From positions 1 through 64,000 of the forward strand of contig CAJXKC010000002.1 of the NCBI GenBank assembly GCA_913055685.1: a DNA stretch of 64,000 nucleotides, in the 5' to 3' direction. The translations under genes and the position numbers were made by a program. Shown piece by piece: positions 1-64,000 of the stretch. Position 1 is the first letter of the stretch, and each line of letters begins with the position of its first letter. The DNA comes from an uncultured Flavobacteriales bacterium. GTDB taxonomy: Bacteria > Bacteroidota > Bacteroidia > Flavobacteriales > Schleiferiaceae. A model generated the notes under the pieces. That model searched no databases, had not been told where the DNA came from, and saw nothing but the letters and a program-made list of their open reading frames with translations.

Positions 1-181
1 TGAACTCGGGTGAATACTGTCTTAATTTCCTATTCATAATTGACTAAAATTGTGTCAACCTATTTCAGGATAAGACAAGAGGAAGAGTTTAGGCTTTAAC
101 GATGAATTGTGCCTTTGGTCTAATTTTAATTGGTGGAAGGTGAGGAGTATTTATTTTAGCTTCAGACATGTTTCGCGAAAT
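1..181. other. Upstream region without a recognisable gene
   Basis: I see no convincing coding frame, RNA or strong promoter here. The stretch precedes the signal-peptide ATG at 182. The frame of that gene stays open back to 107, but the extra residues look like translated non-coding DNA. Confidence 0.5.
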
Positions 182-793
182 ATGAAAAAATTAATCCTGA
201 CTTGCTTGGTTTTAGTGCTTTCCCTTCAAAGCCTATCAGCCCAAAATGAATCGAAAGATTGGGCCTTTGGTATAACGGTGGGTATTAGCGATCCAATATT
301 TATTGAGGTCCAAACTTGGAATAACAATTTCAATCTGTTCTACCACACCGATTTAAGAGGCTTGTCTCTATCTTACAAGTCCTATGTTCTAAATCTTTAT
401 TCTATTAGTCCCGATCGAAAGATGGGAGATTTTAGGCATACCATCATTACCGGAAATATTGGCTATCAATACTCTTTACCTAAACTAAAACGTCAGCATC
501 GATTTAATCCGATTGTGGGAGCCTTTATTGGATTTGAGCAAGCAGAAATCGCCTTTGGTTTAGAAGATGAGAACTTACGAATCCTTATCGGACTGCAATC
601 ATGGGTGGTTTGGGATACCCCGGACTGGTATACAGAGCATGTGCATGGCTTTAGTGGCCCAAATGCTTTGAAGACTAAAGCAGCAGAAGGGGTAGATTGG
701 CTTAGTGTTAATTTGAAACTGCAATACAAATTTGCAATTCCGTCAAAGTCGAATCTTAAAGGAGGGAGGGCTCGAACTTTTAATATTCGCTAA
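182..793 (+). CDS. Secreted or outer-membrane hypothetical protein
   Basis: I do not recognise this 203-residue protein. From the ATG at 182 it begins with a good signal peptide: Lys2-Lys3, a Leu/Val-rich core, and a probable cleavage at SLSA|Q near residue 20. The rest is rich in aromatic residues in alternating patterns (for example NIGYQYSLP and the final VNLKLQYKF), as in small outer-membrane beta-barrels. The frame is open from 107, but starting there would bury the signal peptide behind 25 unlikely residues, so 182 is preferred. It stands alone: a repeat-filled gap follows, and no partner is visible. Export is fairly sure, the barrel is an inference, and the function is unknown. Confidence 0.7.
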   Translation: MKKLILTCLVLVLSLQSLSAQNESKDWAFGITVGISDPIFIEVQTWNNNFNLFYHTDLRGLSLSYKSYVLNLYSISPDRKMGDFRHTIITGNIGYQYSLPKLKRQHRFNPIVGAFIGFEQAEIAFGLEDENLRILIGLQSWVVWDTPDWYTEHVHGFSGPNALKTKAAEGVDWLSVNLKLQYKFAIPSKSNLKGGRARTFNIR

Positions 794-835
794 GTTTTAG
801 GCCAGTACGACTAGATACCACCACTGAGATTGAAA

Positions 836-924
836 GGCACGGAGGGCAGGGGGAGCAAGGAGGAAGAGGGGAAGAGAGGAAGAGAAGAGGAGAAGAGGAG
901 AAGAGGAGAAGAGGAGAAGGGGAG
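836..924 (-). repeat. Composite purine-rich minisatellite
   Basis: On the plus strand this is a run of near-pure A/G units (repeated GAAGAGGA) preceded by a GGAGGGCAGGGGGAG-type segment. Read on the minus strand it has the same order as the repeat at 4771-4836: a CTTCTC-type array followed by a CCCTGC/CTCC-type array. It is one of four related low-complexity loci in this window, and this one lies in inverted orientation. Confidence 0.75.
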
Positions 925-1075
925 TTGTTGTCCTTTCCTGATTTTGGTTGGCAGGTTTGGCAATAATTGGCAATTAATTTAACCGGTGTTTATTATTTCT
1001 GGATAGGATTTTGATTTGAAAGACCTTAGCGAGGTTTTTAGGTCTAAGCTGATTAAGGTTTATCTTGATTCTGTC

Positions 1076-1115
1076 ATCCTGAGCCTGGCTACAGGAAGGC
1101 AGGCTGTTGAAGGAT
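1076..1115. repeat. REP-like interrupted hairpin
   Basis: The arms ATCCT (1076-1080) and AGCCTG (1082-1087) pair with CAGGCT (1100-1105) and AGGAT (1111-1115) around a 12-base loop. The outer sequence resembles the CATCCTGAGC...GAAGGAT element that I recall as a common intergenic repeat in Bacteroidota genomes. That last point is memory, not something this window can show, because only one copy is seen here. Confidence 0.5.
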
Positions 1116-1214
1116 AGAGGGGTAATTATGCCTAGGGTTTTATTGGTTCGACCCAGGAAAACGAGGCAAGCAGCTCACCATGATACAATTTCTGAACAGC
1201 CCCGAGCCAATAGT

Positions 1215-1336
1215 CATCCACTCATCCACTCATCCACTCATCTTCTCATCTTCTCATCTTCTCATCCTCTCATCCTCTCATCCTCTCATCCTCTCTCACA
1301 TCTAAATTCTAAACTCTCGCATCTAGATTCTAAATA
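1215..1336 (+). repeat. Pyrimidine-rich minisatellite (CATCCACT / CATCTTCT / CATCCTCT units)
   Basis: Octamer-like units change stepwise along the array: CATCCACT, then CATCTTCT, then CATCCTCT. They are followed by a TCTAAA/TCTAGA-type tail at about 1300-1336. The tail shares TCTCACATCT (1294-1303) with the complement of 13003-13012 in the fourth repeat locus. The array ends just before the rpsF -7 box. Confidence 0.8.
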
Positions 1337-1343
1337 AATTCCT

Positions 1344-1351
1344 TACTTTTG
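1344..1351 (+). promoter_or_regulatory. rpsF operon -7 promoter element
   Basis: TACTTTTG is a perfect match to the Bacteroidota -7 consensus TAnnTTTG. The predicted start, just downstream, gives a leader of about 40 bases before rpsF. A small hairpin, CCTTT (1356-1360) with AAAGG (1366-1370), sits at the start of this leader. It could take part in ribosomal-protein feedback, but I cannot match it to the known S6:S18 leader motif. No clear -33 box is seen. Confidence 0.6.
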
Positions 1352-1400
1352 CCGTCCTTTTTAACAAAGGCTAAATTTTTAATATTTAATTGTTTAACAG

Positions 1401-1736
1401 ATGAATCAATACGAATCCGTTTTCATCATGCATCCCGTCTTATCTGAAGAGCAGGTAAGGGAAACGGTAGAAAAATTCAAAGGCTTCATTGAAGCTAAAG
1501 GTGGTAAGGTCCTCCACGAAGAAAATTGGGGCCTTAAAAAACTCGCTTATCCAATCCAGAGCAAGCGCAGTGGTTTCTACCATTTGATGGAATTCCAAGC
1601 TCCCGGTGAGCTAATTAGTCCGCTTGAAGTGGAAATGAAACGCGACGAGCGTATCATGCGCTTCTTGAATGTAGCAATGGACAAGCACCATGTAGATTAT
1701 GCAAAGGTGCGTCGTCAGAAATTACAAAACGCTTAA
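1401..1736 (+). CDS. rpsF: 30S ribosomal protein S6
   Basis: This 111-residue protein has the full S6 pattern: the N-terminal strand YESVFIMHPVLSE, the conserved GLKKLAYPI segment, and MRFLNVAMDKH near the C-terminus. S6 binds the central domain of 16S rRNA together with S18. It is the first gene of rpsF-rpsR-rplI, with gaps of 10 and 9 bases, and no ssb gene lies between S6 and S18, which is typical of Bacteroidota. The ATG at 1401 follows a promoter at 1344-1351. Length and start agree with the family. Confidence 0.98.
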   Translation: MNQYESVFIMHPVLSEEQVRETVEKFKGFIEAKGGKVLHEENWGLKKLAYPIQSKRSGFYHLMEFQAPGELISPLEVEMKRDERIMRFLNVAMDKHHVDYAKVRRQKLQNA

Positions 1737-1746
1737 AATTTAGATC

Positions 1747-2034
1747 ATGGCAGATTTAGATACTGGATCGAATCAATCCGAAATTCGTTACCTACAACCC
1801 CTAAAGATCGACACCGGAAAGCGTGAGAAATATTGTCGTTTCCGTCGCTACGGTATCAAATATGTAGATTATAAGGACCCTGACTTCTTAGCAGGTTTCT
1901 TGAATGAGCAAGGTAAAATCTTACCTCGTCGTATCACTGGTACTTCTTTGAAATACCAGCGTAAAGTGGCTACCGCTATCAAGCGTGCGCGTCACTTGGC
2001 GATCTTACCTTACGTTACTGATAACCTTAAATAA
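1747..2034 (+). CDS. rpsR: 30S ribosomal protein S18
   Basis: This 95-residue protein carries the S18 hallmarks [10 protein letters not shown], a long middle strand-helix region, [18 protein letters not shown] and the basic C-terminal [13 protein letters not shown]18 forms a heterodimer with S6 on the 30S platform. The N-terminal 15 residues (acidic, Ser/Asn-rich) are a short extension of the kind seen in Bacteroidota S18. It lies 10 bases after rpsF and 9 bases before rplI, so it is surely cotranscribed with them. Confidence 0.98.
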
Positions 2035-2043
2035 GCAGGAGTT

Positions 2044-2496
2044 ATGGAAGTTATTCTAAAACAAGACGTAGAACATTTAGGTTACAAAGACGATGTAGTA
2101 AGCGTTAAGAACGGTTACGGTCGTAATTACCTTATTCCTCAAGGATACGCCGAATTAGCAACTCCTTCTGCAAAAAAGGTATTAGCGGAGAACATCAAAC
2201 AACGTCGTCATAAAGAAGCTAAGGCTATCGAAGATGCTCAAAAAGCGGCAGAAGCTTTAAAAGGCATCGAATTGAAAATGGTAGCTAAAGTGGGTAAAGG
2301 CAACAAATTGTTTGGTTCTTTAAACAATGCTGACCTTTCTGAGGCCATCGCTAAGCACGGTCAGGAGATCGATCGTAAATACATCCAAATTCAGGGTGGT
2401 ACGATCAAAGCTACTGGTCCTTATGTAGCGCACATCCGTTTACACCGTGAGGTGAACGTAGAGTTCAACTTTGAAGTTGTAGCCGAGCAAGCTTAA
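2044..2496 (+). CDS. rplI: 50S ribosomal protein L9
   Basis: This 150-residue protein shows the L9 N-terminal RNA-binding domain (MEVILKQDVEHLG, then VSVKNGYGRNYLIPQGYA), the long Lys/Ala-rich connecting helix (about residues 45-75) and the C-terminal domain (GKLFGS-type segment, ending HREVNVEFNFEVV). L9 is a late-assembling 50S protein at the base of the L1 stalk that helps keep the reading frame. It is the last gene of the operon and is followed by a strong terminator at 2518-2552. Confidence 0.98.
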   Translation: MEVILKQDVEHLGYKDDVVSVKNGYGRNYLIPQGYAELATPSAKKVLAENIKQRRHKEAKAIEDAQKAAEALKGIELKMVAKVGKGNKLFGSLNNADLSEAIAKHGQEIDRKYIQIQGGTIKATGPYVAHIRLHREVNVEFNFEVVAEQA

Positions 2497-2517
2497 GCTA
2501 ATCGGTTTAGATATTGG

Positions 2518-2552
2518 AACCCTGACCTCGCAAGAGTGTCAGGGTTTTTTTT
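2518..2552 (+). terminator. Intrinsic terminator of the ribosomal protein operon
   Basis: AACCCTGAC (2518-2526) pairs with GTCAGGGTT (2538-2546). Inside, CTC-GCAA-GAG (2527-2536) extends the stem past one unpaired base and closes on a GNRA-type tetraloop. Eight T residues (2545-2552) follow. It is very convincing. Confidence 0.92.
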
Positions 2553-2605
2553 GCTTCGGCTACTAATTATCTAGGCTTCTAATTTTTAGATCAAGCGTCT
2601 GATTA

Positions 2606-2613
2606 TATATTTG
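2606..2613 (+). promoter_or_regulatory. -7 promoter element directly before an ATG
   Basis: TATATTTG matches TAnnTTTG perfectly and ends only three bases before the ATG at 2617. Transcription should start at or very near the start codon, so a leaderless mRNA is likely. A TTG at 2611 lies inside the box and is not a plausible start. Confidence 0.6.
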
Positions 2614-2616
2614 CCT

Positions 2617-4641
2617 ATGCTTCGTTTTTCTATTGCTTTGTTTCTCTGGCTTTTTGCCACTTCATTTTTATCAGGACAATGCCTGCGCGCGCATTTTATG
2701 TTCGACGGCAACACCGCCGATTCGAGCTCTTACGCCAATCATGGTACTGCATTTGGCGGTACCTCGGTTTATGGTACCGATCGCTACGGTATACCCAACC
2801 GAGCCTATTATTTTGATGGCATCAATGATTATATCGATACCTACACCACCTACGATTACCAAGATCGGACGGTGAGCTTTTGGTTTAAGCCTACGCGTAC
2901 CAGTGGTATCAATGTGATGATGACTCAGGATGATAATAGCCTTACTTACGGTTCTTTCCACTGTTTAGTGACAAGCGGTACCATTCAGGGTCGAGCTGGA
3001 GGAACCCCGGCCATCTTCTTCCATCCCAATACCAATGCCAATTGGTGGTATTTTGTAGTCTTAGTACGCACCGCGAACACCAATTACTTTTATGTGAACG
3101 GACAGTTAATGGCCACTAGCAACCCCAACGGTAATGGCAGTTCTTTTGGGGCGAATAATGATTTAGTATTTGGGGTTAACCGCATGCGCAGCAGCAATTT
3201 CTTCCAAGGTTATTTGGATGATGTAATGATTATGAACTGCCCCATGGATTCGATTGCAGTCGATTCCCTTTACAATGCTCAGAGTCCGGTTAACCTCGTA
3301 AATCTCCCGGCCGACACCACCCTATGCGCCGGTGATGCCTTTTCCATTAGCATGCCTAATCACCCAAATATCTCCTATTTATGGGATAATGGTAGTACGA
3401 GCAATAGCCGTACTATTAATCAGCCGGGCACCTATTGGTTGCAATCTATTTCGCCCAGTGACACTTTGATTGACACCCTCAATGTAAGCCTGGTGGAGCC
3501 TGGCAGACCTTATCTAATCGATACCTTGGTCTGCAGTTTAAACAATCCCATTCAGGTCGATTACAGCAATCGGGGAGACATCACTTCGGTGCAATGGTCG
3601 GATGGAAGCAGTGCCTTTAGCCGTAGCTTTAATGGCGCGACTAGTCTTACTGCGGTATTGAATTCTCCTTGTGGTCCGGTGGTAGATAGTATTAATATTC
3701 GGATTGAACCCAGCATTGCTCCTGTGATACAGAGCATAAGTACCTGTCCCTCAAACCCAGTCTTAATAGGCCCACGCACGAATTCTGCCTATCAAGTACA
3801 ATGGTCGACGGGCGCTAATCAAAATCAGATTTCGGTTTCCGCGGCTGGCACTTACTGGGCCTTGGTGATTTCACCTTGCGATACGGTGGTGGATAGTTTT
3901 TATGTAGACGTTCCCGCAGCCTTGCCGGTGTATGAGCCAGATAGTAGCTATATCTGTGAATTGGGGGATAGTGTGCAGATAGGTTTTCCGGTAACGGACC
4001 CCGATCATAGCTATGCTTGGGCCGATGGCCGCCAGACCGAATTTCGTTATGTGAAAAATACCGGGATTTATGTGTTTACCCTAAACAATGGTTGTGAGCT
4101 CAAAGACTATCATTTTGAGGTCTTTAATATAGCTGAGGCTAGACCTGCCCCGATCTCAGATACCAGCTTATGTCTGAATCAGGCCCTTTATTTTCAGGTT
4201 CCAGACTGGCCGGTGCTATCGACAACCATAAACGGCTATACCCTTCAAGGGGAAAGTTTTTCTGTGGGGGGACAGAGCAATCGCTATATAATTGCCTATG
4301 AGCAAGCTTGTGGATTTTGGCGGGATACCTTTGATTTAGAAGTTATTTCCTGCAATTGTGAAATCGTATTGGCAGATGCTTTTACCCCTAATGGGGATAA
4401 CTTAAACGATGTCTTCGAAATAAAGAGTGCCTGCGATAATTTTGACTATGAATTATCCATTTTTAATCGCTGGGGGAATCAAGTGTTTCAAAACCAAGCG
4501 GTGGATGATTATTGGGACGGCACTTTTAAGGGTCAGCCATCTGCACCGGGCGTCTATGTCTACAAGCTTTACTATGAGTCGACTATCAACGGTAGGCGGA
4601 CGGAAGGAGTAAAGCAGGGAACGGTGAGGGTGTATCGCTAG
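2617..4641 (+). CDS. T9SS type B sorted protein with LamG-like domain
   Basis: This is a 674-residue secreted protein. A signal peptide (LRFSIALFLWLFATSFLSGQ) is followed by a LamG/concanavalin-like domain at about 25-220 (AHFMFDGNTADSS, YYFDGINDYIDT, then the VSFWFKP and YLDDVMIMN strands). Several Ig/PKD-like Cys-containing modules with repeated 'Trp-Ser-Asp/Thr-Gly' strands occupy about 225-580. The last 85 residues are a gliding-motility-type C-terminal domain: DAFTPNGDNLNDVF, IFNRWGNQVF, DDYWDGTFKG, APGVYVYKL. That domain directs export through the type IX system (type B signal). The LamG domain suggests binding to carbohydrate or another surface ligand, but the ligand cannot be named. 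No gene partner is adjacent. Confidence 0.88.
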   Translation: MLRFSIALFLWLFATSFLSGQCLRAHFMFDGNTADSSSYANHGTAFGGTSVYGTDRYGIPNRAYYFDGINDYIDTYTTYDYQDRTVSFWFKPTRTSGINVMMTQDDNSLTYGSFHCLVTSGTIQGRAGGTPAIFFHPNTNANWWYFVVLVRTANTNYFYVNGQLMATSNPNGNGSSFGANNDLVFGVNRMRSSNFFQGYLDDVMIMNCPMDSIAVDSLYNAQSPVNLVNLPADTTLCAGDAFSISMPNHPNISYLWDNGSTSNSRTINQPGTYWLQSISPSDTLIDTLNVSLVEPGRPYLIDTLVCSLNNPIQVDYSNRGDITSVQWSDGSSAFSRSFNGATSLTAVLNSPCGPVVDSINIRIEPSIAPVIQSISTCPSNPVLIGPRTNSAYQVQWSTGANQNQISVSAAGTYWALVISPCDTVVDSFYVDVPAALPVYEPDSSYICELGDSVQIGFPVTDPDHSYAWADGRQTEFRYVKNTGIYVFTLNNGCELKDYHFEVFNIAEARPAPISDTSLCLNQALYFQVPDWPVLSTTINGYTLQGESFSVGGQSNRYIIAYEQACGFWRDTFDLEVISCNCEIVLADAFTPNGDNLNDVFEIKSACDNFDYELSIFNRWGNQVFQNQAVDDYWDGTFKGQPSAPGVYVYKLYYESTINGRRTEGVKQGTVRVYR

Positions 4642-4665
4642 GATTTTAGCTTTCGTGGAAGGGGG

Positions 4666-4724
4666 CTACCTGTCGGTAGGCAGGGTTTTACCTGCGGTAA
4701 AGCTGGGTTTTCGCTTGCAGCGAA
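4666..4724. repeat. Array of three short perfect hairpins
   Basis: Three hairpins follow one another: CTACC-TGTC-GGTAG (4666-4679), TTTACC-TGC-GGTAAA (4687-4701) and TTCGCT-TGC-AGCGAA (4710-4724). They are separated by G-rich links, and two share the loop TGC. The array lies between convergent genes, next to a minisatellite. It may serve as a bidirectional transcription block or be a REP-like mobile repeat. The structure is seen directly; the role is inference. Confidence 0.7.
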
Positions 4725-4770
4725 GCGGGGTAATGGCAAAATTAGGTTGGGACAAACCTGTGCTTCTGAG

Positions 4771-4836
4771 CTCCTGCGCCTTTTATCTCATCTTCTCATC
4801 CCCTGCGCCCCCTGCGCTCCCTGCGCTCCCTGCTCT
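4771..4836 (+). repeat. Composite CTCATCTT / CCCTGCGCTC minisatellite
   Basis: CTCATCTTCTCATC (4787-4800) is followed by four CCTGCG/CTCC-type units up to 4835. The first part matches the units at 1215-1290. The two-part order matches the complement of 836-924. It fills the gap up to the stop codon of the ABC-type permease gene on the minus strand. Confidence 0.75.
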
Positions 4837-6081
4837 TTATTCATACCGCAGGCTCTCAATCGGGTCTAATCTACTGGCCTTAAGGGCGGGGTAGAATCCG
4901 GAGAGTAGTCCGACCACTAAGCAGAGCACTGCGGAGAGACTCATCCAGGTCCAGGGAATCACGAAGGATCCGCCGAACATTAGAGAGGTGCCATTACCGA
5001 TGAGGATCCCGAAAATGATACCCGCCAAACCACCCAATAGGCAAATGGCGATAGCCTCGGTGAGAAATTGACTCAGGATGGCGGTCGACTTGGCTCCGAT
5101 CGCCTTTCGTATACCAATTTCGCGGGTGCGCTCGGTGACCGAAACCAACATGATGTTCATCAAGGCAATAGCCGCACCGAGAAGAGTTACGGCGGCGATG
5201 ATGATTGCTGCTAAGCTTACGTAGGACAGGTTTTCGATTAAGCTTTCGCTGATGCTATCGCTTTTGATGACAGTAAAATTATTTTCCTGCACCGGTTTTA
5301 ATTTGCGTACCGCGCGCATGGTGGCAATGGCGTCGTCTTCCGCTTCATCAAGCTGGCCACTGCTGTGCGCCATGACATTTATCGCAAAGCTGCGATTGCC
5401 CGTTGCATACATAGCTCGGCCTTTGGTAATCGGAATCATGGTTGATTTATCCCCACCAAAGCCAAAGGAATTCCCTTTGGGTTCTAAAACGCCAATCACC
5501 CGAAAACGGTTACCAGAGAGCGTAATGAACTTGCCAATGGGGTCGATCTTCGGGAAAAGTTTGGAGACCAATTCTTGACCAATGATCACTACCGAAGCTG
5601 CTCCCTCAACATCGCTTTCGCTGATATTGCGACCTTTCGAAAGCGCGTAGCCCGCACTTTGCAGGTAGTTTTCATCGATAGCCATCACCGAAATATTGGG
5701 ATTGGTGGTGCGGTTGTCGTACTTCACCTCGGCAATGCCGGTACCCACAAAGGAAATGCTGCTAAGGGCGTGTTCCCGGGGCATTTTCTCTTTAAAGCGC
5801 AGGGCCTCATAATAGGTAATACTGCGGTAGTATTTGGGTCGCGAGCCGCGATTGCCAATGCGAATGTTGGGTGAGCGATTCTGAATGGTGAAGGTATTGG
5901 CCCCTAAGAGCGCGAACTGGCCGGTAAGGGTACCTTTGATGACATCAATGGCGGTGAGAATTCCCACCAGGGCCGTGATGCCAATGGCAATAATTAATGC
6001 CGTAAGGATGGTACGTAGCGCCTGACTTTTTATAGATTGCAGGGCGATTTTCAGGTATTCGAAAAATAGGCCTTTTCGCAT
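4837..6081 (-). CDS. ABC transporter permease, MacB/FtsX type
   Basis: This 414-residue protein has the MacB layout. An N-terminal membrane segment lies at about 18-45 (TILTALIIAIGITALVGI), then a periplasmic MacB_PCD core of about 220 residues (GANTFTIQNRS, VVIIGQELVSKLFP, FRVIGVLEPKGNSFGFGG), then three C-terminal FtsX membrane segments, with SVTERTREIGIRKAIGAKS between the first two. Such permeases pair with a LolD/MacB ATPase for lipoprotein release, peptide efflux or mechanotransmission. No ATPase gene is adjacent, so the partner must be elsewhere. The start at 6081 faces the divergent fusion gene across 32 bases. A one-mismatch -7 box (TAATTTAG) lies just before it. The substrate is unknown. 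Confidence 0.9.
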   Translation of the reverse strand: MRKGLFFEYLKIALQSIKSQALRTILTALIIAIGITALVGILTAIDVIKGTLTGQFALLGANTFTIQNRSPNIRIGNRGSRPKYYRSITYYEALRFKEKMPREHALSSISFVGTGIAEVKYDNRTTNPNISVMAIDENYLQSAGYALSKGRNISESDVEGAASVVIIGQELVSKLFPKIDPIGKFITLSGNRFRVIGVLEPKGNSFGFGGDKSTMIPITKGRAMYATGNRSFAINVMAHSSGQLDEAEDDAIATMRAVRKLKPVQENNFTVIKSDSISESLIENLSYVSLAAIIIAAVTLLGAAIALMNIMLVSVTERTREIGIRKAIGAKSTAILSQFLTEAIAICLLGGLAGIIFGILIGNGTSLMFGGSFVIPWTWMSLSAVLCLVVGLLSGFYPALKASRLDPIESLRYE

Positions 6082-6113
6082 GGCTCTAAATTACGATAAT
6101 CGCCCATACCCAA

Positions 6114-8564
6114 ATGACAAAGCCTTCTAAAAATAGTGGAAAAGCGCCCCTTTTGCTGATTGGCTGGGATGCGGCTGATTGGTCTCTGATCAATGAAATG
6201 GAGGCCAAGGGACTGATGCCGCACTTCGCAGCCCTACGACAAAGGGCGACCGAAGCCTATTTGGCCAGCCTGGTGCCTACTCTGAGTCCGCTTTTATGGA
6301 CCAGCGTTGTTACCGGCAAGCGCGCCCATGAACACGGAATACTTTCTTTTGTGCAAGAGACTCCCCAAGGTATAGAAGCAGTATCAAGCCAGGCGCGTCG
6401 TAAACCGGCTATTTGGAATATCCTTAGTGAGGCGAAACTGCGCACAAAGGTCATTAATTGGTGGCCTTCCCATCCCGTGGAGGCGATAGAAGGTGAAATG
6501 GTTTCCCAGGCCTTTTTCCTCAATAAGGAAAAGCCTGTAGATGCTTGGGTTTGGCCCTTCCAAAAGGCAGAGAGCTACCGAGAAGCAATAGCTATTTCAG
6601 TTAGTGAAGCCGAGCTTAAGGTGTTCTTTCCGCTGCATAGCCAGGAAGAATTGACCGAGGATCCCTTGGTGCAGCAGGTAAAGGTAATTATCGAGCGTTC
6701 GGCTCAACAATTAAATGTGAGCCTAGCGGCCTTAGAGCCTGGTAGTTTTGATTTAGGTCTGGTTTATTTTGAAGCCCTGGATCAGATTAAGCATTTGGCG
6801 ATAAAATACCATCCGCCGCAGCTAGAGGAGATTTCGAATGCTGATTTTGAAAAATACCAACACATAATAGAAGGGGCCTACCATTGGCATGACCAAATCT
6901 TAGGGGCTTTTATGGCTCGCCTTGGTCCGCAGCAAAACTATATGATCATCTCCGATCATGGTTTTGCTTTTGACACCGCCCGACAATTGGAATTAAGTGA
7001 TATACCCGCTGCTCCGGCGACTGAGCATCGTCCCTTTGGGATGTTTATGGCGGCTGGTCCGGATATCCAAGCCGGACAAAAGCTTTTCGGGGCTAGCCTT
7101 TTGGATCTGTTTCCTAATATTTTGTACCACTTCGATTTACCGGTAGGGGATGATTTGGAAGGACGTATCTGGACTCAGCTTTGGAAAAATCAAAAGGCGA
7201 TTAGTCGCATTCCCAGCTGGGATCCGCTATTTGGCACTTTTCCTTTTGTGGGTGAGATCCAAGCGCAGCATAAGGATATGATCAAGGACTTGGTAGCCTT
7301 GGGTTATTGGGATGATAGCCTTAGTGATCAAGTCGAATTTATTCGTGAAGAGCAGGCTTATAATGAAGCAGTTTCTTGGGCCGAAGCCCATCAATACCTA
7401 AAGGCCATTGCCCTTTGCGAAGCTCATCGCGATAAAGCTCTAAAAGTTTTTCGCTGGTATGTTTTAGAAGCCCGCTTGCGTTTGCAAGCTGATAGTGCGG
7501 ATAGCTGGTTCAGCTGGTATGAAAACTTGGAAGGAAAATGGCAAGAACTGGTTCCGCTGCGTTTTAGCAAGGCTTTGGCCTTTATCCAGGCTGGCCGTAT
7601 TGCAGAAGCTTTGGAGCTGATGGAAGCCATGGTAAAGGCAGGCGTGGAGAGTCCGGTGCTCTTCAATGAATTGGCGCAGGCTTTATTCCTGTCTGGGTCT
7701 TTCAAGGCAGCGGGAGCGTATTTTGAAAGGGCTTTGCAAATTGATGCCCAGAGTGCCCGAGCCATGAATGGTATGGCGCAAATAGCTTTTGCGGAAGAGC
7801 GTTTCGAAGACTTTGAGCAATGGTCGAATCGCTCCTTGGAGTTAAAGTTTTTTCAGCCCCAGCTGCATTACCTTTGGGCTTTATGGCATTGGCAAAATGA
7901 TGATGAGGAAACGGCGGCAAAGGCACTGGATCTTTGCCTATCCCTAGCACCTAAGCATCAAAAAGCGCGCGCATTGAAAGAGAAAATGACTGACTCTGAT
8001 TTAGAAGAAGCGACGGTAGTGGTGAGCGGTTTCCCCCGCAGTGGCACCAGCATGATGATGGCGGTTTTGGAAGCGGCGGGCCTTGACTTATTGGTCGACG
8101 GGCATCGAGCCGCAGATGAGCATAATGCCAAGGGCTATTACGAATGGGAGCCTATTAAAAACTTGGCTCGCGGCATTGATTGGCCGGATAGCAAGGGAAA
8201 AGCGGTAAAGGTCGTAGCTCCTTTACTACCTTATTTACCCGCCGATCGTCGCTTCAAAGTAATTTGGATGAATAGGCCAACGGTAGAAATTGTGCTATCC
8301 CAGGCGCGAATGCAGGGAGAGCAGGCCGATTTGAGCAATTTCCCTTTTGAGAAGGGTCAGCTATTAGAATCGGAAAAGCAGCGCTTGCAGAATTATTTAA
8401 ATCGCCAGCCGCATCTCGACTGGATCAGCATAGAGCAGGGGGATTTATTCAGCAAAGCGGCGGAAGTTGCCGAGACCTTAAGTGCCTTTTTAGGCCGGGA
8501 AATAAAGGCCGAGCAGCTAGAAAAGGCAGTTGACCCAAAATTGCGGCGTCAGCGTATTGGCTAG
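6114..8564 (+). CDS. Phosphodiesterase-TPR-sulfotransferase fusion protein
   Basis: Three parts are visible in 816 residues. Residues about 11-360 are a type I phosphodiesterase/nucleotide pyrophosphatase of the alkaline phosphatase superfamily: LLLIGWDAADW (Asp19), PTLSPLLWTSVVTG with Ser58 where the nucleophile is expected, TGKRAHEHGI, VISDHGF-like ISDHGFAFD, and EHRPFGMFMAAG. Residues about 415-610 are TPR-like helices. From about 635 to the end is a sulfotransferase-like domain with a P-loop GFPRSGTS (639-646) matching the PAPS 5'-phosphosulfate loop, and later the FKVIWMNRP strand. No signal peptide is seen, so it is probably cytosolic. It is divergent from the permease gene. Substrates are unknown. 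The domain calls are solid by motif, but the joint role is not. Confidence 0.85.
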   Translation: MTKPSKNSGKAPLLLIGWDAADWSLINEMEAKGLMPHFAALRQRATEAYLASLVPTLSPLLWTSVVTGKRAHEHGILSFVQETPQGIEAVSSQARRKPAIWNILSEAKLRTKVINWWPSHPVEAIEGEMVSQAFFLNKEKPVDAWVWPFQKAESYREAIAISVSEAELKVFFPLHSQEELTEDPLVQQVKVIIERSAQQLNVSLAALEPGSFDLGLVYFEALDQIKHLAIKYHPPQLEEISNADFEKYQHIIEGAYHWHDQILGAFMARLGPQQNYMIISDHGFAFDTARQLELSDIPAAPATEHRPFGMFMAAGPDIQAGQKLFGASLLDLFPNILYHFDLPVGDDLEGRIWTQLWKNQKAISRIPSWDPLFGTFPFVGEIQAQHKDMIKDLVALGYWDDSLSDQVEFIREEQAYNEAVSWAEAHQYLKAIALCEAHRDKALKVFRWYVLEARLRLQADSADSWFSWYENLEGKWQELVPLRFSKALAFIQAGRIAEALELMEAMVKAGVESPVLFNELAQALFLSGSFKAAGAYFERALQIDAQSARAMNGMAQIAFAEERFEDFEQWSNRSLELKFFQPQLHYLWALWHWQNDDEETAAKALDLCLSLAPKHQKARALKEKMTDSDLEEATVVVSGFPRSGTSMMMAVLEAAGLDLLVDGHRAADEHNAKGYYEWEPIKNLARGIDWPDSKGKAVKVVAPLLPYLPADRRFKVIWMNRPTVEIVLSQARMQGEQADLSNFPFEKGQLLESEKQRLQNYLNRQPHLDWISIEQGDLFSKAAEVAETLSAFLGREIKAEQLEKAVDPKLRRQRIG

Positions 8565-8594
8565 GCCGCAGCTTTTTTCGATTTTTGTGCCACT

Positions 8595-9446
8595 ATGAAT
8601 GAAAAGAAAAAATCGGCCGAGAGCCTAAAATATATTGGTGCCCTTAGTGGAATACTGGCCAGTCCGCTGGCGCAGGCGCAAATTGAATATGTTGATTTAG
8701 CCGACACCACCCTTAACACCAATAATGCTTTTTACGATTTAAATATCGACAGCGATAGTTTGGGTCTGATTGATTATCGATTCATTCAGTATGTAGACAC
8801 CAGTATTTTTAGGGTAAGCGGAAGCTTTATTCAGGCTCGCGGTAATGCCGGAAACTCGGTGCTAGGCCTCGATTATGCCAATTATGCCTATCCTTTTAAT
8901 TTGAGTCCGGGTGACAGCATCGGTCCCCGCCAAGTTTACAAAGGCTCCGGTGGCAGCAGTGCCTTGGGTCAGCTTGCCCTCGAAATTAACGATACCGGTC
9001 ACGTTAACGACCAGTTCCCAGGAGCTTTAAATGGTTTAATTGGTTTACGCTTTCGCGCGGATGTGAATGATACCATTCGTGAGTTCTACGGCTGGGTACG
9101 AGTGGATGTGGCGGCAGATTATAAGTCAATGACCATTAAAGACTTTGCCTACAATCCCAATTATGGCGAAGGTTTAACCGCTGGTGAAGGCGCCCCTTGG
9201 ATTGGTTTAGAGGAAGAATTAGAATCACCCTTTTTATTGCAGCAGTTAGGTGGCAATCTTCATTTTAAAATTGAAGAAGCAGCAGCTGAACTGAGACTCA
9301 TCGGTCTAGACGGTAAGGAGGTCTATCGCCAAAGCTTTGCGCAAGGTGAGCATCGCTTAGAGCTAGCCACTTTTGAGCGCGGAATTTACATTGCCCAATT
9401 GGCCAATACCCAGCAGCAAGAAGAAATACGAGTACTGGTTTACTAG
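8595..9446 (+). CDS. T9SS type A sorted secreted protein
   Basis: This is a 283-residue protein of unknown function. It has a signal-like N-terminus (KYIGALSGILASPLAQAQ, cleavage near residue 29), a beta-rich body of about 180 residues with many Asp/Asn, and a segment YGWVRVDVAADYKSMTIKDFAYN that I have seen in other secreted Bacteroidota proteins. The last 60 residues look like a type IX sorting domain: LRLIGLDGKEVYRQSF, HRLELATFERGIYIAQL, RVLVY. It lies 30 bases after the fusion gene on the same strand and could be read through from it. The next gene converges after two bases. Confidence 0.75.
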   Translation: MNEKKKSAESLKYIGALSGILASPLAQAQIEYVDLADTTLNTNNAFYDLNIDSDSLGLIDYRFIQYVDTSIFRVSGSFIQARGNAGNSVLGLDYANYAYPFNLSPGDSIGPRQVYKGSGGSSALGQLALEINDTGHVNDQFPGALNGLIGLRFRADVNDTIREFYGWVRVDVAADYKSMTIKDFAYNPNYGEGLTAGEGAPWIGLEEELESPFLLQQLGGNLHFKIEEAAAELRLIGLDGKEVYRQSFAQGEHRLELATFERGIYIAQLANTQQQEEIRVLVY

Positions 9447-9448
9447 GC

Positions 9449-10654
9449 TTAATCGAGTTCCGCCATTTTCAGAATTTCATCGGCGATTGCCAGGCTGGCA
9501 GTGGCCGCCGGACTAGGGGCATTGAGCACATGCACTGAATTGCCCACTTTTAGCAATTTGAAATCGTCGACCAGTTTGCCATTGGGCTCAAGGGCCTGAG
9601 CACGCACGCCAGCGCGTACCGGCTGAATGTCGTCCATTTCCAAATTAGGCACCATTTTACGTAAGGCTTTTAGGAAGAGCTTTTTCGAAAAAGCCCTTTG
9701 CATTTCGGCCATGCCCTGGGGTGCATGCTTGGCAAATAGCTTCCAAGTACCCGGGAAAGTAAGTGATTCTAGGGTGTCTTTTAAGTCGAAGGAAGTCGGA
9801 CTGTAACCCTCACGTTTAAAGGAGAAAACCGCATTGGGACCGCATTCAACACTGCCGTCTACCATACGGGTAAAATGTACCCCCAAAAAGGGGAAGTCCG
9901 GGTCAGGTACTGGATAAATAAGGTGCTTTACTTTATGTTTTGCTTTTTCGGTGAGCTCGTAATAATCGCCCCTAAAACCAATGATCTTTAATCCGGGGTC
10001 GGCACCCTCCGCGCGCGCTAAGCGATCGCTTTGTAAGCCCGCACAAAAAACCTTGCGCTTGGTGTAAAATATTCCTTTCGAGCTGCGTAAACCCGATTTT
10101 CCATCCTCGCTAAAGGAGCTAAGGAAAGCGGTATCGAGAAAGAGTTTACTCTCGGGATTGATGCCCTGAATAAGCTCTACCAGCTTATGGCAAAATCCTA
10201 CGTAATCGATAATCCCGGTTACCGGAACCCGAATCGCTTTGATTCCGCGTGCTTCGGGTTCAATTTCACGTATGGCCTCGGGGCCGATGAGCTCCATGCC
10301 TTCGATTTGGTTAGCCTGACCCTTTTCAAAAATGCTTTGCAAGATGGGTAATTCCTTTTCCTCGGTGGCGAGAATGATCTTGCCGCAGATATCGTGTTTT
10401 ACCCCGTGCTCTTTGGCAAAGGCTACCAATTGCTTGCGACCATTTACACAGTTTTGCGCTTTAAAGGAGCCCGGTTTGTAATAGATCCCCGAATGAATTA
10501 CGCCCGAATTACGTCCCGTTTGATGGGCTCCAAGAGCAGACTCCTTTTCCAGGATGGCCACCTTGTTTTGCGGGTGTTTTAGCTGGTATTTATAGGCGGT
10601 AGCGAGTCCAACGATTCCGCCCCCAATAACCACTAAATCGAATTCATTTTGCAT
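9449..10654 (-). CDS. lhgO: L-2-hydroxyglutarate oxidase
   Basis: This 401-residue FAD protein of the DAO/GlpO fold oxidises L-2-hydroxyglutarate to 2-oxoglutarate, removing a side product of central metabolism. The Rossmann motif VVIGGGIVGLATAY is at residues 8-21, followed by GAHQTGRNSGVIHSGIYY, the signature of the LhgO/L2HGDH group. The C-terminal FAD contacts (QPVRAGVRAQAL, HVLNAPSPAATASLAIA) are present. Length and start fit the family. It lies 26 bases after the PhnP-like gene on the same strand and may share its transcript. A one-mismatch -7 box (TAATTTCG) upstream could also serve it. Confidence 0.93.
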   Translation of the reverse strand: MQNEFDLVVIGGGIVGLATAYKYQLKHPQNKVAILEKESALGAHQTGRNSGVIHSGIYYKPGSFKAQNCVNGRKQLVAFAKEHGVKHDICGKIILATEEKELPILQSIFEKGQANQIEGMELIGPEAIREIEPEARGIKAIRVPVTGIIDYVGFCHKLVELIQGINPESKLFLDTAFLSSFSEDGKSGLRSSKGIFYTKRKVFCAGLQSDRLARAEGADPGLKIIGFRGDYYELTEKAKHKVKHLIYPVPDPDFPFLGVHFTRMVDGSVECGPNAVFSFKREGYSPTSFDLKDTLESLTFPGTWKLFAKHAPQGMAEMQRAFSKKLFLKALRKMVPNLEMDDIQPVRAGVRAQALEPNGKLVDDFKLLKVGNSVHVLNAPSPAATASLAIADEILKMAELD

Positions 10655-10680
10655 GGAAAAAGCTTTGTCGCGAAATTAGC

Positions 10681-11442
10681 CTAGGATTTAATTTTTAGGC
10701 CATCATAGGCTAAAAATCTTCCCGGAGGCAATTCCCTTTCCACCTCGGCATGAAGACCCAATTGGTGACTAATATGGGTAGCGTACATATTTTCGATTTG
10801 CAGGCGATCGGCAATATCCAGGGCCTCCGAGAGCGTAAAGTGTGAGTGGTGTGTTTCTTTACGCAGGGCATTAATGACCATATGCTTAGCACCCTTAATT
10901 AGGTGGGCTGCCGGCTCCGGAATTTCATTGGCATCGGTGATGTAAACGAAGTCCTGGAAGCGAAAGCCATGTACCGGTAAGGAGCCATGCCAAAGTTCTA
11001 AGGGCTGGAAGGAGATATCGCCAATATTGAAGGCATCCGCCCCCAGGCGCTCAAAGCGAATCTGCGGAATGCCCGGATAATCTTTATGGCGGAAGATATA
11101 GGAATATTGTTCGCGTAAACGCTCTTCCACGCGGGCGGTGCAGTAAATAGGAATGTCGTGTTTTTGCAGGAAGTTAATGGCTCGCACTTCATCGAGGCCC
11201 GCGGTATGGTCTTGATGTTCGTGAGTAATGATAAGGGCATCGATGTCTTCGACCTGGGCGCGGAGCAATTGCTGACGCATATCGGGCCCTGCATCGATAA
11301 GTACGGTTGATTGCGCGCTGCGCACTAGAAGGCTAGAACGTAGGCGCTTATCTCGCGGATCGCTCGATTGGCAAACCACACATTTACAACCAATTACCGG
11401 TATTCCTTGGGAGGTGCCGGTGCCGAGGAGTAGAAATTCCAT
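10681..11442 (-). CDS. PhnP-like metallo-beta-lactamase fold hydrolase
   Basis: This 253-residue protein starts MEFLLLGTGTSQGIPVIGC, has a Cys pair (CKCVVC) near residues 19-24, and carries the metal motif THEHQDHTAGLDEVR plus a later HGSLPVHG and YITDANE. It belongs to the PhnP/tRNase Z-like group of cyclic phosphodiesterases; the Cys-rich start resembles the PhnP structural zinc site. The natural substrate is not clear. PhnP acts on cyclic ribose phosphates in phosphonate breakdown, but no phn genes are here. Its promoter is probably the box at 11484-11491, and lhgO follows 26 bases downstream. Confidence 0.88.
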   Translation of the reverse strand: MEFLLLGTGTSQGIPVIGCKCVVCQSSDPRDKRLRSSLLVRSAQSTVLIDAGPDMRQQLLRAQVEDIDALIITHEHQDHTAGLDEVRAINFLQKHDIPIYCTARVEERLREQYSYIFRHKDYPGIPQIRFERLGADAFNIGDISFQPLELWHGSLPVHGFRFQDFVYITDANEIPEPAAHLIKGAKHMVINALRKETHHSHFTLSEALDIADRLQIENMYATHISHQLGLHAEVERELPPGRFLAYDGLKIKS

Positions 11443-11483
11443 ATTCCTGTAAATAAGTCGAAATTATTTCCGCTTTTCGCCTT

Positions 11484-11491
11484 CAAACTTA
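11484..11491 (-). promoter_or_regulatory. -7 element for the PhnP-like gene
   Basis: On the minus strand this reads TAAGTTTG, a perfect TAnnTTTG match. It lies 41 bases before the ATG at 11442. It is divergent from the box at 11502-11509. Confidence 0.5.
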
Positions 11492-11501
11492 GTCAAACTC
11501 T

Positions 11502-11509
11502 TAATTTTG
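11502..11509 (+). promoter_or_regulatory. -7 element for the conserved orphan gene
   Basis: TAATTTTG matches TAnnTTTG perfectly and lies 35 bases before the ATG at 11545. Confidence 0.55.
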
Positions 11510-11544
11510 TTATCCTAAAATCTGTTAGATCAAGCCCCTTTTCT

Positions 11545-12972
11545 ATGGAACGGATGATCCTCTCCACGGCCCAAAAGGCCTTAAAAGTAAATCTGAACGA
11601 AAACATTTATGGAACTTTTGCCGAGATTGGTGCAGGCCAGGAAGTAGTGCGAAACTTCTTCCGAGTGGGAGCTGCATCAGGAACGGTCGCGAAGGCCATG
11701 AGTGCTTACGATAAATTGTTTTCCGATGCCATTTACGGGATAGAGGAAGATAACCGTTACGTGACCGAGTCGCGTTTGCGGAAGATGCTGGACCATGAAT
11801 ACGGCTTAATCGAAGAACGCTTGGACCGCGATCAGCATCCTAAGCGCTGTTACTTTGCCTTTGCGAATACGGTGGCGACCATCAATTTCACCCGTAAGTT
11901 TAAGGGTCACGGTTGGATGGGAATCCGTTTTCAATTGCATCCCGATCAGGCTCCCAATGACGTGCTTTTCCACGTTCGAATGAAGGAAGAGGAAGCGGCG
12001 CTCCAACAGGAGACCATTGGGGTGATGGGGGTGAACTTAATCTATGGCGTTTTTAATATTCGTAAGAACCCCGAAGAATTACTGAAATCGCTTTACGACA
12101 ATATCGCCCGCTATAAAATGGAGATTGATATGATCCATTTTGAGGGACCTGAATTTGCGGAGGTTGATAACCGCTTGATGTCCTTGCGACTCTTGCAGTA
12201 TGGGATGACCGACGCGGTGATTTTTGGTCCGGAGGGTAATAATATCTTACCCGCAGCCTTATTGTACAAGAAGAACATTTTAACCGCGCGCGGAAGCTTC
12301 CGTCCGGTAACCAAGGTGAACATTGATATGGTGCGTACTGGAATCGAGTACTTCACCAAGGAACGCAAGGTAGATAAGGAGAAATTGGTGGTGCTCTTTG
12401 AGATTACCCTTAATAATTTAAAGGCCGAAGGGGAGATAGACGAACAAGACTTCCTTGATCGGGCCGAAATCCTCTGTTCTTTGGGTCAGACTGTACTGAT
12501 CTCCAACTACCAGCAATACTATAAATTGGTAGAATACTTCTCTCGATTTACCGAGGAGCGCATGGGCCTAATCATGGGCTATACCAATTTGCAAGAACTC
12601 TTCGACGACCGTTATTACCGCGAGTTGAAAGGAGGAATATTAGAGGCCTTTGGGGTACTTTATTCTACCGACTTAAAACTCTACATCTACCCATCGCAAC
12701 CTGAGCCAGGGGCGCCATTGGAGACTACCAAGACCTTCAAGATTCACCCTAGGTTAAAGCCTTTGTATGACTTCTTGCTCTTTAACCGACGCATTAAGGA
12801 TATCGAGAACTTTGACCCGGAAATCCTGCAAATCTTTAGTCGCGATATTCTGCGTAAAATCCGCAATGGTGAAGCAGGTTGGGAAGAAGCCTTGCCTACC
12901 TATGTCGATCAAATGATTCGCGAGAAGAAGTTGTTCGGCTATGAGCCGGAGCAGGAAGAGGTAGAGCGTTAG
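11545..12972 (+). CDS. Conserved Bacteroidota protein of unknown function
   Basis: This 475-residue protein starts MERMILSTAQKALKVNL, followed by YGTFAEIGAGQEVVRNFFR and AASGTVAKAMSAYD. I recall near-identical starts in many Bacteroidota proteins that databases label inconsistently (for example as a nucleotidyltransferase or TonB receptor). I see neither a beta-barrel nor a signal peptide here. Other conserved-looking stretches are FANTVATINF, GHGWMGIRFQ, DMIHFEGPEFAEVDNR and GYTNLQELFDDRYY. There are no membrane segments and the protein is probably cytosolic. It has its own promoter and converges on the cysteine desulfurase gene. It is surely a real gene, and its function is unknown to me. 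Confidence 0.85.
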   Translation: MERMILSTAQKALKVNLNENIYGTFAEIGAGQEVVRNFFRVGAASGTVAKAMSAYDKLFSDAIYGIEEDNRYVTESRLRKMLDHEYGLIEERLDRDQHPKRCYFAFANTVATINFTRKFKGHGWMGIRFQLHPDQAPNDVLFHVRMKEEEAALQQETIGVMGVNLIYGVFNIRKNPEELLKSLYDNIARYKMEIDMIHFEGPEFAEVDNRLMSLRLLQYGMTDAVIFGPEGNNILPAALLYKKNILTARGSFRPVTKVNIDMVRTGIEYFTKERKVDKEKLVVLFEITLNNLKAEGEIDEQDFLDRAEILCSLGQTVLISNYQQYYKLVEYFSRFTEERMGLIMGYTNLQELFDDRYYRELKGGILEAFGVLYSTDLKLYIYPSQPEPGAPLETTKTFKIHPRLKPLYDFLLFNRRIKDIENFDPEILQIFSRDILRKIRNGEAGWEEALPTYVDQMIREKKLFGYEPEQEEVER

Positions 12973-13049
12973 GGAGGATTGAGATTTGGGATGTGAGATT
13001 TGAGATGTGAGACTCGAGAATCTAATATCTAGACTCTAAACTCTAAACT
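12973..13049. repeat. TCTAAAC / GAGATTTG low-complexity repeat between convergent genes
   Basis: The left half is built of GAGATTTG/GATGTGAG-like units and the right half of TCTAAAC/TCTAGAC units, so the two halves are roughly complementary and could fold back. AGATGTGAGA (13003-13012) recurs inverted at 1294-1303, and the TCTAGA/TCTAAA units recur at 1300-1336. No GC-rich terminator is seen between these convergent genes, so the repeat may do that job. Confidence 0.65.
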
Positions 13050-14201
13050 CTAAGCTCTTTGCAAAGCCATTTCTTTCAAGACCGCTAAACAGCGGTCGAT
13101 TTCCTCTTCGCTATTGTCTTTGCCTATCGAGAAGCGAATGACCGGATCGGTGTGATCGGGATTTAAGGCTGCAATAACATGCGAGCCTTGAAGCGCTCCT
13201 GAAGAGCAGGCACTTCCGCCGGAAACAGCAATTCCTTTTAAATCGAGATTGAAAAGCAGCATGCTATCTTCAGATAATTCTGGGATACTCACACTGAGCA
13301 CCGTATATAGACTTTCACTGCTTCCACATAAGCCATTGGTATAAGCCTTGGGAAAGATTTCCTCTAAGCCTTGCCAAAGCTTGGCTTTGAGGCTTTCGAT
13401 ATGCTGGCGTTCTGATTCTAAATTTTGATAAGCTAAATCAAGCGCTTTGGCCATGGCGCCAACATTGACAATGTTCTCGGTTCCCCCGCGTAGGCCGCGC
13501 TCTTGGGCACCGCCAGTTATAAAAGAGCTTACTTTTAAGCGTCGCGAGACAAATAAAAAGCCCGTACCCTTGGGACCATAAAACTTATGTGAAGAGGCAG
13601 TAGCGAAATCGACGGGCAGCTCATCCAAACGCATCGGAAAGTGTCCCACCGTTTGCACCGTATCGCTGTGAAAATAAGCTTGGTGTTTATGGCAAATATC
13701 CCCCACTTCTTTAAGGTCGATGAGATTGCCAATTTCATTATTGCCGTGCATAATGCTTACCAAGCTAGGAATGCCATCGGCAAGCAAATTTTCCAATTGT
13801 TGGAGGTTAGGTCGACCTTGCGCATCTACCCTTAAAAGTACTACCGAGGCATCGAAGGCCTTGGCCCATTTGTCGGTCGCATGTAAAACCGCATGATGTT
13901 CGGTGGGGCAGGTAATAATCCGCTTTACCTTAAGATCTCGTAGGGCTAAGCTTATCGCCGCATTATCGGCCTCTGTACCCCCCGAGCAAAGCACGATTTC
14001 GGCGGGAAGGCAGCCTAGATTTTTAGCAATGCTTTTACGGCTGGCCTCCAGAATTGATTTTGCCTTGCGGCCGAAGCTATGCGTACTCGATGGGTTGGCA
14101 TGCCAGTCCATTAAGCGCAGCATTTCCTCCTTTACCTCCTGACGAATAGGAGTAGAGGCGGCATTATCGAGATAAATCGGTTTTAATCCAGGTGAAACCA
14201 A
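13050..14201 (-). CDS. Cysteine desulfurase (NifS/IscS family)
   Basis: This 383-residue PLP enzyme takes sulfur from cysteine for iron-sulfur clusters and tRNA thiolation. It begins PIYLDNAASTPI, binds PLP through the Lys of SSHKFYGPKG, has TEHHAVLH and HNNEIGN motifs, and carries the catalytic Cys in GGSACSSGA, with only a short insertion there as in the NifS/IscS class. The start is most likely the TTG at 14201, because the conserved N-terminus begins seven residues later and no ATG fits. It therefore overlaps the upstream aminotransferase gene by 19 bases. No IscU gene is near. It is the third gene of an operon beginning with glmM. Confidence 0.92.
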   Translation of the reverse strand: MVSPGLKPIYLDNAASTPIRQEVKEEMLRLMDWHANPSSTHSFGRKAKSILEASRKSIAKNLGCLPAEIVLCSGGTEADNAAISLALRDLKVKRIITCPTEHHAVLHATDKWAKAFDASVVLLRVDAQGRPNLQQLENLLADGIPSLVSIMHGNNEIGNLIDLKEVGDICHKHQAYFHSDTVQTVGHFPMRLDELPVDFATASSHKFYGPKGTGFLFVSRRLKVSSFITGGAQERGLRGGTENIVNVGAMAKALDLAYQNLESERQHIESLKAKLWQGLEEIFPKAYTNGLCGSSESLYTVLSVSIPELSEDSMLLFNLDLKGIAVSGGSACSSGALQGSHVIAALNPDHTDPVIRFSIGKDNSEEEIDRCLAVLKEMALQRA

Positions 14202-15688
14202 GCGTCCAGTAATTCGGTGTTATCGTTGTGTTTATCTTTATTGATGTAGGTGTTGCTGCGCAATGGGCATTGGTAGTCGTTGGCATAATCTTGCCAGTGA
14301 TGCGCTACATGCTCGATGGCATCACAAATCTTAATTACCTCTTCATCGGTGAAGGTGGGATGCAGGGATAAGCGAATCCAGCCGGGTCGCACGGAGAAAT
14401 CCCCTTGATTAACCTTCTCAGAAACCTGTTTACTAGTCTCTGGATCGAGGTGCAAAAGGTAATGCCCATAAGTTCCGGCACAGCTGCAGCCTCCCCGGGT
14501 TTGAATACCGAATAGGTCATTCAGTAATTGCACCACTAAATTGTAGTGAACTCCTTCGAGATAGAAAGAGATGGCTCCCAAGCGATCTTTAAGGTGACCG
14601 GCGAGAATTACCATACCCGGTAATTTTTCGAGTCGCTCGAAAACATAGGCTAAAATTTCCTTTTCGCGAGCTTCAATGGCTTCCACGGTCATTTGCTCTT
14701 TGAGCTCTATCGCCAAAGCGGCCCGCATAGTTTGCAGGAAGCCTGGAGTTCCACCGTCTTCACGGGTTTCAATATCTTCAATATAATAGTGTCCTCCCCA
14801 AGGATTGGTAAAGGTAACCGTACCACCACCCGGGTGATCCGGTACGCGGTTCTTATATAGTTTCGAATTGAAAATTAATACCCCCGGAGTCCCTGGTCCG
14901 CCTAAAAATTTATGCGGAGAGAAGAAGATCGCGTCGAGGTAAGCATCCTCTTCATCGGGATGCATGTTGATGTCGACATAAGGACCCGAGCAGGCAAAAT
15001 CCACGAAACAAAAGCCATTGGCTTTATGAATCATCTTTGCCACCTCGTGGTAGGGCGTAAATACTCCCGTAACATTACTGCAAGAGGTGATGCTAGCAAT
15101 TTTATAAGGTCGGTCTTTGTACTGCTCCAACAATTCTGCAAAATGATTGAGGTCGAGTAGACCCTTTTCATCCGGATTAATTTGGATAACCTCCGCAATG
15201 GTTTCCAGCCAAGAAGTTTGATTGGAATGATGTTCCATATGGCTGATGAAAACCACCGGTCGCTGTTCGGGACTAAGGCTGATTTGATCCGTGAACTGCT
15301 CAGGCACCTTGAGCCCTAAGATGCGTTGAAACTTTAAAACCGCGCCAGTCATCCCTGTTCCCGTAGGAATAAAGACATCTTCTTTGGAAGCATTCACATG
15401 CTTCTTAATCATTTGCTTGGCACGATCGTAAGCCTGGGTCATTACCATACCGGTGTAGGAAGTTTCGGTATGGGTATTCGCTACATATGGTCCGAAGTCC
15501 TTATGCATTTTTTCTTCGATCGGACCATAAAGGCGACCGCTGGCAATCCAATCGGCATAAATTACCGGTTTTGGTCCGTAGGGTCCTACAAACTCAGCGT
15601 CGATGCCTACGATTTGATCGCGGAACTTGCGAAAATGTCCTTCCCATTGGGTGCCAGGAATACTTTTTTGAGAGGTATGCGTTTCCAT
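14183..15688 (-). CDS. Class V aminotransferase-fold PLP enzyme of unknown substrate
   Basis: This 501-residue fold-type I PLP protein is related to cysteine desulfurases and selenocysteine lyases. It has YADWIASGRLY, NTHTETSYTG, the PLP Lys in FFSPHKFLGGPGTPG, and a Cys pair in TRGGCSCAGTYGHYLL where desulfurases carry the catalytic Cys. It is about 100 residues longer than IscS/SufS. It lies between glmM (gap of 5 bases) and a cysteine desulfurase gene (19-base overlap). The Cys pair makes a desulfurase or lyase activity possible, but substrate and reaction cannot be read from the sequence. Confidence 0.88.
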   Translation of the reverse strand: METHTSQKSIPGTQWEGHFRKFRDQIVGIDAEFVGPYGPKPVIYADWIASGRLYGPIEEKMHKDFGPYVANTHTETSYTGMVMTQAYDRAKQMIKKHVNASKEDVFIPTGTGMTGAVLKFQRILGLKVPEQFTDQISLSPEQRPVVFISHMEHHSNQTSWLETIAEVIQINPDEKGLLDLNHFAELLEQYKDRPYKIASITSCSNVTGVFTPYHEVAKMIHKANGFCFVDFACSGPYVDINMHPDEEDAYLDAIFFSPHKFLGGPGTPGVLIFNSKLYKNRVPDHPGGGTVTFTNPWGGHYYIEDIETREDGGTPGFLQTMRAALAIELKEQMTVEAIEAREKEILAYVFERLEKLPGMVILAGHLKDRLGAISFYLEGVHYNLVVQLLNDLFGIQTRGGCSCAGTYGHYLLHLDPETSKQVSEKVNQGDFSVRPGWIRLSLHPTFTDEEVIKICDAIEHVAHHWQDYANDYQCPLRSNTYINKDKHNDNTELLDAWFHLD

Positions 15689-15693
15689 AACAA

Positions 15694-17085
15694 CTAAAGG
15701 CCGGCTATTTCAGATAGCTCGGAAATAAATTTAGAACCTAGGGCATCCGCCGCCGCTTGGCTTTTAGCCTCGGTATAAATACGGATAATAGGTTCGGTAT
15801 TTGACTTACGTAAATGTACCCATTCTTCCGCAAAATCAATCTTTACTCCGTCGATGGTGCTTATCTCTTCATTTGCATAGCGTTGCTTAATGCTAGCTAA
15901 AATGCCGTCCACATCCATACCCGCTTGGAGTTGAATTTTATTTTTCCCCATAAAATAGGCAGGGTAGGAAGCCCTTAATTCGGAAAGCTTTTTACCCGAA
16001 GTGGCCAGATGAGATAGAATAATGGCAATTCCCACGAGGGAGTCACGACCATAGTGCAAGTCAGGTAAGATTACCCCGCCATTACCTTCACCACCAAAGA
16101 CGGCGCCTACTTCTTTCATCTTAGTTACCACATTAACCTCACCCACCGCGGAGGCATAGTATTCTTTTCCGCGTGAATGCGCTAAATCGCGTAAGGCTCG
16201 GGAGCTGGATAAATTGCTCACTAAGGGTCCGTCTAAATGCTGTAATAGGTAATCAGCCGCAGCTACCAGGGTGTATTCCTCGCCAAACATCTGGCCTTTT
16301 TCGTCGATAAGGGCCAGTCGGTCTACGTCGGGGTCGACTACAATACCCACATCACAGCCCTTCTCGGCCATTAGTTGCATGATATCCCCTAAATGTTCTT
16401 TTAGAGGTTCCGGATTGTGGGGGAAATTACCATGCGGTTCACAGTAAAGTAGTTCTTGTTTTTCTACCCCTAGAGCATCTAAAAGTGGGGGGATGGAAAT
16501 ACCACCGGTAGAGTTCACTGCGTCTACCGCTACCGATAGATTAGCGGCTTTAATAGCCTCTACATTTATATACGGAAGTTTTAAAATTGCCTCAATATGC
16601 TTAGAGATGGCATCTGATTTTTCTTCGATGCTTCCTAAATTTTCTACCGCTACAAAGTCGTAGTCTTGCGCTTCGATCATGGCCAATAATTCGGCGCCAT
16701 CAGCCCCCGAAATAAACTCCCCTTTAGCATTAAGTAGTTTTAGGGCATTCCATTGCACCGGATTATGGGAAGCAGTAAGGATGATGCCCCCATCAGCTTT
16801 TTCAAATACCACCGCCATTTCTACGGTTGGGGTGGTAGAAAGGTCGAGGTCAATTACATCGATACCTGAAGCTAATAAAGTATTTTGAACAATGCCTTGA
16901 ATCATTGGGCCACTGGGGCGTGCATCACGACCAATAACCACTTTCAGGTTTTTACCAGGATTGTTTTTCTTTAACCAGTTAGCGTAAGCAGCGCCGAATT
17001 CGGCCGCATCGAGAGGAGTAAGGTTGTCGCCTTTAGCTCCGCCAATGGTACCGCGGACTCCAGATATAGACTTTATGAGAGTCAT
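15694..17085 (-). CDS. glmM: Phosphoglucosamine mutase
   Basis: This 463-residue alpha-D-phosphohexomutase converts glucosamine-6-phosphate to glucosamine-1-phosphate for peptidoglycan and LPS precursors. The phosphoserine loop TASHNP has Ser106. The metal loop is DPDVDRLAL. The sugar-binding loop is GEGNGGVILPD, as in Bacteroidota GlmM. The phosphate-binding end is RKSNTEPIIRIYTEA. Phosphomannomutase/phosphoglucomutase activity cannot be excluded by motif, but length and loops favour GlmM. It is the first gene of a three-gene operon, with a -7 box at 17109-17116. Confidence 0.9.
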   Translation of the reverse strand: MTLIKSISGVRGTIGGAKGDNLTPLDAAEFGAAYANWLKKNNPGKNLKVVIGRDARPSGPMIQGIVQNTLLASGIDVIDLDLSTTPTVEMAVVFEKADGGIILTASHNPVQWNALKLLNAKGEFISGADGAELLAMIEAQDYDFVAVENLGSIEEKSDAISKHIEAILKLPYINVEAIKAANLSVAVDAVNSTGGISIPPLLDALGVEKQELLYCEPHGNFPHNPEPLKEHLGDIMQLMAEKGCDVGIVVDPDVDRLALIDEKGQMFGEEYTLVAAADYLLQHLDGPLVSNLSSSRALRDLAHSRGKEYYASAVGEVNVVTKMKEVGAVFGGEGNGGVILPDLHYGRDSLVGIAIILSHLATSGKKLSELRASYPAYFMGKNKIQLQAGMDVDGILASIKQRYANEEISTIDGVKIDFAEEWVHLRKSNTEPIIRIYTEAKSQAAADALGSKFISELSEIAGL

Positions 17086-17108
17086 TTTTTTGTTTTTTGA
17101 ATCTGCGG

Positions 17109-17116
17109 CAAAGATA
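17109..17116 (-). promoter_or_regulatory. glmM operon -7 element
   Basis: On the minus strand this reads TATCTTTG, a perfect TAnnTTTG match. It lies 23 bases before the glmM ATG at 17085. Confidence 0.6.
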
Positions 17117-17216
17117 AGCTTAGCCCTTTTAGGTCGAAGCTTTTTTACGGAAAAGCCAAGCAGTCTCCTTTTTAAAGCTTTGTTGATTAATTTGTGAAAA
17201 AGCCTAAGCTAAAGGC

Positions 17217-17224
17217 TACCTTTG
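17217..17224 (+). promoter_or_regulatory. -7 element for the TPR protein operon
   Basis: TACCTTTG matches TAnnTTTG. A TTTG at 17191-17194, about 22 bases upstream, could be the -33 element. Transcription from here makes the TTG at 17235 an unlikely start and favours the ATG at 17265. Confidence 0.6.
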
Positions 17225-17264
17225 CAAAGCCGATTTGGATAAATTTAAGTATCCAATTGCCACT

Positions 17265-18662
17265 ATGTTCGAAGACGAAAACGAAGACGAATTTTTTAAC
17301 CTTCTCGACCTGGTCGATGACTTTAAGCGAATGCAGGCGGAAGGCAAGCTTCGCTTTTACGACTTAGAGGAATTTGAGATGATCTCCGACTACTTCTATG
17401 AGATCGGCAAAATCCAGCGTGCCTTGGAGGTTTTGAATATTGCGCAAGGGCAACATCCTTATGCGGCCAGTCTTAAATTGAAGAAGGTCCAGTATTTAAC
17501 CGCAGCGGATAAAACTAGGGAGGCTAGTAGGCTGCTAAGTGAGCTGGAAACTAGTATGGTAGACACCTACGACCTTTTTATGGCTCGCGCCGCCCTCTTT
17601 TCCAAAACTGGCAACCATCAAAAGGCCATTGAGCAGTATCGTCAAGCTTTGGGTCTGACTGAGTTCCCAGAGGATGTTTTTCATTTGTTGGCCTTGGAAT
17701 ACCAATTGATAGGTGCTTATGATAAAGCCCTGAAGTATTTAAAGCAAACCTTGGAAGTATTTCCTGAGGATGAAATTGCCTTATATAATCTCGCCCTTTG
17801 TTACGATTTAAGTGAAAAAGAGGAAGAGGCCATTGAATACCTGAATGATTTCATTAATACCAATCCCTATTCAGAAATAGCTTGGTACCACTTGGGTATC
17901 ATGTATACCAAACTAGGCGATTTAAAAGAGGCGGTTAAAGCTTACGATTATGCGATTTTAATCGATGAGTATTTTTCGGCTGCTTATTATGAAAAGGCCC
18001 GGGTATTGGAGCAAGAGTACCGCTATCTAGAGGCCGCGGAAACCTATTTAGCAAGCTTCGAATACGAAGGGGCTAGTGGTTATGGCTATTACAAAATTGC
18101 CCTTTGCTATTTGCGCTTGCATAAAGAGGCGAAAGCGGAAAGCTATCTTTCCAAGGCGGTGCAAGAAGATCCCGATTTGGAGGAAGCCTATTATGAATTG
18201 GCCTTGATAAAGGACGAAAAGAAGATTTGGTCGGAAGCGGTATTCTTAATCGCCAAAGCGGTTGAGCTGGACCCTGAAAACTGGCAGTTTCGTCATAGCA
18301 GTGCCCTAATTCACCGCCGCGCGGGAAAATTGGATGAGGCAGTTATTATTTATCAAAAGCTGATCGAAGACGGCTATTACGATGGCAATACCTTTACGGA
18401 GTATGCCCAATTACTCTTTGATATGTGCGAGTTCGATGAAGGCATGACCGTACTTTACAAAGCCCTTGAGCTTATGCCCGAATCGGGTGCCATTCATTAT
18501 CAATTGGCTGGTTATTTATTCACGATTAAAGAAAGTGATGAAGGGGGAATTTACTTGAATAAGGCCCTTAGGCTAGACCCAGGTGGGCGTTCCTTCTTCC
18601 TAGCACTATTCCCTTGGTTAAAGGAGAATAAGGCCGTTTCTTATTATTTGAACCAGGACTAA
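17265..18662 (+). CDS. Tetratricopeptide repeat protein
   Basis: This 465-residue protein consists of a short acidic start (MFEDENEDEFFNLLDLVDDF) and then about a dozen TPR units, for example 'ALYNLALCYDLSEKEEEAIEYL', 'AWYHLGIMYTKLGDLKEAVKAYD' and 'EEAYYELALIKDEKKIWSEAV' (each shown in part by its key A/G/Y/A/P pattern). There is no signal peptide, so it is probably a cytosolic scaffold. The frame extends ten codons further to a TTG at 17235, but the promoter position favours 17265. It is followed after 33 bases by the DUF368 gene and then aroE, so the three are probably cotranscribed. Its partner is unknown. Confidence 0.85.
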   Translation: MFEDENEDEFFNLLDLVDDFKRMQAEGKLRFYDLEEFEMISDYFYEIGKIQRALEVLNIAQGQHPYAASLKLKKVQYLTAADKTREASRLLSELETSMVDTYDLFMARAALFSKTGNHQKAIEQYRQALGLTEFPEDVFHLLALEYQLIGAYDKALKYLKQTLEVFPEDEIALYNLALCYDLSEKEEEAIEYLNDFINTNPYSEIAWYHLGIMYTKLGDLKEAVKAYDYAILIDEYFSAAYYEKARVLEQEYRYLEAAETYLASFEYEGASGYGYYKIALCYLRLHKEAKAESYLSKAVQEDPDLEEAYYELALIKDEKKIWSEAVFLIAKAVELDPENWQFRHSSALIHRRAGKLDEAVIIYQKLIEDGYYDGNTFTEYAQLLFDMCEFDEGMTVLYKALELMPESGAIHYQLAGYLFTIKESDEGGIYLNKALRLDPGGRSFFLALFPWLKENKAVSYYLNQD

Positions 18663-18695
18663 GTTTCATTTCCTTTCTTTGCTAAAAAATTATTC

Positions 18696-19664
18696 ATGCA
18701 GCGCATTTTACTGTTCTTGAAAGGTATTGCCATGGGGGCAGCCGATGTGGTTCCAGGAGTTTCGGGAGGCACCATTGCTTTTATCACTGGTATTTACGAA
18801 GAGCTGATAGAGAGTATAAACCGCATCAATCTGGAAGCTTTACAAATCTTGCGCAAAGAAGGTTTTGCTAAGGCCTGGACTTATATCAATGGTTGGTTTT
18901 TTGTGCCCTTATTTTTAGGAATAGGCGTCAGTATTATATCCTTAGCAAAAGGTATTTCTTGGCTTTTAGTAAATGAACCGGTATTGCTGTGGAGTTTCTT
19001 TTTCGGATTGGTCTTCGCCAGTATTTTCTTTGTGGCCAAACAGGTTAAAGCTTGGGCGGCTGGTCCGGTTGCGAGCTTCATCATCGGTGCAGTTATTGCC
19101 TACTCCATAACAGTTTTGCCGGCTTCGGGAGCTAATGATGCGCTTTGGTATATTTTCTTAAGCGGGAGCATTGCTATTTGCGCCATGATTTTACCGGGTA
19201 TTTCGGGTTCTTTTATCCTGGTTTTGTTGGGTTCATATTCTACCGTACTCAACGCAATCCATGAACGTGAGCTTAGCATTATCGCTACTTTTGGTGCCGG
19301 AGCAGTAATTGGTCTGCTATCCTTTGCCCGACTTCTAAAACACATGTTTGCCAAGTACCACGATCTAACCGTTGCGCTTTTATCGGGTTTTCTCTTGGGC
19401 TCCCTCAATAAAATTTGGCCCTGGAAGCGGGTAGATGAGGTGATGATTAAACATGCCGGCGAGGCCAATGAAGAAGTGGTGAATATTATTGAGAAAACAG
19501 TTTTGCCTGGTGATTTTACCCTTCCCGTGATTGAAGGCTCCGAAGTTGTGGGTCAGACTGCGACCGAACCTCAATTAAGCCTGGCTGTCCTTTTAGCCTT
19601 AGGCGGTGCACTCCTTATTTTCCTATTGGAAAAATTGGGTAGTCCTAAAAACAAAGCCGCTTAA
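18696..19664 (+). CDS. DUF368 membrane protein (polyprenyl-phosphate translocase family)
   Basis: This 322-residue integral membrane protein has the DUF368 signature near the start (GIAMGAADVVPGVSGGTIAFITG) and a related second copy, MILPGISGSFILVLLGSY, at about 160-178. The two copies reflect an internal inverted repeat fold. About eight membrane segments are visible. DUF368 members such as PopT have been reported to return undecaprenyl phosphate to the cytoplasmic face of the inner membrane. That role is known for the family and inferred here. It lies between a TPR gene and aroE, separated from aroE by one base. Confidence 0.9.
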   Translation: MQRILLFLKGIAMGAADVVPGVSGGTIAFITGIYEELIESINRINLEALQILRKEGFAKAWTYINGWFFVPLFLGIGVSIISLAKGISWLLVNEPVLLWSFFFGLVFASIFFVAKQVKAWAAGPVASFIIGAVIAYSITVLPASGANDALWYIFLSGSIAICAMILPGISGSFILVLLGSYSTVLNAIHERELSIIATFGAGAVIGLLSFARLLKHMFAKYHDLTVALLSGFLLGSLNKIWPWKRVDEVMIKHAGEANEEVVNIIEKTVLPGDFTLPVIEGSEVVGQTATEPQLSLAVLLALGGALLIFLLEKLGSPKNKAA

Positions 19665-19665
19665 A

Positions 19666-20391
19666 ATGCAGCTGGGGCTGATAGGTAAATCACTGAGTCA
19701 TTCCTTTTCCAAGGCCTATTTTAGGGCCAAGTTCGAAGCTTTAGGTCTAGATTATCGCTATGATAATTACGAGTTGGCCGAGATTGAAGAATTTCCCCAG
19801 CTAATAGCAAAACATCAATTAAAGGGTTTGAATGTAACCATACCCTATAAGCAAGAGGTGCTGAAATATATAGACCTTCAGTCACCAGCAGTACGAGCGA
19901 TAGGTGCCTGTAATACCCTAGTGTATCGAGAAGGAGCATGGGAGGCACACAATACCGATTACTTAGGATTTCGCAAAAGTCTAGAAGAAAGTGGCTGGCA
20001 GCCCAGTTTAAAGCGTGCTCTAGTCTTAGGCAGCGGCGGCGCTTCCAAAGCGGTTGTCTATGCCCTGCGACAGATGGGATTTAAAGCAGATGTGGTCGGT
20101 CGTAAAGCGGCCGAGAACCAACTTAGCTATCCCCAAGCTCAGGGCCTTATCTCGTATTATGATCTAGTGGTAAACACCACTCCTTTAGGTACTTACCCTA
20201 ATGTCGATGACTTAGCACCATTAAGGCCGGAAGGGAATTTGAAGGGCAAGCTATTCTTTGATCTTATCTACAATCCCGATAAAACTGCCTGGCTTGAATT
20301 GGCTGAAAAGCGCGGAGCTCAAATCTTAAATGGGCGGGCGATGCTCGAGCATCAGGCGGAAGCCGCTTGGAAAATTTGGCAGCAAGCTTAA
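19666..20391 (+). CDS. aroE: Shikimate dehydrogenase
   Basis: This 241-residue enzyme reduces 3-dehydroshikimate to shikimate with NADPH. It shows the substrate motif GKSLSHSFSKAYF, the catalytic Lys in VTIPYKQEV, IGACNTLV, NTDYLGF, the nucleotide loop VLGSGGASKAV and NTTPLGTYP. The C-terminal GRAMLEHQAEAAWKIW is also typical. The ATG at 19666 follows the DUF368 stop by one base; an upstream frame from 19606 lies inside that gene and is rejected. No other aro gene is nearby. Confidence 0.95.
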   Translation: MQLGLIGKSLSHSFSKAYFRAKFEALGLDYRYDNYELAEIEEFPQLIAKHQLKGLNVTIPYKQEVLKYIDLQSPAVRAIGACNTLVYREGAWEAHNTDYLGFRKSLEESGWQPSLKRALVLGSGGASKAVVYALRQMGFKADVVGRKAAENQLSYPQAQGLISYYDLVVNTTPLGTYPNVDDLAPLRPEGNLKGKLFFDLIYNPDKTAWLELAEKRGAQILNGRAMLEHQAEAAWKIWQQA

Positions 20392-20436
20392 TTTTTTCCT
20401 TCGCAGCCCTTACCTTTATTCCCAAGCAATTTAGCT

Positions 20437-20444
20437 TAAATTTG
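20437..20444 (+). promoter_or_regulatory. -7 element for the DUF349 gene
   Basis: TAAATTTG matches TAnnTTTG and lies 19 bases before the ATG at 20464. Confidence 0.6.
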
Positions 20445-20463
20445 CTTCAAGCGATAATTGATT

Positions 20464-22545
20464 ATGAGCGATACACAGAACAACTTGCCAGAAGGCGAGG
20501 AGCCCAAAAAGGAAATGGTGGATGAAACTCAGTCAGAGGAAACATCCCTAGAGGAAAAAGAAGAAACGGCCCCAGAAACGGCTGAATCTAAAGCTGATAG
20601 CGAGAGCTCTCAAGCCTCTTCAGAGCAGGAGGAAGCCAATAATTCGGGGGCGAGCGAGGAAGGAGAGGCCCTTAGTGATGAGGAGCTAGAGCAGGAAGAC
20701 GATACCACGGTAGTGCATAGCGATGATGATCATGAAGAAGATCATCACCACGAATTGGAAATGCCCGACTATGCTGAGTTTAGCAATGAAGATTTAGTAG
20801 CGGCCGCCGATAAGCTCCTGAAGGAGCAGCCTATTCAAAAACTGAAGGAGCATTTTGATGCCATTCGCAAATACCTTTTAAAGCATTTAAACGACGAGAA
20901 GGCGGAAAAGCTGGAGGAATTTGTGGAGCAAGGTGGGAATGCGCTTGACTTTGAATTTATCCAACCTTTACGGGAGAAGTTTCGCACTATTTACCAGGAA
21001 TACCGTAAGCGCCGTAAGAAGTATTACGACGATTTAAGTGCTCAGCTCGACCACAATTTATTGGTGAAGCGTAACCTTATTGAGCGTTTAAAAGAGCTGG
21101 TAAATAAGGAAGAGTCTATTGGCGAGACCTTTAAGGAGTTCAATGAAATTCAGCAAGAATGGCGTAATACCGGAGCGGTTCCTCGCACGGAGAGCAATGA
21201 TCTTTGGCGCACCTACCACTTCCACGTGGAGAATTTCTACGAGTACATAAAAATCAATAAGGAATTACGCGATTTAGATTACAAGAAGAATCAGTCGCAT
21301 AAAGAAGAACTTATTGAAAAGGCCGAGGCCATTTTAAATGGAGAGGATTTGCGCGAAGGCTTTAAGGAGCTGCAAAAATTGCACAAAGAGTGGCGCCATA
21401 TAGGTCCGGTTGAACCCGAATTACGCGAAGTTCTTTGGCAAAAGTTCTCCGAGATAACCAAGCAGATTCACGAAAAACGGGATGCTTTCTTCAAGGAAAT
21501 TCGCGCCAAGCGTGAAGAGTTATTGGAAGAGAAAAAAGCATTGGTCGATAAGATCAAGGAGATTCCAAGGAATTACAGCAAGCATCACGAATGGCAAAAA
21601 GCCATAAAAATGGTGAACGAGGTGCAAGCGGCTTTCAAAAAGATTGGTCGTTTACACCTGCCCGGTAACGATGAGGTTTGGGAAGAGTTCCGGGAAGCGC
21701 TGCGTGACTTTAATAAGGCTAAGAATCAATTCTATAAGGACCTGAAAAAAGAACATCAGGTAAACCTTGAAAAGAAAAAAGCACTTTTAGCCAAGGCGGA
21801 AGAGCTTAAGGATAGCGACGATTGGCGCAATACCGCTAATGCCTTAAAACGTATCCAAGCCGATTGGAAAAAGATTGGTCACGTACCCAAGAGTGAGAGT
21901 GATAAAATCTGGAAGGAGTTCCGCGCAGCTTGTAATCATTTCTTCAACCGACTTACCGACCACAATAAGAACCGGGATAAGAAATTGGCCGGAAATGCCG
22001 AGGCTAAACAAAAGGTAATTGAAGCCTTGGAAGCCTTTAAACCCGATGTAAAGGATAAGAAAGGGACCATTGCCAAGGCTAAGGAGTTTATTGCCGACTG
22101 GAAATCACAAGGTCCCATTCCCCAGAGCTTAAGAGGAGAGCTCGATGCCCGTTTTAATAAGGGCGTGGATGCGATCTTTAAGGCCATTGACATGGATCGT
22201 GAAGAATCGCAGCGTATTCGTTTTGAGAACAAAATGGATAGCCTCGCGGAAGAAGGGGAATACAAATTGCGTCAAGAACGAGATCATTTACGTCGCAAAT
22301 TGGATGATGCTAAAAAGGAGTTGATTCAGTTGGAAAACAACATGACCTTCTTCAGTAGCAGCGATCCTAAGAGTCCGATTGTTAAGGAAGCCCATAAAAA
22401 TATCGACGCCCAAAAGCGCATCGTTAGCAATTTACAGAGCCAGGTAAAGATGCTAGCCACGAAGATTAAGGAGCTCCAAAAGCAGGAAGAGAAAGTCGAG
22501 GAAGCGAAGTCTGATACGGAAGCCTCTGATAAGAGCGCCGAGTAA
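20464..22545 (+). CDS. DUF349 repeat protein
   Basis: This 693-residue cytosolic protein has an acidic, Glu/Ser-rich tail at 1-100 and then five DUF349 units marked by the pattern W-(R/K)-x2-G-x-(V/I)-P: EWRNTGAVP, EWRHIGPVE, FKKIGRLHLPG, DWKKIGHVP and DWKSQGPIP. The C-terminus is a Lys/Glu/Gln coiled coil (about 610-690). Members of the family are common in Bacteroidota and some Actinobacteria, and their role is unclear. It has its own promoter. A BASS transporter gene begins 10 bases later. Confidence 0.9.
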   Translation: MSDTQNNLPEGEEPKKEMVDETQSEETSLEEKEETAPETAESKADSESSQASSEQEEANNSGASEEGEALSDEELEQEDDTTVVHSDDDHEEDHHHELEMPDYAEFSNEDLVAAADKLLKEQPIQKLKEHFDAIRKYLLKHLNDEKAEKLEEFVEQGGNALDFEFIQPLREKFRTIYQEYRKRRKKYYDDLSAQLDHNLLVKRNLIERLKELVNKEESIGETFKEFNEIQQEWRNTGAVPRTESNDLWRTYHFHVENFYEYIKINKELRDLDYKKNQSHKEELIEKAEAILNGEDLREGFKELQKLHKEWRHIGPVEPELREVLWQKFSEITKQIHEKRDAFFKEIRAKREELLEEKKALVDKIKEIPRNYSKHHEWQKAIKMVNEVQAAFKKIGRLHLPGNDEVWEEFREALRDFNKAKNQFYKDLKKEHQVNLEKKKALLAKAEELKDSDDWRNTANALKRIQADWKKIGHVPKSESDKIWKEFRAACNHFFNRLTDHNKNRDKKLAGNAEAKQKVIEALEAFKPDVKDKKGTIAKAKEFIADWKSQGPIPQSLRGELDARFNKGVDAIFKAIDMDREESQRIRFENKMDSLAEEGEYKLRQERDHLRRKLDDAKKELIQLENNMTFFSSSDPKSPIVKEAHKNIDAQKRIVSNLQSQVKMLATKIKELQKQEEKVEEAKSDTEASDKSAE

Positions 22546-22555
22546 AGCATAGGGC

Positions 22556-23446
22556 ATGGATAGAGGAACTGACTTATTGGTCCCTTTGGCCATTGCCCTC
22601 ATCATGTTTGGTATTGGCCTTAGTTTAAACTTCAAGGATTTTAAACGAGTTTTTCTTCGCCCCAAGGCGATTTTAGTGGGATTAGCCTGTCAGTTTTTAC
22701 TCTTACCTCTGGTGGCGTTTTTGATGGCTTGGCTCTTGCCGATCGATCCTTATTTTAAAGTAGGTTTAGTGCTGATTGCTTCTGCTCCTGGAGGTACGGC
22801 TAGTAATTTGGTGACCCATATGTTGAAGGGGCGGGTGGCCTTGTCGGTGAGCATGACCTCCTTCAATAGCTTGGGTATTTTACTCACTATTCCCATTTAC
22901 CTGAGCCTGGCGATGCATTGGTTTTTGCATAATGACACCCAAATTGAGATTGGTTTTGCCGATACCTTTCGGGAGATATTACTGACGGTAGTTTTACCGG
23001 TGGTTGGCGGAGTATTAAGTCATGAGTATGGTTCCCGAACCTTTATAGAATCCCTGCAACAGCCTTTGCGTTACATCTTACCCTTGCTGCTTTTAGCAGT
23101 CTTTGGCTTTGCCCTTTTTCTAGATAATGGCGGTGAGCAAACCACCGCATTTTGGGATAATGTAGAGCTCTTTTTCCCACTGCTTTTCTTTAATGCCTTT
23201 ACCATGGCTTTGGGCTTTTGGATAGCAAAGAAGGCGAAGATCAAGCATTCAGGTGCTTTTACCATCGCGGTAGAAATGGGATTGCAAAATGCGGCCTTGG
23301 CCATTTTTATTGCTACTAGCGTGCTGGAAAATTCAGATATTTCCTTGGTGGCGGTGATCTACAGTAGTTTCACATTCTTTTCTACTTGGCTATTTGCTTG
23401 GCTGCTCAAGCATCGCTTTAAGCCTTTTAAATCGACCATCATTTAA
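22556..23446 (+). CDS. Bile acid:sodium symporter family transporter
   Basis: This is a 296-residue protein with nine to ten membrane segments. BASS/SBF features include an N-terminal LLVPLAIALIMFGIGLSL, the conserved APGGTASNLVTHMLKG in the crossover region, and VEMGLQNAALAIFIA in the second. Bacterial members carry organic anions such as pantoate, keto acids or bile-acid-like compounds with sodium. The substrate here is unknown. It begins 10 bases after the DUF349 gene and is likely cotranscribed. A weak imperfect dyad follows at about 23455-23475, before the uvrB promoter. Confidence 0.9.
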   Translation: MDRGTDLLVPLAIALIMFGIGLSLNFKDFKRVFLRPKAILVGLACQFLLLPLVAFLMAWLLPIDPYFKVGLVLIASAPGGTASNLVTHMLKGRVALSVSMTSFNSLGILLTIPIYLSLAMHWFLHNDTQIEIGFADTFREILLTVVLPVVGGVLSHEYGSRTFIESLQQPLRYILPLLLLAVFGFALFLDNGGEQTTAFWDNVELFFPLLFFNAFTMALGFWIAKKAKIKHSGAFTIAVEMGLQNAALAIFIATSVLENSDISLVAVIYSSFTFFSTWLFAWLLKHRFKPFKSTII

Positions 23447-23494
23447 AACATCTATTAGGCTTTATGCTAGGCCTTAATTGCTGAAAAAGAGCAG

Positions 23495-23502
23495 TACTTT
23501 TG
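23495..23502 (+). promoter_or_regulatory. uvrB -7 element, directly before the ATG
   Basis: TACTTTTG is a perfect consensus match and ends four bases before the ATG at 23507, so a leaderless mRNA is likely. I see no SOS-type operator around it. Confidence 0.6.
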
Positions 23503-23506
23503 CAAA

Positions 23507-25528
23507 ATGTCGCATAAGTTCAGGATTCAATCGGAGTATTCACCCACCGGAGACCAGCCCCAAGCTATTAAGGAATTAGCGGAAGGTGTGGATGGAGGAG
23601 TGCCCTTTCAAACGCTCTTGGGTGTTACCGGATCGGGTAAAACCTTTACCGTAGCCAATCTGGTTGAAAAGGTGCAAAAGCCCACTTTGGTTTTATCGCA
23701 TAACAAAACTTTGGCGGCCCAATTGTACTCTGAGTTTAAGCAATTCTTTCCCGATAATGCGGTGGAGTATTTCGTTTCCTATTACGACTATTACCAGCCC
23801 GAGGCCTATATTCCGACCACTGGGACCTATATCGAGAAGGACCTTAGCATTAATGATGAAATTGAGAAACTGCGCCTATCAACCACCTCGGCCCTTTTAT
23901 CTGGAAGGCGTGATGTATTGGTGGTAGCTTCGGTTTCTTGTTTATATGGTATTGGTAATCCTGATTCATTTAATGAGCAGGTGATTGAGCTTGAGCTTGG
24001 GCAAGTAATTCCACGCAATAAGCTATTATATTCTTTTGTAAATGCCCTTTACAATCGTACTACCGGCGAATTTGGCCGGGGTAACTTTCGCGTTAAGGGG
24101 GATACGGTAGACGTTTTTCCTGCCTATGCAGATACGGCTTTCCGTATTCACTTTTGGGGGGATGAAATAGAGCGTATCGAGCGCTTTGACCCTGCTGATC
24201 GAAGTGTCTTGGAGACCTTTGAATCGGTGCGGATTTTCCCGGCTAATATCTTCGTAACCGGCAAGGATAAGCTGCAGTCGGCCATACATCAGATCCAGGA
24301 TGATATGGTGGAGCAGGTGGATTTTTTCAATAAGAATGGTCGACCCTTAGAAGCAAAGCGCTTGCAGGAGCGAACCGAATTTGACTTAGAGATGATTCGC
24401 GAGCTGGGCTATTGTTCGGGCATCGAGAATTACAGCCGCTATTTAGATGGTCGCGCTCCGGGTACCCGTCCTTTCTGTTTGTTGGATTACTTTCCGGATG
24501 ACTATCTGATGGTTATTGATGAGAGTCACGTTACCATTCCCCAAGTAAGGGCCATGTACGGCGGCGACCGCTCTCGTAAAGAAAACTTGGTGGAATATGG
24601 TTTCCGCTTACCAGCGGCGATGGACAATCGTCCCCTTACCTTCGACGAGTTTGAGACCCTTCAGAATCAAGTAATATACGTTAGTGCTACCCCCGCTGAA
24701 TATGAATTGGAACGCAGCGAAGGGGTGGTGGTAGAGCAGCTTATTCGTCCCACTGGCTTGTTGGATCCGCGGATTGAAGTGCGCCCGATTGAGAATCAGG
24801 TCGATGATCTGATGGAGGAAATAAACAAGCGCACCGAATTGGATGAGCGGGTTTTAGTAACGACCCTAACCAAGAGGATGGCGGAGGAGCTGACTAAATA
24901 CCTCACCCGTTATGGCGTGCGTTGTCGTTATGTGCACTCCGATGTGGATACCCTGGAAAGGGTGGAAATTATGCGCGATTTGCGATTGGGTTTGTTTGAT
25001 GTCTTAATCGGGGTTAACCTATTGCGTGAAGGCTTGGATTTACCAGAAGTGAGTCTAGTGGCTATTCTCGATGCCGATAAGGAAGGCTTCTTAAGAGCAG
25101 AACGTTCTCTGGTGCAAACGGTGGGTAGAGCAGCGCGAAATGTTAATGGTTTGGCGATTATGTATGCGGAAAAGATTACCGACAGTATGCGACGTACCAT
25201 TGATGAAACCAATCGTCGCCGAGCCATTCAGCATGAATACAATCAAAAGCATGGTCTGACTCCGCAAGCCTTGAAGAAATCTACCGATTCGGTATTACCG
25301 GGTAGTAAGAAGGATCACAATCCCTATAAATCAAAATTAAATACACCGGCTGCTGCGGCAGAGCCCGCCTTGAAATACCAAACTAAGGAGGACTACCGAA
25401 AGGGTATTGAGAAATTGCGCAAGAAAATGGAAACTGCGGCCAAGTCACTTGACTTTATCGAAGCGGCTGCTTTGCGCGATGAAATGGTTGCTTTAGAGGA
25501 GCGTATGAACAAGGAATACCCAAATTAA
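23507..25528 (+). CDS. uvrB: UvrABC system protein B
   Basis: This 673-residue damage-recognition helicase belongs to nucleotide excision repair. It has Walker A GVTGSGKTF at about residues 43-51, the beta-hairpin region with YYDYYQPEAYIP, the DESHVT box, the helicase motifs YVSATPAEYE and TLTKRMAE, GLDLPEVSLVAILDADKEGFLR, and a C-terminal UVR domain (LRKKMETAAKSLDFIEAAALRDEM) that contacts UvrC. Length and order are standard. It begins four bases after a perfect -7 box. Confidence 0.97.
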   Translation: MSHKFRIQSEYSPTGDQPQAIKELAEGVDGGVPFQTLLGVTGSGKTFTVANLVEKVQKPTLVLSHNKTLAAQLYSEFKQFFPDNAVEYFVSYYDYYQPEAYIPTTGTYIEKDLSINDEIEKLRLSTTSALLSGRRDVLVVASVSCLYGIGNPDSFNEQVIELELGQVIPRNKLLYSFVNALYNRTTGEFGRGNFRVKGDTVDVFPAYADTAFRIHFWGDEIERIERFDPADRSVLETFESVRIFPANIFVTGKDKLQSAIHQIQDDMVEQVDFFNKNGRPLEAKRLQERTEFDLEMIRELGYCSGIENYSRYLDGRAPGTRPFCLLDYFPDDYLMVIDESHVTIPQVRAMYGGDRSRKENLVEYGFRLPAAMDNRPLTFDEFETLQNQVIYVSATPAEYELERSEGVVVEQLIRPTGLLDPRIEVRPIENQVDDLMEEINKRTELDERVLVTTLTKRMAEELTKYLTRYGVRCRYVHSDVDTLERVEIMRDLRLGLFDVLIGVNLLREGLDLPEVSLVAILDADKEGFLRAERSLVQTVGRAARNVNGLAIMYAEKITDSMRRTIDETNRRRAIQHEYNQKHGLTPQALKKSTDSVLPGSKKDHNPYKSKLNTPAAAAEPALKYQTKEDYRKGIEKLRKKMETAAKSLDFIEAAALRDEMVALEERMNKEYPN

Positions 25529-25552
25529 GTTATTGTAGCGTACTAGTAAATT

Positions 25553-27955
25553 ATGAGAAAACTCTATACTCTGTTTTTTATCGCCTTGGTAGGGATGCTA
25601 AATGCCCAAGTTCGGGGAACATTAGTTGACAGCAAAAGCGAAGCCCTTCCATTTGCCAATGTCGTAGCCTATCAAAATGGCAAGCTCATTAATGGTATGG
25701 CCACGGATATCGATGGTAATTTCAGCTTGGAACTTAAAGGAGGTAGCTACCAATTAGTAAGTTCTTTTGTCGGATATCGTACCGATACGCTAAGCATAAA
25801 AGTCCCCGAAAGTGGAGTTTTAAACTTAGGTAGACTCACCTTAAAAGAAGGAGGCGATGCCATGCTTGAAGAAGTATCGGTTACCGCCGAAGCACGAATG
25901 ATGGAATTCGAGCAGGATAAGCGTGTTTTTAATGTGGCCAAGGATTTGACCAGTGTGGGTAGCAATGCTTCCGAAATTTTGAATAACCTTCCTTCGGTAT
26001 CGGTAGACGTCGAAGGAAATGTGGCTCTACGTGGTTCCAACAATGTTCGAATTCTAGTGAATGGCAAACCATCGGGACTAGTGGGCAGTGATCCGGCGGC
26101 AGCTTTAAGGGCCTTGCAAGGCAATGTGATTGAAAAGATTGAGGTTATTACCAACCCCTCCGCGCGTTATGATGCTGAGGGTGAAGCGGGAATCATCAAT
26201 ATTGTACTTAAGAAGCAAAATGAGAAGGGTTTTAATGGTAGTTGGGATTTGAGTGCCGGTTACCCGGATTTATATGGCGTGGGCGCTACTATGAACTTAC
26301 GTCGCAAGCGTTTTAATTTCTTTACCACCCTCAGTTATCAATACCGTCGTTCACCGGGTGGAGGTAGCTCAAATCAGAAGTTTTTCTTACCCGATACTTC
26401 GTATTCCTTTATCCGCGACCGCTATCAAAATCGCGGTGGTAATGACGCTACTTTGCGTTTTGGCGCCGATTACGATTTAGCAGAAGGACAAACCCTAACG
26501 GGATCTTTTTTATTCCGTCCTAGTCGCGGTAATAATTACGTAGACATCGAGTACCGTGACCTCGATGCCAATGGTGACCTCCAGCGTATTGTAAACCGTT
26601 TCGATGACGAGGTAGAAAACCAAGAGGTAATCGAAGGTAATGTGAGCTGGCAGAAAATTTTTAACGGAAACGATAAGCATAAATGGACGGCCGACATCCG
26701 CTACAGCTTAGAGGATGATCGCGAGAATTCTACCATTACCCAGGATACCAATGGGGTTTCGGATGAGTTTATTCAAAAGGTAGCTAATCTGGAATACCAA
26801 CGGAGCACTTTGGTGCAAACCGATTATGTGCGTCCTATTGACGATAAGCGCTCGATTGAAATGGGTAGCCGGGTTACCTTGAGGGAAATTGAGAACAATT
26901 ATCGCTTAGATGAACAAGCTTCGGATGGCAGCTTTATTCCTGACCCTGAGTTTAACAATAGCTTCCTCTTTCAGGAAAATGTATATGCCGCTTACGGAAT
27001 TTATAATGGAGCCTTGGGGGAGAAGGCAACTTTCCAATTAGGATTGCGGGCCGAGCTAACCGATTTAACTACAGAGGTAGGGGACTTTGATAGCGTTAAT
27101 CGCCGGACTTATGCCAATTTATTCCCGAGTACATTCTTTACTTATAGTTTTAGTCCGCTCAGTGATTTACAATTGAGCTACAGTCGCCGAATTTCTCGTC
27201 CGGGCTTCCGCACCTTGGCGCCATTCTTTGGCTTTAGTGATAACCGAAACTTTTACAGCGGTAATCCTAATGTGAACCCTGAGTTTACCGATAGCTATGA
27301 AGCGGGTTATGTGCGTTATTTCGAGAAGGGAAGTTTATACAGTGGTATTTATTACCGTCACCGCACGGGCGTAATTGAACGTATTACCGTAGTGGAAGAG
27401 CGCAATGGTGATGAGTTCACCCGCTTCTTCCCCGTAAACTTAGCGGTGCAGGATGCCTATGGTTTTGAGTTTAACTTTCAGTATAAGATTGCCCAGTGGT
27501 ATGATATTAACGCCAACCTAAACCTATTCCGCGCAATTACCGTGGGGGAATACGAGGGGCAGAGTTTTGGGGCGGATAACTACTCGAGCAATGGTCGTTT
27601 GGTAAATCGATTTAAGTTTTGGAAGAGCGATCTGCAGGTAAGCTTTAATATGCGCGGCGCAGAAACTAGTCCGCAAGGACGCCGCTTAGGCATATATACC
27701 CTGGATCTAGGTTGGAGTAAGGACGTGTTAAAGGGTCAGGGTACCATCACCTTCTCGGTGCGTGATTTATTCAATACCCGCGTACGTCGTTATTATCAAT
27801 TTGGCGATATCAATGGGGGAGGTCGATTCGATACTTACGGAACTTTCCAGTGGCGACAACGTCAGTTCACCATCAGCTTTAATTACCGTTTAAATCAGAA
27901 AAAGGCACGCCCGCAGCGCGGCGGAGGCGGTGATTATGATGGCGGTGACTTCTAG
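25553..27955 (+). CDS. TonB-dependent receptor-like outer-membrane beta-barrel protein
   Basis: This 800-residue outer-membrane protein has a signal peptide (LYTLFFIALVGMLNAQ), a CarboxypepD_reg-like domain at about 20-105 (VRGTLVDSKSEALPFANVVAY, DGNFSLEL), a plug domain at about 120-220 (ILNNLPSVSVDVEGNVALRG, VRILVNGKPSG, IITNPSARYDAEGEAGIINIVLKK in parts) and an OMP_b-brl_3 barrel from about 370. It ends in a Gly/Asp-rich tail. Such proteins import or bind ligands, and the ligand is unknown. No SusD partner is adjacent. It follows uvrB after 24 bases. It overlaps the convergent glycosidase gene by four bases. Confidence 0.9.
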   Translation: MRKLYTLFFIALVGMLNAQVRGTLVDSKSEALPFANVVAYQNGKLINGMATDIDGNFSLELKGGSYQLVSSFVGYRTDTLSIKVPESGVLNLGRLTLKEGGDAMLEEVSVTAEARMMEFEQDKRVFNVAKDLTSVGSNASEILNNLPSVSVDVEGNVALRGSNNVRILVNGKPSGLVGSDPAAALRALQGNVIEKIEVITNPSARYDAEGEAGIINIVLKKQNEKGFNGSWDLSAGYPDLYGVGATMNLRRKRFNFFTTLSYQYRRSPGGGSSNQKFFLPDTSYSFIRDRYQNRGGNDATLRFGADYDLAEGQTLTGSFLFRPSRGNNYVDIEYRDLDANGDLQRIVNRFDDEVENQEVIEGNVSWQKIFNGNDKHKWTADIRYSLEDDRENSTITQDTNGVSDEFIQKVANLEYQRSTLVQTDYVRPIDDKRSIEMGSRVTLREIENNYRLDEQASDGSFIPDPEFNNSFLFQENVYAAYGIYNGALGEKATFQLGLRAELTDLTTEVGDFDSVNRRTYANLFPSTFFTYSFSPLSDLQLSYSRRISRPGFRTLAPFFGFSDNRNFYSGNPNVNPEFTDSYEAGYVRYFEKGSLYSGIYYRHRTGVIERITVVEERNGDEFTRFFPVNLAVQDAYGFEFNFQYKIAQWYDINANLNLFRAITVGEYEGQSFGADNYSSNGRLVNRFKFWKSDLQVSFNMRGAETSPQGRRLGIYTLDLGWSKDVLKGQGTITFSVRDLFNTRVRRYYQFGDINGGGRFDTYGTFQWRQRQFTISFNYRLNQKKARPQRGGGGDYDGGDF

Positions 27956-29874
27956 TCGAATTCGATAATTAAAGGAGCGGCATTAATGGCTAGCTCCTCA
28001 CCAGATTTCCAAGTCTCTAGGCGTATGGGTCCCTCGTTATCCGGAAGACGATACACTTTTGCTTGCTGACCGGGATCAAAACTCATGCTGCGCGGAAAAT
28101 AGGTGCTGCCGAGATCTTTATTCCACATCACATAGCGCTGATGGCCCTGCTGGTTTTCGTAGAGCATTACTTCGATAGAAGGGATGAATTTTGCTTGAAC
28201 CATTTTCACAAAGTGGTAGTCACCCAATAGACGTTTTAAAGCGCGCAGTTTATAGAAGGAAGGTTTTAGCTTGCTCCGATTCCATTTTTCCCGGCTTAAG
28301 CCACTACTTTGAAATTTGGTAGGATTAGCGGTATTCACATCGCGGTACATGTATAAGAAGGCGCCGTCTATTCCAGAGGCATGAGCCCATAAGAAACTAC
28401 GTACAATAAGGTTGGCCTGCCTTTCCAGCGATTGCAAACTATCGGCTGCTGGGGCAGCTTGTACCGACTTTCGATTGGAGTCATAGCCAAACTCACTGAG
28501 GTAGATTTTTTGTCGGGGTAAGTATTTGTCGCGGTAGAGCACTAATGCCTTTAAGCGTTGGTATAGCTCATCCTCTTCCGGACTCACCGCATGTTTAATA
28601 CGGTCTCCTTGTCCGCCGGCATCATTGGAATAATGATGAAAATTGATAGCATCCGCGGGAAAGTCTTTTTCCGGACGGTTAAATATCGACCAAATGCGAA
28701 TAGCCTCAATGTATTGGAGGTTTAAACTACAGATGCCGCCCATTACAAATTCTAAGCTTGGATCGGCATTTTTTAAACCATAACCATTGCCCAAACGCCC
28801 CGCATGTCCATCGTAATCGGCGCTAAGCATGGCCGCAAATTCCCAAGCATTGAAATAGCCTTTATCCCCGCGCCACCATTTATCCGGTTCATTCCAATTT
28901 TCAATCCCTTGGATGAGGTTTAAGCCACTCTTAGGACTCTGTCCGGTAGCGACATGTAAATCCTTAGCCGCATGCTTCTGCTTGCCGTATCTAGCGGCAT
29001 ATTGGAACATGAATTTGCTGTGTATCCGATAGGAATGTGGGTCCTCACTCGTTTTAGAGTCGAGGATTGGTTTATCATCGAAATCACCTAACCAGTCAGG
29101 ACTGCCCTGTAAGCAAGGGATAACTTTTAGTCCGGAAGCATTTAAATTTTGGTAGTATTGGTCGAAGTTCCAATGCCCATTAGCAGAGGGAGCAAAAGCC
29201 GGACCTATGCGCAAAGCCTCATCGAGACTTAGCCCTTCCTGAAAATGCCAGTTCCAATTATGATATTCTCGAATGGAGCTGCTGACGGCTTTAAGATTGG
29301 AAATGGGGTCATCCACAAAGGCATTAATACCTATGAATTCATTGAGGCTAAGGGGTCTTTTTTTGGGCGGCGGACTAAAGGTGGGAGAGGCTTCCTGACT
29401 TAGTGCCTGCCCAAAAAGTAAAATTTCTCCTATTTCGGTCTGGGCACTGGCGAATTCAAAGAGGAGATAGTCTGTTTCTAAATTGATTTTAAGCCTTCGC
29501 CATTCCTGGTATTTGTTGGTCTGGCCTTTAAAAACATAATGCCAAGAATCATTTTTCCTTAGGGCAATTTTTAAGCTGTCCTTACCCGCTCCGTCAAAAA
29601 ATACGAGGGAGTCGATTTGAAATTTCCCCTTTAAGGAAAGCAGGTATTTCTGGGGAAGATAGAGCCTTTGCGGATGCGCTTTGAAATGGCGTTTTGGTTC
29701 AGATCTAATTTCCCCTTGGCGACCAAGTAGACGCGGGCCCTCATCAAATAGTCCTTTTGGATAGGATGGGCTATTGATGGAAACCACATCTTGGTCTCCT
29801 ACTTTAATCCAGGTACCCTGACCAATAAGACCGAAGCTACTAAGGGAGAGAAGTAAAAGGAGAAACTTTTTCAT
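27952..29874 (-). CDS. Secreted glycoside hydrolase-like protein (clan A type)
   Basis: This 640-residue protein has a Leu-rich signal peptide ending SFGLIGQG. A beta-rich N-terminal region (about 25-165) resembles a carbohydrate-binding or jelly-roll module. The body looks like a (beta/alpha)8 hydrolase. Glu329 in ENWNEPDKWW fits the acid/base Asn-Glu pair of clan GH-A, and Glu461 in IYLSEFGYDSN fits the nucleophile. The substrate is unknown, and I cannot assign a GH family number with confidence. Its ATG lies only three bases after the T-run of a terminator (29877-29903), which is odd for a separately transcribed gene. Confidence 0.75.
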   Translation of the reverse strand: MKKFLLLLLSLSSFGLIGQGTWIKVGDQDVVSINSPSYPKGLFDEGPRLLGRQGEIRSEPKRHFKAHPQRLYLPQKYLLSLKGKFQIDSLVFFDGAGKDSLKIALRKNDSWHYVFKGQTNKYQEWRRLKINLETDYLLFEFASAQTEIGEILLFGQALSQEASPTFSPPPKKRPLSLNEFIGINAFVDDPISNLKAVSSSIREYHNWNWHFQEGLSLDEALRIGPAFAPSANGHWNFDQYYQNLNASGLKVIPCLQGSPDWLGDFDDKPILDSKTSEDPHSYRIHSKFMFQYAARYGKQKHAAKDLHVATGQSPKSGLNLIQGIENWNEPDKWWRGDKGYFNAWEFAAMLSADYDGHAGRLGNGYGLKNADPSLEFVMGGICSLNLQYIEAIRIWSIFNRPEKDFPADAINFHHYSNDAGGQGDRIKHAVSPEEDELYQRLKALVLYRDKYLPRQKIYLSEFGYDSNRKSVQAAPAADSLQSLERQANLIVRSFLWAHASGIDGAFLYMYRDVNTANPTKFQSSGLSREKWNRSKLKPSFYKLRALKRLLGDYHFVKMVQAKFIPSIEVMLYENQQGHQRYVMWNKDLGSTYFPRSMSFDPGQQAKVYRLPDNEGPIRLETWKSGEELAINAAPLIIEFD

Positions 29875-29876
29875 AC

Positions 29877-29903
29877 TAAAAAAACCGGCCTAAGCCGGTT
29901 TTT
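29877..29903 (-). terminator. Terminator after the isomerase block, abutting the next start codon
   Basis: On the minus strand AACCGGC pairs with GCCGGTT around a four-base loop, with a run of seven T residues toward 29878. It terminates the NrnA-GldI-CFBP transcript. The glycosidase ATG (29874-29872) begins about three bases after it, so it may also act as an attenuator for that gene. Confidence 0.85.
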
Positions 29904-29904
29904 A

Positions 29905-30840
29905 TTATTTAGCGTCCACTAATTCAACATCAAAAATCAACCAAGCATCGGGAGGAATTACTCCGCCTGCACCGGCTGATCCATAAGCCAAGTCGGGTGG
30001 GATTACCAAAGAAGCTTTGGAACCTACATTAAGTAAGCTAATACCTTCATCCCAACCAGGGATTACACGACCTACTCCCACGGGGAAAGAAATGGGCTCA
30101 CCACGCTGTCGCGAATCGTCGAAGACCATACCATCGCTGAGACGACCTTGGTAGTGCACCGCTACGGTTTGACCGGCATTTGGTTTAGGACCTGAGCCCT
30201 CTTCCGTGATTTTATAGAATAAGCCACTTTCGGTTTTGGAATAACCTTCGGTAAGCTTCGCAACTTTTTCTTCAGCTGCTTTACGATTAGCGGCTTCGAT
30301 TTCATCTTGCTTCGCCATCATTTCGGCGAAAACCGCCGCAGCATCCCATGCTTCAGCTTCGGAGCCGTGACGTAGGATTTCTACCTTTTCCATTAGGTCA
30401 CCTTGCTGGATTGCATCTACCACCTCATGGCCTTCTACCACCTTACCAAAAACGGTGTGTTTTCCATCTAACCAAGGAGTTTCGACGTGGGTGATAAAAA
30501 ACTGCGAGCCATTGGTACCCGGACCTGCATTGGCCATAGATAGGATACCTTTGCTATCGTGTTTTAGCTCAGGGTGAATTTCATCTGGAAATTTATATCC
30601 AGGTCCACCTGCACCACTACCAGTAGGGTCTCCACCCTGAACCATAAAGTCCGCTATTACCCGGTGAAACTTGAGTCCGTCGTAATAGGGCTCATCATTT
30701 CCTTTGGCGCTGTTTTCAATTTTTCCCTCCGCTAGTCCCACGAAGTTGGCAACGGTTAAAGGGGTTTTTTCATGCTCTAGGAGCGCGGTGATCGTACCTC
30801 TTGGGGTACTAAATTTTGCGTAAATGCCTTCTTGCATCAT
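29905..30840 (-). CDS. Cyclophilin-FKBP chimeric peptidyl-prolyl isomerase, cytosolic
   Basis: This is a 311-residue dual isomerase. Residues about 5-170 are a cyclophilin domain ([43 protein letters not shown]). A Glu/Lys helix follows, and residues about 205-311 are an FKBP domain ([44 protein letters not shown]). There is no signal peptide, so it is likely cytosolic. It catalyses proline isomerisation in protein folding. It lies three bases after a paralogue that is predicted to be a lipoprotein. Two ATGs (30840, 30837) are equally good starts. Confidence 0.92.
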
Positions 30841-30843
30841 TAA

Positions 30844-31947
30844 TTATTCTTGAATAGATACCATTTCGATTTCGAAGATTAACCAAGCGTTGGGAGGAAT
30901 TACATTTCCTGCACCGCGATTACCATAGCCCAAATGGGGAGGAATCACTAGTTTGTATTTGTCACCAACCTTCATCATGGTTAAAGCCTCACGCCAGCCT
31001 AAAATTACGGGAGCATTGCGACTTGCCTGAACAGGGAAGGGCTCGTATTTACGGCTAGGATTGTATTTGTCATTTTCTTTGGCAACTGACTCAATGCTCG
31101 AGTCGAAAAAGGTTCCGTCTAATAAGAATCCGCTGTAGTTCATTAAAACCGTTTGCTCCTCGCTTGGCTTTGGACCATCACCTTCCTCTAGGACTTTGTA
31201 GTACATGCCGGTGGCAGTAGTATCAAAACCTTCGGTAATTTCTTTGATTTTGTTTTCAAGGGCCGCTGCTTCCTCTTCTTTGGCTTTGGCTATATCTTCT
31301 TGGGCAGCAGTAAAGGCTTCACCACCATTGTAATCTTTGGCAGCTTTCCCCTTACGGATGATGCTCACTTTATTCATTATCACCTCTTCATCGGGACGAT
31401 CCTGGCGGTTGCGAGCCACTTGTGAAATTGCATCGGCCACTTCTTGTCCGGCGATAACGCTTCCAAATACATTGTAAGAACCATTTAAGTGTGGCGTTTC
31501 TGCAACGGTGATGAAGAATTGAGAGCCATTAGTGTTTGGGCCTGAGTTGGCCATCGAGATAACTCCTTTCTTATGGCTTAATTCATCCGAAACTTCATTT
31601 TGGAATTTGTAACCGGGTCCGCCCATTCCAGTGCCTTGGGGATCGCCACCCTGAATCATAAAATTAGGAATAACTCGGTGGAAAATAAGTCCATCGTAGA
31701 AAGGCTTTCCTTGGAATTCAGCGGAAGCTAAAGGATGGTTTCCTTCGGCTAAAGCCACAAAATTGGCGGTAGTTAGCGGTGCTTTTTCTTCCTCGAGATC
31801 GATGAGGATATCGCCCTTATTGGTTGAGATATGGGCGTAAATGCCATCTTCTAATTCTAAAGTTTCACCATTAACGGTAACATTCTGCGAATTGCAGCTG
31901 CTGAGTAGTCCGCCCATGATAAGGGCAGTCATCCAAAAGTTCTTCAT
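30844..31947 (-). CDS. Cyclophilin-FKBP chimeric peptidyl-prolyl isomerase, lipoprotein
   Basis: This is a 367-residue paralogue of the next gene. The signal peptide ends in a lipobox LLSSC (Cys at about residue 17), so it should be anchored facing the periplasm. Then come a cyclophilin domain ([37 protein letters not shown]) and an FKBP domain (EQTVLMNYSGFLLDGTFFDSS, PPHLGYGNRGAGNVIPP). The ATG at 31947 is chosen because it gives the signal peptide; the frame is open to 32082 but would run inside the gldI-like gene. It starts one base after the gldI-like stop codon. Confidence 0.9.
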   Translation of the reverse strand: MKNFWMTALIMGGLLSSCNSQNVTVNGETLELEDGIYAHISTNKGDILIDLEEEKAPLTTANFVALAEGNHPLASAEFQGKPFYDGLIFHRVIPNFMIQGGDPQGTGMGGPGYKFQNEVSDELSHKKGVISMANSGPNTNGSQFFITVAETPHLNGSYNVFGSVIAGQEVADAISQVARNRQDRPDEEVIMNKVSIIRKGKAAKDYNGGEAFTAAQEDIAKAKEEEAAALENKIKEITEGFDTTATGMYYKVLEEGDGPKPSEEQTVLMNYSGFLLDGTFFDSSIESVAKENDKYNPSRKYEPFPVQASRNAPVILGWREALTMMKVGDKYKLVIPPHLGYGNRGAGNVIPPNAWLIFEIEMVSIQE

Positions 31948-31948
31948 T

Positions 31949-32491
31949 TTACGGATTTTGTTTTTGAATATCAATGAGTTCAAGTTCATATACCAATGCG
32001 GTAAAGGGAGGGACTTTGTTTTGGTCGCCTGCCACTCCGAAGGCGCGATGCGAAGGTAAGATAAATAGACCCTTATCGCCAACGCGAAGCATCTTCAATG
32101 CTTCATGGAGACCAATTTCGGCGTCTTCACGATCGATGCGTAATTGCGCATTCTTTCCTTCGGGTGAAGCATAAAGCAAAGCCCCATTTAGCATTGAGAT
32201 TTTATAGCGGTAGCTTACCTCGTCATTGGTCTGTGGATTTTCACCGGCACCTAGGCTATCGATTTGGTAAAAGATACCCGTACCGTTACGATCTAGGTCA
32301 AGTTCCCGTTCTGCGATATAAGTTTTAATGGACTCCACTTCCTTTTTTAGGAAATCGCGGTGGGCCTCTATACTGCTTTGCTGGGCAGGTCTGTTTTCCC
32401 TTTGATCGAGCAATTTAATGTCCTTGCTGTTTTCGGTAGGATTGCAAGAGGCCAGAGCGATGAGGCTAAAAAGCATGGGTTTAATGCGCAT
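31949..32491 (-). CDS. gldI: GldI-like FKBP-type isomerase lipoprotein
   Basis: This 180-residue lipoprotein has a short signal peptide with lipobox LASC (Cys at about residue 16) and an FKBP domain (GENPQTNDEVSYRYKISMLNGALLY, EALKMLRVGDKGLFILPSHRAFG, ALVYELELID in parts). GldI is the FKBP-type lipoprotein needed for gliding and type IX secretion in Flavobacterium. The position after an NrnA-like DHH gene matches my memory of flavobacterial gldI loci. I choose the ATG at 32491, which overlaps the DHH gene by 11 bases; 32512 and 32476 are alternatives. The symbol is likely but rests on family and context. Confidence 0.75.
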   Translation of the reverse strand: MRIKPMLFSLIALASCNPTENSKDIKLLDQRENRPAQQSSIEAHRDFLKKEVESIKTYIAERELDLDRNGTGIFYQIDSLGAGENPQTNDEVSYRYKISMLNGALLYASPEGKNAQLRIDREDAEIGLHEALKMLRVGDKGLFILPSHRAFGVAGDQNKVPPFTALVYELELIDIQKQNP

Positions 32492-33512
32492 CAGCAAGAG
32501 CTTTAAGTTCATTTTTATAAGCGCTGAGGGCCTCTAAAAGTTTGGACTTGGTCCCAGCAATATCTAGCTCGCTGCTTCCTCCGGCCGCATTGCGGTGCCC
32601 ACCGCCCTTGAAGTATTGTCGGGCAAATTGGTTTACATCGAAAGTTGTTTTGCTGCGGAAACTTAATTTAAGCATGCCATCGCGCGGCATCATAAAGGCA
32701 GCCAACTCAATGCCCTCAAGGGATAAGCCATAGTTTACGAAGCCTTCGGTATCGCCTTTTTTGAAATTACATTCCTTTAAGTCATTTGCGTTTAAGCTAA
32801 TGACCGCAGTGTGCAATTCGTCCCACACTTCCATACCGTTTAAAGCCCTACCTAATAATTGAAAGCGACTAAAGCTATTGGTGTCGTAAACCCGACTGGC
32901 TACTTTCTGACTTTCAACGCCTTTGGCCAATAATGTGCTTGCTACTTGATGGGTGATAGGAGAGGTGCTACTAAAGCGGAAGTTGCCTGTATCAGTAGCG
33001 ATTCCGGTGTAAATCGCTTCGGCCAAATCTTTATCGATTAAGTTGGTCCAACCCATGGCGTCCAGAAAATGGTAAACCATTTCACAAGTGCTCGACATGC
33101 TGGTATCGCTGTAGGTCCAATCGCAAAAATCGGAAGGTTGTTGATGATGGTCGATCATCAGTTTTTTAGCCTGGGAAGCTCGGATGCTGTCCTCCATTGG
33201 GCCGCTGCGTTTAGGATCGTTGTAGTCGAGGTGAATTAGCAACTGGGCCCGATTCATAAGCTCAGTGGCCCGTCCCTCATTTTGATCGAAAATTAATACC
33301 TCCTCGCTATGCGTCATCCACTTCAAATTTGGAGCATAGTCGTTGGGCATTACCATCTTTACCTTAAAGCCTAATTGCTTTAAGACTCCGTAGAGCCCAA
33401 TGGCTGAACCCACGGCGTCACCATCGGGATTGTGATGATTGGTGATTATTATTTCTGGCTGACTGCCAAGAAAAGCTTTGATTTCGGCAGCGAGTGAATC
33501 GAGTACTTGCAT
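32481..33512 (-). CDS. DHH family phosphoesterase, NrnA-like
   Basis: This 343-residue bifunctional type nanoRNase/pAp phosphatase has NHHNPDGDAVGSA (metal motif), LIHLDYNDPKRSG, the DHH signature in MIDHHQQPSDF, TGIATDTGNFRFS, and the DHHA1 substrate loop FKGGGHRNAAGG. Such enzymes degrade short RNAs and remove the 3'-phosphate of pAp, a side product of sulfotransferases. The ATG at 33512 lies four bases after a perfect -7 box. A frame extension to 33533 would start upstream of the transcript. It is the first gene of the isomerase block. Confidence 0.93.
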   Translation of the reverse strand: MQVLDSLAAEIKAFLGSQPEIIITNHHNPDGDAVGSAIGLYGVLKQLGFKVKMVMPNDYAPNLKWMTHSEEVLIFDQNEGRATELMNRAQLLIHLDYNDPKRSGPMEDSIRASQAKKLMIDHHQQPSDFCDWTYSDTSMSSTCEMVYHFLDAMGWTNLIDKDLAEAIYTGIATDTGNFRFSSTSPITHQVASTLLAKGVESQKVASRVYDTNSFSRFQLLGRALNGMEVWDELHTAVISLNANDLKECNFKKGDTEGFVNYGLSLEGIELAAFMMPRDGMLKLSFRSKTTFDVNQFARQYFKGGGHRNAAGGSSELDIAGTKSKLLEALSAYKNELKALADAH

Positions 33513-33516
33513 CGCA

Positions 33517-33524
33517 CAAATATA
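33517..33524 (-). promoter_or_regulatory. -7 element for the NrnA-GldI-isomerase transcript
   Basis: On the minus strand this reads TATATTTG, followed by TGCG and then the ATG at 33512. The spacing predicts a transcript that starts at or next to the start codon. Confidence 0.6.
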
Positions 33525-33561
33525 GGGGTACAATTTGGTCTTAAATGGCTAACTTGCCCAT

Positions 33562-34845
33562 ATGTCGGACAAACGTGTAAAAAATGCCTGGGCTTTTTAC
33601 GACTGGGCCAATTCGGTCTATTCCTTGGTAATTAGTACGGCCATTTTTCCCATTTATTACAATTCGGTAGCGCAGGAGAAAATTCACTTTTTGGGCGCTG
33701 ACCTGGAAAGCGCCACTTTGTACAGTTACTCACTGGCCTTTTCCTTTCTAATAGTTGCTGTAATTTCGCCTTTCCTATCAGGGATTGCTGACTACGCTGG
33801 GAATAAAAAGGGCTTTCTGAAATTCTTTGCTTGGATGGGCTCGCTGGCCTGTATGTCGCTTTTCTTTTTTGACGCCGACAATATATTCTACGGATTAAGC
33901 ATGAGTGTTTTAGCCAGTGTTGGCTTTTGGGGCTCCTTGGTTTTCTACAATGCTTTTTTACCGGAAATTGCCAAGCCGGAAGAGCAAGATTCCCTAAGTG
34001 CTAAAGGTTTTTCCCTGGGCTATATCGGTTCTTCATTATTGCTGATTTTAAACTTGGTGATGATAAGTCTGCCCGAAACTTTTGGCTTTGCAGACACCGC
34101 TGCTGCCACGCGCTTTAGCTTTTTATTGGTGGGAGTTTGGTGGATCGGATTCGCACAAATTACCTTCCGGCGATTGCCAACTAATGTGCATCATCGAAAG
34201 CCCAAAGAGGATGGCTACATCTGGCGTGGATTCCGAGAGTTGAAGTCGGTTGCCAAGCAGCTAAATGAGGCCGGTAATTTGCGTAAGTTTCTGTACAGCT
34301 TTTTCTTTTACAGTATCGGGGTACAGACCGTGATTCTCTTGGCCAGTTTATTTGGCGATCAAGAATTGGAACTGGAATCGGGGAAATTGATTGCCACTAT
34401 TTTGATTATCCAATTTGTGGGTATCGCTGGGGCTAATTTGTTTGCCTTTTTATCGCGTAAATGGGGGAATTTGCAGAGCTTGAAAATCAGTATTGTAGTA
34501 TGGGGACTGATTTGCGTTTTAGCCTATCTTTTATCCAAGGACGATCCGTGGGTAGAGTATAAATTCTACGCTATTGGCGGCTTAGTTGGATTGGTGATGG
34601 GAGGTATACAAGCGATTAGTCGTAGTACCTATTCCAAACTATTGCCCGAAACTGAATCCAGTGCTAGTTTCTTCAGCTTTTTTGACGTTACCGAGAAGGT
34701 GGCCATCATCTGCGGAACCTTTGTTTACGGTTTATTAATTCAGTTAACAGGGGATATGAAAGCCAGTGCTTTGGCCTTATCGGTTTTCTTCTTGATTGGA
34801 TTTCTACAAATCCTTCGCATTCGCAAAGGCAAAGAGGTGTTTTAA
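33562..34845 (+). CDS. MFS transporter, UMF1/Atg22 type
   Basis: This 427-residue protein has about twelve membrane segments. The N-terminal KNAWAFYDWANSVYSLVI is the signature of the UMF1/Atg22 branch of the major facilitator superfamily, followed by SPFLSGIADYAGNKK between segments two and three and GGIQAISRSTYSKLLPE in the second half. Atg22 exports amino acids from the yeast vacuole; bacterial substrates are mostly unknown. It is divergent from the NrnA-like gene across 49 bases. Only an imperfect -7 box is seen before it. Confidence 0.92.
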   Translation: MSDKRVKNAWAFYDWANSVYSLVISTAIFPIYYNSVAQEKIHFLGADLESATLYSYSLAFSFLIVAVISPFLSGIADYAGNKKGFLKFFAWMGSLACMSLFFFDADNIFYGLSMSVLASVGFWGSLVFYNAFLPEIAKPEEQDSLSAKGFSLGYIGSSLLLILNLVMISLPETFGFADTAAATRFSFLLVGVWWIGFAQITFRRLPTNVHHRKPKEDGYIWRGFRELKSVAKQLNEAGNLRKFLYSFFFYSIGVQTVILLASLFGDQELELESGKLIATILIIQFVGIAGANLFAFLSRKWGNLQSLKISIVVWGLICVLAYLLSKDDPWVEYKFYAIGGLVGLVMGGIQAISRSTYSKLLPETESSASFFSFFDVTEKVAIICGTFVYGLLIQLTGDMKASALALSVFFLIGFLQILRIRKGKEVF

Positions 34846-35228
34846 GGAATTACCGAGGCAAAATCGAGACGAACCTCTTCAAAGAGCTCATCAAAACCGA
34901 TTACTCGACCTTTTAAATAAATACTGTCTCCGGCATTCATGGCTGGCAGGCTAGCATTGCTATCTAGTTTAGCGTAAATACCTTCTTCTAATTTTAGGGC
35001 ATCACCATCAATTTCACTCAGTTTTCCTTTAATCGCTACAACTTGATCGAGGTATAGCGAGTCGGCCAAATTTCGATCCTGGTTAAATTGACTTACCAAG
35101 CTCCCCGCCGCTAGAGTTATGCTCGCCTCTTCATTGGCGGCGTCCCGATGCGGTTTGTGAAAAACGTAGAGGTAGCCGAGAAAGGCGAAGGCTAAAACCA
35201 CTACAATTAGCCCAATCAATTTTTTCAT
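34842..35228 (-). CDS. Small membrane-anchored OB-fold protein (tRNA_anti-like family)
   Basis: This 128-residue protein begins with one membrane segment (KKLIGLIVVVLAFAFLGYLYV), then HKPHRDAANEEASITL, and then an OB-like set of strands (VVAIKGKLSEIDGDALKLEEGIYAKLD, DSIYLKGRVIGFDELFEEVRLDF in parts). This resembles the tRNA_anti-like family of small Bacteroidota proteins whose role is unknown. The ATG at 35228 gives the anchor; the frame runs on to 35273 without benefit. It converges on the UMF1-type gene with a four-base overlap. Confidence 0.75.
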   Translation of the reverse strand: MKKLIGLIVVVLAFAFLGYLYVFHKPHRDAANEEASITLAAGSLVSQFNQDRNLADSLYLDQVVAIKGKLSEIDGDALKLEEGIYAKLDSNASLPAMNAGDSIYLKGRVIGFDELFEEVRLDFASVIP

Positions 35229-35326
35229 AATTTTTGCTTTTAAGAAGCCTAGCAAACTATCTTGCTGATTCAAACGTATTTAAAATAACGGCAATAGCCT
35301 GTAAAACGTTTGGCCAATTTATAATT

Positions 35327-35689
35327 ATGCGAAAAACAACAGTCCTTTTAGCCCTTTTTGCTTTGTTAGCGTGTAGCAAGGAAAATGTGGAAGATTTGCG
35401 TTCAGAAATAAACTGTGATACTGCGGAAGTAAGCTATCAAGGTGAATTAAAAGCCCTGCTAACTAATTCTTGTGCTCAGCCCAATTGCCACATTGGACCG
35501 AACGCCATTGGAGGCCTTGATTTAAGCACCTATGAAGATGTGAAGCAGATAGCCGATAATGGTAATTTGGTGGGTAGAATTCGGGGTACTACCGGTAATT
35601 TAATGCCACCTCCCGGATCCGGGATTTTAAGCGATTGTGAAATTTCAAAAATTAGCGCCTGGGTGGATGCCGGTGCTGCAAATAATTAA
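35327..35689 (+). CDS. Cytochrome c-like lipoprotein with a CxxxxCH motif
   Basis: This is a 120-residue predicted lipoprotein with lipobox LLACS (Cys at about residue 16). The haem site is unusual: Cys49 and Cys54-His55 with four residues between the cysteines (CAQPNCH), not two. Met93 in NLMPPPGSG is a good sixth ligand. LDLSTYEDVKQIA and KISAWVDAGA are typical of Bacteroidota and Planctomycetes cytochrome domains of this kind. It lies two bases before a YceI gene and a DUF5777 barrel gene, so the three form an operon. It is probably a periplasmic electron carrier. Whether haem attaches is inferred. Confidence 0.8.
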   Translation: MRKTTVLLALFALLACSKENVEDLRSEINCDTAEVSYQGELKALLTNSCAQPNCHIGPNAIGGLDLSTYEDVKQIADNGNLVGRIRGTTGNLMPPPGSGILSDCEISKISAWVDAGAANN

Positions 35690-35691
35690 TA

Positions 35692-36222
35692 ATGAGATAT
35701 TTAATTTTCGGATTAGTACTTTCCTTTGGATTATCAGCTCAAAAACTTAGTACTCGTAAAGGTTATGTGAAGTTCTTTAGCGATGCTGCGGTAGAGGAGA
35801 TTGAAGCAGAAAATACGCAGTGTTCCAGCATTATTAATCTGGATAATGGTTCTTTTGCTTTTCTAGTGCCCATTAAAGCTTTTCAGTTTGAGAAAGCCCT
35901 CATGCAGGAGCATTTCAACGAAAACTACATGGAGAGTGGCAAATACCCTAATGCTAGTTTTAAAGGAAACATCTTGTCTTTTGAGTCCCCAGATTTAAGC
36001 AAGGATCAAAACTTGAAATGGAAATTAAAAGGTAGGCTCACTATTCATGGCGTGGAACGAGAGATTGAAGAGGAAGTAATGGTGCGTATTAAAGACGGTA
36101 AGCTTAGCTTAAGCAGCGAATTCAACTTGAAAGTCAGTGATTACGGAATTGATATTCCGGCTACTAAGAAAGATAATATTAGTAATGATCTAAAGATCAC
36201 GGTAAAATTCCAGTATGACTAA
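35692..36222 (+). CDS. YceI family periplasmic protein
   Basis: This 176-residue protein has a signal peptide (MRYLIFGLVLSFGLSAQ) and the lipocalin-like YceI fold: KGYVKFFSDAA, a middle FQFEKALMQEHFNENYMES, KYPNASFKGNI, GRLTIHGVEREIE and the final strand DLKITVKFQY. YceI proteins bind long polyisoprenoid or amide lipids, and several sit beside cytochrome genes. Here it lies between a c-type cytochrome lipoprotein gene (gap of 2 bases) and a DUF5777 barrel gene (8-base overlap), which suggests a shared envelope redox function. The ligand is unknown. Confidence 0.9.
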   Translation: MRYLIFGLVLSFGLSAQKLSTRKGYVKFFSDAAVEEIEAENTQCSSIINLDNGSFAFLVPIKAFQFEKALMQEHFNENYMESGKYPNASFKGNILSFESPDLSKDQNLKWKLKGRLTIHGVEREIEEEVMVRIKDGKLSLSSEFNLKVSDYGIDIPATKKDNISNDLKITVKFQYD

Positions 36223-37144
36223 AAACTTACTTTTGGTAGGGGCGGTCTTTGCCTTACCATTTTTTGCGATTGCTCAGGGCGATGATCTCCTAGCGGAGTT
36301 AGAGGAAAAAACAAAGCCTGCCACCACTTATGCTTTTGCGACTTGGAAAGGCACCAAAGTGGTGAATCTACAAACCAATGAGATGCCTGCTAAGGGAGTC
36401 TTGCAGTATACTATACTGCATCGCTTTGGCGCTTTTAACGACGATTTCTTCTATAATTTCATGGGCTTGGATAATGCTCAGGTAAGACTGACTTTAGATT
36501 ATAGTCCGACTACCTGGTTAAACCTAGGCCTAGGTCATACAGGTTTTTTAAAGACTTATGATTTCTTTGCCAAATACCGTTTAACGCGTCAATCTAAGGG
36601 TGCGCGCAATATGCCGGTGAGCATAGTGGGCTACTCTTCGATGTATTATTCTGCGCAACGTTATAATGATGGTATCGATCGGAATTTTAGTCGGCGTACT
36701 TCCTATGTTCATGAATTGGTAATCTCGCGAAAATTCTCGCAAAACTTTAGTGCCGAGTTAGTCCCTACCCTCATTCATTCTAATTTGGTTCAACGCAGTG
36801 CCGACAATAATACCCTATTTGCACTAGGCATGGCGGCCCGCTATAAGGTAACACCAATGATTGCTTTAACGGTGGAGTATGTACCGGTCTTAAACCCCAA
36901 TCAATACCCCGATATTAATCCCGATCCATTAGCCTTGCCGGCGGATTTAAACCTGAGCAATTTCACCAATGCATTATCGGTGGGATTTGACATAGAAACG
37001 GGAGGGCATGTATTCCAACTGTTTGTGACCAATGCCCGCGGTGTAGCGGAGCCTTATGCCTTTGGACAGAATACCGGTTCTTGGTTAAACGGAGATTTAC
37101 ACTTCGGATTTAATATTAGTCGTGTATTTACGGTTGGACCGTAG
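36215..37144 (+). CDS. DUF5777-like outer-membrane beta-barrel protein
   Basis: This 309-residue protein has a signal peptide (NLLLVGAVFALPFFAIAQ) and then TTYAFATWKGTKVVNLQTNEMPAKGVLQYTI-type strands (quoted in parts), HRFGAFNDDFFYNFMGLDNAQVRL and repeated amphipathic strands to the end. It matches my memory of the DUF5777 family, which accompanies cytochrome c and YceI genes in Bacteroidota. It overlaps the yceI-like gene by eight bases. The stop codon is followed after no gap by the promoter of the next gene. The role is unknown; an outer-membrane location is likely. Confidence 0.82.
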   Translation: MTKNLLLVGAVFALPFFAIAQGDDLLAELEEKTKPATTYAFATWKGTKVVNLQTNEMPAKGVLQYTILHRFGAFNDDFFYNFMGLDNAQVRLTLDYSPTTWLNLGLGHTGFLKTYDFFAKYRLTRQSKGARNMPVSIVGYSSMYYSAQRYNDGIDRNFSRRTSYVHELVISRKFSQNFSAELVPTLIHSNLVQRSADNNTLFALGMAARYKVTPMIALTVEYVPVLNPNQYPDINPDPLALPADLNLSNFTNALSVGFDIETGGHVFQLFVTNARGVAEPYAFGQNTGSWLNGDLHFGFNISRVFTVGP

Positions 37145-37152
37145 TACCTTTG
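37145..37152 (+). promoter_or_regulatory. -7 element for the TetA-like MFS gene
   Basis: TACCTTTG matches TAnnTTTG and begins directly after the stop codon of the preceding gene. It lies 49 bases before the ATG at 37202. A hairpin with a T-run lies between them. Confidence 0.55.
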
Positions 37153-37163
37153 CAGCGAAAAGG

Positions 37164-37191
37164 AGAGGCCTAAAGGCAAACCCTCTTTTTT
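37164..37191 (+). terminator. Weak terminator or leader attenuator
   Basis: AGAGG (37164-37168) pairs with CCTCT (37182-37186), with an alternative inner pairing of GCCT with AGGC, followed by T residues to 37191. It lies downstream of the -7 box at 37145-37152 and upstream of the ATG at 37202, so it may end the cytochrome operon or attenuate the transporter gene. Confidence 0.45.
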
Positions 37192-37201
37192 AAACACCAA
37201 T

Positions 37202-38422
37202 ATGAAGGGGAAAAAAGCGGCGATACGCTTCATCTTTATCACCATCCTTATCGATGTTATAGGCATTGGAATTATCATTCCGATTGTTCCCAATCTTATC
37301 CAGGAACTAACCAATTTGGGGAATAGCGAGGCTGCGGTATTTGGAGGTTTCCTAGCGGCTACCTATGCCAGTATGCAGATTATTTTCGCCCCAATTTTAG
37401 GTGCATTGAGCGATAAGTATGGCAGGCGGAAATTATTACTGATTTCTCTATTTGGTTTAGGCCTTGACTATTTAGTGATTGTATTTGCACCAACCTTAAC
37501 TTGGCTCTTTGTGGCTCGAATAATTTCCGGTATTTGCGGCAGTAGTGTTACAGTTGCTAATGCCTATATCGCTGATATTAGCGAGGCTAAGGATCGTGCC
37601 AAAAACTTTGGGATGATAGGTGCCGCCTTCGGACTCGGTTTTATTATTGGTCCGGCTCTAGGCGGACTATTAGGAGAATACGGCACTAGGGTTCCCTTTA
37701 TGGTAGCGGCCGCCATGGCCTTAGTAAATTGGTTGTATGGTTACTTCATTGTTCCCGAATCGCTTAGTCCAGATAATCGCCGCGATTTTTCCTGGAAGCG
37801 CGCCAATCCCGTAGGGACTTTAAAAAGCATTATCTCCAATAAGTTACTTTTTCCCTTACTGTTAAGCTTTTTTATTATTTACATCGCCTCCCATGCCACC
37901 CAGTCTAATTGGTCTTTTTACACCAAGGAACGCTTCAATTGGAGTCCTCTAGAAATAGGCCTTTCCTTAGGCTTTGTTGGGATAATGGTTTCCTTAGTGC
38001 AAGGCTTCCTTATTGGCAAGGTAGTGGCTAAGATTGGTGAGGTGCGGGCAGTTTACGTTGGCTTCTTTTTTTATATCGTAGGAATGCTCCTGTTGGGCTT
38101 GGTTACCGAGGTATGGATGATTTATGCGGCCATCGTGCCTTATGCTCTGAGCGGTTTTGCCGGACCTTCGCTACAATCTGTGATGGCTGGCCAAACACCA
38201 GCAAATGCTCAGGGTGAACTGCAAGGAGGCTTAACCAATTTGTCGATGTTGGCGGCTATTATTGGTCCGCCATTAATGACCGGAATCTTTAGGTTTTATA
38301 CCGATCCCGCCAATGAAGTTTACCTTCCTGGTGCACCTTTTTACGTGGCCAGTGGATTAACTCTCATGTCTTTGGTGGTGGTTTATTATGGCCTTAGTCG
38401 CCTCAGCCGTAAGGCCTCTTAA
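37202..38422 (+). CDS. MFS transporter, TetA-like
   Basis: This is a 406-residue protein with twelve membrane segments. The first segment FIFITILIDVIGIGIIIPIVP, the loop APILGALSDKYGRRKLLL between segments two and three (the family DRxGR-type motif), and the motif C-like GFIIGPALGGLLGEYG in segment five match the DHA1 drug:proton antiporter group that includes TetA. Chromosomal members in Bacteroidota are of unknown substrate, so drug resistance should not be assumed. It is preceded by its own promoter and a leader hairpin. Confidence 0.92.
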   Translation: MKGKKAAIRFIFITILIDVIGIGIIIPIVPNLIQELTNLGNSEAAVFGGFLAATYASMQIIFAPILGALSDKYGRRKLLLISLFGLGLDYLVIVFAPTLTWLFVARIISGICGSSVTVANAYIADISEAKDRAKNFGMIGAAFGLGFIIGPALGGLLGEYGTRVPFMVAAAMALVNWLYGYFIVPESLSPDNRRDFSWKRANPVGTLKSIISNKLLFPLLLSFFIIYIASHATQSNWSFYTKERFNWSPLEIGLSLGFVGIMVSLVQGFLIGKVVAKIGEVRAVYVGFFFYIVGMLLLGLVTEVWMIYAAIVPYALSGFAGPSLQSVMAGQTPANAQGELQGGLTNLSMLAAIIGPPLMTGIFRFYTDPANEVYLPGAPFYVASGLTLMSLVVVYYGLSRLSRKAS

Positions 38423-38425
38423 AAC

Positions 38426-38905
38426 TTAGGGCTTCTTTAAGGCGCCTAGTTTGAAGGTGCAGGCCGTTGCTACGTTTCCCGAATTGAGTTCCAGGAAAAG
38501 GCTGTCTGCCTGATGCTCAATGACAATGGTGCCCCCATATATTTGTCCCTGAAAATTCCCACGGTAAAATTCTTGACTATCTAGAACGACTGAGTCCTGT
38601 AAGATCTCATTTTCATGCAACCAATTGGAAGAGAAGCTGAGGTGATAGTTTAGGGCATTACTATAGCTGCTGTCTTCGACCTCTGCGCTAAAAGTCATTA
38701 AACTGGTATCTCTTTGATTTTGCCAATTGCCAGCGCTATCCCTCGCCATGTAGCTTAGAATTTGAATGCCAGAGCCTTGGTAGCTTCCGGCTAAAGCCTG
38801 AAAGGGATTTGGATTGGCGCTTGATTGGTCGGGTGGAAGTTGACATTCATCTTTGCTACAGGCACCAAAAATGAGCAGAAAAGTCAAAAGTAGGGAGCGA
38901 TTCAT
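38426..38905 (-). CDS. Hypothetical lipoprotein
   Basis: I do not recognise this protein. From the ATG at 38905 it is 159 residues, with a lipobox (LLIFGACS) at about residues 11-18. The rest is beta-rich: YQGSGIQIL, the DTSLMTFSAEVEDSSYS region, YHLSFSSNW, IVIEHQADSLFLEL. It resembles the many small lipocalin-like lipoproteins of Bacteroidota. A start at 38968 would lie inside the dapD terminator and would hide the signal peptide. It is placed after dapD on the same strand but beyond that terminator. Confidence 0.7.
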   Translation of the reverse strand: MNRSLLLTFLLIFGACSKDECQLPPDQSSANPNPFQALAGSYQGSGIQILSYMARDSAGNWQNQRDTSLMTFSAEVEDSSYSNALNYHLSFSSNWLHENEILQDSVVLDSQEFYRGNFQGQIYGGTIVIEHQADSLFLELNSGNVATACTFKLGALKKP

Positions 38906-38942
38906 AAAAGCAGATTTCTTTAAAGGTACAGAGTTAAAGGTG

Positions 38943-38973
38943 AAAAAAAAAGCCCTTGGAAAGTCCAAGGGCT
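38943..38973 (-). terminator. dapD terminator
   Basis: A perfect ten-base stem, AGCCCTTGGA (38951-38960) with TCCAAGGGCT (38964-38973), has a three-base loop. On the minus strand it is followed by a run of T residues (38943-38951). It lies 21 bases after the dapD stop codon. Confidence 0.93.
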
Positions 38974-38993
38974 GTATTAATTTATTTGTAAAG

Positions 38994-39809
38994 CTATACC
39001 GCTACATTGTATTCGCGTAAGGCATCATTTAAGGAAGTCTTCTTATTGGTACTTTCTTTCCGCTTGCCAATGATTAAGGCACAGGGAACATTATAGGTGC
39101 CTGCTGGGAAGTCTTTGGGCATAGAACCAGGAATAACTACCGATCGGGCGGGGATATAACCTTTAATTTCCTTTGGTTCTGGACCGCTAACATCAATAAT
39201 TTTGGTAGAGGCCGTTAAAACCACATTGGCTCCTAGTACCGCTTCTTCCTCGATGCGAATACCCTCCACTACTATACAACGCGAGCCAATAAAGCAATTA
39301 TCTTCAATAATAACGGGGGCCGCTTGTACTGGCTCTAATACGCCACCGATTCCTACTCCGCCGCTGAGGTGTACATTTTTACCGATTTGGGCACAGCTAC
39401 CCACCGTAGCCCAAGTGTCTACCATGGTACCCGCGTCCACATAGGCGCCGATATTTACATAAGAAGGCATCATTACTACACCCGGGGAGACATAAGCCCC
39501 GTAACGAGCTACCGCATGAGGAACTACGCGAATGCCTAGTTTTTCGTAATCTCTTTTTAAGGGAATTTTGTCGTGGAACTCTAAGGGCCCAGCTTCAATA
39601 GTTTCCATTTTACGAGTAGGGAAATAAAGGATTACCGCCTTTTTCACCCATTCGTGTACCTGCCATTTTCCGTCCACTTTTTCGGCACAGCGCAAATGGC
39701 CTTTGTCAATGGCTTCGATACATTCTTCAATCGCTTTTACGGTTTCCACTTTTTCTAAAAGGGAACGATCTTCCCAGGCAGATTCAATTAAGCTTTGATG
39801 CTCCTTCAT
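38994..39809 (-). CDS. dapD: Tetrahydrodipicolinate N-succinyltransferase
   Basis: This 271-residue enzyme adds succinyl from succinyl-CoA to tetrahydrodipicolinate in lysine and diaminopimelate synthesis. It has an N-terminal helical domain, then a left-handed beta-helix with hexapeptide repeats (VMMPSYVNIGAYVDAGTMVDTWATVGSCAQIG, in parts) including the characteristic GGVGIGGVLEPVQAAPVIIEDNCFIGSRC region, and a C-terminal segment with GSMPKDFPAGTYNVPCALIIGKR. The family length is 270-275. It is divergent from ruvX with an unusual shared promoter region. Confidence 0.97.
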   Translation of the reverse strand: MKEHQSLIESAWEDRSLLEKVETVKAIEECIEAIDKGHLRCAEKVDGKWQVHEWVKKAVILYFPTRKMETIEAGPLEFHDKIPLKRDYEKLGIRVVPHAVARYGAYVSPGVVMMPSYVNIGAYVDAGTMVDTWATVGSCAQIGKNVHLSGGVGIGGVLEPVQAAPVIIEDNCFIGSRCIVVEGIRIEEEAVLGANVVLTASTKIIDVSGPEPKEIKGYIPARSVVIPGSMPKDFPAGTYNVPCALIIGKRKESTNKKTSLNDALREYNVAV

Positions 39810-39819
39810 TTTGCTATCT

Positions 39820-39827
39820 TAAATTTG
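39820..39827 (+). promoter_or_regulatory. ruvX -7 element
   Basis: TAAATTTG matches the consensus and lies 16 bases before the ruvX ATG. It faces the dapD box at 39830-39837 across two bases (TAAATTTGCGCAAAAGTA), so the two promoters overlap completely. Confidence 0.6.
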
Positions 39828-39829
39828 CG

Positions 39830-39837
39830 CAAAAGTA
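39830..39837 (-). promoter_or_regulatory. dapD -7 element
   Basis: On the minus strand this reads TACTTTTG. It lies 20 bases before the dapD ATG at 39809 and points toward the ruvX box. Both transcripts would begin inside the other promoter. Confidence 0.6.
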
Positions 39838-39843
39838 TGAAGA

Positions 39844-40254
39844 ATGGCTAAAGTGATTGCCCTAGATATTGGAGGAAAACGGACCGGAGTGGCCGAAACC
39901 GATCCCCTGCAAATGATTGCCTCCCCAAGGGAGACCGTGGCTACTGATCAATTGGCCGAGTACTTGGATAAGCTAATGCAGGAGGCACCGGTTGATACTA
40001 TTGTTTTGGGTGAACCATTGGCTTTAGACGGTGGAGATAGTGATAATTCCCAGCGGGTACGAGAATGGCAAAAGAAGCTTGAGGAAAAGTACCCCCAAAT
40101 GGATATTGTCTTGCAGGATGAGCGTTTTAGTTCAAAAATGGCGCAAAGAGCTTTAATTGATAGTGGTGTTAAAAAGAAGAAACGTCGCGAAAAGGGCTCC
40201 CTCGATAAAATAAGCGCAGCCATCATTTTACAGGATTATCTCGATCATCGCTAA
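39844..40254 (+). CDS. ruvX: RuvX/YqgF-type Holliday junction resolvase-like protein
   Basis: This 136-residue RNase H-fold protein has ALDIGGKRTGVAETD (the first catalytic Asp), VLGEPLALDGGDSD, QDERFSSKMAQRAL and the final SLDKISAAIILQDYL with another acidic site. It is implicated in 16S rRNA 5'-end processing and possibly in junction cleavage. It comes first in the conserved run ruvX-def-lipoprotein-DUF5606-mazG, although def has its own promoter 30 bases after the ruvX stop. Length and start are normal. Confidence 0.93.
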   Translation: MAKVIALDIGGKRTGVAETDPLQMIASPRETVATDQLAEYLDKLMQEAPVDTIVLGEPLALDGGDSDNSQRVREWQKKLEEKYPQMDIVLQDERFSSKMAQRALIDSGVKKKKRREKGSLDKISAAIILQDYLDHR

Positions 40255-40283
40255 GTTGACCTTGGCAATCGCATTCCAATCTG

Positions 40284-40291
40284 TATTTTTG
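40284..40291 (+). promoter_or_regulatory. def operon -7 element
   Basis: TATTTTTG matches TAnnTTTG and lies 14 bases before the def ATG at 40306. TTGG at 40262-40265 is a plausible -33 element at an 18-base distance. Confidence 0.55.
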
Positions 40292-40305
40292 TCGAAAATT
40301 AAAGC

Positions 40306-40878
40306 ATGATTTTACCCATTGTGGCTTATGGAGATCCGGTTCTTCGCAAAGAAGGAGAGGATATTGAGAAGGATTACCCCGAATTGGACAAGTTGATTGC
40401 CGATATGTGGGAAACCATGTACAATGCTCATGGTGTAGGTTTAGCCGCTCCTCAGATAGGTAAAGCAATTCGACTTTTCTTAGTAGACACCAGTGGTTTT
40501 GTAGAAGAGGGTGAAGAAGATGAAGAAGGCCTCAAAGATTTTAAGAAGGTATTTATCAATGCCGAGATCATCGAGGAAGATGGTAATGAATTTGTGTTTA
40601 ATGAAGGCTGTTTAAGTATTCCTGATGTTCGAGGAGATGTAGATCGTCCCGAAAGGATTCGCATCCGCTATCGCGATGAAAACTGGCAAGAGCACGAAGA
40701 GGTTTATACTGGTTTAAAAGCGCGGGTTATACAGCACGAGTACGATCATATAGACGGTATTTTATTTACCGATTACTTAAGTCCCCTGCGTAAGAATATG
40801 CTGAAAAAGAAATTGAATCAAATTTCGAAAGGGCAAGTAAAGGTTTCCTACCGCATGAAATTTCCCTTTGCCAAATGA
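40306..40878 (+). CDS. def: Peptide deformylase
   Basis: This 190-residue metalloenzyme removes the formyl group from new proteins. All three family motifs are present: GVGLAAPQIG, EGCLSIP (metal Cys) and QHEYDHIDG (two metal His and the catalytic Glu). A short acidic insert (EEGEEDEEGLKD) lies between the first and second motifs, as in many Bacteroidota. The stop overlaps the next start by four bases, so it is translationally coupled to the small lipoprotein gene. Confidence 0.96.
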   Translation: MILPIVAYGDPVLRKEGEDIEKDYPELDKLIADMWETMYNAHGVGLAAPQIGKAIRLFLVDTSGFVEEGEEDEEGLKDFKKVFINAEIIEEDGNEFVFNEGCLSIPDVRGDVDRPERIRIRYRDENWQEHEEVYTGLKARVIQHEYDHIDGILFTDYLSPLRKNMLKKKLNQISKGQVKVSYRMKFPFAK

Positions 40879-41399
40879 GAAAGTGGTCTAGCTTATTAAT
40901 GGGCCTATTATTAATCCAAGCCTGCAATAATAGCCCGGTTCAAGAAAACCCCTTGAATGAAATTCACGCCTTGGAAGATAAGATGCGGGCTTTGGATTAT
41001 CTAGATACCAGCCTTGCGGCGGATATGGCCGTGGCTTATTCTAGTTTTATTGAAGAAGAGGGAAATGACTCTTTAAAGCCATATTATCATTATAAACTAG
41101 CCGAATTATACCGCCACTGGCCCGGTATGGAAGTCGAGGCCATTCAAACCTTCCACGAGGTCGAGGAAACTTATACCTATCATGAAGTAGCTCCTCGGGC
41201 TATTCTAAGCTTGGGATTGTTTTACGAGGAAATGGCTCAGAAGGACCGAGCGGTAGCGGCTTATCAGGAATTTATTGATCGCTTCCCTAGTCACGAATTG
41301 GCTGGCCAAGCAAGAAGCCTGCAAGAAATGTTACTTAACGAACAAGTGACCGATATTCAGCGGGTACAAGAATGGAAAAAAAACTCTGTAAATAAATAA
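40875..41399 (+). CDS. TPR-like lipoprotein
   Basis: This is a 174-residue predicted lipoprotein (lipobox LLIQAC, Cys at about residue 17). The helical body has tetratricopeptide-like pairs: YHYKLAELYRHW, EAIQTFHEVEET, RAILSLGLFYEEMAQKDRAVAAYQEFI. It resembles BamD/YbgF-type scaffolds but is shorter, and I cannot assign it. The four-base overlap with def and the one-base gap to the DUF5606 gene place it in the same operon. Confidence 0.8.
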   Translation: MRKWSSLLMGLLLIQACNNSPVQENPLNEIHALEDKMRALDYLDTSLAADMAVAYSSFIEEEGNDSLKPYYHYKLAELYRHWPGMEVEAIQTFHEVEETYTYHEVAPRAILSLGLFYEEMAQKDRAVAAYQEFIDRFPSHELAGQARSLQEMLLNEQVTDIQRVQEWKKNSVNK

Positions 41400-41400
41400 G

Positions 41401-41826
41401 ATGAAATTAGACGATATTCTATCAATTGGCGGAAAGCCAGGTCTTTATAAATTGGTAAAAGCTACTCGCCAGGGAGTGCTAGTGGAAAGCCTTTTAGATC
41501 AAAAGCGTATGCCCGTATCTCAGCGAGCAGACGTATCCGCCCTGAGCGATATTGCCATTTATACCTATAGTGAAGAATTGCCTTTAGGGGAAGTTTTCCA
41601 AAAGCTTTACGATAAAACGGAAGGTGCAAAGGCCATTGATGCTAAAAAAGCGAGCAATGATGAATTAAAAGAATTCATGGAAAGCTTTTTACCCGATTAT
41701 GATCAAGAGCGTGTTTATACCTCGCATCTAAAGAAACTTTTTTCTTGGTATAATTTACTTCATGATAGTGGTTTGCTAAATCGCTCCGAAGAAACCGCGG
41801 AGGAAGAGTCCAAAGAAGAAGCATAA
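41401..41826 (+). CDS. DUF5606 protein
   Basis: This 141-residue cytosolic protein starts MKLDDILSIGGKPGLYKLV, followed by GVLVESLLDQKRMPV and AIYTYSEELPLGEVFQKLYD. This is the DUF5606 pattern, a small family largely confined to Bacteroidota and usually placed between def and mazG. The N-terminal part looks SH3-like and the C-terminal tail is acidic. The function is unknown. The gaps to its neighbours are one base on each side, which argues for tight coexpression. Confidence 0.88.
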   Translation: MKLDDILSIGGKPGLYKLVKATRQGVLVESLLDQKRMPVSQRADVSALSDIAIYTYSEELPLGEVFQKLYDKTEGAKAIDAKKASNDELKEFMESFLPDYDQERVYTSHLKKLFSWYNLLHDSGLLNRSEETAEEESKEEA

Positions 41827-41827
41827 T

Positions 41828-42607
41828 ATGGCCCATAGCCGTGCCGAAAAAATGGAAGCCTTCGGGCGTTTGCTGGACATCATGGATGACCTGCGCGCTC
41901 AGTGTCCCTGGGATCGTAAGCAAACGATGGAAAGTCTTCGTCACCTTACAATTGAGGAGACCTATGAACTCGGCGATGCCATTTTGGATAATGACCTTCC
42001 CGAGGTAAAGAAAGAGCTAGGTGACTTACTGCTGCATATGGTTTTTTACGCCAAAATTGGCGAGGAGAAGGAAGCATTTGATGTGGGCGATGTCTTGCAC
42101 GGCATATGCGAAAAGCTTATCCATCGGCATCCTCATATTTATGGAGATGTTGAGGCTAATGATGAGGAAACGGTAAAGGCCAATTGGGAAAAATTAAAGC
42201 TAAAGGAAGGGAAGAAGTCCGTTTTGGAAGGAGTTCCCCGGAGCTTGCCAGCCATGGTTAAAGCCACTCGTATTCAAGAGAAAGCCCGCGGAGCTGGTTT
42301 TGATTGGGACGATGCTTCCCAAGTTTGGCAGAAATTAAGGGAAGAGGTAGTGGAGCTTGAAGCCGAATTAGCGGCCGCCGACACCCAGAAGATTGAGGCT
42401 GAGTTTGGCGATTTATTGTTTTCGATCATTAATCTTTCTCGCTTTTTAAAAGTAGATCCCGAATCAGCTTTGGAGCGCACCAATAAGAAGTTTATCCAGC
42501 GCTTTCAATACATGGAGGAAAAGGTGAAGGAAGCAGGATTGCAGTTAGAGGACTTAAGCCTCGAGGAAATGGATCGCTACTGGGAGGCCGCCAAGGGCCT
42601 AGAATAA
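41828..42607 (+). CDS. mazG: Nucleoside triphosphate pyrophosphohydrolase MazG
   Basis: This 259-residue protein contains two MazG domains. The first has CPWDRKQTMESLRHLTIEETYELGDAI (in parts) and KKELGDLLLHMVFYAKIGEE, with the metal-binding ExxE...ExxD pattern. The second has KLREEVVELEAELA and EAEFGDLLFSIINLSRFL. MazG hydrolyses nucleoside triphosphates to monophosphates and cleans aberrant nucleotides. It is the last gene of the def operon. Length matches E. coli MazG (about 263). Confidence 0.95.
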   Translation: MAHSRAEKMEAFGRLLDIMDDLRAQCPWDRKQTMESLRHLTIEETYELGDAILDNDLPEVKKELGDLLLHMVFYAKIGEEKEAFDVGDVLHGICEKLIHRHPHIYGDVEANDEETVKANWEKLKLKEGKKSVLEGVPRSLPAMVKATRIQEKARGAGFDWDDASQVWQKLREEVVELEAELAAADTQKIEAEFGDLLFSIINLSRFLKVDPESALERTNKKFIQRFQYMEEKVKEAGLQLEDLSLEEMDRYWEAAKGLE

Positions 42608-42675
42608 GCCTAAATTATTTCTGCGTTAATTTTTAGAAAGCATTTTACTGCTCTGCAGATTTGCGCTAATTTCCC

Positions 42676-42699
42676 TGCTTAAGCTAATAGGTTTAAGCA
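42676..42699 (+). promoter_or_regulatory. Inverted repeat overlapping the sixA start codon
   Basis: TGCTTAA (42676-42682) and TTAAGCA (42693-42699) form a perfect seven-base stem around a ten-base loop. The last base is the A of the sixA ATG. In RNA the hairpin would cover the region upstream of the start codon, so it may control translation; as DNA it could be an operator. No perfect -7 box is seen in the 91-base gap. Confidence 0.4.
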
Positions 42700-43190
42700 T
42701 GAAAAAGCTTTATCTGGTTCGCCACGCAAAATCTTCATGGAAGGAGGAGGGTTTAAGTGATTTTGACAGACCCTTAAAAGGTCGCGGGGTTCGCGATGCG
42801 CATAGTACCGGACAATGGTTATTAGAGCAAGGAAATACTGCCGACCTCTTTATCTCGAGTCCGGCCACCCGCGCGATGCACACGGCCCTTATCTTTGCAC
42901 AAGAGTTGCAATACCCCATTAGTAAAATACGCATGGAGTCGGCACTCTACCACGGTAGTCCCATAGATATTTACGAGGCTTTGGAAAAGGTAGATGCATC
43001 GGTAGAATCGGTTTTTCTGTTCGGTCATAACCCAACCATTACTAACTTCGTGAATCAGAGCATCGATCATGTAATTGATAATGTACCGACTACCGGGGTA
43101 GCCTGTTTAAGTTTCGATACCGATTCCTGGGCAGCACTAGGCCAGGAGGCAGAATTGGTATTCTTTGATTATCCAAAACGACGCAAGTAG
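42699..43190 (+). CDS. sixA: Phosphohistidine phosphatase SixA-like
   Basis: This 163-residue histidine phosphatase has the catalytic RHAKSSW with His8, DFDRPLKGRG, SSPATRAMHTA and FLFGHNPTITNF with the second catalytic His. SixA removes phosphate from histidine in phosphorelay and PTS proteins. It overlaps the ppk start by one base (TAGTG), so it is translationally coupled to polyphosphate kinase, an enzyme with a phosphohistidine intermediate. Length fits the family. Confidence 0.9.
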   Translation: MKKLYLVRHAKSSWKEEGLSDFDRPLKGRGVRDAHSTGQWLLEQGNTADLFISSPATRAMHTALIFAQELQYPISKIRMESALYHGSPIDIYEALEKVDASVESVFLFGHNPTITNFVNQSIDHVIDNVPTTGVACLSFDTDSWAALGQEAELVFFDYPKRRK

Positions 43191-45262
43191 TGAATATTCC
43201 AGCCCAAAAGCGGATTATTGCCCGCGATATATCATGGTTAGCCTTTAATGAAAGGGTTTTGCAAGAGGCCATGGACGAAAGCAATCCATTGGTGGAACGC
43301 TTGCGCTTTCTAGGGATTTACTCTTCCAATATGGATGAGTTTTTCCGGGTGCGCTATGCTTCGATGAAACGCTTGGCACAGCTTTCGAATGAGCGCCAAG
43401 AGCGGATGGGGGCGATGCAGCCAACTGAACTCTTAAGAGAGATTTCGGCGAAAGTACAAGAGATGCAAGCGCGCTCTCAGGCGATTAATGACGCCCTAAT
43501 GGAAGAACTTTCGGACTACGATATCGAATTCGTGACAGAAAGGGATCTAACTGCGGGTCAGCGTGACTATGTGCGTAAATTCTTTATCGACAAGGTGAGC
43601 CCGACGGTATTCACCCTTATGGTAGATGAAACCAAAGAGCTGCCGGAATTACGAGAAAAGAGCATTTACCTAGCGATTCGGATGTTTCTTAAGCAAGATC
43701 CTGAGCATCCTAAAATGGCCTTGATTGAAGTGCCTAGTGAGCAGGTGGGGCGATTTGTGTCCTTGCCACGCTATGGTAAGCAGTATATCATGTACCTGGA
43801 GGATTTAATTCGCTATAATCTCGAATACATCCTCTTCATTTATAATATCGACCATATTGAGGCGCATACAGTGAAAATTACACGGGATGCCGAATTGGAT
43901 TTGGACGATGACGTGAGTAAGAGTTTTTTAGAGAAAATGTCCAAGTCGGTTAAAAACCGTCGCACTGGCGATCCGGTACGTTTTGTGTACGATAAGGAAA
44001 TCAACGAGCAAGTGCTACAATTCCTAGTAGATGCTATGGAGCTCGACAGTTTCGACTCCTTAATAGCGGGAGGACGATATCATAATAAGAAGGATTTAAT
44101 CAAGTTTCCCAATTTAGGGGGAGAGGACCTAGAGTTTGAAAAGCTACCGCAGCTTGCCCATCCCGATTTAGATATGGATCGCAGTATTCTGGGGGTGCTG
44201 GATAAGCAAGATATCTTACTCTTCTTGCCCTATCATAACTTTAGTTACATCATTCGCGTTTTACGCGAGGCGGCAATCGACCCTCGGGTTAAATCGATTG
44301 ATATTACCCTTTATCGATTGGCCGATGATTCCCGGATTATTTCGGCTTTGGTTAATGCGGCCAAGAATGGCAAGGAAGTAACGGTGGTAATTGAATTGCA
44401 AGCTCGTTTTGATGAGGCCAATAATATTGGTTGGACCGAAGTCTTGCAGACGGAAGGAGTTAACGTAATCTTCGGAGTGCAAGGCTTAAAGGTGCACAGC
44501 AAGATTTTATTGATTAACCGCGAGGATGAAAGTGGGGTAGAAAAGTTGTATGCATCGGTAGGAACCGGGAATTTCAATGAAAATACCGCTCGTTTTTACA
44601 CCGATTACCATTTGCTTACCGCTGATGAGCGTATTACCAAAGACGTAGCGAGGGTATTTGACTTCCTTCGCAACAATTACAAGATTAAGCGCTATAAGCA
44701 TCTGCTGGTATCGCCGCATTATACCCGTAAGAGCTACATCAAATTAATTGAAAAGGAGATTGAGAATGCGAAAAAAGGCTTGCCTTCTGGTATTCGCATA
44801 AAGATGAACTCCTTGTCGGATGTAAAGCTTATCGATAAACTTTACGAAGCCAGCACCTATGGAGTAAAGATTCAGATGGTGATCCGGGGTATTTGTTCTT
44901 TAGTACCCGGTATGAAGGGGTTTAGTGAAAATATCGAAGCTATTTCTATCTTAGATCGATATTTGGAACACTCGCGATTATTGATTTTTGAAAATGGGGG
45001 TGATCCAAGGTATTTTTTAGGATCGGCCGATTGGATGCCGCGTAACCTCGACTATCGGGTAGAAGTGACTACACCGGTCTACGATGAAAAGGTAAAGCGT
45101 CAGCTTAGAGACCATTTCGATATTATCTGGAAGGACAATGTGAAGAGTCGTTGGCATAATGAAGCCTTAGATAATGAGTACCGCAACATCCGAGGTCCAA
45201 AAATTAGATCGCAATACGCTTTACACGATTATGTGAAAAAGCAATTAAAATTAGGAAAGTGA
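43190..45262 (+). CDS. ppk: Polyphosphate kinase 1
   Basis: This 690-residue enzyme makes polyphosphate from ATP through an autophosphorylated His. It starts at a GTG overlapping the sixA stop. RDISWLAFNERVLQEA is the N-terminal signature, then the middle domain with SPTVFTLMVDE, then DILLFLPYHNFSYIIRVLREAA, GLKVHSKILLI with the catalytic His, TGNFNENTARFYTD, and the C-terminal RLLIFENGG and SADWMPRNLDYRVE. The PLD-like fold motifs are intact. The four-base overlap with ppx couples synthesis and breakdown. Confidence 0.96.
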   Translation: MNIPAQKRIIARDISWLAFNERVLQEAMDESNPLVERLRFLGIYSSNMDEFFRVRYASMKRLAQLSNERQERMGAMQPTELLREISAKVQEMQARSQAINDALMEELSDYDIEFVTERDLTAGQRDYVRKFFIDKVSPTVFTLMVDETKELPELREKSIYLAIRMFLKQDPEHPKMALIEVPSEQVGRFVSLPRYGKQYIMYLEDLIRYNLEYILFIYNIDHIEAHTVKITRDAELDLDDDVSKSFLEKMSKSVKNRRTGDPVRFVYDKEINEQVLQFLVDAMELDSFDSLIAGGRYHNKKDLIKFPNLGGEDLEFEKLPQLAHPDLDMDRSILGVLDKQDILLFLPYHNFSYIIRVLREAAIDPRVKSIDITLYRLADDSRIISALVNAAKNGKEVTVVIELQARFDEANNIGWTEVLQTEGVNVIFGVQGLKVHSKILLINREDESGVEKLYASVGTGNFNENTARFYTDYHLLTADERITKDVARVFDFLRNNYKIKRYKHLLVSPHYTRKSYIKLIEKEIENAKKGLPSGIRIKMNSLSDVKLIDKLYEASTYGVKIQMVIRGICSLVPGMKGFSENIEAISILDRYLEHSRLLIFENGGDPRYFLGSADWMPRNLDYRVEVTTPVYDEKVKRQLRDHFDIIWKDNVKSRWHNEALDNEYRNIRGPKIRSQYALHDYVKKQLKLGK

Positions 45263-46152
45263 AGATTCATAAACTCGCCGGCATAGATATTGGCTCTAAC
45301 TCAGTTCGACTCTTAGTTTCTAACGTTTTAGAAGCGGAAGAAAAGGTTCTTTTCAAAAAGTCTTCTCTCACTCGCTTGCCCATTCGTTTGGGTCCGGATG
45401 CCTTTAGTGCCGATGGTAAAATCACCGATGAAAACCGCAAGCGACTAATCACTGGAATGCGTGCCTACCGTAACGTTATGGAGGTTCATGGCGTTCAAAA
45501 GTATCGGGCTTGTGCCACATCTGCCTTGAGGGAAGCTAAGAACGGCTTGCAGGTGGTGGAGGAAATCTACAAAGAGACGGGAGTAAATATTGAGCTAATC
45601 AGCGGGAAAGAGGAAGCGCGGATGATCTTTAGTTCGGATATGATTGGCGATGTAGCCGATGCTCATGAAAACTTCCTTTACATAGATGTGGGTGGAGGTA
45701 GTACCGAATTAACCTTATTCTCCAAAGGGGAGATTATGGCCAGTCGCTCTTTCAAGATTGGCACCATTCGCCTTCTAAAAGGCATGGTTAAAAGCAGCCG
45801 CTGGGAGGAAATGGAAGAATGGATAAAGGACAAAACCCAGAGCTTGGATGAAATCTTAATGGTGGGATCCGGTGGTAATATTAACCGCACTTTTAAGTTG
45901 AAAGAGAAGAAGCGGGGCGAGACCATGAGTCTAGATACCCTGCGTAAGCTCTATAAGCAATTGAAGGAATTTGATGTGGATCAGCGTATGATTCAGTTCG
46001 ATTTAAACCCCGATCGAAGCGATGTAATTACGCATGCCCTTAAAATCTATACCCGAGCAATGAAGTGGGCAGGGGCGGAGCGTATGATTGTACCTAAGAA
46101 AGGTTTAGCCGACGGCATCGTGCGCTTCTTGTATCGAGAGCATTTCCAATAA
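45259..46152 (+). CDS. ppx: Exopolyphosphatase (Ppx/GppA family)
   Basis: This 297-residue ASKHA-fold phosphatase has AGIDIGSNSVRLLV (phosphate loop), ACATSALREAKNG, ISGKEEARMIF, FLYIDVGGGSTELTLF and SFKIGTIRLLKG, all as expected. It is the short form, without the C-terminal HD-like domain of E. coli Ppx. It hydrolyses polyphosphate ends and may act on pppGpp. The GTG start overlaps the ppk stop by four bases. The gene ends the sixA-ppk-ppx operon; only an AT-rich inverted repeat follows. Confidence 0.93.
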   Translation: MKIHKLAGIDIGSNSVRLLVSNVLEAEEKVLFKKSSLTRLPIRLGPDAFSADGKITDENRKRLITGMRAYRNVMEVHGVQKYRACATSALREAKNGLQVVEEIYKETGVNIELISGKEEARMIFSSDMIGDVADAHENFLYIDVGGGSTELTLFSKGEIMASRSFKIGTIRLLKGMVKSSRWEEMEEWIKDKTQSLDEILMVGSGGNINRTFKLKEKKRGETMSLDTLRKLYKQLKEFDVDQRMIQFDLNPDRSDVITHALKIYTRAMKWAGAERMIVPKKGLADGIVRFLYREHFQ

Positions 46153-46163
46153 TTATATAATAA

Positions 46164-46183
46164 AAAATTATCGGAATAATTTT
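46164..46183. promoter_or_regulatory. Perfect AT-rich inverted repeat upstream of the thioredoxin promoter
   Basis: AAAATTAT (46164-46171) and ATAATTTT (46176-46183) flank CGGA. It ends 20 bases before the -7 box at 46204 and so covers the -33 region. It could be an operator for the thioredoxin gene or a weak terminator of ppx. The lack of a GC-rich stem favours the operator reading. Confidence 0.4.
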
Positions 46184-46203
46184 CTGATAAATGTAATTGA
46201 TGA

Positions 46204-46211
46204 TACATTTG
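46204..46211 (+). promoter_or_regulatory. Thioredoxin gene -7 element
   Basis: TACATTTG matches TAnnTTTG and lies 19 bases before the ATG at 46231. Confidence 0.6.
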
Positions 46212-46230
46212 TCTCATCAAATAGAAAGAC

Positions 46231-46545
46231 ATGGCAGTACAAAACGTAAACGATACAGAATTTAAAGATTTAGTCGCTAACAACTCAAAGGTTGTGGTAA
46301 AGTATTACGCCGATTGGTGTGGTAACTGCAAGTTATTTGCACCTAAATTTCGTCGCGTAAGTAATGAGGAAGAGAATGCCGACATGGTTTTCTTAGATGT
46401 TGATGCGGAGAAAAACCCAGAAGCGCGTAAAATGGCGGGGGTAGATAACCTTCCTTTCCTGGCCGTATTTAAAGACGGCGAATTAGTTGAAGGTAGCGCC
46501 AGTAATAAAGAAGATTATTTACGCTCAATTATGGCGAAGCTATAA
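46231..46545 (+). CDS. Thioredoxin family protein
   Basis: This 104-residue single-domain protein has the redox site WCGNC (Cys30 and Cys33), with Asn-replaced Pro compared with the classical WCGPC, and the cis-Pro loop NLPFLAVFKDGELV. There is no signal peptide, so it is cytosolic. The CGNC site is likely to alter the redox potential, but it remains a dithiol. It has its own promoter and converges on tpx, a likely thioredoxin-dependent peroxidase gene, with a shared terminator. Confidence 0.92.
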   Translation: MAVQNVNDTEFKDLVANNSKVVVKYYADWCGNCKLFAPKFRRVSNEEENADMVFLDVDAEKNPEARKMAGVDNLPFLAVFKDGELVEGSASNKEDYLRSIMAKL

Positions 46546-46573
46546 TAGCGTATTGATAGGGAGATAGAGAAAA

Positions 46574-46600
46574 GGGCAGTCAATTTGACTGCCCTTTTTT
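46574..46600. terminator. Bidirectional terminator between thioredoxin and tpx
   Basis: GGGCAGTC (46574-46581) and GACTGCCC (46587-46594) form a perfect stem with a five-base loop. T residues follow on the plus strand, and A residues precede it, so it can work for both convergent genes. Confidence 0.9.
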
Positions 46601-46610
46601 GTTATTAATA

Positions 46611-47108
46611 TTACAAGGCTTTTAAAGCGGCTTCGTAATTAGGCTCTTGTCCTATTTCAGGAACTTGTTCGGTATAAGCTACCTTTCCTTCCTCGTCAAC
46701 AACTACAATTGCTCTAGAGAATAAGCCGGCCAAAGCACCATCCTTCATGCTTACTTGATAAGCATCACTGAAGGAGCTATTGCGAAACTCAGAGAGATTC
46801 TCCACGCGCTCAATTCCTTCGGCTCCACAGAATCGTTTCATTGCGAAAGGAAGGTCTTTGGAAATATTTAAAACTTTTACGCCTTCTAAGGAGGCAGCTT
46901 CTTCATTGAAGCGACGTACCGAACTAGCACAAACATTGGTATCCACGCTAGGGAAGATGTTTAGTACTAATTTTTGACCGCTGTAATCCTTTAAGCTTTT
47001 CAAGCTAAGATCCGCTGCACTTAGTTGGAAGTCAGGGGCCTGGCTCCCTACTGCTGGAAGTTCGCCTTGTGTTTCTACTGGGTTTCCACCCAAGGTAATT
47101 TTTGCCAT
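46611..47108 (-). CDS. tpx: Thiol peroxidase
   Basis: This 165-residue atypical 2-Cys peroxiredoxin has the peroxidatic Cys60 in PSVDTNVCASSVRRF and the resolving Cys94 in FAMKRFCGAEGI, the Tpx spacing. The N-terminal GNPVETQGELPAVGSQAPDF is the family signature. It reduces hydrogen peroxide and alkyl peroxides using thioredoxin, and a thioredoxin gene converges on it across a shared terminator. Length matches E. coli Tpx (168). Confidence 0.96.
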   Translation of the reverse strand: MAKITLGGNPVETQGELPAVGSQAPDFQLSAADLSLKSLKDYSGQKLVLNIFPSVDTNVCASSVRRFNEEAASLEGVKVLNISKDLPFAMKRFCGAEGIERVENLSEFRNSSFSDAYQVSMKDGALAGLFSRAIVVVDEEGKVAYTEQVPEIGQEPNYEAALKAL

Positions 47109-47153
47109 GGTGTTTAATTTTTGGTAAAGCTATTTAAGCAAGCTCTCATTCTT

Positions 47154-47161
47154 TACATTTG
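47154..47161 (+). promoter_or_regulatory. -7 element for the flavin reductase gene
   Basis: TACATTTG matches TAnnTTTG. It lies 21 bases before the TTG at 47183 and includes the TTG at 47159, which therefore cannot be the real start. Confidence 0.55.
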
Positions 47162-47182
47162 AGCTTCAAATTTTGTTTTCGC

Positions 47183-48325
47183 TTGGTAGAAAAATTCGAT
47201 CTAATTGTTGCAGGAGCAGGTCCGGCTGGGGCGAGTGCGGTGTTAGCCGCAAAAGGTGCTGGCTTAAAAATCGCCTTAATTGATAAGTCAAATTTCCCAC
47301 GCGATAAGGTCTGTGGTGACTTCGTTATGGCTAGAGGTCCTCGATTTATTTCCGAGTATGCGCCTAGTTTGAAGGAGCGATTGGATCAATTCCCCGAGAA
47401 AGCAGTAAATAAAAGCACGGCTATTTACGTAGATGACTTCGATCCGATTATTTGGGAGTGGGTTCAACGTTCAATTACCATTAAGCGGGAAGACTTTGAT
47501 CACATGATTTTAGAGGAGGCTCTGAAAGTAGAAGGAGTCCACTTTTTTCCGGGTGAAACTATAAAAGAGGTGCGAAGAGAAAATGGTCAAGTTTTCGTTC
47601 GTAGCTCCAACCTTGAATTTAAAGCCCCTTTTATTGTTGGGGCAGATGGAGCACATTCGCCTGTGGCAAAAAGTTTAGCCAATTATAAGGTAGATCATAA
47701 CCATTACGGTGGTTCGGTTCGAGCCTATTACTCGGCTTTAACTAATATTTCCAGCGCTACCAATGAGGTATACGTGAGTAAAGATGTGCTGCCAGGCTAT
47801 TTTTGGCTTTTTCCACTATCTGAAACAAGCGCTAACATAGGCTTAGGAATGCATTCGCGACATATTGTGCCGAATAAGGTAAACTTGAAGGAGGTCTTTT
47901 ATCGCTTTATTGAAGAGAGTCCTACTTTACAAAGCAAGATGTCTAGTGCTGAAATGGAGGGCCCACTTAAGGGTTTTGGTCTACCATTTTACAGTAAAAA
48001 ATTTAATTTAAGTGGCGACAATTATATCCTTTGTGGTGATGCGGGCTCTATGATTGACCCAATGAACGGCGAGGGTATTTACCAAGCAATTGTAAGTGGC
48101 TTAGCAGCAGGAGAGTGGTTGAAGGAAAATTTACCCAAAGGGAAAATTGGCGCAAATGCCAGCTTTGCTTATGAGAAAGCTATGCATAAACGTTTTTGGC
48201 CAGAAATGCGAACCAAAGCTTTATTGGTGAAAGGATTTGCTCACCGAAGTAAGCTGATTAGTTCTTTAGCGAGAGTGGGGATTCGTAATCCTTGGATGCT
48301 AAACACGCTAAAGCGAATGATGTAG
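47183..48325 (+). CDS. FAD-dependent geranylgeranyl reductase family protein
   Basis: From the TTG at 47183 this is a 380-residue flavoprotein starting MVEKFDLIVAGAGPAGASA (FAD Rossmann motif right at the N-terminus). It contains KVCGDFVMARG, FIVGADGAHSPVAKSL, YFWLFPLSETSANIGLG and LCGDAGSMIDPMNGEGIYQA, the pattern of the geranylgeranyl reductase/UbiH-like group. Possible roles are saturation of isoprenoid chains or lipid hydroxylation; the substrate is unknown. The start at 47183 is chosen because the promoter box covers the upstream TTG at 47159 and no ATG is available. It converges on dnaK across a bidirectional terminator. Confidence 0.88.
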   Translation: MVEKFDLIVAGAGPAGASAVLAAKGAGLKIALIDKSNFPRDKVCGDFVMARGPRFISEYAPSLKERLDQFPEKAVNKSTAIYVDDFDPIIWEWVQRSITIKREDFDHMILEEALKVEGVHFFPGETIKEVRRENGQVFVRSSNLEFKAPFIVGADGAHSPVAKSLANYKVDHNHYGGSVRAYYSALTNISSATNEVYVSKDVLPGYFWLFPLSETSANIGLGMHSRHIVPNKVNLKEVFYRFIEESPTLQSKMSSAEMEGPLKGFGLPFYSKKFNLSGDNYILCGDAGSMIDPMNGEGIYQAIVSGLAAGEWLKENLPKGKIGANASFAYEKAMHKRFWPEMRTKALLVKGFAHRSKLISSLARVGIRNPWMLNTLKRMM

Positions 48326-48350
48326 AAATCCTTTAGGAATAATTAAAAAT

Positions 48351-48385
48351 AAAAACCCCTACGCTCTTATGAGGTAGGGGTTTTT
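48351..48385. terminator. Bidirectional terminator between the flavin reductase and dnaK
   Basis: AAAAACCCCTAC (48351-48362) pairs with GTAGGGGTTTTT (48374-48385) around an 11-base loop. The A- and T-runs make it work in both directions. Confidence 0.93.
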
Positions 48386-48408
48386 AAAACAATCAATCTA
48401 TACGAAGA

Positions 48409-50325
48409 TTACTTATCGTCTACTTCTTCAAATTCAACGTCAGTAACGTCATCTGCATTTCCAGAAGCTCCTTCTTGACCTGCACCTGCAGCACCTTCAG
48501 CTCCAGCAGCACCGCCAGCTTCCTGTTGTGCTTTGTACATTTCTTCCGAAGCATTTTTCCAAGCCTCGTTGATCTTTTCCATAGCAGCGTCAATACCTTC
48601 AAGGTTTTGCTCGCCATGTACTTTTTTCAATTCCTCTAAAGCTGATTCGATAGGCGCTTTCTTATCATCAGAAAGCTTGTCACCGAATTCTTTAAGCTGC
48701 TTTTCAGTTTGGAAGATCATGCTGTCGGCCTGATTAAGTTTTTCAACTTTTTCTTTTGCCTGCTTGTCGGCATCAGCATTAGCTTCGGCTTCACGCTTCA
48801 TACGGTCGATTTCCTCTTGGCTTAAGCCTGAAGAAGCCTCGATACGGATGCTCTGCTCTTTACCAGTGGCCTTATCCTTAGCGGATACGTTTAAAATACC
48901 ATTGGCGTCGATGTCAAAGCTTACCTCAATTTGAGGAACCCCACGTGGTGCTGGAGGAATATCCGTTAATTGGAAACGTCCGATGGTTTTATTGTCTTTT
49001 GCCATTGGGCGCTCTCCCTGGAGTACGTGGATATCTACCGCTGGCTGGTTATCGCTAGCCGTAGAGAAGGTCTCCGACTTCTTGGTAGGAATGGTAGTGT
49101 TAGCCTCAATCAAACGAGTGAATACACCGCCCATAGTTTCAATACCTAAAGAAAGGGGAGTTACGTCTAATAAAAGAACGTCTTTCACATCACCAGTTAA
49201 TACACCCCCTTGGATAGCCGCTCCTAATGCCACTACCTCGTCTGGGTTAACTCCTTTGGATGGATCCTTACCGAAGAAGCTCTTAACCGCTTCTTGGATG
49301 GCAGGAATACGGGTAGAACCACCTACTAAAATTACCTGATCGATATCAGACACATCTAGATCGGCATTCTTTAAGGCAGTTTTACAAGGAGCAATGGTGC
49401 GGTCCACTAGGTCATGTACCAATTGCTCGAATTTAGAGCGAGACAATTTTCGTACTAAGTGCTTAGGGCCACTAGCAGTAGCGGTAATATAAGGTAAGTT
49501 AATTTCGGTGTCGCTAGAAGAAGATAATTCGATTTTAGCTTTTTCTGCTGCTTCTTTCAAGCGTTGTAAAGCCATCGGATCTTTGCTTAAGTCAAAGTCT
49601 TCCTCTGCTTTAAATTCGTCGATTAACCAGTCAATTACCGCTTGGTCGAAGTCATCTCCACCTAAATGCGTGTCACCATCAGTAGCCAATACCTCAAATA
49701 CGCCATCACCTAGTTCTAGGATAGACACATCGTGAGTACCACCACCACAGTCAAATACGGCCACTTTTTGATCCTGACCCTTTTTGTCGATACCGTAAGC
49801 TAAAGAAGCTGCAGTTGGTTCGTTGATGATACGACGTACCTTTAAACCAGCAATTTCACCTGCTTCTTTGGTAGCCTGACGTTGAGAGTCGTTAAAGTAA
49901 GCCGGTACGGTGATAACCGCTTCGGTAACTTCTTCGCCCAAATAGTCTTCGGCAGTTTTCTTCATTTTCTGAAGTACCATCGCTGACAATTCTTGAGGCG
50001 TGTATAAACGCTCATCGATTTCTACGCGGGGAGTGTCGTTTTCACCTTTCTTGATGTTGTAAGGCATACGACCAGCTTCCACTTCCAGTTCACTGAAAGA
50101 AGAGCCCATGAAACGTTTAATCGAGTAAATGGTCTTATGTGGATTGGTGATGGCCTGACGTTTTGCAGGGTCACCTACTTTGCGCTCGCCTCCTTCAACA
50201 AAAGCGATCATCGATGGAGTAGTACGCTTTCCTTCACTGTTAGGGATAACCACCGGCTCATTACCTTCCATTACGGCAACACATGAATTGGTGGTTCCTA
50301 AGTCAATGCCAATGATTTTTCCCAT
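48409..50325 (-). CDS. dnaK: Chaperone DnaK (Hsp70)
   Basis: This 638-residue Hsp70 starts [17 protein letters not shown], and has [36 protein letters not shown] (with His where Phe is more usual), [11 protein letters not shown], the linker [13 protein letters not shown], the substrate-binding domain, and a Gly/Ala-rich tail ending in [10 protein letters not shown]. It folds new and damaged proteins with DnaJ and GrpE, whose genes are not in the window. A one-mismatch -7 box (TAAAATTG on the minus strand at about 50332-50339) precedes it. I see no CIRCE operator. It is transcribed alone. Confidence 0.98.
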
Positions 50326-50399
50326 GGCTATTATTCAATTTTAAGTTTGATTCTAATTTGCCCTTCAATGTTCAAAGCTTGTGCCATTGGCTGTCAGGC

Positions 50400-50429
50400 A
50401 AAAAAAATCCTGCCAGAACTGACAGGATT
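50400..50429 (-). terminator. Terminator of the DUF4249 gene
   Basis: AATCCTGCCAG (50406-50416) pairs with CTGACAGGATT (50419-50429), with one G-T pair and a tight loop. On the minus strand a T-run follows (50400-50407). It separates the DUF4249 gene from the dnaK promoter. Confidence 0.85.
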
Positions 50430-50477
50430 AATGTTTTACGGAAAAAGCGTGCTTTAAAAATGTGCCGCTCTGTCAGA

Positions 50478-51548
50478 TTATAAACATTGTTTCTGATTGT
50501 TGTCACAATAACAGGTGTCGCGACCAGCTAGCTCAACTCGCGCAAAATTAAGGTCGCAAGTGAGGTTAGAAACCACTAGGCGGTCATACAGACTATTTTG
50601 TAACAGAATAGCATCTCGGAATACTTCGGTTCTTGAACTTAGAATGCCAGTGCCATTAACCACTTGTTGGTACTGAGGGCGGTTTTGGTTAACCCCGGTG
50701 GAAGGGCGGCTCAAATCTATATAAGTCATTAGCTCTTCTGAAGCGCCAATAATGCGTAGGTCGAGGCCCTGGAAGAAGCGTAAAATTCGCTTGCTCGGGT
50801 CGGCCTCTATTCGGCCAGCCAAAGCCGCGTTAAGTTGATTACCACTAAAGAGTAAGTTTTGCTCATCGAAAGTTGACTCCTCCAGCGGTAAACGAATTTC
50901 TTCGGTCTTGAATACTTCTGTTTTGGTGTTCAGGTTTACTTCCTTGTAGTGGAAGTAGAGCACCACCTGATAGGCCGCCATCTTTAGAGTAGCTTGGGGA
51001 TTAGATCCGTTTAAATTTTGCTCAACATCAAACTCAATTCGCCCATCATAAAAACGCTGGTTTAAAGGTTCCCGAGGTTGATTGAGATCGATGGTTCCAA
51101 CGATGCCAGTTCTGGCGCTAGCCGTAGTACCGTCTTTTAATCGGTATACGATAACCTCGTACTCCTTGTTGCGAGAGATGTTAAAATCTGCGGGTAAACG
51201 GTATAGGTGAAAGCCTTCGGCGGTAAAAGTTCCCGGCTCCAAGTTTTTAGAGTCATCATAAACTAAAGGGGCTTCCCGTAAGGCATTGCTTTCCCCAGGA
51301 TTGTACTCTCGAATAACTACATCGATATCGGCACTATCATAGTAAAGGGAATCACTGGCATTGAAAGAGGCTGAAGCCGCTGCATCGCCAAGGTATCCGC
51401 GCTGAATTCGTACATAATTGGTATCCGCATCGGGATCCAACATACCGTAGATTATGGTAAGATCCTGGTATTCGGCATTAATGTCAATTTCATTATCGCA
51501 AGAAGCCAAAAGAAAGGCAAGCGAAAGAAGACTAAAAATTCTTTTCAT
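50478..51548 (-). CDS. DUF4249-like lipoprotein
   Basis: This 356-residue lipoprotein has lipobox LLASC (Cys at about residue 17). The start DNEIDINAEYQDLTIIYGMLDPDADTNYVRIQRGYLG (given in parts in the family) and the beta-rich body match DUF4249, a Bacteroidota family usually found beside TonB-dependent receptors. No receptor gene is adjacent here. The C-terminus has a Cys cluster (CDLNFARVELAGRDTCYCDNN), possibly a disulfide cap. The ATG at 51548 is chosen for the signal peptide. It has its own promoter at 51585-51592, back to back with that of panB. Confidence 0.82.
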   Translation of the reverse strand: MKRIFSLLSLAFLLASCDNEIDINAEYQDLTIIYGMLDPDADTNYVRIQRGYLGDAAASASFNASDSLYYDSADIDVVIREYNPGESNALREAPLVYDDSKNLEPGTFTAEGFHLYRLPADFNISRNKEYEVIVYRLKDGTTASARTGIVGTIDLNQPREPLNQRFYDGRIEFDVEQNLNGSNPQATLKMAAYQVVLYFHYKEVNLNTKTEVFKTEEIRLPLEESTFDEQNLLFSGNQLNAALAGRIEADPSKRILRFFQGLDLRIIGASEELMTYIDLSRPSTGVNQNRPQYQQVVNGTGILSSRTEVFRDAILLQNSLYDRLVVSNLTCDLNFARVELAGRDTCYCDNNQKQCL

Positions 51549-51584
51549 AGGGCAGAGTATATTGATGCTATGGTAGCCAAGCTT

Positions 51585-51592
51585 CAAAAGTA
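51585..51592 (-). promoter_or_regulatory. -7 element for the DUF4249 gene
   Basis: On the minus strand this reads TACTTTTG and lies 36 bases before the ATG at 51548. It directly abuts the panB box (CAAAAGTATAAATTTG on the plus strand). Confidence 0.6.
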
Positions 51593-51600
51593 TAAATTTG
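51593..51600 (+). promoter_or_regulatory. panB -7 element
   Basis: TAAATTTG matches TAnnTTTG and lies 18 bases before the ATG at 51619. It includes the TTG at 51598, which is thus excluded as a start. Confidence 0.62.
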
Positions 51601-51618
51601 CCTTCACAATTGATTCAT

Positions 51619-52437
51619 ATGTCAGTAGCAAGCAGCAACTTTAAAAAGGTAACCACTAATTCGGTACAAGAGATGAAACGCAATGGAGAGAAAATCTCCA
51701 TGCTTACCGCCTATGATTTTACTTTAGCGGGGATCGTTGATCAGGCCGGCATCGATGTAATATTAGTGGGTGATAGTGCCTCCAATGTAATGGCGGGGCA
51801 TGAGACCACCTTACCGATTACCCTTGATCAGATGATTTACCATGCTAGCGCAGTAGTTCGAGCGGTCGACCGAGCCTTGGTGGTAGTTGATTTACCTTTT
51901 GGATCTTATCAAGGTAATTCCAAAGAGGCCTTGAGTTCGGCTATTCGAATTATGAAAGAAAGTGGCGGGCACGCGGTGAAACTCGAAGGCGGGGTAGAAA
52001 TTATTGAGTCTATCCAGCGCATTTTAACCGCTGGTATTCCGGTTATGGGTCACCTTGGTCTAACGCCTCAAAGTATTTATAAATTCGGTACTTATACCGT
52101 TAGAGCCAAGGAAGAAGAGGAAGCCGAAAAGCTATTGGCTGATGCAAAGGCCCTTGAGGAAGCGGGCTGTTTCGCCTTGGTGTTGGAAAAAATCCCCGCC
52201 CATTTAGCCGAGAAAGTGGCGAAAAGCATTAGTATTCCGGTTATTGGGATTGGTGCTGGCGCTGGAGTAGACGGACAAGTTTTGGTATTGCATGACATGT
52301 TAGGGATGACCCATGAGTTTAACCCACGCTTTTTAAGAAGGTACCTCGATTTGTATACAGAAATCACTGGGGCCGTGCGACAGTATGTGCAAGATGTTAA
52401 AGACCTAGATTTCCCGAACGACAAAGAGCAATACTAG
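51619..52437 (+). CDS. panB: 3-methyl-2-oxobutanoate hydroxymethyltransferase
   Basis: This 272-residue (beta/alpha)8 enzyme makes ketopantoate from alpha-ketoisovalerate and methylene-tetrahydrofolate in pantothenate synthesis. The signature motifs are [65 protein letters not shown] and [21 protein letters not shown]. The ATG at 51619 follows the promoter; family length is about 265-275. The stop overlaps the next start by one base. No panC is near. Confidence 0.96.
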
Positions 52438-53144
52438 TGGAGATTGCTTCGCGCATACTTTTTGAGGACAACCATTTAATCTTAGTCAATAAGCTCTCCG
52501 GCGAATTAGTCCAAGGTGACTTCACCGGGGATAAGCCACTTTTAGAAAAAGTGCGTGACTATATTAAGGAGACTTACAATAAGCCAGGTAATGTATACTG
52601 CGGTTTAATTCATCGACTGGATCGGCCTACTTCTGGTATTGTTGCTTTCGCCAAAACCAGCAAGGCCTTGGCTAGGATGAATAAATTGTTTGAGACGAGG
52701 GAGGTCGACAAGCGTTACTATGCCATAGTAAAAGAGGCACCGGAGCCCAGTAAGGCTAAATTGATTCATTACTTAGCTAAAGACGCGAAAAAGAACAAGT
52801 CTTTTGTGTATCCCGAAGGAAAGAAGGGGGCAAAACGGGCAGAGTTGGATTATCGCCTTTTAGCCCGTTCCGAAAACTATCATTTACTAGAAGTAAAACT
52901 TCATACCGGCCGTCATCATCAAATAAGGGTACAGCTAGCTCATATTGGTTCGCCTATTAAGGGCGATTTGAAATACCATTATCCTCGATCCAACCACGAT
53001 GCCAGTATTAGTTTGCATGCCGGCTATTTATCTTTTGTGCATCCTGTAGCTCAGGAAAAGCTTGAAATTAGGGCACAATGCCTCGGGGCGGATGCAATTT
53101 GGCGTATCTTTAATCCAAAGATCGCTGATGAAATTTCTGATTGA
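52437..53144 (+). CDS. RluA family RNA pseudouridine synthase
   Basis: This 235-residue enzyme converts uridine to pseudouridine in rRNA or tRNA. The catalytic motif HRLDRPTSGIVAFAKT contains the active Asp. ALARMNKLFETREVDKRYYAIV and TGRHHQIRVQLAHIGSPIKGD are also typical. There is no S4 domain, so it belongs to the RluA/TruC-like short group and the target site cannot be read. It begins at a GTG overlapping the panB stop by one base and overlaps the following membrane protein gene by 17 bases, so three genes form one unit. Confidence 0.92.
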   Translation: MEIASRILFEDNHLILVNKLSGELVQGDFTGDKPLLEKVRDYIKETYNKPGNVYCGLIHRLDRPTSGIVAFAKTSKALARMNKLFETREVDKRYYAIVKEAPEPSKAKLIHYLAKDAKKNKSFVYPEGKKGAKRAELDYRLLARSENYHLLEVKLHTGRHHQIRVQLAHIGSPIKGDLKYHYPRSNHDASISLHAGYLSFVHPVAQEKLEIRAQCLGADAIWRIFNPKIADEISD

Positions 53145-53814
53145 AGTATTTAGCCTCCTCATCTTTTTTGCCCTTTTTCGCGCTGGGGTTAAACGCTTTC
53201 TGCCCAAGAAGCAAGAGATTGAAACCTTGTCTGAAGAGTCATTAAAGGCTTTGCAGCGCTTTCGACTCCGTTATTTTGCCTTGTTATTTGGTTTTACTGT
53301 CCTTGGTACATTCCTGTTCAAATTCCTTTTTCAATGGATCCGAAATGTTTGGGTAAAAAACATTGCTACAGAATATTTTGCGGTTTTTCCGCTGCAGGAC
53401 TTTGGTTTATGGTATCCCTCCTTATTACTGTCTTTTTTACTGGCTACTTTAATTGCCTTTCGGCTGAATCGAAGCTTGCAGAAAGACGGACTTAGCTTTT
53501 TTTTAGAAGAAGTTCAGGAAGAAGCTCAGGGTTACCGCAGTTTTGGTCCCAAAAGGTGGATTCAGTATGGTCTAGGTTTAGTCTTATTCCTTTTGTTACT
53601 ATATCCTCAGTTTCACGATTCAGTTCGATTTAAGGGGGAGCAAATAGAATGGCGTCAAGGTTGGGGTGATTTTGCTGAACTCCATCGATCGGATATAGAT
53701 AGTTTAGGCGAGGAGCAGGGACACCCTGTTTTCTATTATGGGGATAGTCTAAAAATGGACTTTGACGATTACAACTACGATTTAGATAAAATCGAAGCAT
53801 TTTTAAGTAAATAA
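53128..53814 (+). CDS. Membrane protein of unknown function
   Basis: I do not recognise this 228-residue protein. Four hydrophobic segments are visible: FLIEVFSLLIFFALF at the N-terminus, YFALLFGFTVLGTFLFKFLF at about 50-70, YPSLLLSFLLATLIAF at about 98-113 and WIQYGLGLVLFLLLLY at about 150-165. The C-terminal 60 residues are soluble and acidic (EWRQGWGDFAELHRSD, YGDSLKMDFDDYNYDLDKIEAF). It starts inside the end of the pseudouridine synthase gene and has its own terminator, so the gene is real. Confidence 0.75.
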   Translation: MKFLIEVFSLLIFFALFRAGVKRFLPKKQEIETLSEESLKALQRFRLRYFALLFGFTVLGTFLFKFLFQWIRNVWVKNIATEYFAVFPLQDFGLWYPSLLLSFLLATLIAFRLNRSLQKDGLSFFLEEVQEEAQGYRSFGPKRWIQYGLGLVLFLLLLYPQFHDSVRFKGEQIEWRQGWGDFAELHRSDIDSLGEEQGHPVFYYGDSLKMDFDDYNYDLDKIEAFLSK

Positions 53815-53840
53815 AAAAAGGAGCTTAATGCTCCTTTTTT
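53813..53840. terminator. Bidirectional terminator between the membrane protein and Hsp20 genes
   Basis: A run of A residues, then GGAGC (53820-53824), loop TTAAT, GCTCC (53830-53834) and a run of T residues. It is symmetrical and serves both convergent genes. Confidence 0.9.
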
Positions 53841-53861
53841 CCTTCATAAGCAAGTTTTAAT

Positions 53862-54302
53862 TTAGTGGATATCGATTAACTTACGATTACTATTCTCCAC
53901 TTTCTTTACTTTGGGAATTTCCAATTCTAAAATTCCATTCTTAAAACTTGCCTTGATGTTTTCCTCATCTACTTCATGCTCGGGTAAACGGAAACTACGC
54001 TCAAAGCTCATTTTACTAAACTCACGACGACGGTAGTTTTTCTCTTTGTTTTCCGATTTCTCCTCGTGTTCGGCGCTGAGTTTTAAAATTCCTTTTTCTA
54101 ACTCAATGTGAAGGTCCTCCTTGTTAAAGCCAGGTGCTAAAACTTCTAAATTGTAAGCCTCTTCACTCTCGGAAATGTTAACGGCAACACTGCCTTTTGT
54201 ACGATTAGTTTTCTCCATCCAATGCAATGGTTCATCGCGAAAGAATGAATCAAAAAGATTATCGAATAAGGCGAATTCGGGATTGTGCTTTATAAGTTTC
54301 AT
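53862..54302 (-). CDS. Small heat shock protein, Hsp20/alpha-crystallin family
   Basis: This 146-residue protein has the alpha-crystallin core: VNISESEEAYNLEVLAPGFNKEDLHIELEKGILKLSAEHEE (in parts), the RREFSKMSFERSFRLPEHEVDEENIKASFKNGILELEIPK region, and a short C-terminal tail. It holds unfolding proteins until DnaK-type chaperones can act on them. The N-terminus (FDNLFDSFF) is the usual amphipathic start. Two inverted repeats lie in the upstream region shared with the M48 gene and may control it. Confidence 0.95.
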   Translation of the reverse strand: MKLIKHNPEFALFDNLFDSFFRDEPLHWMEKTNRTKGSVAVNISESEEAYNLEVLAPGFNKEDLHIELEKGILKLSAEHEEKSENKEKNYRRREFSKMSFERSFRLPEHEVDEENIKASFKNGILELEIPKVKKVENSNRKLIDIH

Positions 54303-54342
54303 CGTTAATTATTTTTAAATTCAAATTCGCGAGATTTAGAAC

Positions 54343-54358
54343 AATTGGAATGCCAATT
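54343..54358. promoter_or_regulatory. Inverted repeat in the hsp20 upstream region
   Basis: AATTGG (54343-54348) and CCAATT (54353-54358) flank AATG. The perfect dyad lies 41 bases before the Hsp20 start and two bases from a second dyad. It is a candidate operator; no regulator gene is nearby. Confidence 0.4.
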
Positions 54359-54360
54359 AA

Positions 54361-54386
54361 TAAATATTAAAAAATGCAAATATTTA
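54361..54386. promoter_or_regulatory. Second inverted repeat in the hsp20-M48 intergenic region
   Basis: TAAATATT (54361-54368) and AATATTTA (54379-54386) flank a ten-base spacer. It is AT-rich, so chance is possible. A near-consensus -7 box for the M48 gene (TTACTTTG) lies at about 54463-54470. Confidence 0.35.
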
Positions 54387-54488
54387 ACTGACTAATCGTC
54401 TGTTTAGAATAATTTTAAGCGACAATAATTCAGTTTCCCACTAAAAAATCTGTCATTTTGTGTTACTTTGCAATTCTAAATTCTTACC

Positions 54489-55295
54489 ATGAAGAAATAC
54501 TTTTTCCTAGCCAGTATATTTTTACTTAGTGCCTGCAAGACAGTGCCCATCACCGGCCGTAAGCAGGTTTCCTTGATTCCGGGTTCACAAATGAATGCCA
54601 TGGCGGTGGATCAGTATCAGCAGGTTATTTCTAAGTCTAAAATAATTAAAGGCACCCCTCAGTATAATATGGTTCAGAGGGCAGGATCACGCATTTCCAA
54701 GGCCGTTGAGGCTTATTTAAAGAAAAATGGGCATGGTGATATGATCAAGGAATTCCAATGGGAGTTTAACTTGATTGATGATGAAGCGGTAAATGCTTGG
54801 TGTATGCCTGGTGGTAAGGTGGCCTTCTACACAGGTATCATGGATGTTTGCAAAGATGAAACGGGAGTTGCGGTAGTAATGGGACATGAAATTGCGCATG
54901 CCGTGGCTCGTCACGGTTCGGAGCGTATGAGTCAGGGTTTAGTACAACAAGCCGGTGGAGTGGCATTAGCAGTGGCTCTAAAGGACAAGCCACAAGAAAC
55001 TCAGGCTTTATATATGGCCGCTTATGGCATTGGTTCTCAATTTGGAGCAATGCTGCCCTTTTCACGTTTGCATGAATCTGAGGCCGATGAAATGGGGCTG
55101 TACTTTATGGCATTAGCCGGCTATAATCCAGAGGAAGCACCTAAGTTTTGGGAGCGCATGGCGGCAAAATCGGGTGGTTCCGCTCCCCCAGAGTTTATGT
55201 CTACTCACCCTTCACATGAGACTCGGATTAGCGATTTAAATGAAAACATGAAGAAGGCCAAGGAGTATTATGCGAAATCGCAAAAAGCTTTGTAG
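54489..55295 (+). CDS. M48 family metallopeptidase lipoprotein
   Basis: This 268-residue predicted lipoprotein has lipobox LLSAC (Cys at about residue 16) followed by KTVPITGRKQ, a common start in M48 (BepA/LoiP-like) peptidases. The zinc site is GHEIAHAVARHG with His133, Glu134 and His137, and the third ligand is the Glu of LHESEADEMG. Such enzymes degrade misfolded envelope proteins. It sits divergent from an hsp20 gene, which fits a protein quality-control role. The next gene begins directly after its stop. Confidence 0.93.
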   Translation: MKKYFFLASIFLLSACKTVPITGRKQVSLIPGSQMNAMAVDQYQQVISKSKIIKGTPQYNMVQRAGSRISKAVEAYLKKNGHGDMIKEFQWEFNLIDDEAVNAWCMPGGKVAFYTGIMDVCKDETGVAVVMGHEIAHAVARHGSERMSQGLVQQAGGVALAVALKDKPQETQALYMAAYGIGSQFGAMLPFSRLHESEADEMGLYFMALAGYNPEEAPKFWERMAAKSGGSAPPEFMSTHPSHETRISDLNENMKKAKEYYAKSQKAL

Positions 55296-55976
55296 ATGCG
55301 GGCCTTCGATTTTTTAAAGCTCTATGGCGCAATTGTCTTTTTGCACTTAGCAACTTTATACCGACAGGATGATGGGGTCTTGTATTGGCTTAGTAAGCCT
55401 CTAATTATCGGTAGCCTTTTACTTTTCTTTTTAGCCAAGCTAAAGGAACATAATCTCAAAGGCCTGTTTCGGCTAGCCTGGGCCTTAGGGTTTAGCCTGG
55501 CCGGCGACATTTTGCTAATGTTTAAAGAGGAGCAGTTTTATTTTCTTTTGGGCATGGCGGCCTTTGCTTTGGCGCACCTATTTTACATTCTTTGGTATTT
55601 ACGCACTAAGCCCAAGCTTAGCCCTCTACCTTCAATTCTGAGTTTGGCCATCGCGGGCTTTGGCTTATGGTCAATTCTTGCCTTAGTGGAGATTCCTTAT
55701 GAATTGGAAAACCCTATTTATGGCTATTTTAGCTTACTTAGCATTCACCTCTTTTTAGCAGCTAATGCCTGGAAAAAGAGCATTCATAATTTATTTCCAG
55801 TATTAGGAATCTTCCTGTTTATCTTTTCTGATTGGTATTTGGCCTTTGCCAAATTTGGATCTGGTAGCGGGGTCATTTGGTTTGACCCTATGGTAGTTAT
55901 GCTTAGCTATTCGGCTGCCCAAGGATTCATAATTATGGGAGTACTGCGCGATAAGCTAAGTAAGTTTGACCTCTAA
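55296..55976 (+). CDS. YhhN/TMEM86 family membrane protein (lysoplasmalogenase-like)
   Basis: This 226-residue protein has seven to eight membrane segments. SKPLIIGSLLLFFLA near the start, FSLAGDILLMF with the conserved Asp of GD, GMAAFALAHLFYILWYL, and FSDWYLAFAKFG with a second conserved Asp match the YhhN family. The mammalian member TMEM86B hydrolyses the vinyl ether bond of lysoplasmenyl lipids; bacterial function is inferred only by family. It abuts the M48 gene, with no gap, and overlaps the convergent priA gene by four bases. Confidence 0.9.
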   Translation: MRAFDFLKLYGAIVFLHLATLYRQDDGVLYWLSKPLIIGSLLLFFLAKLKEHNLKGLFRLAWALGFSLAGDILLMFKEEQFYFLLGMAAFALAHLFYILWYLRTKPKLSPLPSILSLAIAGFGLWSILALVEIPYELENPIYGYFSLLSIHLFLAANAWKKSIHNLFPVLGIFLFIFSDWYLAFAKFGSGSGVIWFDPMVVMLSYSAAQGFIIMGVLRDKLSKFDL

Positions 55977-58414
55977 GCGGGGTCGACGTCGTAGATGATG
56001 CTTATAGCTTTGGAGCGATGCTCAAATTGAAAGTCATCTACTATTTCCTTGAGGCTGTTTTTAGCCTTCTTAAGATTGATGCCATTTTCCAATTTGAGGA
56101 GTACTTCCATTTGATACTGCCCCCTCAGGCGGGCTGCTAGCGGGAATTCTGGTCCCATCATTCTACTGCCAAATACTTTTCGAATGGCCGCTCCAAGTAA
56201 TTTGGCCCGTTCCTCTAAATGCAGCCTGTCCCGGTGCTTTAAGTTTAAACGAATTAGGCGGTAGTAGGGCGGGTAGTGAAACTCTTGGCGTTCTAAGAGC
56301 TCCCTTTGGTAGGTGTTGCGGTAACGATGGGCGATTACATCCAAAATAATGGGATGTTGGGGATCGGAACACTGAATTAAAACTAAGCCTTGTTCTCCCT
56401 TTCGTCCTGCTCTTCCGGCTACTTGTGAGAGCATTTGGAAAGCCTTTTCATGCGAACGGAAATCAGGGAAATACAGCAGGGTGTCTGCGTTCATTATCCC
56501 CACTAAGCCAACGTTTTCAAAATCCAGTCCTTTGCTTACCATCTGGGTACCCACCAAAATATCGGTCTCACCATCTTCGAATGCCGAGATAATGTTTTCA
56601 TAAGCCTTTTTTTTGCGCGTGGTATCAAGATCCATTCGCTGCACCCGCGCTTCTGGAAACATTAATTTAAGATCGTCTTCCAATTTCTCGGTCCCAAAGC
56701 CCAAGGTCTTTAAGTTTTTGCTTTTGCAGGCTGGGCATGCTTGGGGTGGGGGAGTATTATAGCCACAATAGTGGCAACGAAGCCGATGCTGATAGCGGTG
56801 GTAGGTAAGGCTTATATCGCAATTCTTGCATTGCAATACATGACCACAGGTTTCACATTGTAAAAATGTAGAAAAGCCCCTCCGATTCTGAAAGAGGATA
56901 ATCTGTTTGCCAGCCTTGAGGGTGGCTTCAATTTGATCCACCATCGACTGTGCAAAATGCCCACGCATTAATTTCTTGTGCCGCTGCTCTTTTAGGTTTA
57001 TTGCCTTTATCTCAGGCAGGGCTAGTTCCCCAAAGCGTTCATGCATTTCCACCAATTGATATTTTCCCCGCTTGGCGTTAAAATAGCTTTCAAAACTGGG
57101 AGTAGCTGATCCTAAAATGGTTTGGGCCCCTTGCATTTGCGCAAGAACCAAGGCCGCGTCTCGAGCGTGGTAGCGCGGTGCCGGTTCGAATTGCTTAAAG
57201 CTTGTTTCATGCTCTTCGTCAACTATTATTAAACCTAAGTTTTGGAAGGGTAGGAGCACACTCGATCGGGCCCCAATTACCACACAAGGTCGATCTTCCA
57301 TTTTCTTCAACTTTAACCAAGTCTCCACCCGATCGCGGTCGCTAAAGCGAGAGTGGTAAACCAATAGTTGCTCGCCGAAATAGCGCTGCAAGCGTATTAT
57401 AAGCTGAGTGGTAAGGGCAATTTCTGGTACGAGGTATAAAACTTGTTTATTTTGCTTTAAAGCGTCGGCCATTAGTTTCACATAAACCTCGGTTTTACCT
57501 GAAGAGGTCACGCCATGCAATAAAATGGGCTTTTTTTCTTCCGCTTTAATTTCTGCAAAGGCTTTCGCCTGATGGCTACTCAGTGGTTTTAAAGACTGTA
57601 CTTGATGAATACCATCCCATTGTAGTTCCTCTTCTTGGTCATAGATTTCGAGAATCTCTTTTTTGGCCAAGGACTTTAAGCTACTCTCTCCCGCGCCACT
57701 TTTCTTCAATAGACTTGCTGCGCTCATTTTACCTTGCTCGTCGCGTTGGACTAAATAGGTGAGGAGTAATTGCCTTTGTTTTTCTGCCTTCGCAAGTAGA
57801 GCAAAGCTGGCTTCGCTATGGTTTTCATCTAGCGTCGGCCCCGCTTTCACCATTCGTCTCTTTCGTGGTTTATAGCTCTGCTTGAGCTCTTCTTCTAAAA
57901 CGATATAATGTTTAGAGAGCAAGTCCTTAATGGTAGCCAAGGGGTTTTTAAAACCGGTGATATCGGAAATCTCCTTAATGCTTAATCTCGATTGGCTTTC
58001 TAGGGCTTCAATAATGAGGTATTCCGAATCATTGAGTTCTTCGTCAATGATTTCCTTCAGCAAATTGCGCTGCACCACCATTTCACTTTCCAGTTTCAAT
58101 CCGGAGGGTAGGGCCGCTGCCATTACATCGCCAGGGTTACAGAGATAATAATCCGATATCCACTGCCAGAAGTCTAATTGCTTCTCACTCAGAATCGGTT
58201 CTTGATCAATTAAATCACTAATGAATTTGGCTTCGAAGCCAGATGGCGCCCGATCGTGAATTTTGGCAATTATGCCAGTATAGAGCTTGCGCTTACCCAG
58301 CGGAGCCACCACGCGCATACCTAGTTCCAAAGCGCCGACAAGGTCGGGCGGTACTTGGTAGGTGTAGGTCTGACTTATAGCCAGGGGTAAAATCAAGTCT
58401 ACATATTGAACCAT
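55973..58414 (-). CDS. priA: Primosomal protein N' (PriA helicase)
   Basis: This 813-residue replication-restart helicase has the N-terminal 3'-DNA-binding domain (VDLILPLAISQTYTYQVP), Walker A LLHGVTSSGKTEVY, the DEEH box in LIIVDEEHETSF, GSATPSFES, then the zinc-binding region with four CxxC pairs (CETCGHVLQCKNCD and CHYCGYNTPPPQACPAC), and QVAGRAGRKGEQG. It reloads the replisome at stalled forks. It is the last gene of a minus-strand operon after a lipoprotein gene and a THUMP methyltransferase gene (gaps of one and four bases). Confidence 0.96.
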   Translation of the reverse strand: MVQYVDLILPLAISQTYTYQVPPDLVGALELGMRVVAPLGKRKLYTGIIAKIHDRAPSGFEAKFISDLIDQEPILSEKQLDFWQWISDYYLCNPGDVMAAALPSGLKLESEMVVQRNLLKEIIDEELNDSEYLIIEALESQSRLSIKEISDITGFKNPLATIKDLLSKHYIVLEEELKQSYKPRKRRMVKAGPTLDENHSEASFALLAKAEKQRQLLLTYLVQRDEQGKMSAASLLKKSGAGESSLKSLAKKEILEIYDQEEELQWDGIHQVQSLKPLSSHQAKAFAEIKAEEKKPILLHGVTSSGKTEVYVKLMADALKQNKQVLYLVPEIALTTQLIIRLQRYFGEQLLVYHSRFSDRDRVETWLKLKKMEDRPCVVIGARSSVLLPFQNLGLIIVDEEHETSFKQFEPAPRYHARDAALVLAQMQGAQTILGSATPSFESYFNAKRGKYQLVEMHERFGELALPEIKAINLKEQRHKKLMRGHFAQSMVDQIEATLKAGKQIILFQNRRGFSTFLQCETCGHVLQCKNCDISLTYHRYQHRLRCHYCGYNTPPPQACPACKSKNLKTLGFGTEKLEDDLKLMFPEARVQRMDLDTTRKKKAYENIISAFEDGETDILVGTQMVSKGLDFENVGLVGIMNADTLLYFPDFRSHEKAFQMLSQVAGRAGRKGEQGLVLIQCSDPQHPIILDVIAHRYRNTYQRELLERQEFHYPPYYRLIRLNLKHRDRLHLEERAKLLGAAIRKVFGSRMMGPEFPLAARLRGQYQMEVLLKLENGINLKKAKNSLKEIVDDFQFEHRSKAISIIYDVDPA

Positions 58415-58418
58415 CGGA

Positions 58419-59576
58419 TTATCCTTGCTTTTTACGGCTTCCTTCGTAAAGGTCGTAACGCACTAACCAGCTATCCAATTTACCGTTCTTCAGTTTAATT
58501 TTTTGGGAAGGTTTTAAACCTAAGTTTTTCAAGCCTTCTTCAGAGGCCGTGAAGATCCATGCAGTGTAGCCGCTGAAATGCTGCTTTAAGGTATCACCTA
58601 TGCCTTTGTATAATACCGGGATGTCGGCTTCAATCTTTATATCATAAGGCGGATTCATAACGATGATACCCCGGGGAGGAATCTCGAGCTCCTCGGGCCA
58701 GTTAAGAAAATCGGCCGGTTTAAACTTGATGTGATCCTCCATCAGCGCACTGCGGGCATTGCGCCTCGATTTAAGCAATACCTTGGCATCCTTATCGAAA
58801 CCGAGCAGCGGCGGTAAACTTTGGTTTTCTTTCTCGAGTGACTTATCGAAGATTAGCTGGTAAAGTTCTTCGTCAAAGTTTTTCCATTGCATGAAGGCAA
58901 AGTCTTTGCGAAAAACATTAGCAGGAACATTAGACGCGCGTAGCGCAGCTTCCAGTAAAAAGGTGCCTGAACCACACATCGGATCTATCAGCGGAAGCTG
59001 AGGGTCCCAATTACTTAGGGCTAGAATTCCAGCCGCCAGAACTTCATTTAAAGGTGCGGCATCTACCGCCTGTCGGTACTTGCGCAGATGTAGACTATCA
59101 CCAGAAGCATCGAGGCTTATCGTTAGCCAACGCTGCTGAATATGCACATTAATGGCAATGTCTGGAGTGCGTAATTGTACCGAAGGTCGTTTTCCGGTCT
59201 TGTCCCGGAATCGATCTACGATCGCGTCTTTGGTTTTCTGAGCGATAAATAGGCTATTGCGGAATTGATCACTAAAAACAGTGGCATCTACCGCTATAGT
59301 CCGATTTACTTCAAAAAGGTCTTCCCAAGCAATACCCTTTACCTTGCGGTAAAGATGTTCTTCATCGCGAATTTGAAATCGGTCCAATTGCACCAAGACC
59401 CTTATGGCGGTGCGTAACCAAAGATTAGCCTTGTAAACAAAACCAATATCACCTTCGCAGATTACCGCTCGCTTGGTGGTTTTTACCTCACGCCCACCCA
59501 GTTGACGCACTTCCCTGGCTAAAACGGGCTCTAAGCCCGCCAAGGTTTTGATTACTATTTGTAAATCGCCTTCCAA
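58419..59576 (-). CDS. THUMP domain class I RNA methyltransferase
   Basis: This 385-residue protein of the RlmL-N/YpsC type has a THUMP RNA-binding domain at about 45-155 and a Rossmann methyltransferase domain with DPMCGSGTFLLEAALRA (SAM loop) and the catalytic NPPYDIK. By family it probably methylates N2 of guanosine in 23S rRNA. No ATG fits, so the TTG at 59576 is the start; the conserved IVIKTLAGLEPVLAREV follows at once. It lies one base after the preceding lipoprotein gene. Confidence 0.9.
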   Translation of the reverse strand: MEGDLQIVIKTLAGLEPVLAREVRQLGGREVKTTKRAVICEGDIGFVYKANLWLRTAIRVLVQLDRFQIRDEEHLYRKVKGIAWEDLFEVNRTIAVDATVFSDQFRNSLFIAQKTKDAIVDRFRDKTGKRPSVQLRTPDIAINVHIQQRWLTISLDASGDSLHLRKYRQAVDAAPLNEVLAAGILALSNWDPQLPLIDPMCGSGTFLLEAALRASNVPANVFRKDFAFMQWKNFDEELYQLIFDKSLEKENQSLPPLLGFDKDAKVLLKSRRNARSALMEDHIKFKPADFLNWPEELEIPPRGIIVMNPPYDIKIEADIPVLYKGIGDTLKQHFSGYTAWIFTASEEGLKNLGLKPSQKIKLKNGKLDSWLVRYDLYEGSRKKQG

Positions 59577-59577
59577 A

Positions 59578-59925
59578 CTAGCGGATGTCGAAGCGACGTA
59601 ATTCTACTGTGGCACCGCCCATATCGTTTACTGCGGCATCCCCAAAAATAATTTCACCTTGAACCATCTCCTTTTCATTTAACTCAAGGTACAAGGTGTC
59701 GATCCACACCTGACCACCAAGCTTCAAACTTACTTCGTAGCCACGGCTAGTAGCCTGACTACTAGAGTCGCGCACGGCAACGCCATAGACTACGGTTCCA
59801 TTCATTTCCACCTCCATAATTTCTTGCTGGGGATAAACTTTAGAGGAAGCATTTTTTGCTTGTTCTTCGGTATTTCCTGCACAGGCCCCTAAAATTAAAA
59901 GAGCACCTAAGCCAAATTTCTTCAT
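59578..59925 (-). CDS. Small hypothetical lipoprotein
   Basis: I do not recognise this 115-residue protein. It has a lipobox (LILGACAG, Cys at about residue 15), then a beta-rich body (VEMNGTVVYGVAVRDS, GYEVSLKLGGQVWIDTLYLEL, GATVELRRFDIR). It is probably a periplasmic lipoprotein. The gene is first in a likely operon with a THUMP methyltransferase gene and priA, one base ahead of the former, but no functional link is evident. Confidence 0.7.
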   Translation of the reverse strand: MKKFGLGALLILGACAGNTEEQAKNASSKVYPQQEIMEVEMNGTVVYGVAVRDSSSQATSRGYEVSLKLGGQVWIDTLYLELNEKEMVQGEIIFGDAAVNDMGGATVELRRFDIR

Positions 59926-60049
59926 GTTCTGGATTTTTCCCCAAAGGTAGCTATCGAAAACTAGACCTGAAATTCACTTCTTAGCTTACTTATGAACAGC
60001 AGGTAGGCTTGAGGGGAAGATTTGTTTAGATTCGGTGCAAATTCGAAAT

Positions 60050-61816
60050 ATGGCGCATCTTTCTACCCTAGATTGGACCATTGTTATTGGCTTAATGATC
60101 TTATTTGTCTTTATCGGCATTCGCTTTAGAGGTAAGGCAGAAGGCGGTTTAGCAGGTTTCTTTTTAGGCGGAAGAAAGCTACCCTGGTACATTGCGGGTG
60201 TTTCGATGGTGGCGACCACCTTCGCCGCTGATACCCCCCTTTGGGTAACGGAAAAAATTGCGCAGCATGGTATTTCCGGAAACTGGCTGTGGTGGAATAT
60301 GGTTATCGGGGGCATGCTCACAACCTTCTTTTTTGCGCGATTATGGCGAAGAGCTAATATTATTACGGAGCTTGAGTTTTTAGAAATCCGATATTCTGGT
60401 CCGGTTGCATCATGGTTACGCGGTTTAAAATCGGTCTATCTGGGCCTATTTATGAATGTGGTAATTATAGGCTGGGTGAATGCGGCCATGATTTCCATCT
60501 TGGAAGTGTTTTTTGAGCTAAGTCCGGATGAAGCTTTTTGGATTTGCATGGGAGGGATGCTGATAGTGGCCTTTTATTCCTCCATCGCTGGTTTATTGGG
60601 AATTGCCATTACTGACTTTGTACAGTTTATAATCGCAATGTCGGGCTCCTTAATTCTTGCAGTGGTGGTTTTGGATTTGCCAGAGGTAGGCGGGATAGCC
60701 GGTTTAAAAGCGCAATTACCGGCCTGGCGCTTGGATTTTTTCCCCAAGCTTAGTGGGGTTTCGGATCTAGCAAGCGGCACCTTTTCTTTATCAGCGGGAG
60801 CTTTTTTCTCCTATGTGGTGCTGCAATGGTGGGCCAGCTGGTATCCGGGCAATGAGCCTGGTGGTGGGGGATATATTTCGCAACGCATGATGAGTGCGAA
60901 GGACGAAAAACACGCGGTTTACTCAAGCTTATTTTTTCAAATTGCCCATTACTGTTTGCGCCCTTGGCCTTGGATTATCGTGGGTCTTGCTGCCTTAATA
61001 TTATATCCAGATTTACCCCTTGAGGAGTCGCGCAAGGGCTTTGTTTTTGCCATGCGTGATCATTTACCTTCGGGGCTAAAGGGTTTGTTGTTCGTGGGAT
61101 TTATCTCCGCCTATATGTCAACTATTTCCACCCAATTAAACTGGGGTTCTAGTTACTTAACCAACGATTTGTATAAGCGCTTTATAAAAGCAGAGGCTAG
61201 CGATAGACATTATGTTTTAGTGGGGAGAATCATCACTCTAGGTATTATGGCTGTGGCGGTGTTTTCCACTTCCCAAATTAAAATGATTGATCAGGCCGCC
61301 CAGTTTTTAATCGCTTCGGGCGCCGGATTGGGAATGGTTTTAATCTTGCGCTGGTATTGGTGGCGTATTAATGCTTGGACCGAATTAAGCGCGACCATCG
61401 CCCCATTGCTCGGTTTGGCGATTTCCAAATATCTATTGGTAGATTATGTGCCAAAAGCCTTTTACCAACAGAATGGCGATTTCATCTTTACCGTACTTTT
61501 TACTACGGTGGTTTGGCTCTTGGTTACCTTCCTTACCAAAGCTACTGATGAGGCTACTTTAAAGGCCTTTTATGAGCGTATTCAGCCTGGAGGCTTTTGG
61601 GCAAAATATAAAAATGACGCTCAGACTAAAGTTGACTTTCTACCCATGTTTATTGCTTGGTTTAGTGGCGTGGCTTTGGTTTATTCCTCCCTATTTTTTC
61701 TCGGAAAGTTAATCTTTGCCGAATACCAATTAGCGCTTCTGTGGTTAGGCATTGCCTTAGTTTCATTTTGGTTGATGCGTAGATCCATGCAGCGCTCTCA
61801 ATTGTTTTCCGATTAG
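60050..61816 (+). CDS. Sodium:solute symporter family protein
   Basis: This 588-residue protein has about thirteen to fourteen membrane segments of the SSS (LeuT-fold) type. FFLGGRKLPWYIAGVSMVATTFAADTPLW near the start (in parts) contains the family signature of the first core helix, and SAYMSTISTQLNWGSSYLTNDLYKRF is typical of SSS members. Sodium-coupled import of a sugar, amino acid or similar solute is likely; the substrate cannot be read. The ATG at 60050 is preferred to an upstream TTG/CTG-type frame start at 60035. Confidence 0.9.
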   Translation: MAHLSTLDWTIVIGLMILFVFIGIRFRGKAEGGLAGFFLGGRKLPWYIAGVSMVATTFAADTPLWVTEKIAQHGISGNWLWWNMVIGGMLTTFFFARLWRRANIITELEFLEIRYSGPVASWLRGLKSVYLGLFMNVVIIGWVNAAMISILEVFFELSPDEAFWICMGGMLIVAFYSSIAGLLGIAITDFVQFIIAMSGSLILAVVVLDLPEVGGIAGLKAQLPAWRLDFFPKLSGVSDLASGTFSLSAGAFFSYVVLQWWASWYPGNEPGGGGYISQRMMSAKDEKHAVYSSLFFQIAHYCLRPWPWIIVGLAALILYPDLPLEESRKGFVFAMRDHLPSGLKGLLFVGFISAYMSTISTQLNWGSSYLTNDLYKRFIKAEASDRHYVLVGRIITLGIMAVAVFSTSQIKMIDQAAQFLIASGAGLGMVLILRWYWWRINAWTELSATIAPLLGLAISKYLLVDYVPKAFYQQNGDFIFTVLFTTVVWLLVTFLTKATDEATLKAFYERIQPGGFWAKYKNDAQTKVDFLPMFIAWFSGVALVYSSLFFLGKLIFAEYQLALLWLGIALVSFWLMRRSMQRSQLFSD

Positions 61817-61845
61817 TATATTCGCTCAGCTTCAAATTAATAGTT

Positions 61846-62622
61846 ATGAAAGTTTTTAAGTTCTCTGCATTAGCACTGTTCATTGGCGTTTTAAGCGCTT
61901 GTGGCAATCTTCGTATTAAAGCTTATCAGCCTTTTCAGGCTCCAGCCAAGGCCAAGTCAGTGGCTCTAACCAGCTTTTACATGGCTCCGCCCGAATTGCC
62001 AAAAGTTCCAGCGGCTGATGCGGAAGCTTTCAATAAGAAGCTTTTTAAGTTGGAAGCGGATTTAAATGCTTTAATGAGCGCGAAACTCAATGATTATTAC
62101 ACCCTATTGGATCAGGGTATTGAAGCACAACTCGATGTGGAATGCCTAGCTGGTAAAGAATTGGAGGCAGGTCCTCGCTTTGCGCGTTCTCAACAAAAGC
62201 AAGAGCTTGAAGCGCTTCAAATTGAAGGGGCTCGCAACTTTAAGAATATACTCTTAGCGGAAGGAGGCCTTACTTTCTTTGAATTTCAAGGGGGTGATAT
62301 CAGTAAATATATTGAGGATAGCCCTCGCTTAAAAGGGGCGGTACGCAGCAATTTAAAGAATCTAGGAACCGATATGATGGCCGTAGCTTATTCTCGTTTG
62401 GCTCTAGAAAGAGTGACGCGCTACGGACAAAAAGCGAATTTAAAGCTAAAGCTAGATATCTATATTTTCGATGAGCAAGGTCGACCCATTGGCCATGGTT
62501 ACGGGGAAACAGTTCCAGTAACTATCGAAGGTACCGAGCTATCGGATTTCGAACTGGTACTAGATCAATATGGAACCTTACAACAAGAGGTGCTTACCGA
62601 ATTAGCTAAGCGCGAGGAATAG
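61846..62622 (+). CDS. Hypothetical lipoprotein
   Basis: I do not recognise this 258-residue protein. It has a lipobox (GVLSACG, Cys at about residue 19) and a mixed alpha/beta body with GARNFKNILLAEGG, FFEFQGGDISKYI and LKLKLDIYIFDEQGRPIGHGYGE (in parts). The pattern suggests a periplasmic lipoprotein with a C-terminal domain of the type that binds envelope components. It lies 29 bases after the symporter gene and one base before the M14 peptidase gene, so cotranscription is likely. Confidence 0.72.
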   Translation: MKVFKFSALALFIGVLSACGNLRIKAYQPFQAPAKAKSVALTSFYMAPPELPKVPAADAEAFNKKLFKLEADLNALMSAKLNDYYTLLDQGIEAQLDVECLAGKELEAGPRFARSQQKQELEALQIEGARNFKNILLAEGGLTFFEFQGGDISKYIEDSPRLKGAVRSNLKNLGTDMMAVAYSRLALERVTRYGQKANLKLKLDIYIFDEQGRPIGHGYGETVPVTIEGTELSDFELVLDQYGTLQQEVLTELAKREE

Positions 62623-62623
62623 G

Positions 62624-64000
62624 ATGGGGGGCTTTCGATGTGCACTGGTCCTAGTCGGATTAGTATTATTGTCTCCAAGCTTCGCACAAGTTACTGAGCG
62701 CAGCGGGAGCAGAGCGCGTTCCTATCAAGAAATTATTGAAGGCTATTCTTATTTGGCTCAGGAGTATCCTAATGCGCAACTACTGGAGCTAGGGCAGACC
62801 GATGCGGGTAGACCTTTACATCTGTTTTTAGTGCAATCCGAATCCTTTGTTGAGGATAAAACCCTCAGTGAGCTCAGAGCAGAGAAACTAGTGGTTCTAG
62901 TAAACAACGGAATTCACCCGGGTGAAAGTTGTGGGATGGATGCTAGTCTAGAATGGGCCGCCGAGCTACTGAAGCGAGGAGGAGTGCAGAGGGATCAATT
63001 GTGGGCGATTATTCCCGTTTACAATGTCGGTGGTAGTCTTAAAGCACGTCCCCATACTCGGGCCAATCAGAATGGTCCAGATTTGCAGGGATTTCGTGGC
63101 AATGCCCGAAACCTTGATTTAAATCGGGATTTTATAAAGGGAGACGCCCTAAATACGCGGAGCTTCTGGGCACTTTATCAGGCTTTAAAGCCACATATTT
63201 TTGTGGATACCCATACTTCTAATGGCGCGGACTATCCTTACACCATGACCTTGATCAGCACCCAGCGCGATAAAATAGCTCCCAGTATTAGGCAAGTCCT
63301 TTATGAGAAGATGGAACCATTTTTATTCGAGCAGATGCGGGAACGAGATTGGGAAATGATTCCCTATGTGAATGTTTTTGGTCGAACTCCCAATGAAGGC
63401 TATGCGGCTTTTTTAGAAACTCCTAGGTATGCCAGTGGTTATACGGCATTATTCCATAGCATTGGATTCATTACCGAGGCGCATATGTTTAAACCTTATG
63501 CAGATCGAGTTATAGCAACCCATCAGTTTCTGGAGGCATTAAAAGAATTTTGTGATGATGAGGCCCCTGCCATTCGATCCGCCTACCAGAAAGCCCAAGA
63601 ATGGGAGGCCGCGGCGACTCGTTTTCCAGTACGTTGGGAATTGGATAGTTCTAGGGTAGAAAAACTCAGTTTTAAATCCTATCCCTATCAATATGAAAAA
63701 AGTAAGCTCGGGGAGTATCAACGTTTGGCCTATTCCCGTGAGAAGGTTGAAGAACTGGAAATTGATTACTACCCTAGCTATAAGCCCATTGCCTATGCTA
63801 GGTTACCTAAATATTATGTGATTCCCCAAGCCTGGCATAATGTGGTACAGAAGTTACAGTACCACGGAGTTGAGCTTGAAGCCTTGCAACAGGATACGGT
63901 AATTTCGGTAGAATCGGCTTATTTAAAAAGTTGGGAGCACAGTCCGAGGCCCTATGAGGGGCATTTTGTTACCGAGGTTAAGGAGGTAGATTACCGCAAG
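62624..64000 (+). CDS. M14 family zinc carboxypeptidase, cut by the window end
   Basis: The first 459 codons are visible and the frame is still open at 64000. A signal peptide (CALVLVGLVLLSPSFAQ) starts the protein. The M14 zinc site is NNGIHPGESCGMD (His and Glu ligands) and the later FVDTHTSNGADYPY (His ligand). RNLDLNRDF gives the substrate-binding Arg. It should be a secreted or periplasmic peptidase removing residues from peptide ends or muropeptides. The start at 62624 follows the lipoprotein stop by one base. A catalytic Glu is expected downstream in the visible part, but I did not place it with confidence. Confidence 0.88.
   Translation, partial: MGGFRCALVLVGLVLLSPSFAQVTERSGSRARSYQEIIEGYSYLAQEYPNAQLLELGQTDAGRPLHLFLVQSESFVEDKTLSELRAEKLVVLVNNGIHPGESCGMDASLEWAAELLKRGGVQRDQLWAIIPVYNVGGSLKARPHTRANQNGPDLQGFRGNARNLDLNRDFIKGDALNTRSFWALYQALKPHIFVDTHTSNGADYPYTMTLISTQRDKIAPSIRQVLYEKMEPFLFEQMRERDWEMIPYVNVFGRTPNEGYAAFLETPRYASGYTALFHSIGFITEAHMFKPYADRVIATHQFLEALKEFCDDEAPAIRSAYQKAQEWEAAATRFPVRWELDSSRVEKLSFKSYPYQYEKSKLGEYQRLAYSREKVEELEIDYYPSYKPIAYARLPKYYVIPQAWHNVVQKLQYHGVELEALQQDTVISVESAYLKSWEHSPRPYEGHFVTEVKEVDYRK

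Follow-up and report, generated by a model that had tools for sequence, protein, structure and literature searches.

The window, a stretch of 64,000 nucleotides from an uncultured Flavobacteriales bacterium, carries two closely spaced genes, one for an enzyme with three parts and one for an exported partner protein (Table 1). A sequence-only reading had described the first product as an 816-residue chain joining a hydrolase of the alkaline phosphatase (AP) superfamily, a TPR section and a C-terminal sulfotransferase, and this was confirmed by the open reading frame, by Pfam and by near full-length relatives. The motifs GWDAADW (residues 17-23), ISDHGF (279-284) and GFPRSGTS (639-646), as well as Ser58, all lay where they had been claimed, and both catalytic modules looked intact in the sequence.

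Table 1. Features of the enzyme gene and the adjacent partner gene, with coordinates in the window.
Feature	Position	Strand	Basis or remark
Enzyme gene, NPP-type hydrolase / TPR / sulfotransferase, 816 aa	6114..8564	+	ATG start; ORF, Pfam and model
AP-superfamily domain, NPP-like fold, about residues 10-365 (limits approximate)	6141..7208	+	Pfam and structure comparison
Asp19, predicted metal ligand	6168..6170	+	invariant 81/81, partly by construction (within the search-pattern peptide)
Ser58, predicted nucleophile	6285..6287	+	invariant 81/81
Asp223...His227, predicted metal ligands	6780..6794	+	invariant 81/81
Asp281-His282, predicted metal ligands	6954..6959	+	invariant 81/81
His305, predicted metal ligand	7026..7028	+	invariant 81/81
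Helical TPR solenoid, about residues 386-625	7269..7988	+	Pfam, model; invariant His585
Sulfotransferase domain, modelled alone, residues 626-816	7989..8561	+	model, structure and profile comparisons
5'-PSB (PAPS) loop GFPRSGTS, residues 639-646	8028..8051	+	sequence, alignment
Predicted 3'-phosphate-binding stretch Arg721...Ser729	8274..8300	+	both invariant 81/81
Partner gene, exported protein, 283 aa	8595..9446	+	starts 30 bases past the enzyme stop codon, same strand
Partner leader, residues 1-29: basic n-region, Tyr13, hydrophobic core, LAQAQ end	8595..8681	+	
Leader Tyr13 codon	8631..8633	+	aligned Tyr conserved in all partners of A2 (38/38)
Conserved partner domain without a Pfam family, mature part of model A3	8682..9191	+	YGW motif, invariant Trp167
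T9SS-type C-terminal tail, weak	9267..9440	+	TIGR04183 E 0.0014

As relatives we took the best 80 of 520 stretches, which together with the window enzyme make up a set of 81. All 80 matched the chain over nearly its full length in a single open frame, and a full-chain structure model built from 55 sequences had a mean pLDDT of 90, so the three-part chain is real, far beyond chance. A one-off fusion or an assembly error was rejected because of these relatives. The predicted metal-ligand and PAPS-binding residues were invariant throughout the 81. Neither the sequence nor the model shows a hydrophobic stretch ahead of the first strand (residues 13-18), so a cytosolic location fits the enzyme; the earlier reading, seeing no signal peptide, had expected a cytosolic substrate.

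The architecture is not unique, and by sequence it occurs in several kinds of bacteria. A phylum-wide search with the single protein matched 28 of 198 genomes at E <= 1e-3, only 2 of which held the full architecture, the window's own genome and G064; in a sample of the order, the enzyme was present in 53 of 395 genomes (E <= 1e-30). The question of whether the architecture is already common and assigned has two answers: it is widespread, but text searches of one open-access library gave no description or assignment of it and, as had been supposed, no characterised example.

The N-terminal domain was matched by Phosphodiest (PF01663) over residues 13-285 of the window protein (Pfam, E 7.9e-24) and at E <= 1e-3 in 55/55 aligned members. 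Its fold resembled human ENPP3 and ENPP1 (Z 26.3, rmsd 3.0-3.1, 282 aligned) and Xac NPP (Z 25.9, rmsd 2.6, 270 aligned). The domain shares with this NPP family the predicted two-metal ligands, invariant here, and we take D19, S58, D223, H227, D281, H282 and H305 to fill the roles of the AP-superfamily ligands and nucleophile. The NPP nucleophile is usually threonine, whereas the window enzyme has Ser58, and it further differs from the family in looking cytosolic and in being fused to a TPR section and a sulfotransferase. Formylglycine (type I) sulfatases carry the nucleophile motif C/S-x-P-x-R. The window enzyme lacks it, reading S58-P-L-L-W, although PF00884 matched 32/55 aligned members (best E 3.8e-10).

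Several Pfam TPR models matched within residues 486-624, and a PDB search with the whole protein returned 42 sequences with TPR/PPR-type matches, many of them designed. Proteins matching the enzyme model in its hydrolase and TPR parts (AP-TPR proteins) were found in 20 of 199 genomes of a Blastocatellia-centred sample at E <= 1e-100, a count that includes the full-length G574. They differ from the window enzyme in having open frames of 846-1218 aa, and in the three examined (L237, L238 and L239) the sulfotransferase model was absent at E <= 1e-3. By reading, L239 has an SPFH-like N-terminus, and the L237 and L238 genes, from two genomes, adjoin LptF/LptG-like permease genes.

NPP-type enzymes act on nucleotide phosphoesters, and with so strong a fold match the hydrolase might serve the sulfotransferase only, by clearing its product PAP or surplus PAPS. 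That role we consider unlikely, being weakened by a separate CysQ-family gene for PAP removal, which scored above cut-off in the genome, and by the existence of AP-TPR proteins in which no sulfotransferase part was matched. As for PAPS supply, a family search found an APS kinase in the genome; by reading, CysD- and CysN-like genes adjoin it, and APS-kinase-like genes lie within 4 of the 81 enzyme loci.

The sulfotransferase domain appears to have an intact PAPS-binding site. The PAPS loop had been called intact, and its residues G639, P641, R642, G644, T645 and S646 proved invariant in 81/81. Whether the domain keeps the 3'-phosphate-binding residues of sulfotransferases is answered in part by Arg721 and Ser729, which profile alignments pair with the R...S of solved SULT1 enzymes. 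At the curated Pfam cut-offs the window protein alone fell short, with 16.3 bits against 27 for Sulfotransfer_3 (PF13469) and 12 against 22 for Sulfotransfer_1, and at E <= 1e-3 these families matched 53/55 and 43/55 aligned members, respectively. Modelled alone, the domain reached a mean pLDDT of 93, and all 50 matches listed by VIA-align were sulfotransferases (best Z 12.8).

The kind of sulfotransferase was less sharply indicated. The first seven VIA-align ranks were TPST entries at Z 12.3-12.8 and the next stood at 11.8 or below, a lead of 0.5-1.0 that amounts to a near tie. Foldseek (best E 4.5e-5) ranked Teg12 and StaL above TPST, and SULT1 enzymes scored best with the whole-domain profile. 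When the P-loop half alone was searched against the PDB, all 6 sequences at E <= 1 were protein-tyrosine sulfotransferases. Between the two PAPS motifs, where TPSTs have their catalytic glutamate, the acidic residues D662, D668 and E677 are invariant; the sequence alignments to TPST end before that region. Animal TPST1 and TPST2, narrowly first in the VIA-align ranking (rmsd 3.0-3.6, 162-167 aligned), share an identity of 14-18% with the domain, and unlike them the window enzyme has no Golgi anchor and carries extra domains.

In Bacteroidota the partner proteins end in T9SS-type tails, whereas partners at some other loci have PEP-CTERM tails. The window partner did not reach the cut-off for the Por_Secre_tail/type A sorting domain (18.5 bits against 23), which the relative L013 passed with 36.7. 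We then asked how regularly the two genes occur together. Single-linkage clustering, which may partly join proteins through their T9SS tails, placed the partner family in 70 of the 81 loci and the next family in 16. With a profile lacking the T9SS tail, we found the partner domain in 76 of 87 enzyme loci, these being the 81 and 6 more from cyanobacterial and gammaproteobacterial samples; the profile rows came from 35 of the 87, and 41 of the remaining 52 matched. The nearest copy lay less than 700 bases from the enzyme in 68 of the 76 (39 downstream on the same strand, 23 upstream on the opposite strand and 6 upstream on the same strand). The domain was absent from the sequence examined at 11 of the 87 loci, 6 of which have less than 2,000 bases on a side, whereas L009, L033, L078, L232 and L235 lacked it despite at least 2,000 bases on each side.

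Among whole genomes, 51 of the 53 with the enzyme in the order sample also carried the partner domain, as did 39 of 40 enzyme genomes chosen from the 80 loci; in the fortieth, G585, it was found nowhere. The positive genomes of the 40 included records titled Chromatiales, Acidobacteria, Blastocatellia, Armatimonadota and cyanobacterium, five records absent from the partner profile, in which part of the other 35 genomes is represented. By sequence, linkage of the enzyme to one exported domain family recurs in records of several phyla. The domain can also be numerous, with 24 matches in genome G598.

The sequence-only reading had suggested that the chain could act on a lipid or glycan, replacing a phosphate-linked group by sulfate, and the partner would then be only co-regulated. 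The two intact-looking catalytic sites are in keeping with such a swap, as are several other Sulfotransfer_3 genes that score above the cut-off in the genome, one of them beside a glycosyltransferase-like gene, and the LptF/LptG-like neighbours of L237 and L238, since envelope lipids may be what AP-TPR modules act on. We nevertheless find it quite unlikely: an exported surface protein is the sole family that recurs in over a fifth of the 81 loci, no other exceeds 16, and the sulfotransferase domain ranks protein-tyrosine sulfotransferases first, by a small margin. It would also leave unexplained that the leader tyrosine of the partner tracks the enzyme, as described below. The recurrent pairing, the cytosolic location and a TPR section next to an export leader would also suit an export chaperone or checkpoint, in which the TPR section holds the leader while the sulfotransferase and hydrolase folds sense PAPS or PAP. 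The invariance of catalytic and cofactor residues in both domains across 81/81 argues instead for catalysis, and we regard this role as very improbable.

In the order sample, a tyrosine ahead of the hydrophobic core of the leader was present in 48/48 partners next to the enzyme, with adjacency assigned from coordinates, in 15/24 other homologues in enzyme genomes, and in 10/27 homologues in genomes lacking the enzyme (8/18 in genus g113 and 2/9 others, L131 and L142). It was scored when it lay roughly 14-19 residues ahead of the mature start. This rule was adopted after a first count, and under it the enzyme-lacking figure rose to 10/27 from 2/27, or from 4/27 when other hydrophobic residues were allowed at -3. 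In that first count, automatic choice of start codons had cut off real leaders, and matches below 40 bits were skipped; L271-L273 were dropped. A strict LxxY motif was rejected, as leucine at -3 gave 22/48 adjacent, 13/24 other and 2/27 enzyme-lacking copies and the window's own leader has serine there. The 27 copies came from 26 of the 36 enzyme-lacking, partner-positive genomes of the order; those left out (G025, G174, G201, G223, G271, G353, G363, G388, G393 and G487) held partial or weak matches, most in frames of more than 700 aa. By a crude signal-peptide rule, the tyrosine occurred in 17/124 other signal-peptide genes of the same loci against 64/71 members of the partner family. By reading, the neighbours of L077 (a cyanobacterium MAG) and L026 did not have it at the expected place.

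In a tree of the mature domains without the leader, in which 47 rows represent the 48 because second matches of a locus were left out, the g113 copies grouped in a single clade (SH-aLRT 99) that lay inside the enzyme-linked partners. Parsimony gave 5 changes of the tyrosine in the ingroup, every one of them on an enzyme-lacking lineage; such lineages make up 4.75 of 29.85 branch-length units (p about 1e-4 to 2e-4). This test was designed once the pattern was known and used a quick, long-branched tree with its root placed on the ordinary-leader group, and the change at L145, one of the five, depends on a long branch. On these sequences, the leader tyrosine is constant beside the enzyme and changes only on lineages without it. 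The partner being usually adjacent, and its leader tyrosine kept beside the enzyme and often lost without it, the enzyme probably acts on the partner. We rate the chance that the partner is its direct substrate or client at slightly better than even.

Our preferred reading, to which we give an even chance, is a two-gene system in which the cytosolic chain acts on the adjacent surface protein before export. The TPR section and sulfotransferase domain would bind the partner leader around the tyrosine, and sulfate would pass from PAPS to the partner, most likely onto that tyrosine. The hydrolase domain would reverse or complete the cycle, for instance through removal of sulfate or phosphate, and the partner would then be exported by Sec and sorted by the T9SS or PEP-CTERM system. 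As the acceptor itself we propose the leader tyrosine only tentatively. It normally leaves with the signal peptide, so sulfate placed there would miss the mature partner.

Docking is an alternative role for this tyrosine. In a leader-guided, RiPP-like arrangement, which overlaps our preferred reading but has a different acceptor, it would only dock the TPR section, and the sulfate, placed on the mature surface protein, would survive signal-peptide removal. By reading, tyrosines with leucine at -3 occur at other distances from the core (for example in L052, L069, L067, L024 and L056), and the leader of RaxX is also reported to be removed after sulfation (PMC6637879). However, among the Ser, Thr and Tyr columns listed for the mature domain, none was both nearly invariant beside the enzyme and lost in its absence, and none separated enzyme-linked from ordinary-leader copies as sharply as the leader tyrosine, which makes this arrangement doubtful. 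The best mature-domain trackers were Asn87 (96/127 enzyme-linked vs 1/32 ordinary-leader), Asp171 (103/129 vs 1/32) and a threonine at position 33 (87/127 vs 5/32). This column comparison left out partners from the 80 loci that lacked a tyrosine in the first 60 residues or fell outside 240-345 aa, and its leader tyrosine score of 125/125 is partly by construction, non-adjacent positives having been picked for tyrosine, so that 48/48 is the figure to use.

The nearest known system we compared, by description, is RaxST-RaxX of Xanthomonas. In the sections consulted of two papers (PMC6637879, PMC9372746), RaxX is sulfated by RaxST in the cytoplasm before secretion, with PAPS from housekeeping genes and a raxX-raxSTAB cluster that includes a type I export system; RaxST is the bacterial case of a TPST, which most bacteria do not encode (PMC9372746). 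Both systems would pair the gene of a cytosolic PAPS-dependent sulfotransferase with that of an exported protein with a removable leader. Those sections mention no hydrolase or TPR part for RaxST, whereas the window sulfotransferase is fused to both, and the window partner is larger, with a T9SS- or PEP-CTERM-type tail in its family and its constant tyrosine in the leader.

If the enzyme family does sulfate its neighbour, pre-export protein sulfation would characterise many free-living bacteria from several phyla, and the locus would supply an enzyme already paired with its substrate, together with a leader motif by which more substrates could be sought. The puzzle of two opposing chemistries in one chain can now be tested directly, on a specific protein and a specific residue. 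In a further, improbable reading, writer and eraser share the chain and act on the leader tyrosine: the sulfotransferase would put a negative charge on the leader n-region and so hold back Sec export, and the NPP-type hydrolase would take the charge off again and let the protein go. Secretion would then be switched reversibly through the leader, in combination with T9SS as well as PEP-CTERM sorting.

The window's own genome holds a homologue of the partner domain, L086, with a second sulfotransferase gene near it; this was set aside as not central, since it adjoins a glycosyltransferase-like gene.

Every motif named in the sequence-only reading, which had placed an alkaline-phosphatase-superfamily hydrolase, a TPR section and a C-terminal sulfotransferase in one chain, was present in the 816-residue open reading frame at the position claimed for it. 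In Pfam searches the window enzyme scored E 7.9e-24 against the type I phosphodiesterase family and also matched TPRs, and taken singly it fell under the cut-off for the sulfotransferase families; among 55 aligned members, 53 matched Sulfotransfer_3 and 43 matched Sulfotransfer_1 at E ≤ 1e-3. Scanning 84,980 species genomes, we obtained 534 pattern matches, and 520 of these encoded a relative. We kept the best 80 of the 520, all of which covered approximately the full query in a single frame at 28-41% identity. Across these 81 proteins (window plus best 80 of 520), the predicted metal ligands D19, D223, H227, D281, H282 and H305, the predicted nucleophile S58, the PAPS loop residues and the 3'-phosphate pair R721/S729 were invariant; residues 16-23, D19 among them, fall inside a peptide that served as a search pattern.

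The full-chain model had a mean pLDDT of 90, and its predicted N-terminal domain aligned with NPP enzymes (Z 26.3, rmsd 3.0-3.1, 282 residues aligned). Modelled by itself, the C-terminal domain had a mean pLDDT of 93, and the first seven entries in its structural ranking were tyrosylprotein sulfotransferases (TPST; Z 12.3-12.8), a small lead over Teg12 (11.8), SULT7A1 (11.7) and then others; Foldseek placed Teg12 and StaL above TPST. At E ≤ 1, the only PDB sequences matched by a profile of the P-loop half were six protein-tyrosine sulfotransferases (E 0.0075-0.038), and the top scores for the whole-domain profile were SULT1 enzymes (E 2e-6).

In an order sample of 395 genomes from the window's order, 53 had an enzyme match at E ≤ 1e-30, some of them truncated by a contig end or matching as two separate pieces within a single frame. 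Full-length enzymes occurred in 2 of 146, 1 of 199 and 5 of 274 genomes sampled around a cyanobacterium, a Blastocatellia and a Chromatiales record, respectively (centre genome counted), and the full architecture was recovered from 2 of 198 genomes in an even phylum sample searched with one protein as query. Taxon names outside Bacteroidota are those of locus-record titles, and contigs may be misbinned; two such loci, L018 and L065, look like Bacteroidota contaminants, judged from neighbour genes. AP-TPR proteins of ~1000 aa that did not match the sulfotransferase model were seen at L237 (genome G925), L238 (G775) and L239 (G768), with LptF/LptG-like permease genes adjoining the first two and a SPFH/prohibitin-looking N-terminus in the third (by reading); these proteins may form an envelope family of their own.

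Coordinates of the enzyme gene and its neighbours in the window
Feature	Coordinates	Strand	Remark
Enzyme	6114-8564	+	816 residues
Partner gene	8595-9446	+	starts 30 bases past the enzyme stop
MacB-like ABC permease	4837-6081		transcribed away from the enzyme; gap 32 bases

Single-linkage clustering of the surrounding open reading frames placed one family, that of the exported partner, in 70 of the 81 loci (window plus best 80 of 520) and the second most frequent in 16, although T9SS tails may contribute some links. The MacB-like permease clustered in seven of the 81 only (the window and L001-L006). Partners typically combine a basic leader and a hydrophobic core with an end of the A-x-(A/G)-Q type, a YGW-motif domain and, where they come from Bacteroidota, a T9SS-type tail. 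No Pfam family covers the domain (the window copy had 0 hits), and one of 38 members weakly hit FG-GAP. Using a tailless profile built from the partners of 35 loci, we found the domain in 76 of 87 loci (the 81 plus six from cyanobacteria and gammaproteobacteria), or 41 of the 52 outside profile construction, and it lay ≤ 700 bases from the enzyme in 68 of the 87, in three main arrangements. The search of the surrounding stretch did not find it in 11 of the 87: L014, L029, L034, L037, L056 and L072, where one flank or both is shorter than 2,000 bases, and L009, L033, L078, L232 and L235, where neither flank is that short. The genomes of L009, L014, L033, L034, L056 and L078 carry it elsewhere or past the locus stretch, the partner cluster has a member at L029 and, at L037, a fragment of a tail, and the L235 neighbour matched in weak pieces only. 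Five enzyme genomes (G261, G341, G415, G493, G545) have the domain only at a distance from the enzyme; in G465 and G533 of the order sample the enzyme is fragmentary and the domain was not found. In genus g116, G346 and G475 lack both and G513 has both. The 3.3-Mb genome of L036 (G598) holds 24 domain matches, four consecutive behind the enzyme.

Neighbours at cyanobacterial L231 and gammaproteobacterial L234 join the partner domain to a PEP-CTERM tail over the TIGR02595 cut-off, which the L235 tail also exceeds; PEP-CTERM-looking tails at L233 (two copies), L236, L026 and L074 fall under it. Tails of the (S)LGLLALGxxGxxxxRxxR type occur on partners or small open reading frames near the enzyme at L026, L038, L069, L074 and L231-L236, and since just some pass the PEP-CTERM model, an additional tail class may exist.

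Only M1, Y13 and W167 were invariant in 38 aligned partners. In the order sample, a leader tyrosine, scored anywhere in the stretch ahead of the mature start, was present in 48/48 enzyme-adjacent copies, 15/24 non-adjacent copies of enzyme genomes, 8/18 copies of genus g113 and 2/9 copies of other enzyme-lacking genomes (Fisher test, adjacent versus enzyme-lacking, 3e-10, kinship ignored). Tyrosine stood in this stretch in 64/71 partners versus 17/124 other signal-peptide genes of the 81 loci (window plus best 80 of 520), signal peptides being called by a crude home-made rule. Neighbours at L026 and L077 lacked it (by reading).

Genus g113, of the window's own family, gave no enzyme match in its sampled genomes; 18 retain the partner domain, and G525 lacks both. 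Its partners have short ordinary signal peptides with Y, H, N or F/W at the tyrosine position, and form a single clade (SH-aLRT 99) within the enzyme-linked partners of the mature-domain tree. Parsimony gave five ingroup tyrosine changes, three within g113 and, judged by the tips, one each at L143, which forms with L142 a second enzyme-lacking pair, and at L145, enzyme-lacking as well and on a long branch. Because enzyme-lacking lineages make up 4.75 of 29.85 units of branch length, five of five changes falling there has p ~1e-4 (2e-4 including stems), in a post hoc test on a quick tree that we rooted on homologues with ordinary leaders. That group, including own-genome homologue L086, has normal signal peptides even in enzyme genomes and serves as an internal control, 6/7 of its enzyme-genome rows lying in one clade. 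The tyrosine is kept where no enzyme was detected in G350 (L131) and G233 (L142); the former absence may reflect a gap in the assembly, the enzyme being present in four genomes of genus g111, to which G350 belongs. About 1.5 kb from L086 lies a separate Sulfotransfer_3 gene (G000:C1:66875-67504, L284), adjoined by a glycosyltransferase-like gene.

Constant beside the enzyme and changing only where it is gone, the leader tyrosine fits an acceptor or a docking role. The TPST-like predicted structure would favour the sulfate acceptor; removal of the signal peptide favours the docking point. Most likely, the cytosolic enzyme would encounter the partner precursor ahead of Sec export, the leader-tyrosine region would dock onto the TPR/sulfotransferase surface, and sulfate would pass from PAPS to the partner. 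The hydrolase domain may remove the mark or clear a nucleotide. RaxST-RaxX is the nearest characterised analogue of the pair (PMC6637879, PMC9372746). We found no description of the architecture or the pairing in one open-access library, a search that may miss papers in subscription journals.

In the window's genome an APS kinase gene adjoins genes that read as CysD- and CysN-like and one that reads as a probable anion transporter, and a CysQ-family gene exceeds its cut-off, so PAPS synthesis and PAP removal are probably possible. Seven other places in the genome exceed the Sulfotransfer_3 cut-off, two only with neighbours in frame, which points to further uses of PAPS. The APS kinase and CysD-/CysN-like genes lie within a polysaccharide-type cluster as read (G000:C5:28000-46000, L084), with a transporter-like 646-aa protein, a setting that suggests sulfated polymers too. 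Gammaproteobacterial enzyme loci are also flanked by additional small genes that read as sulfotransferase-like, of the YPKSGNVW type or related to it (L235, 9368-11440; L236, 8174-9031).
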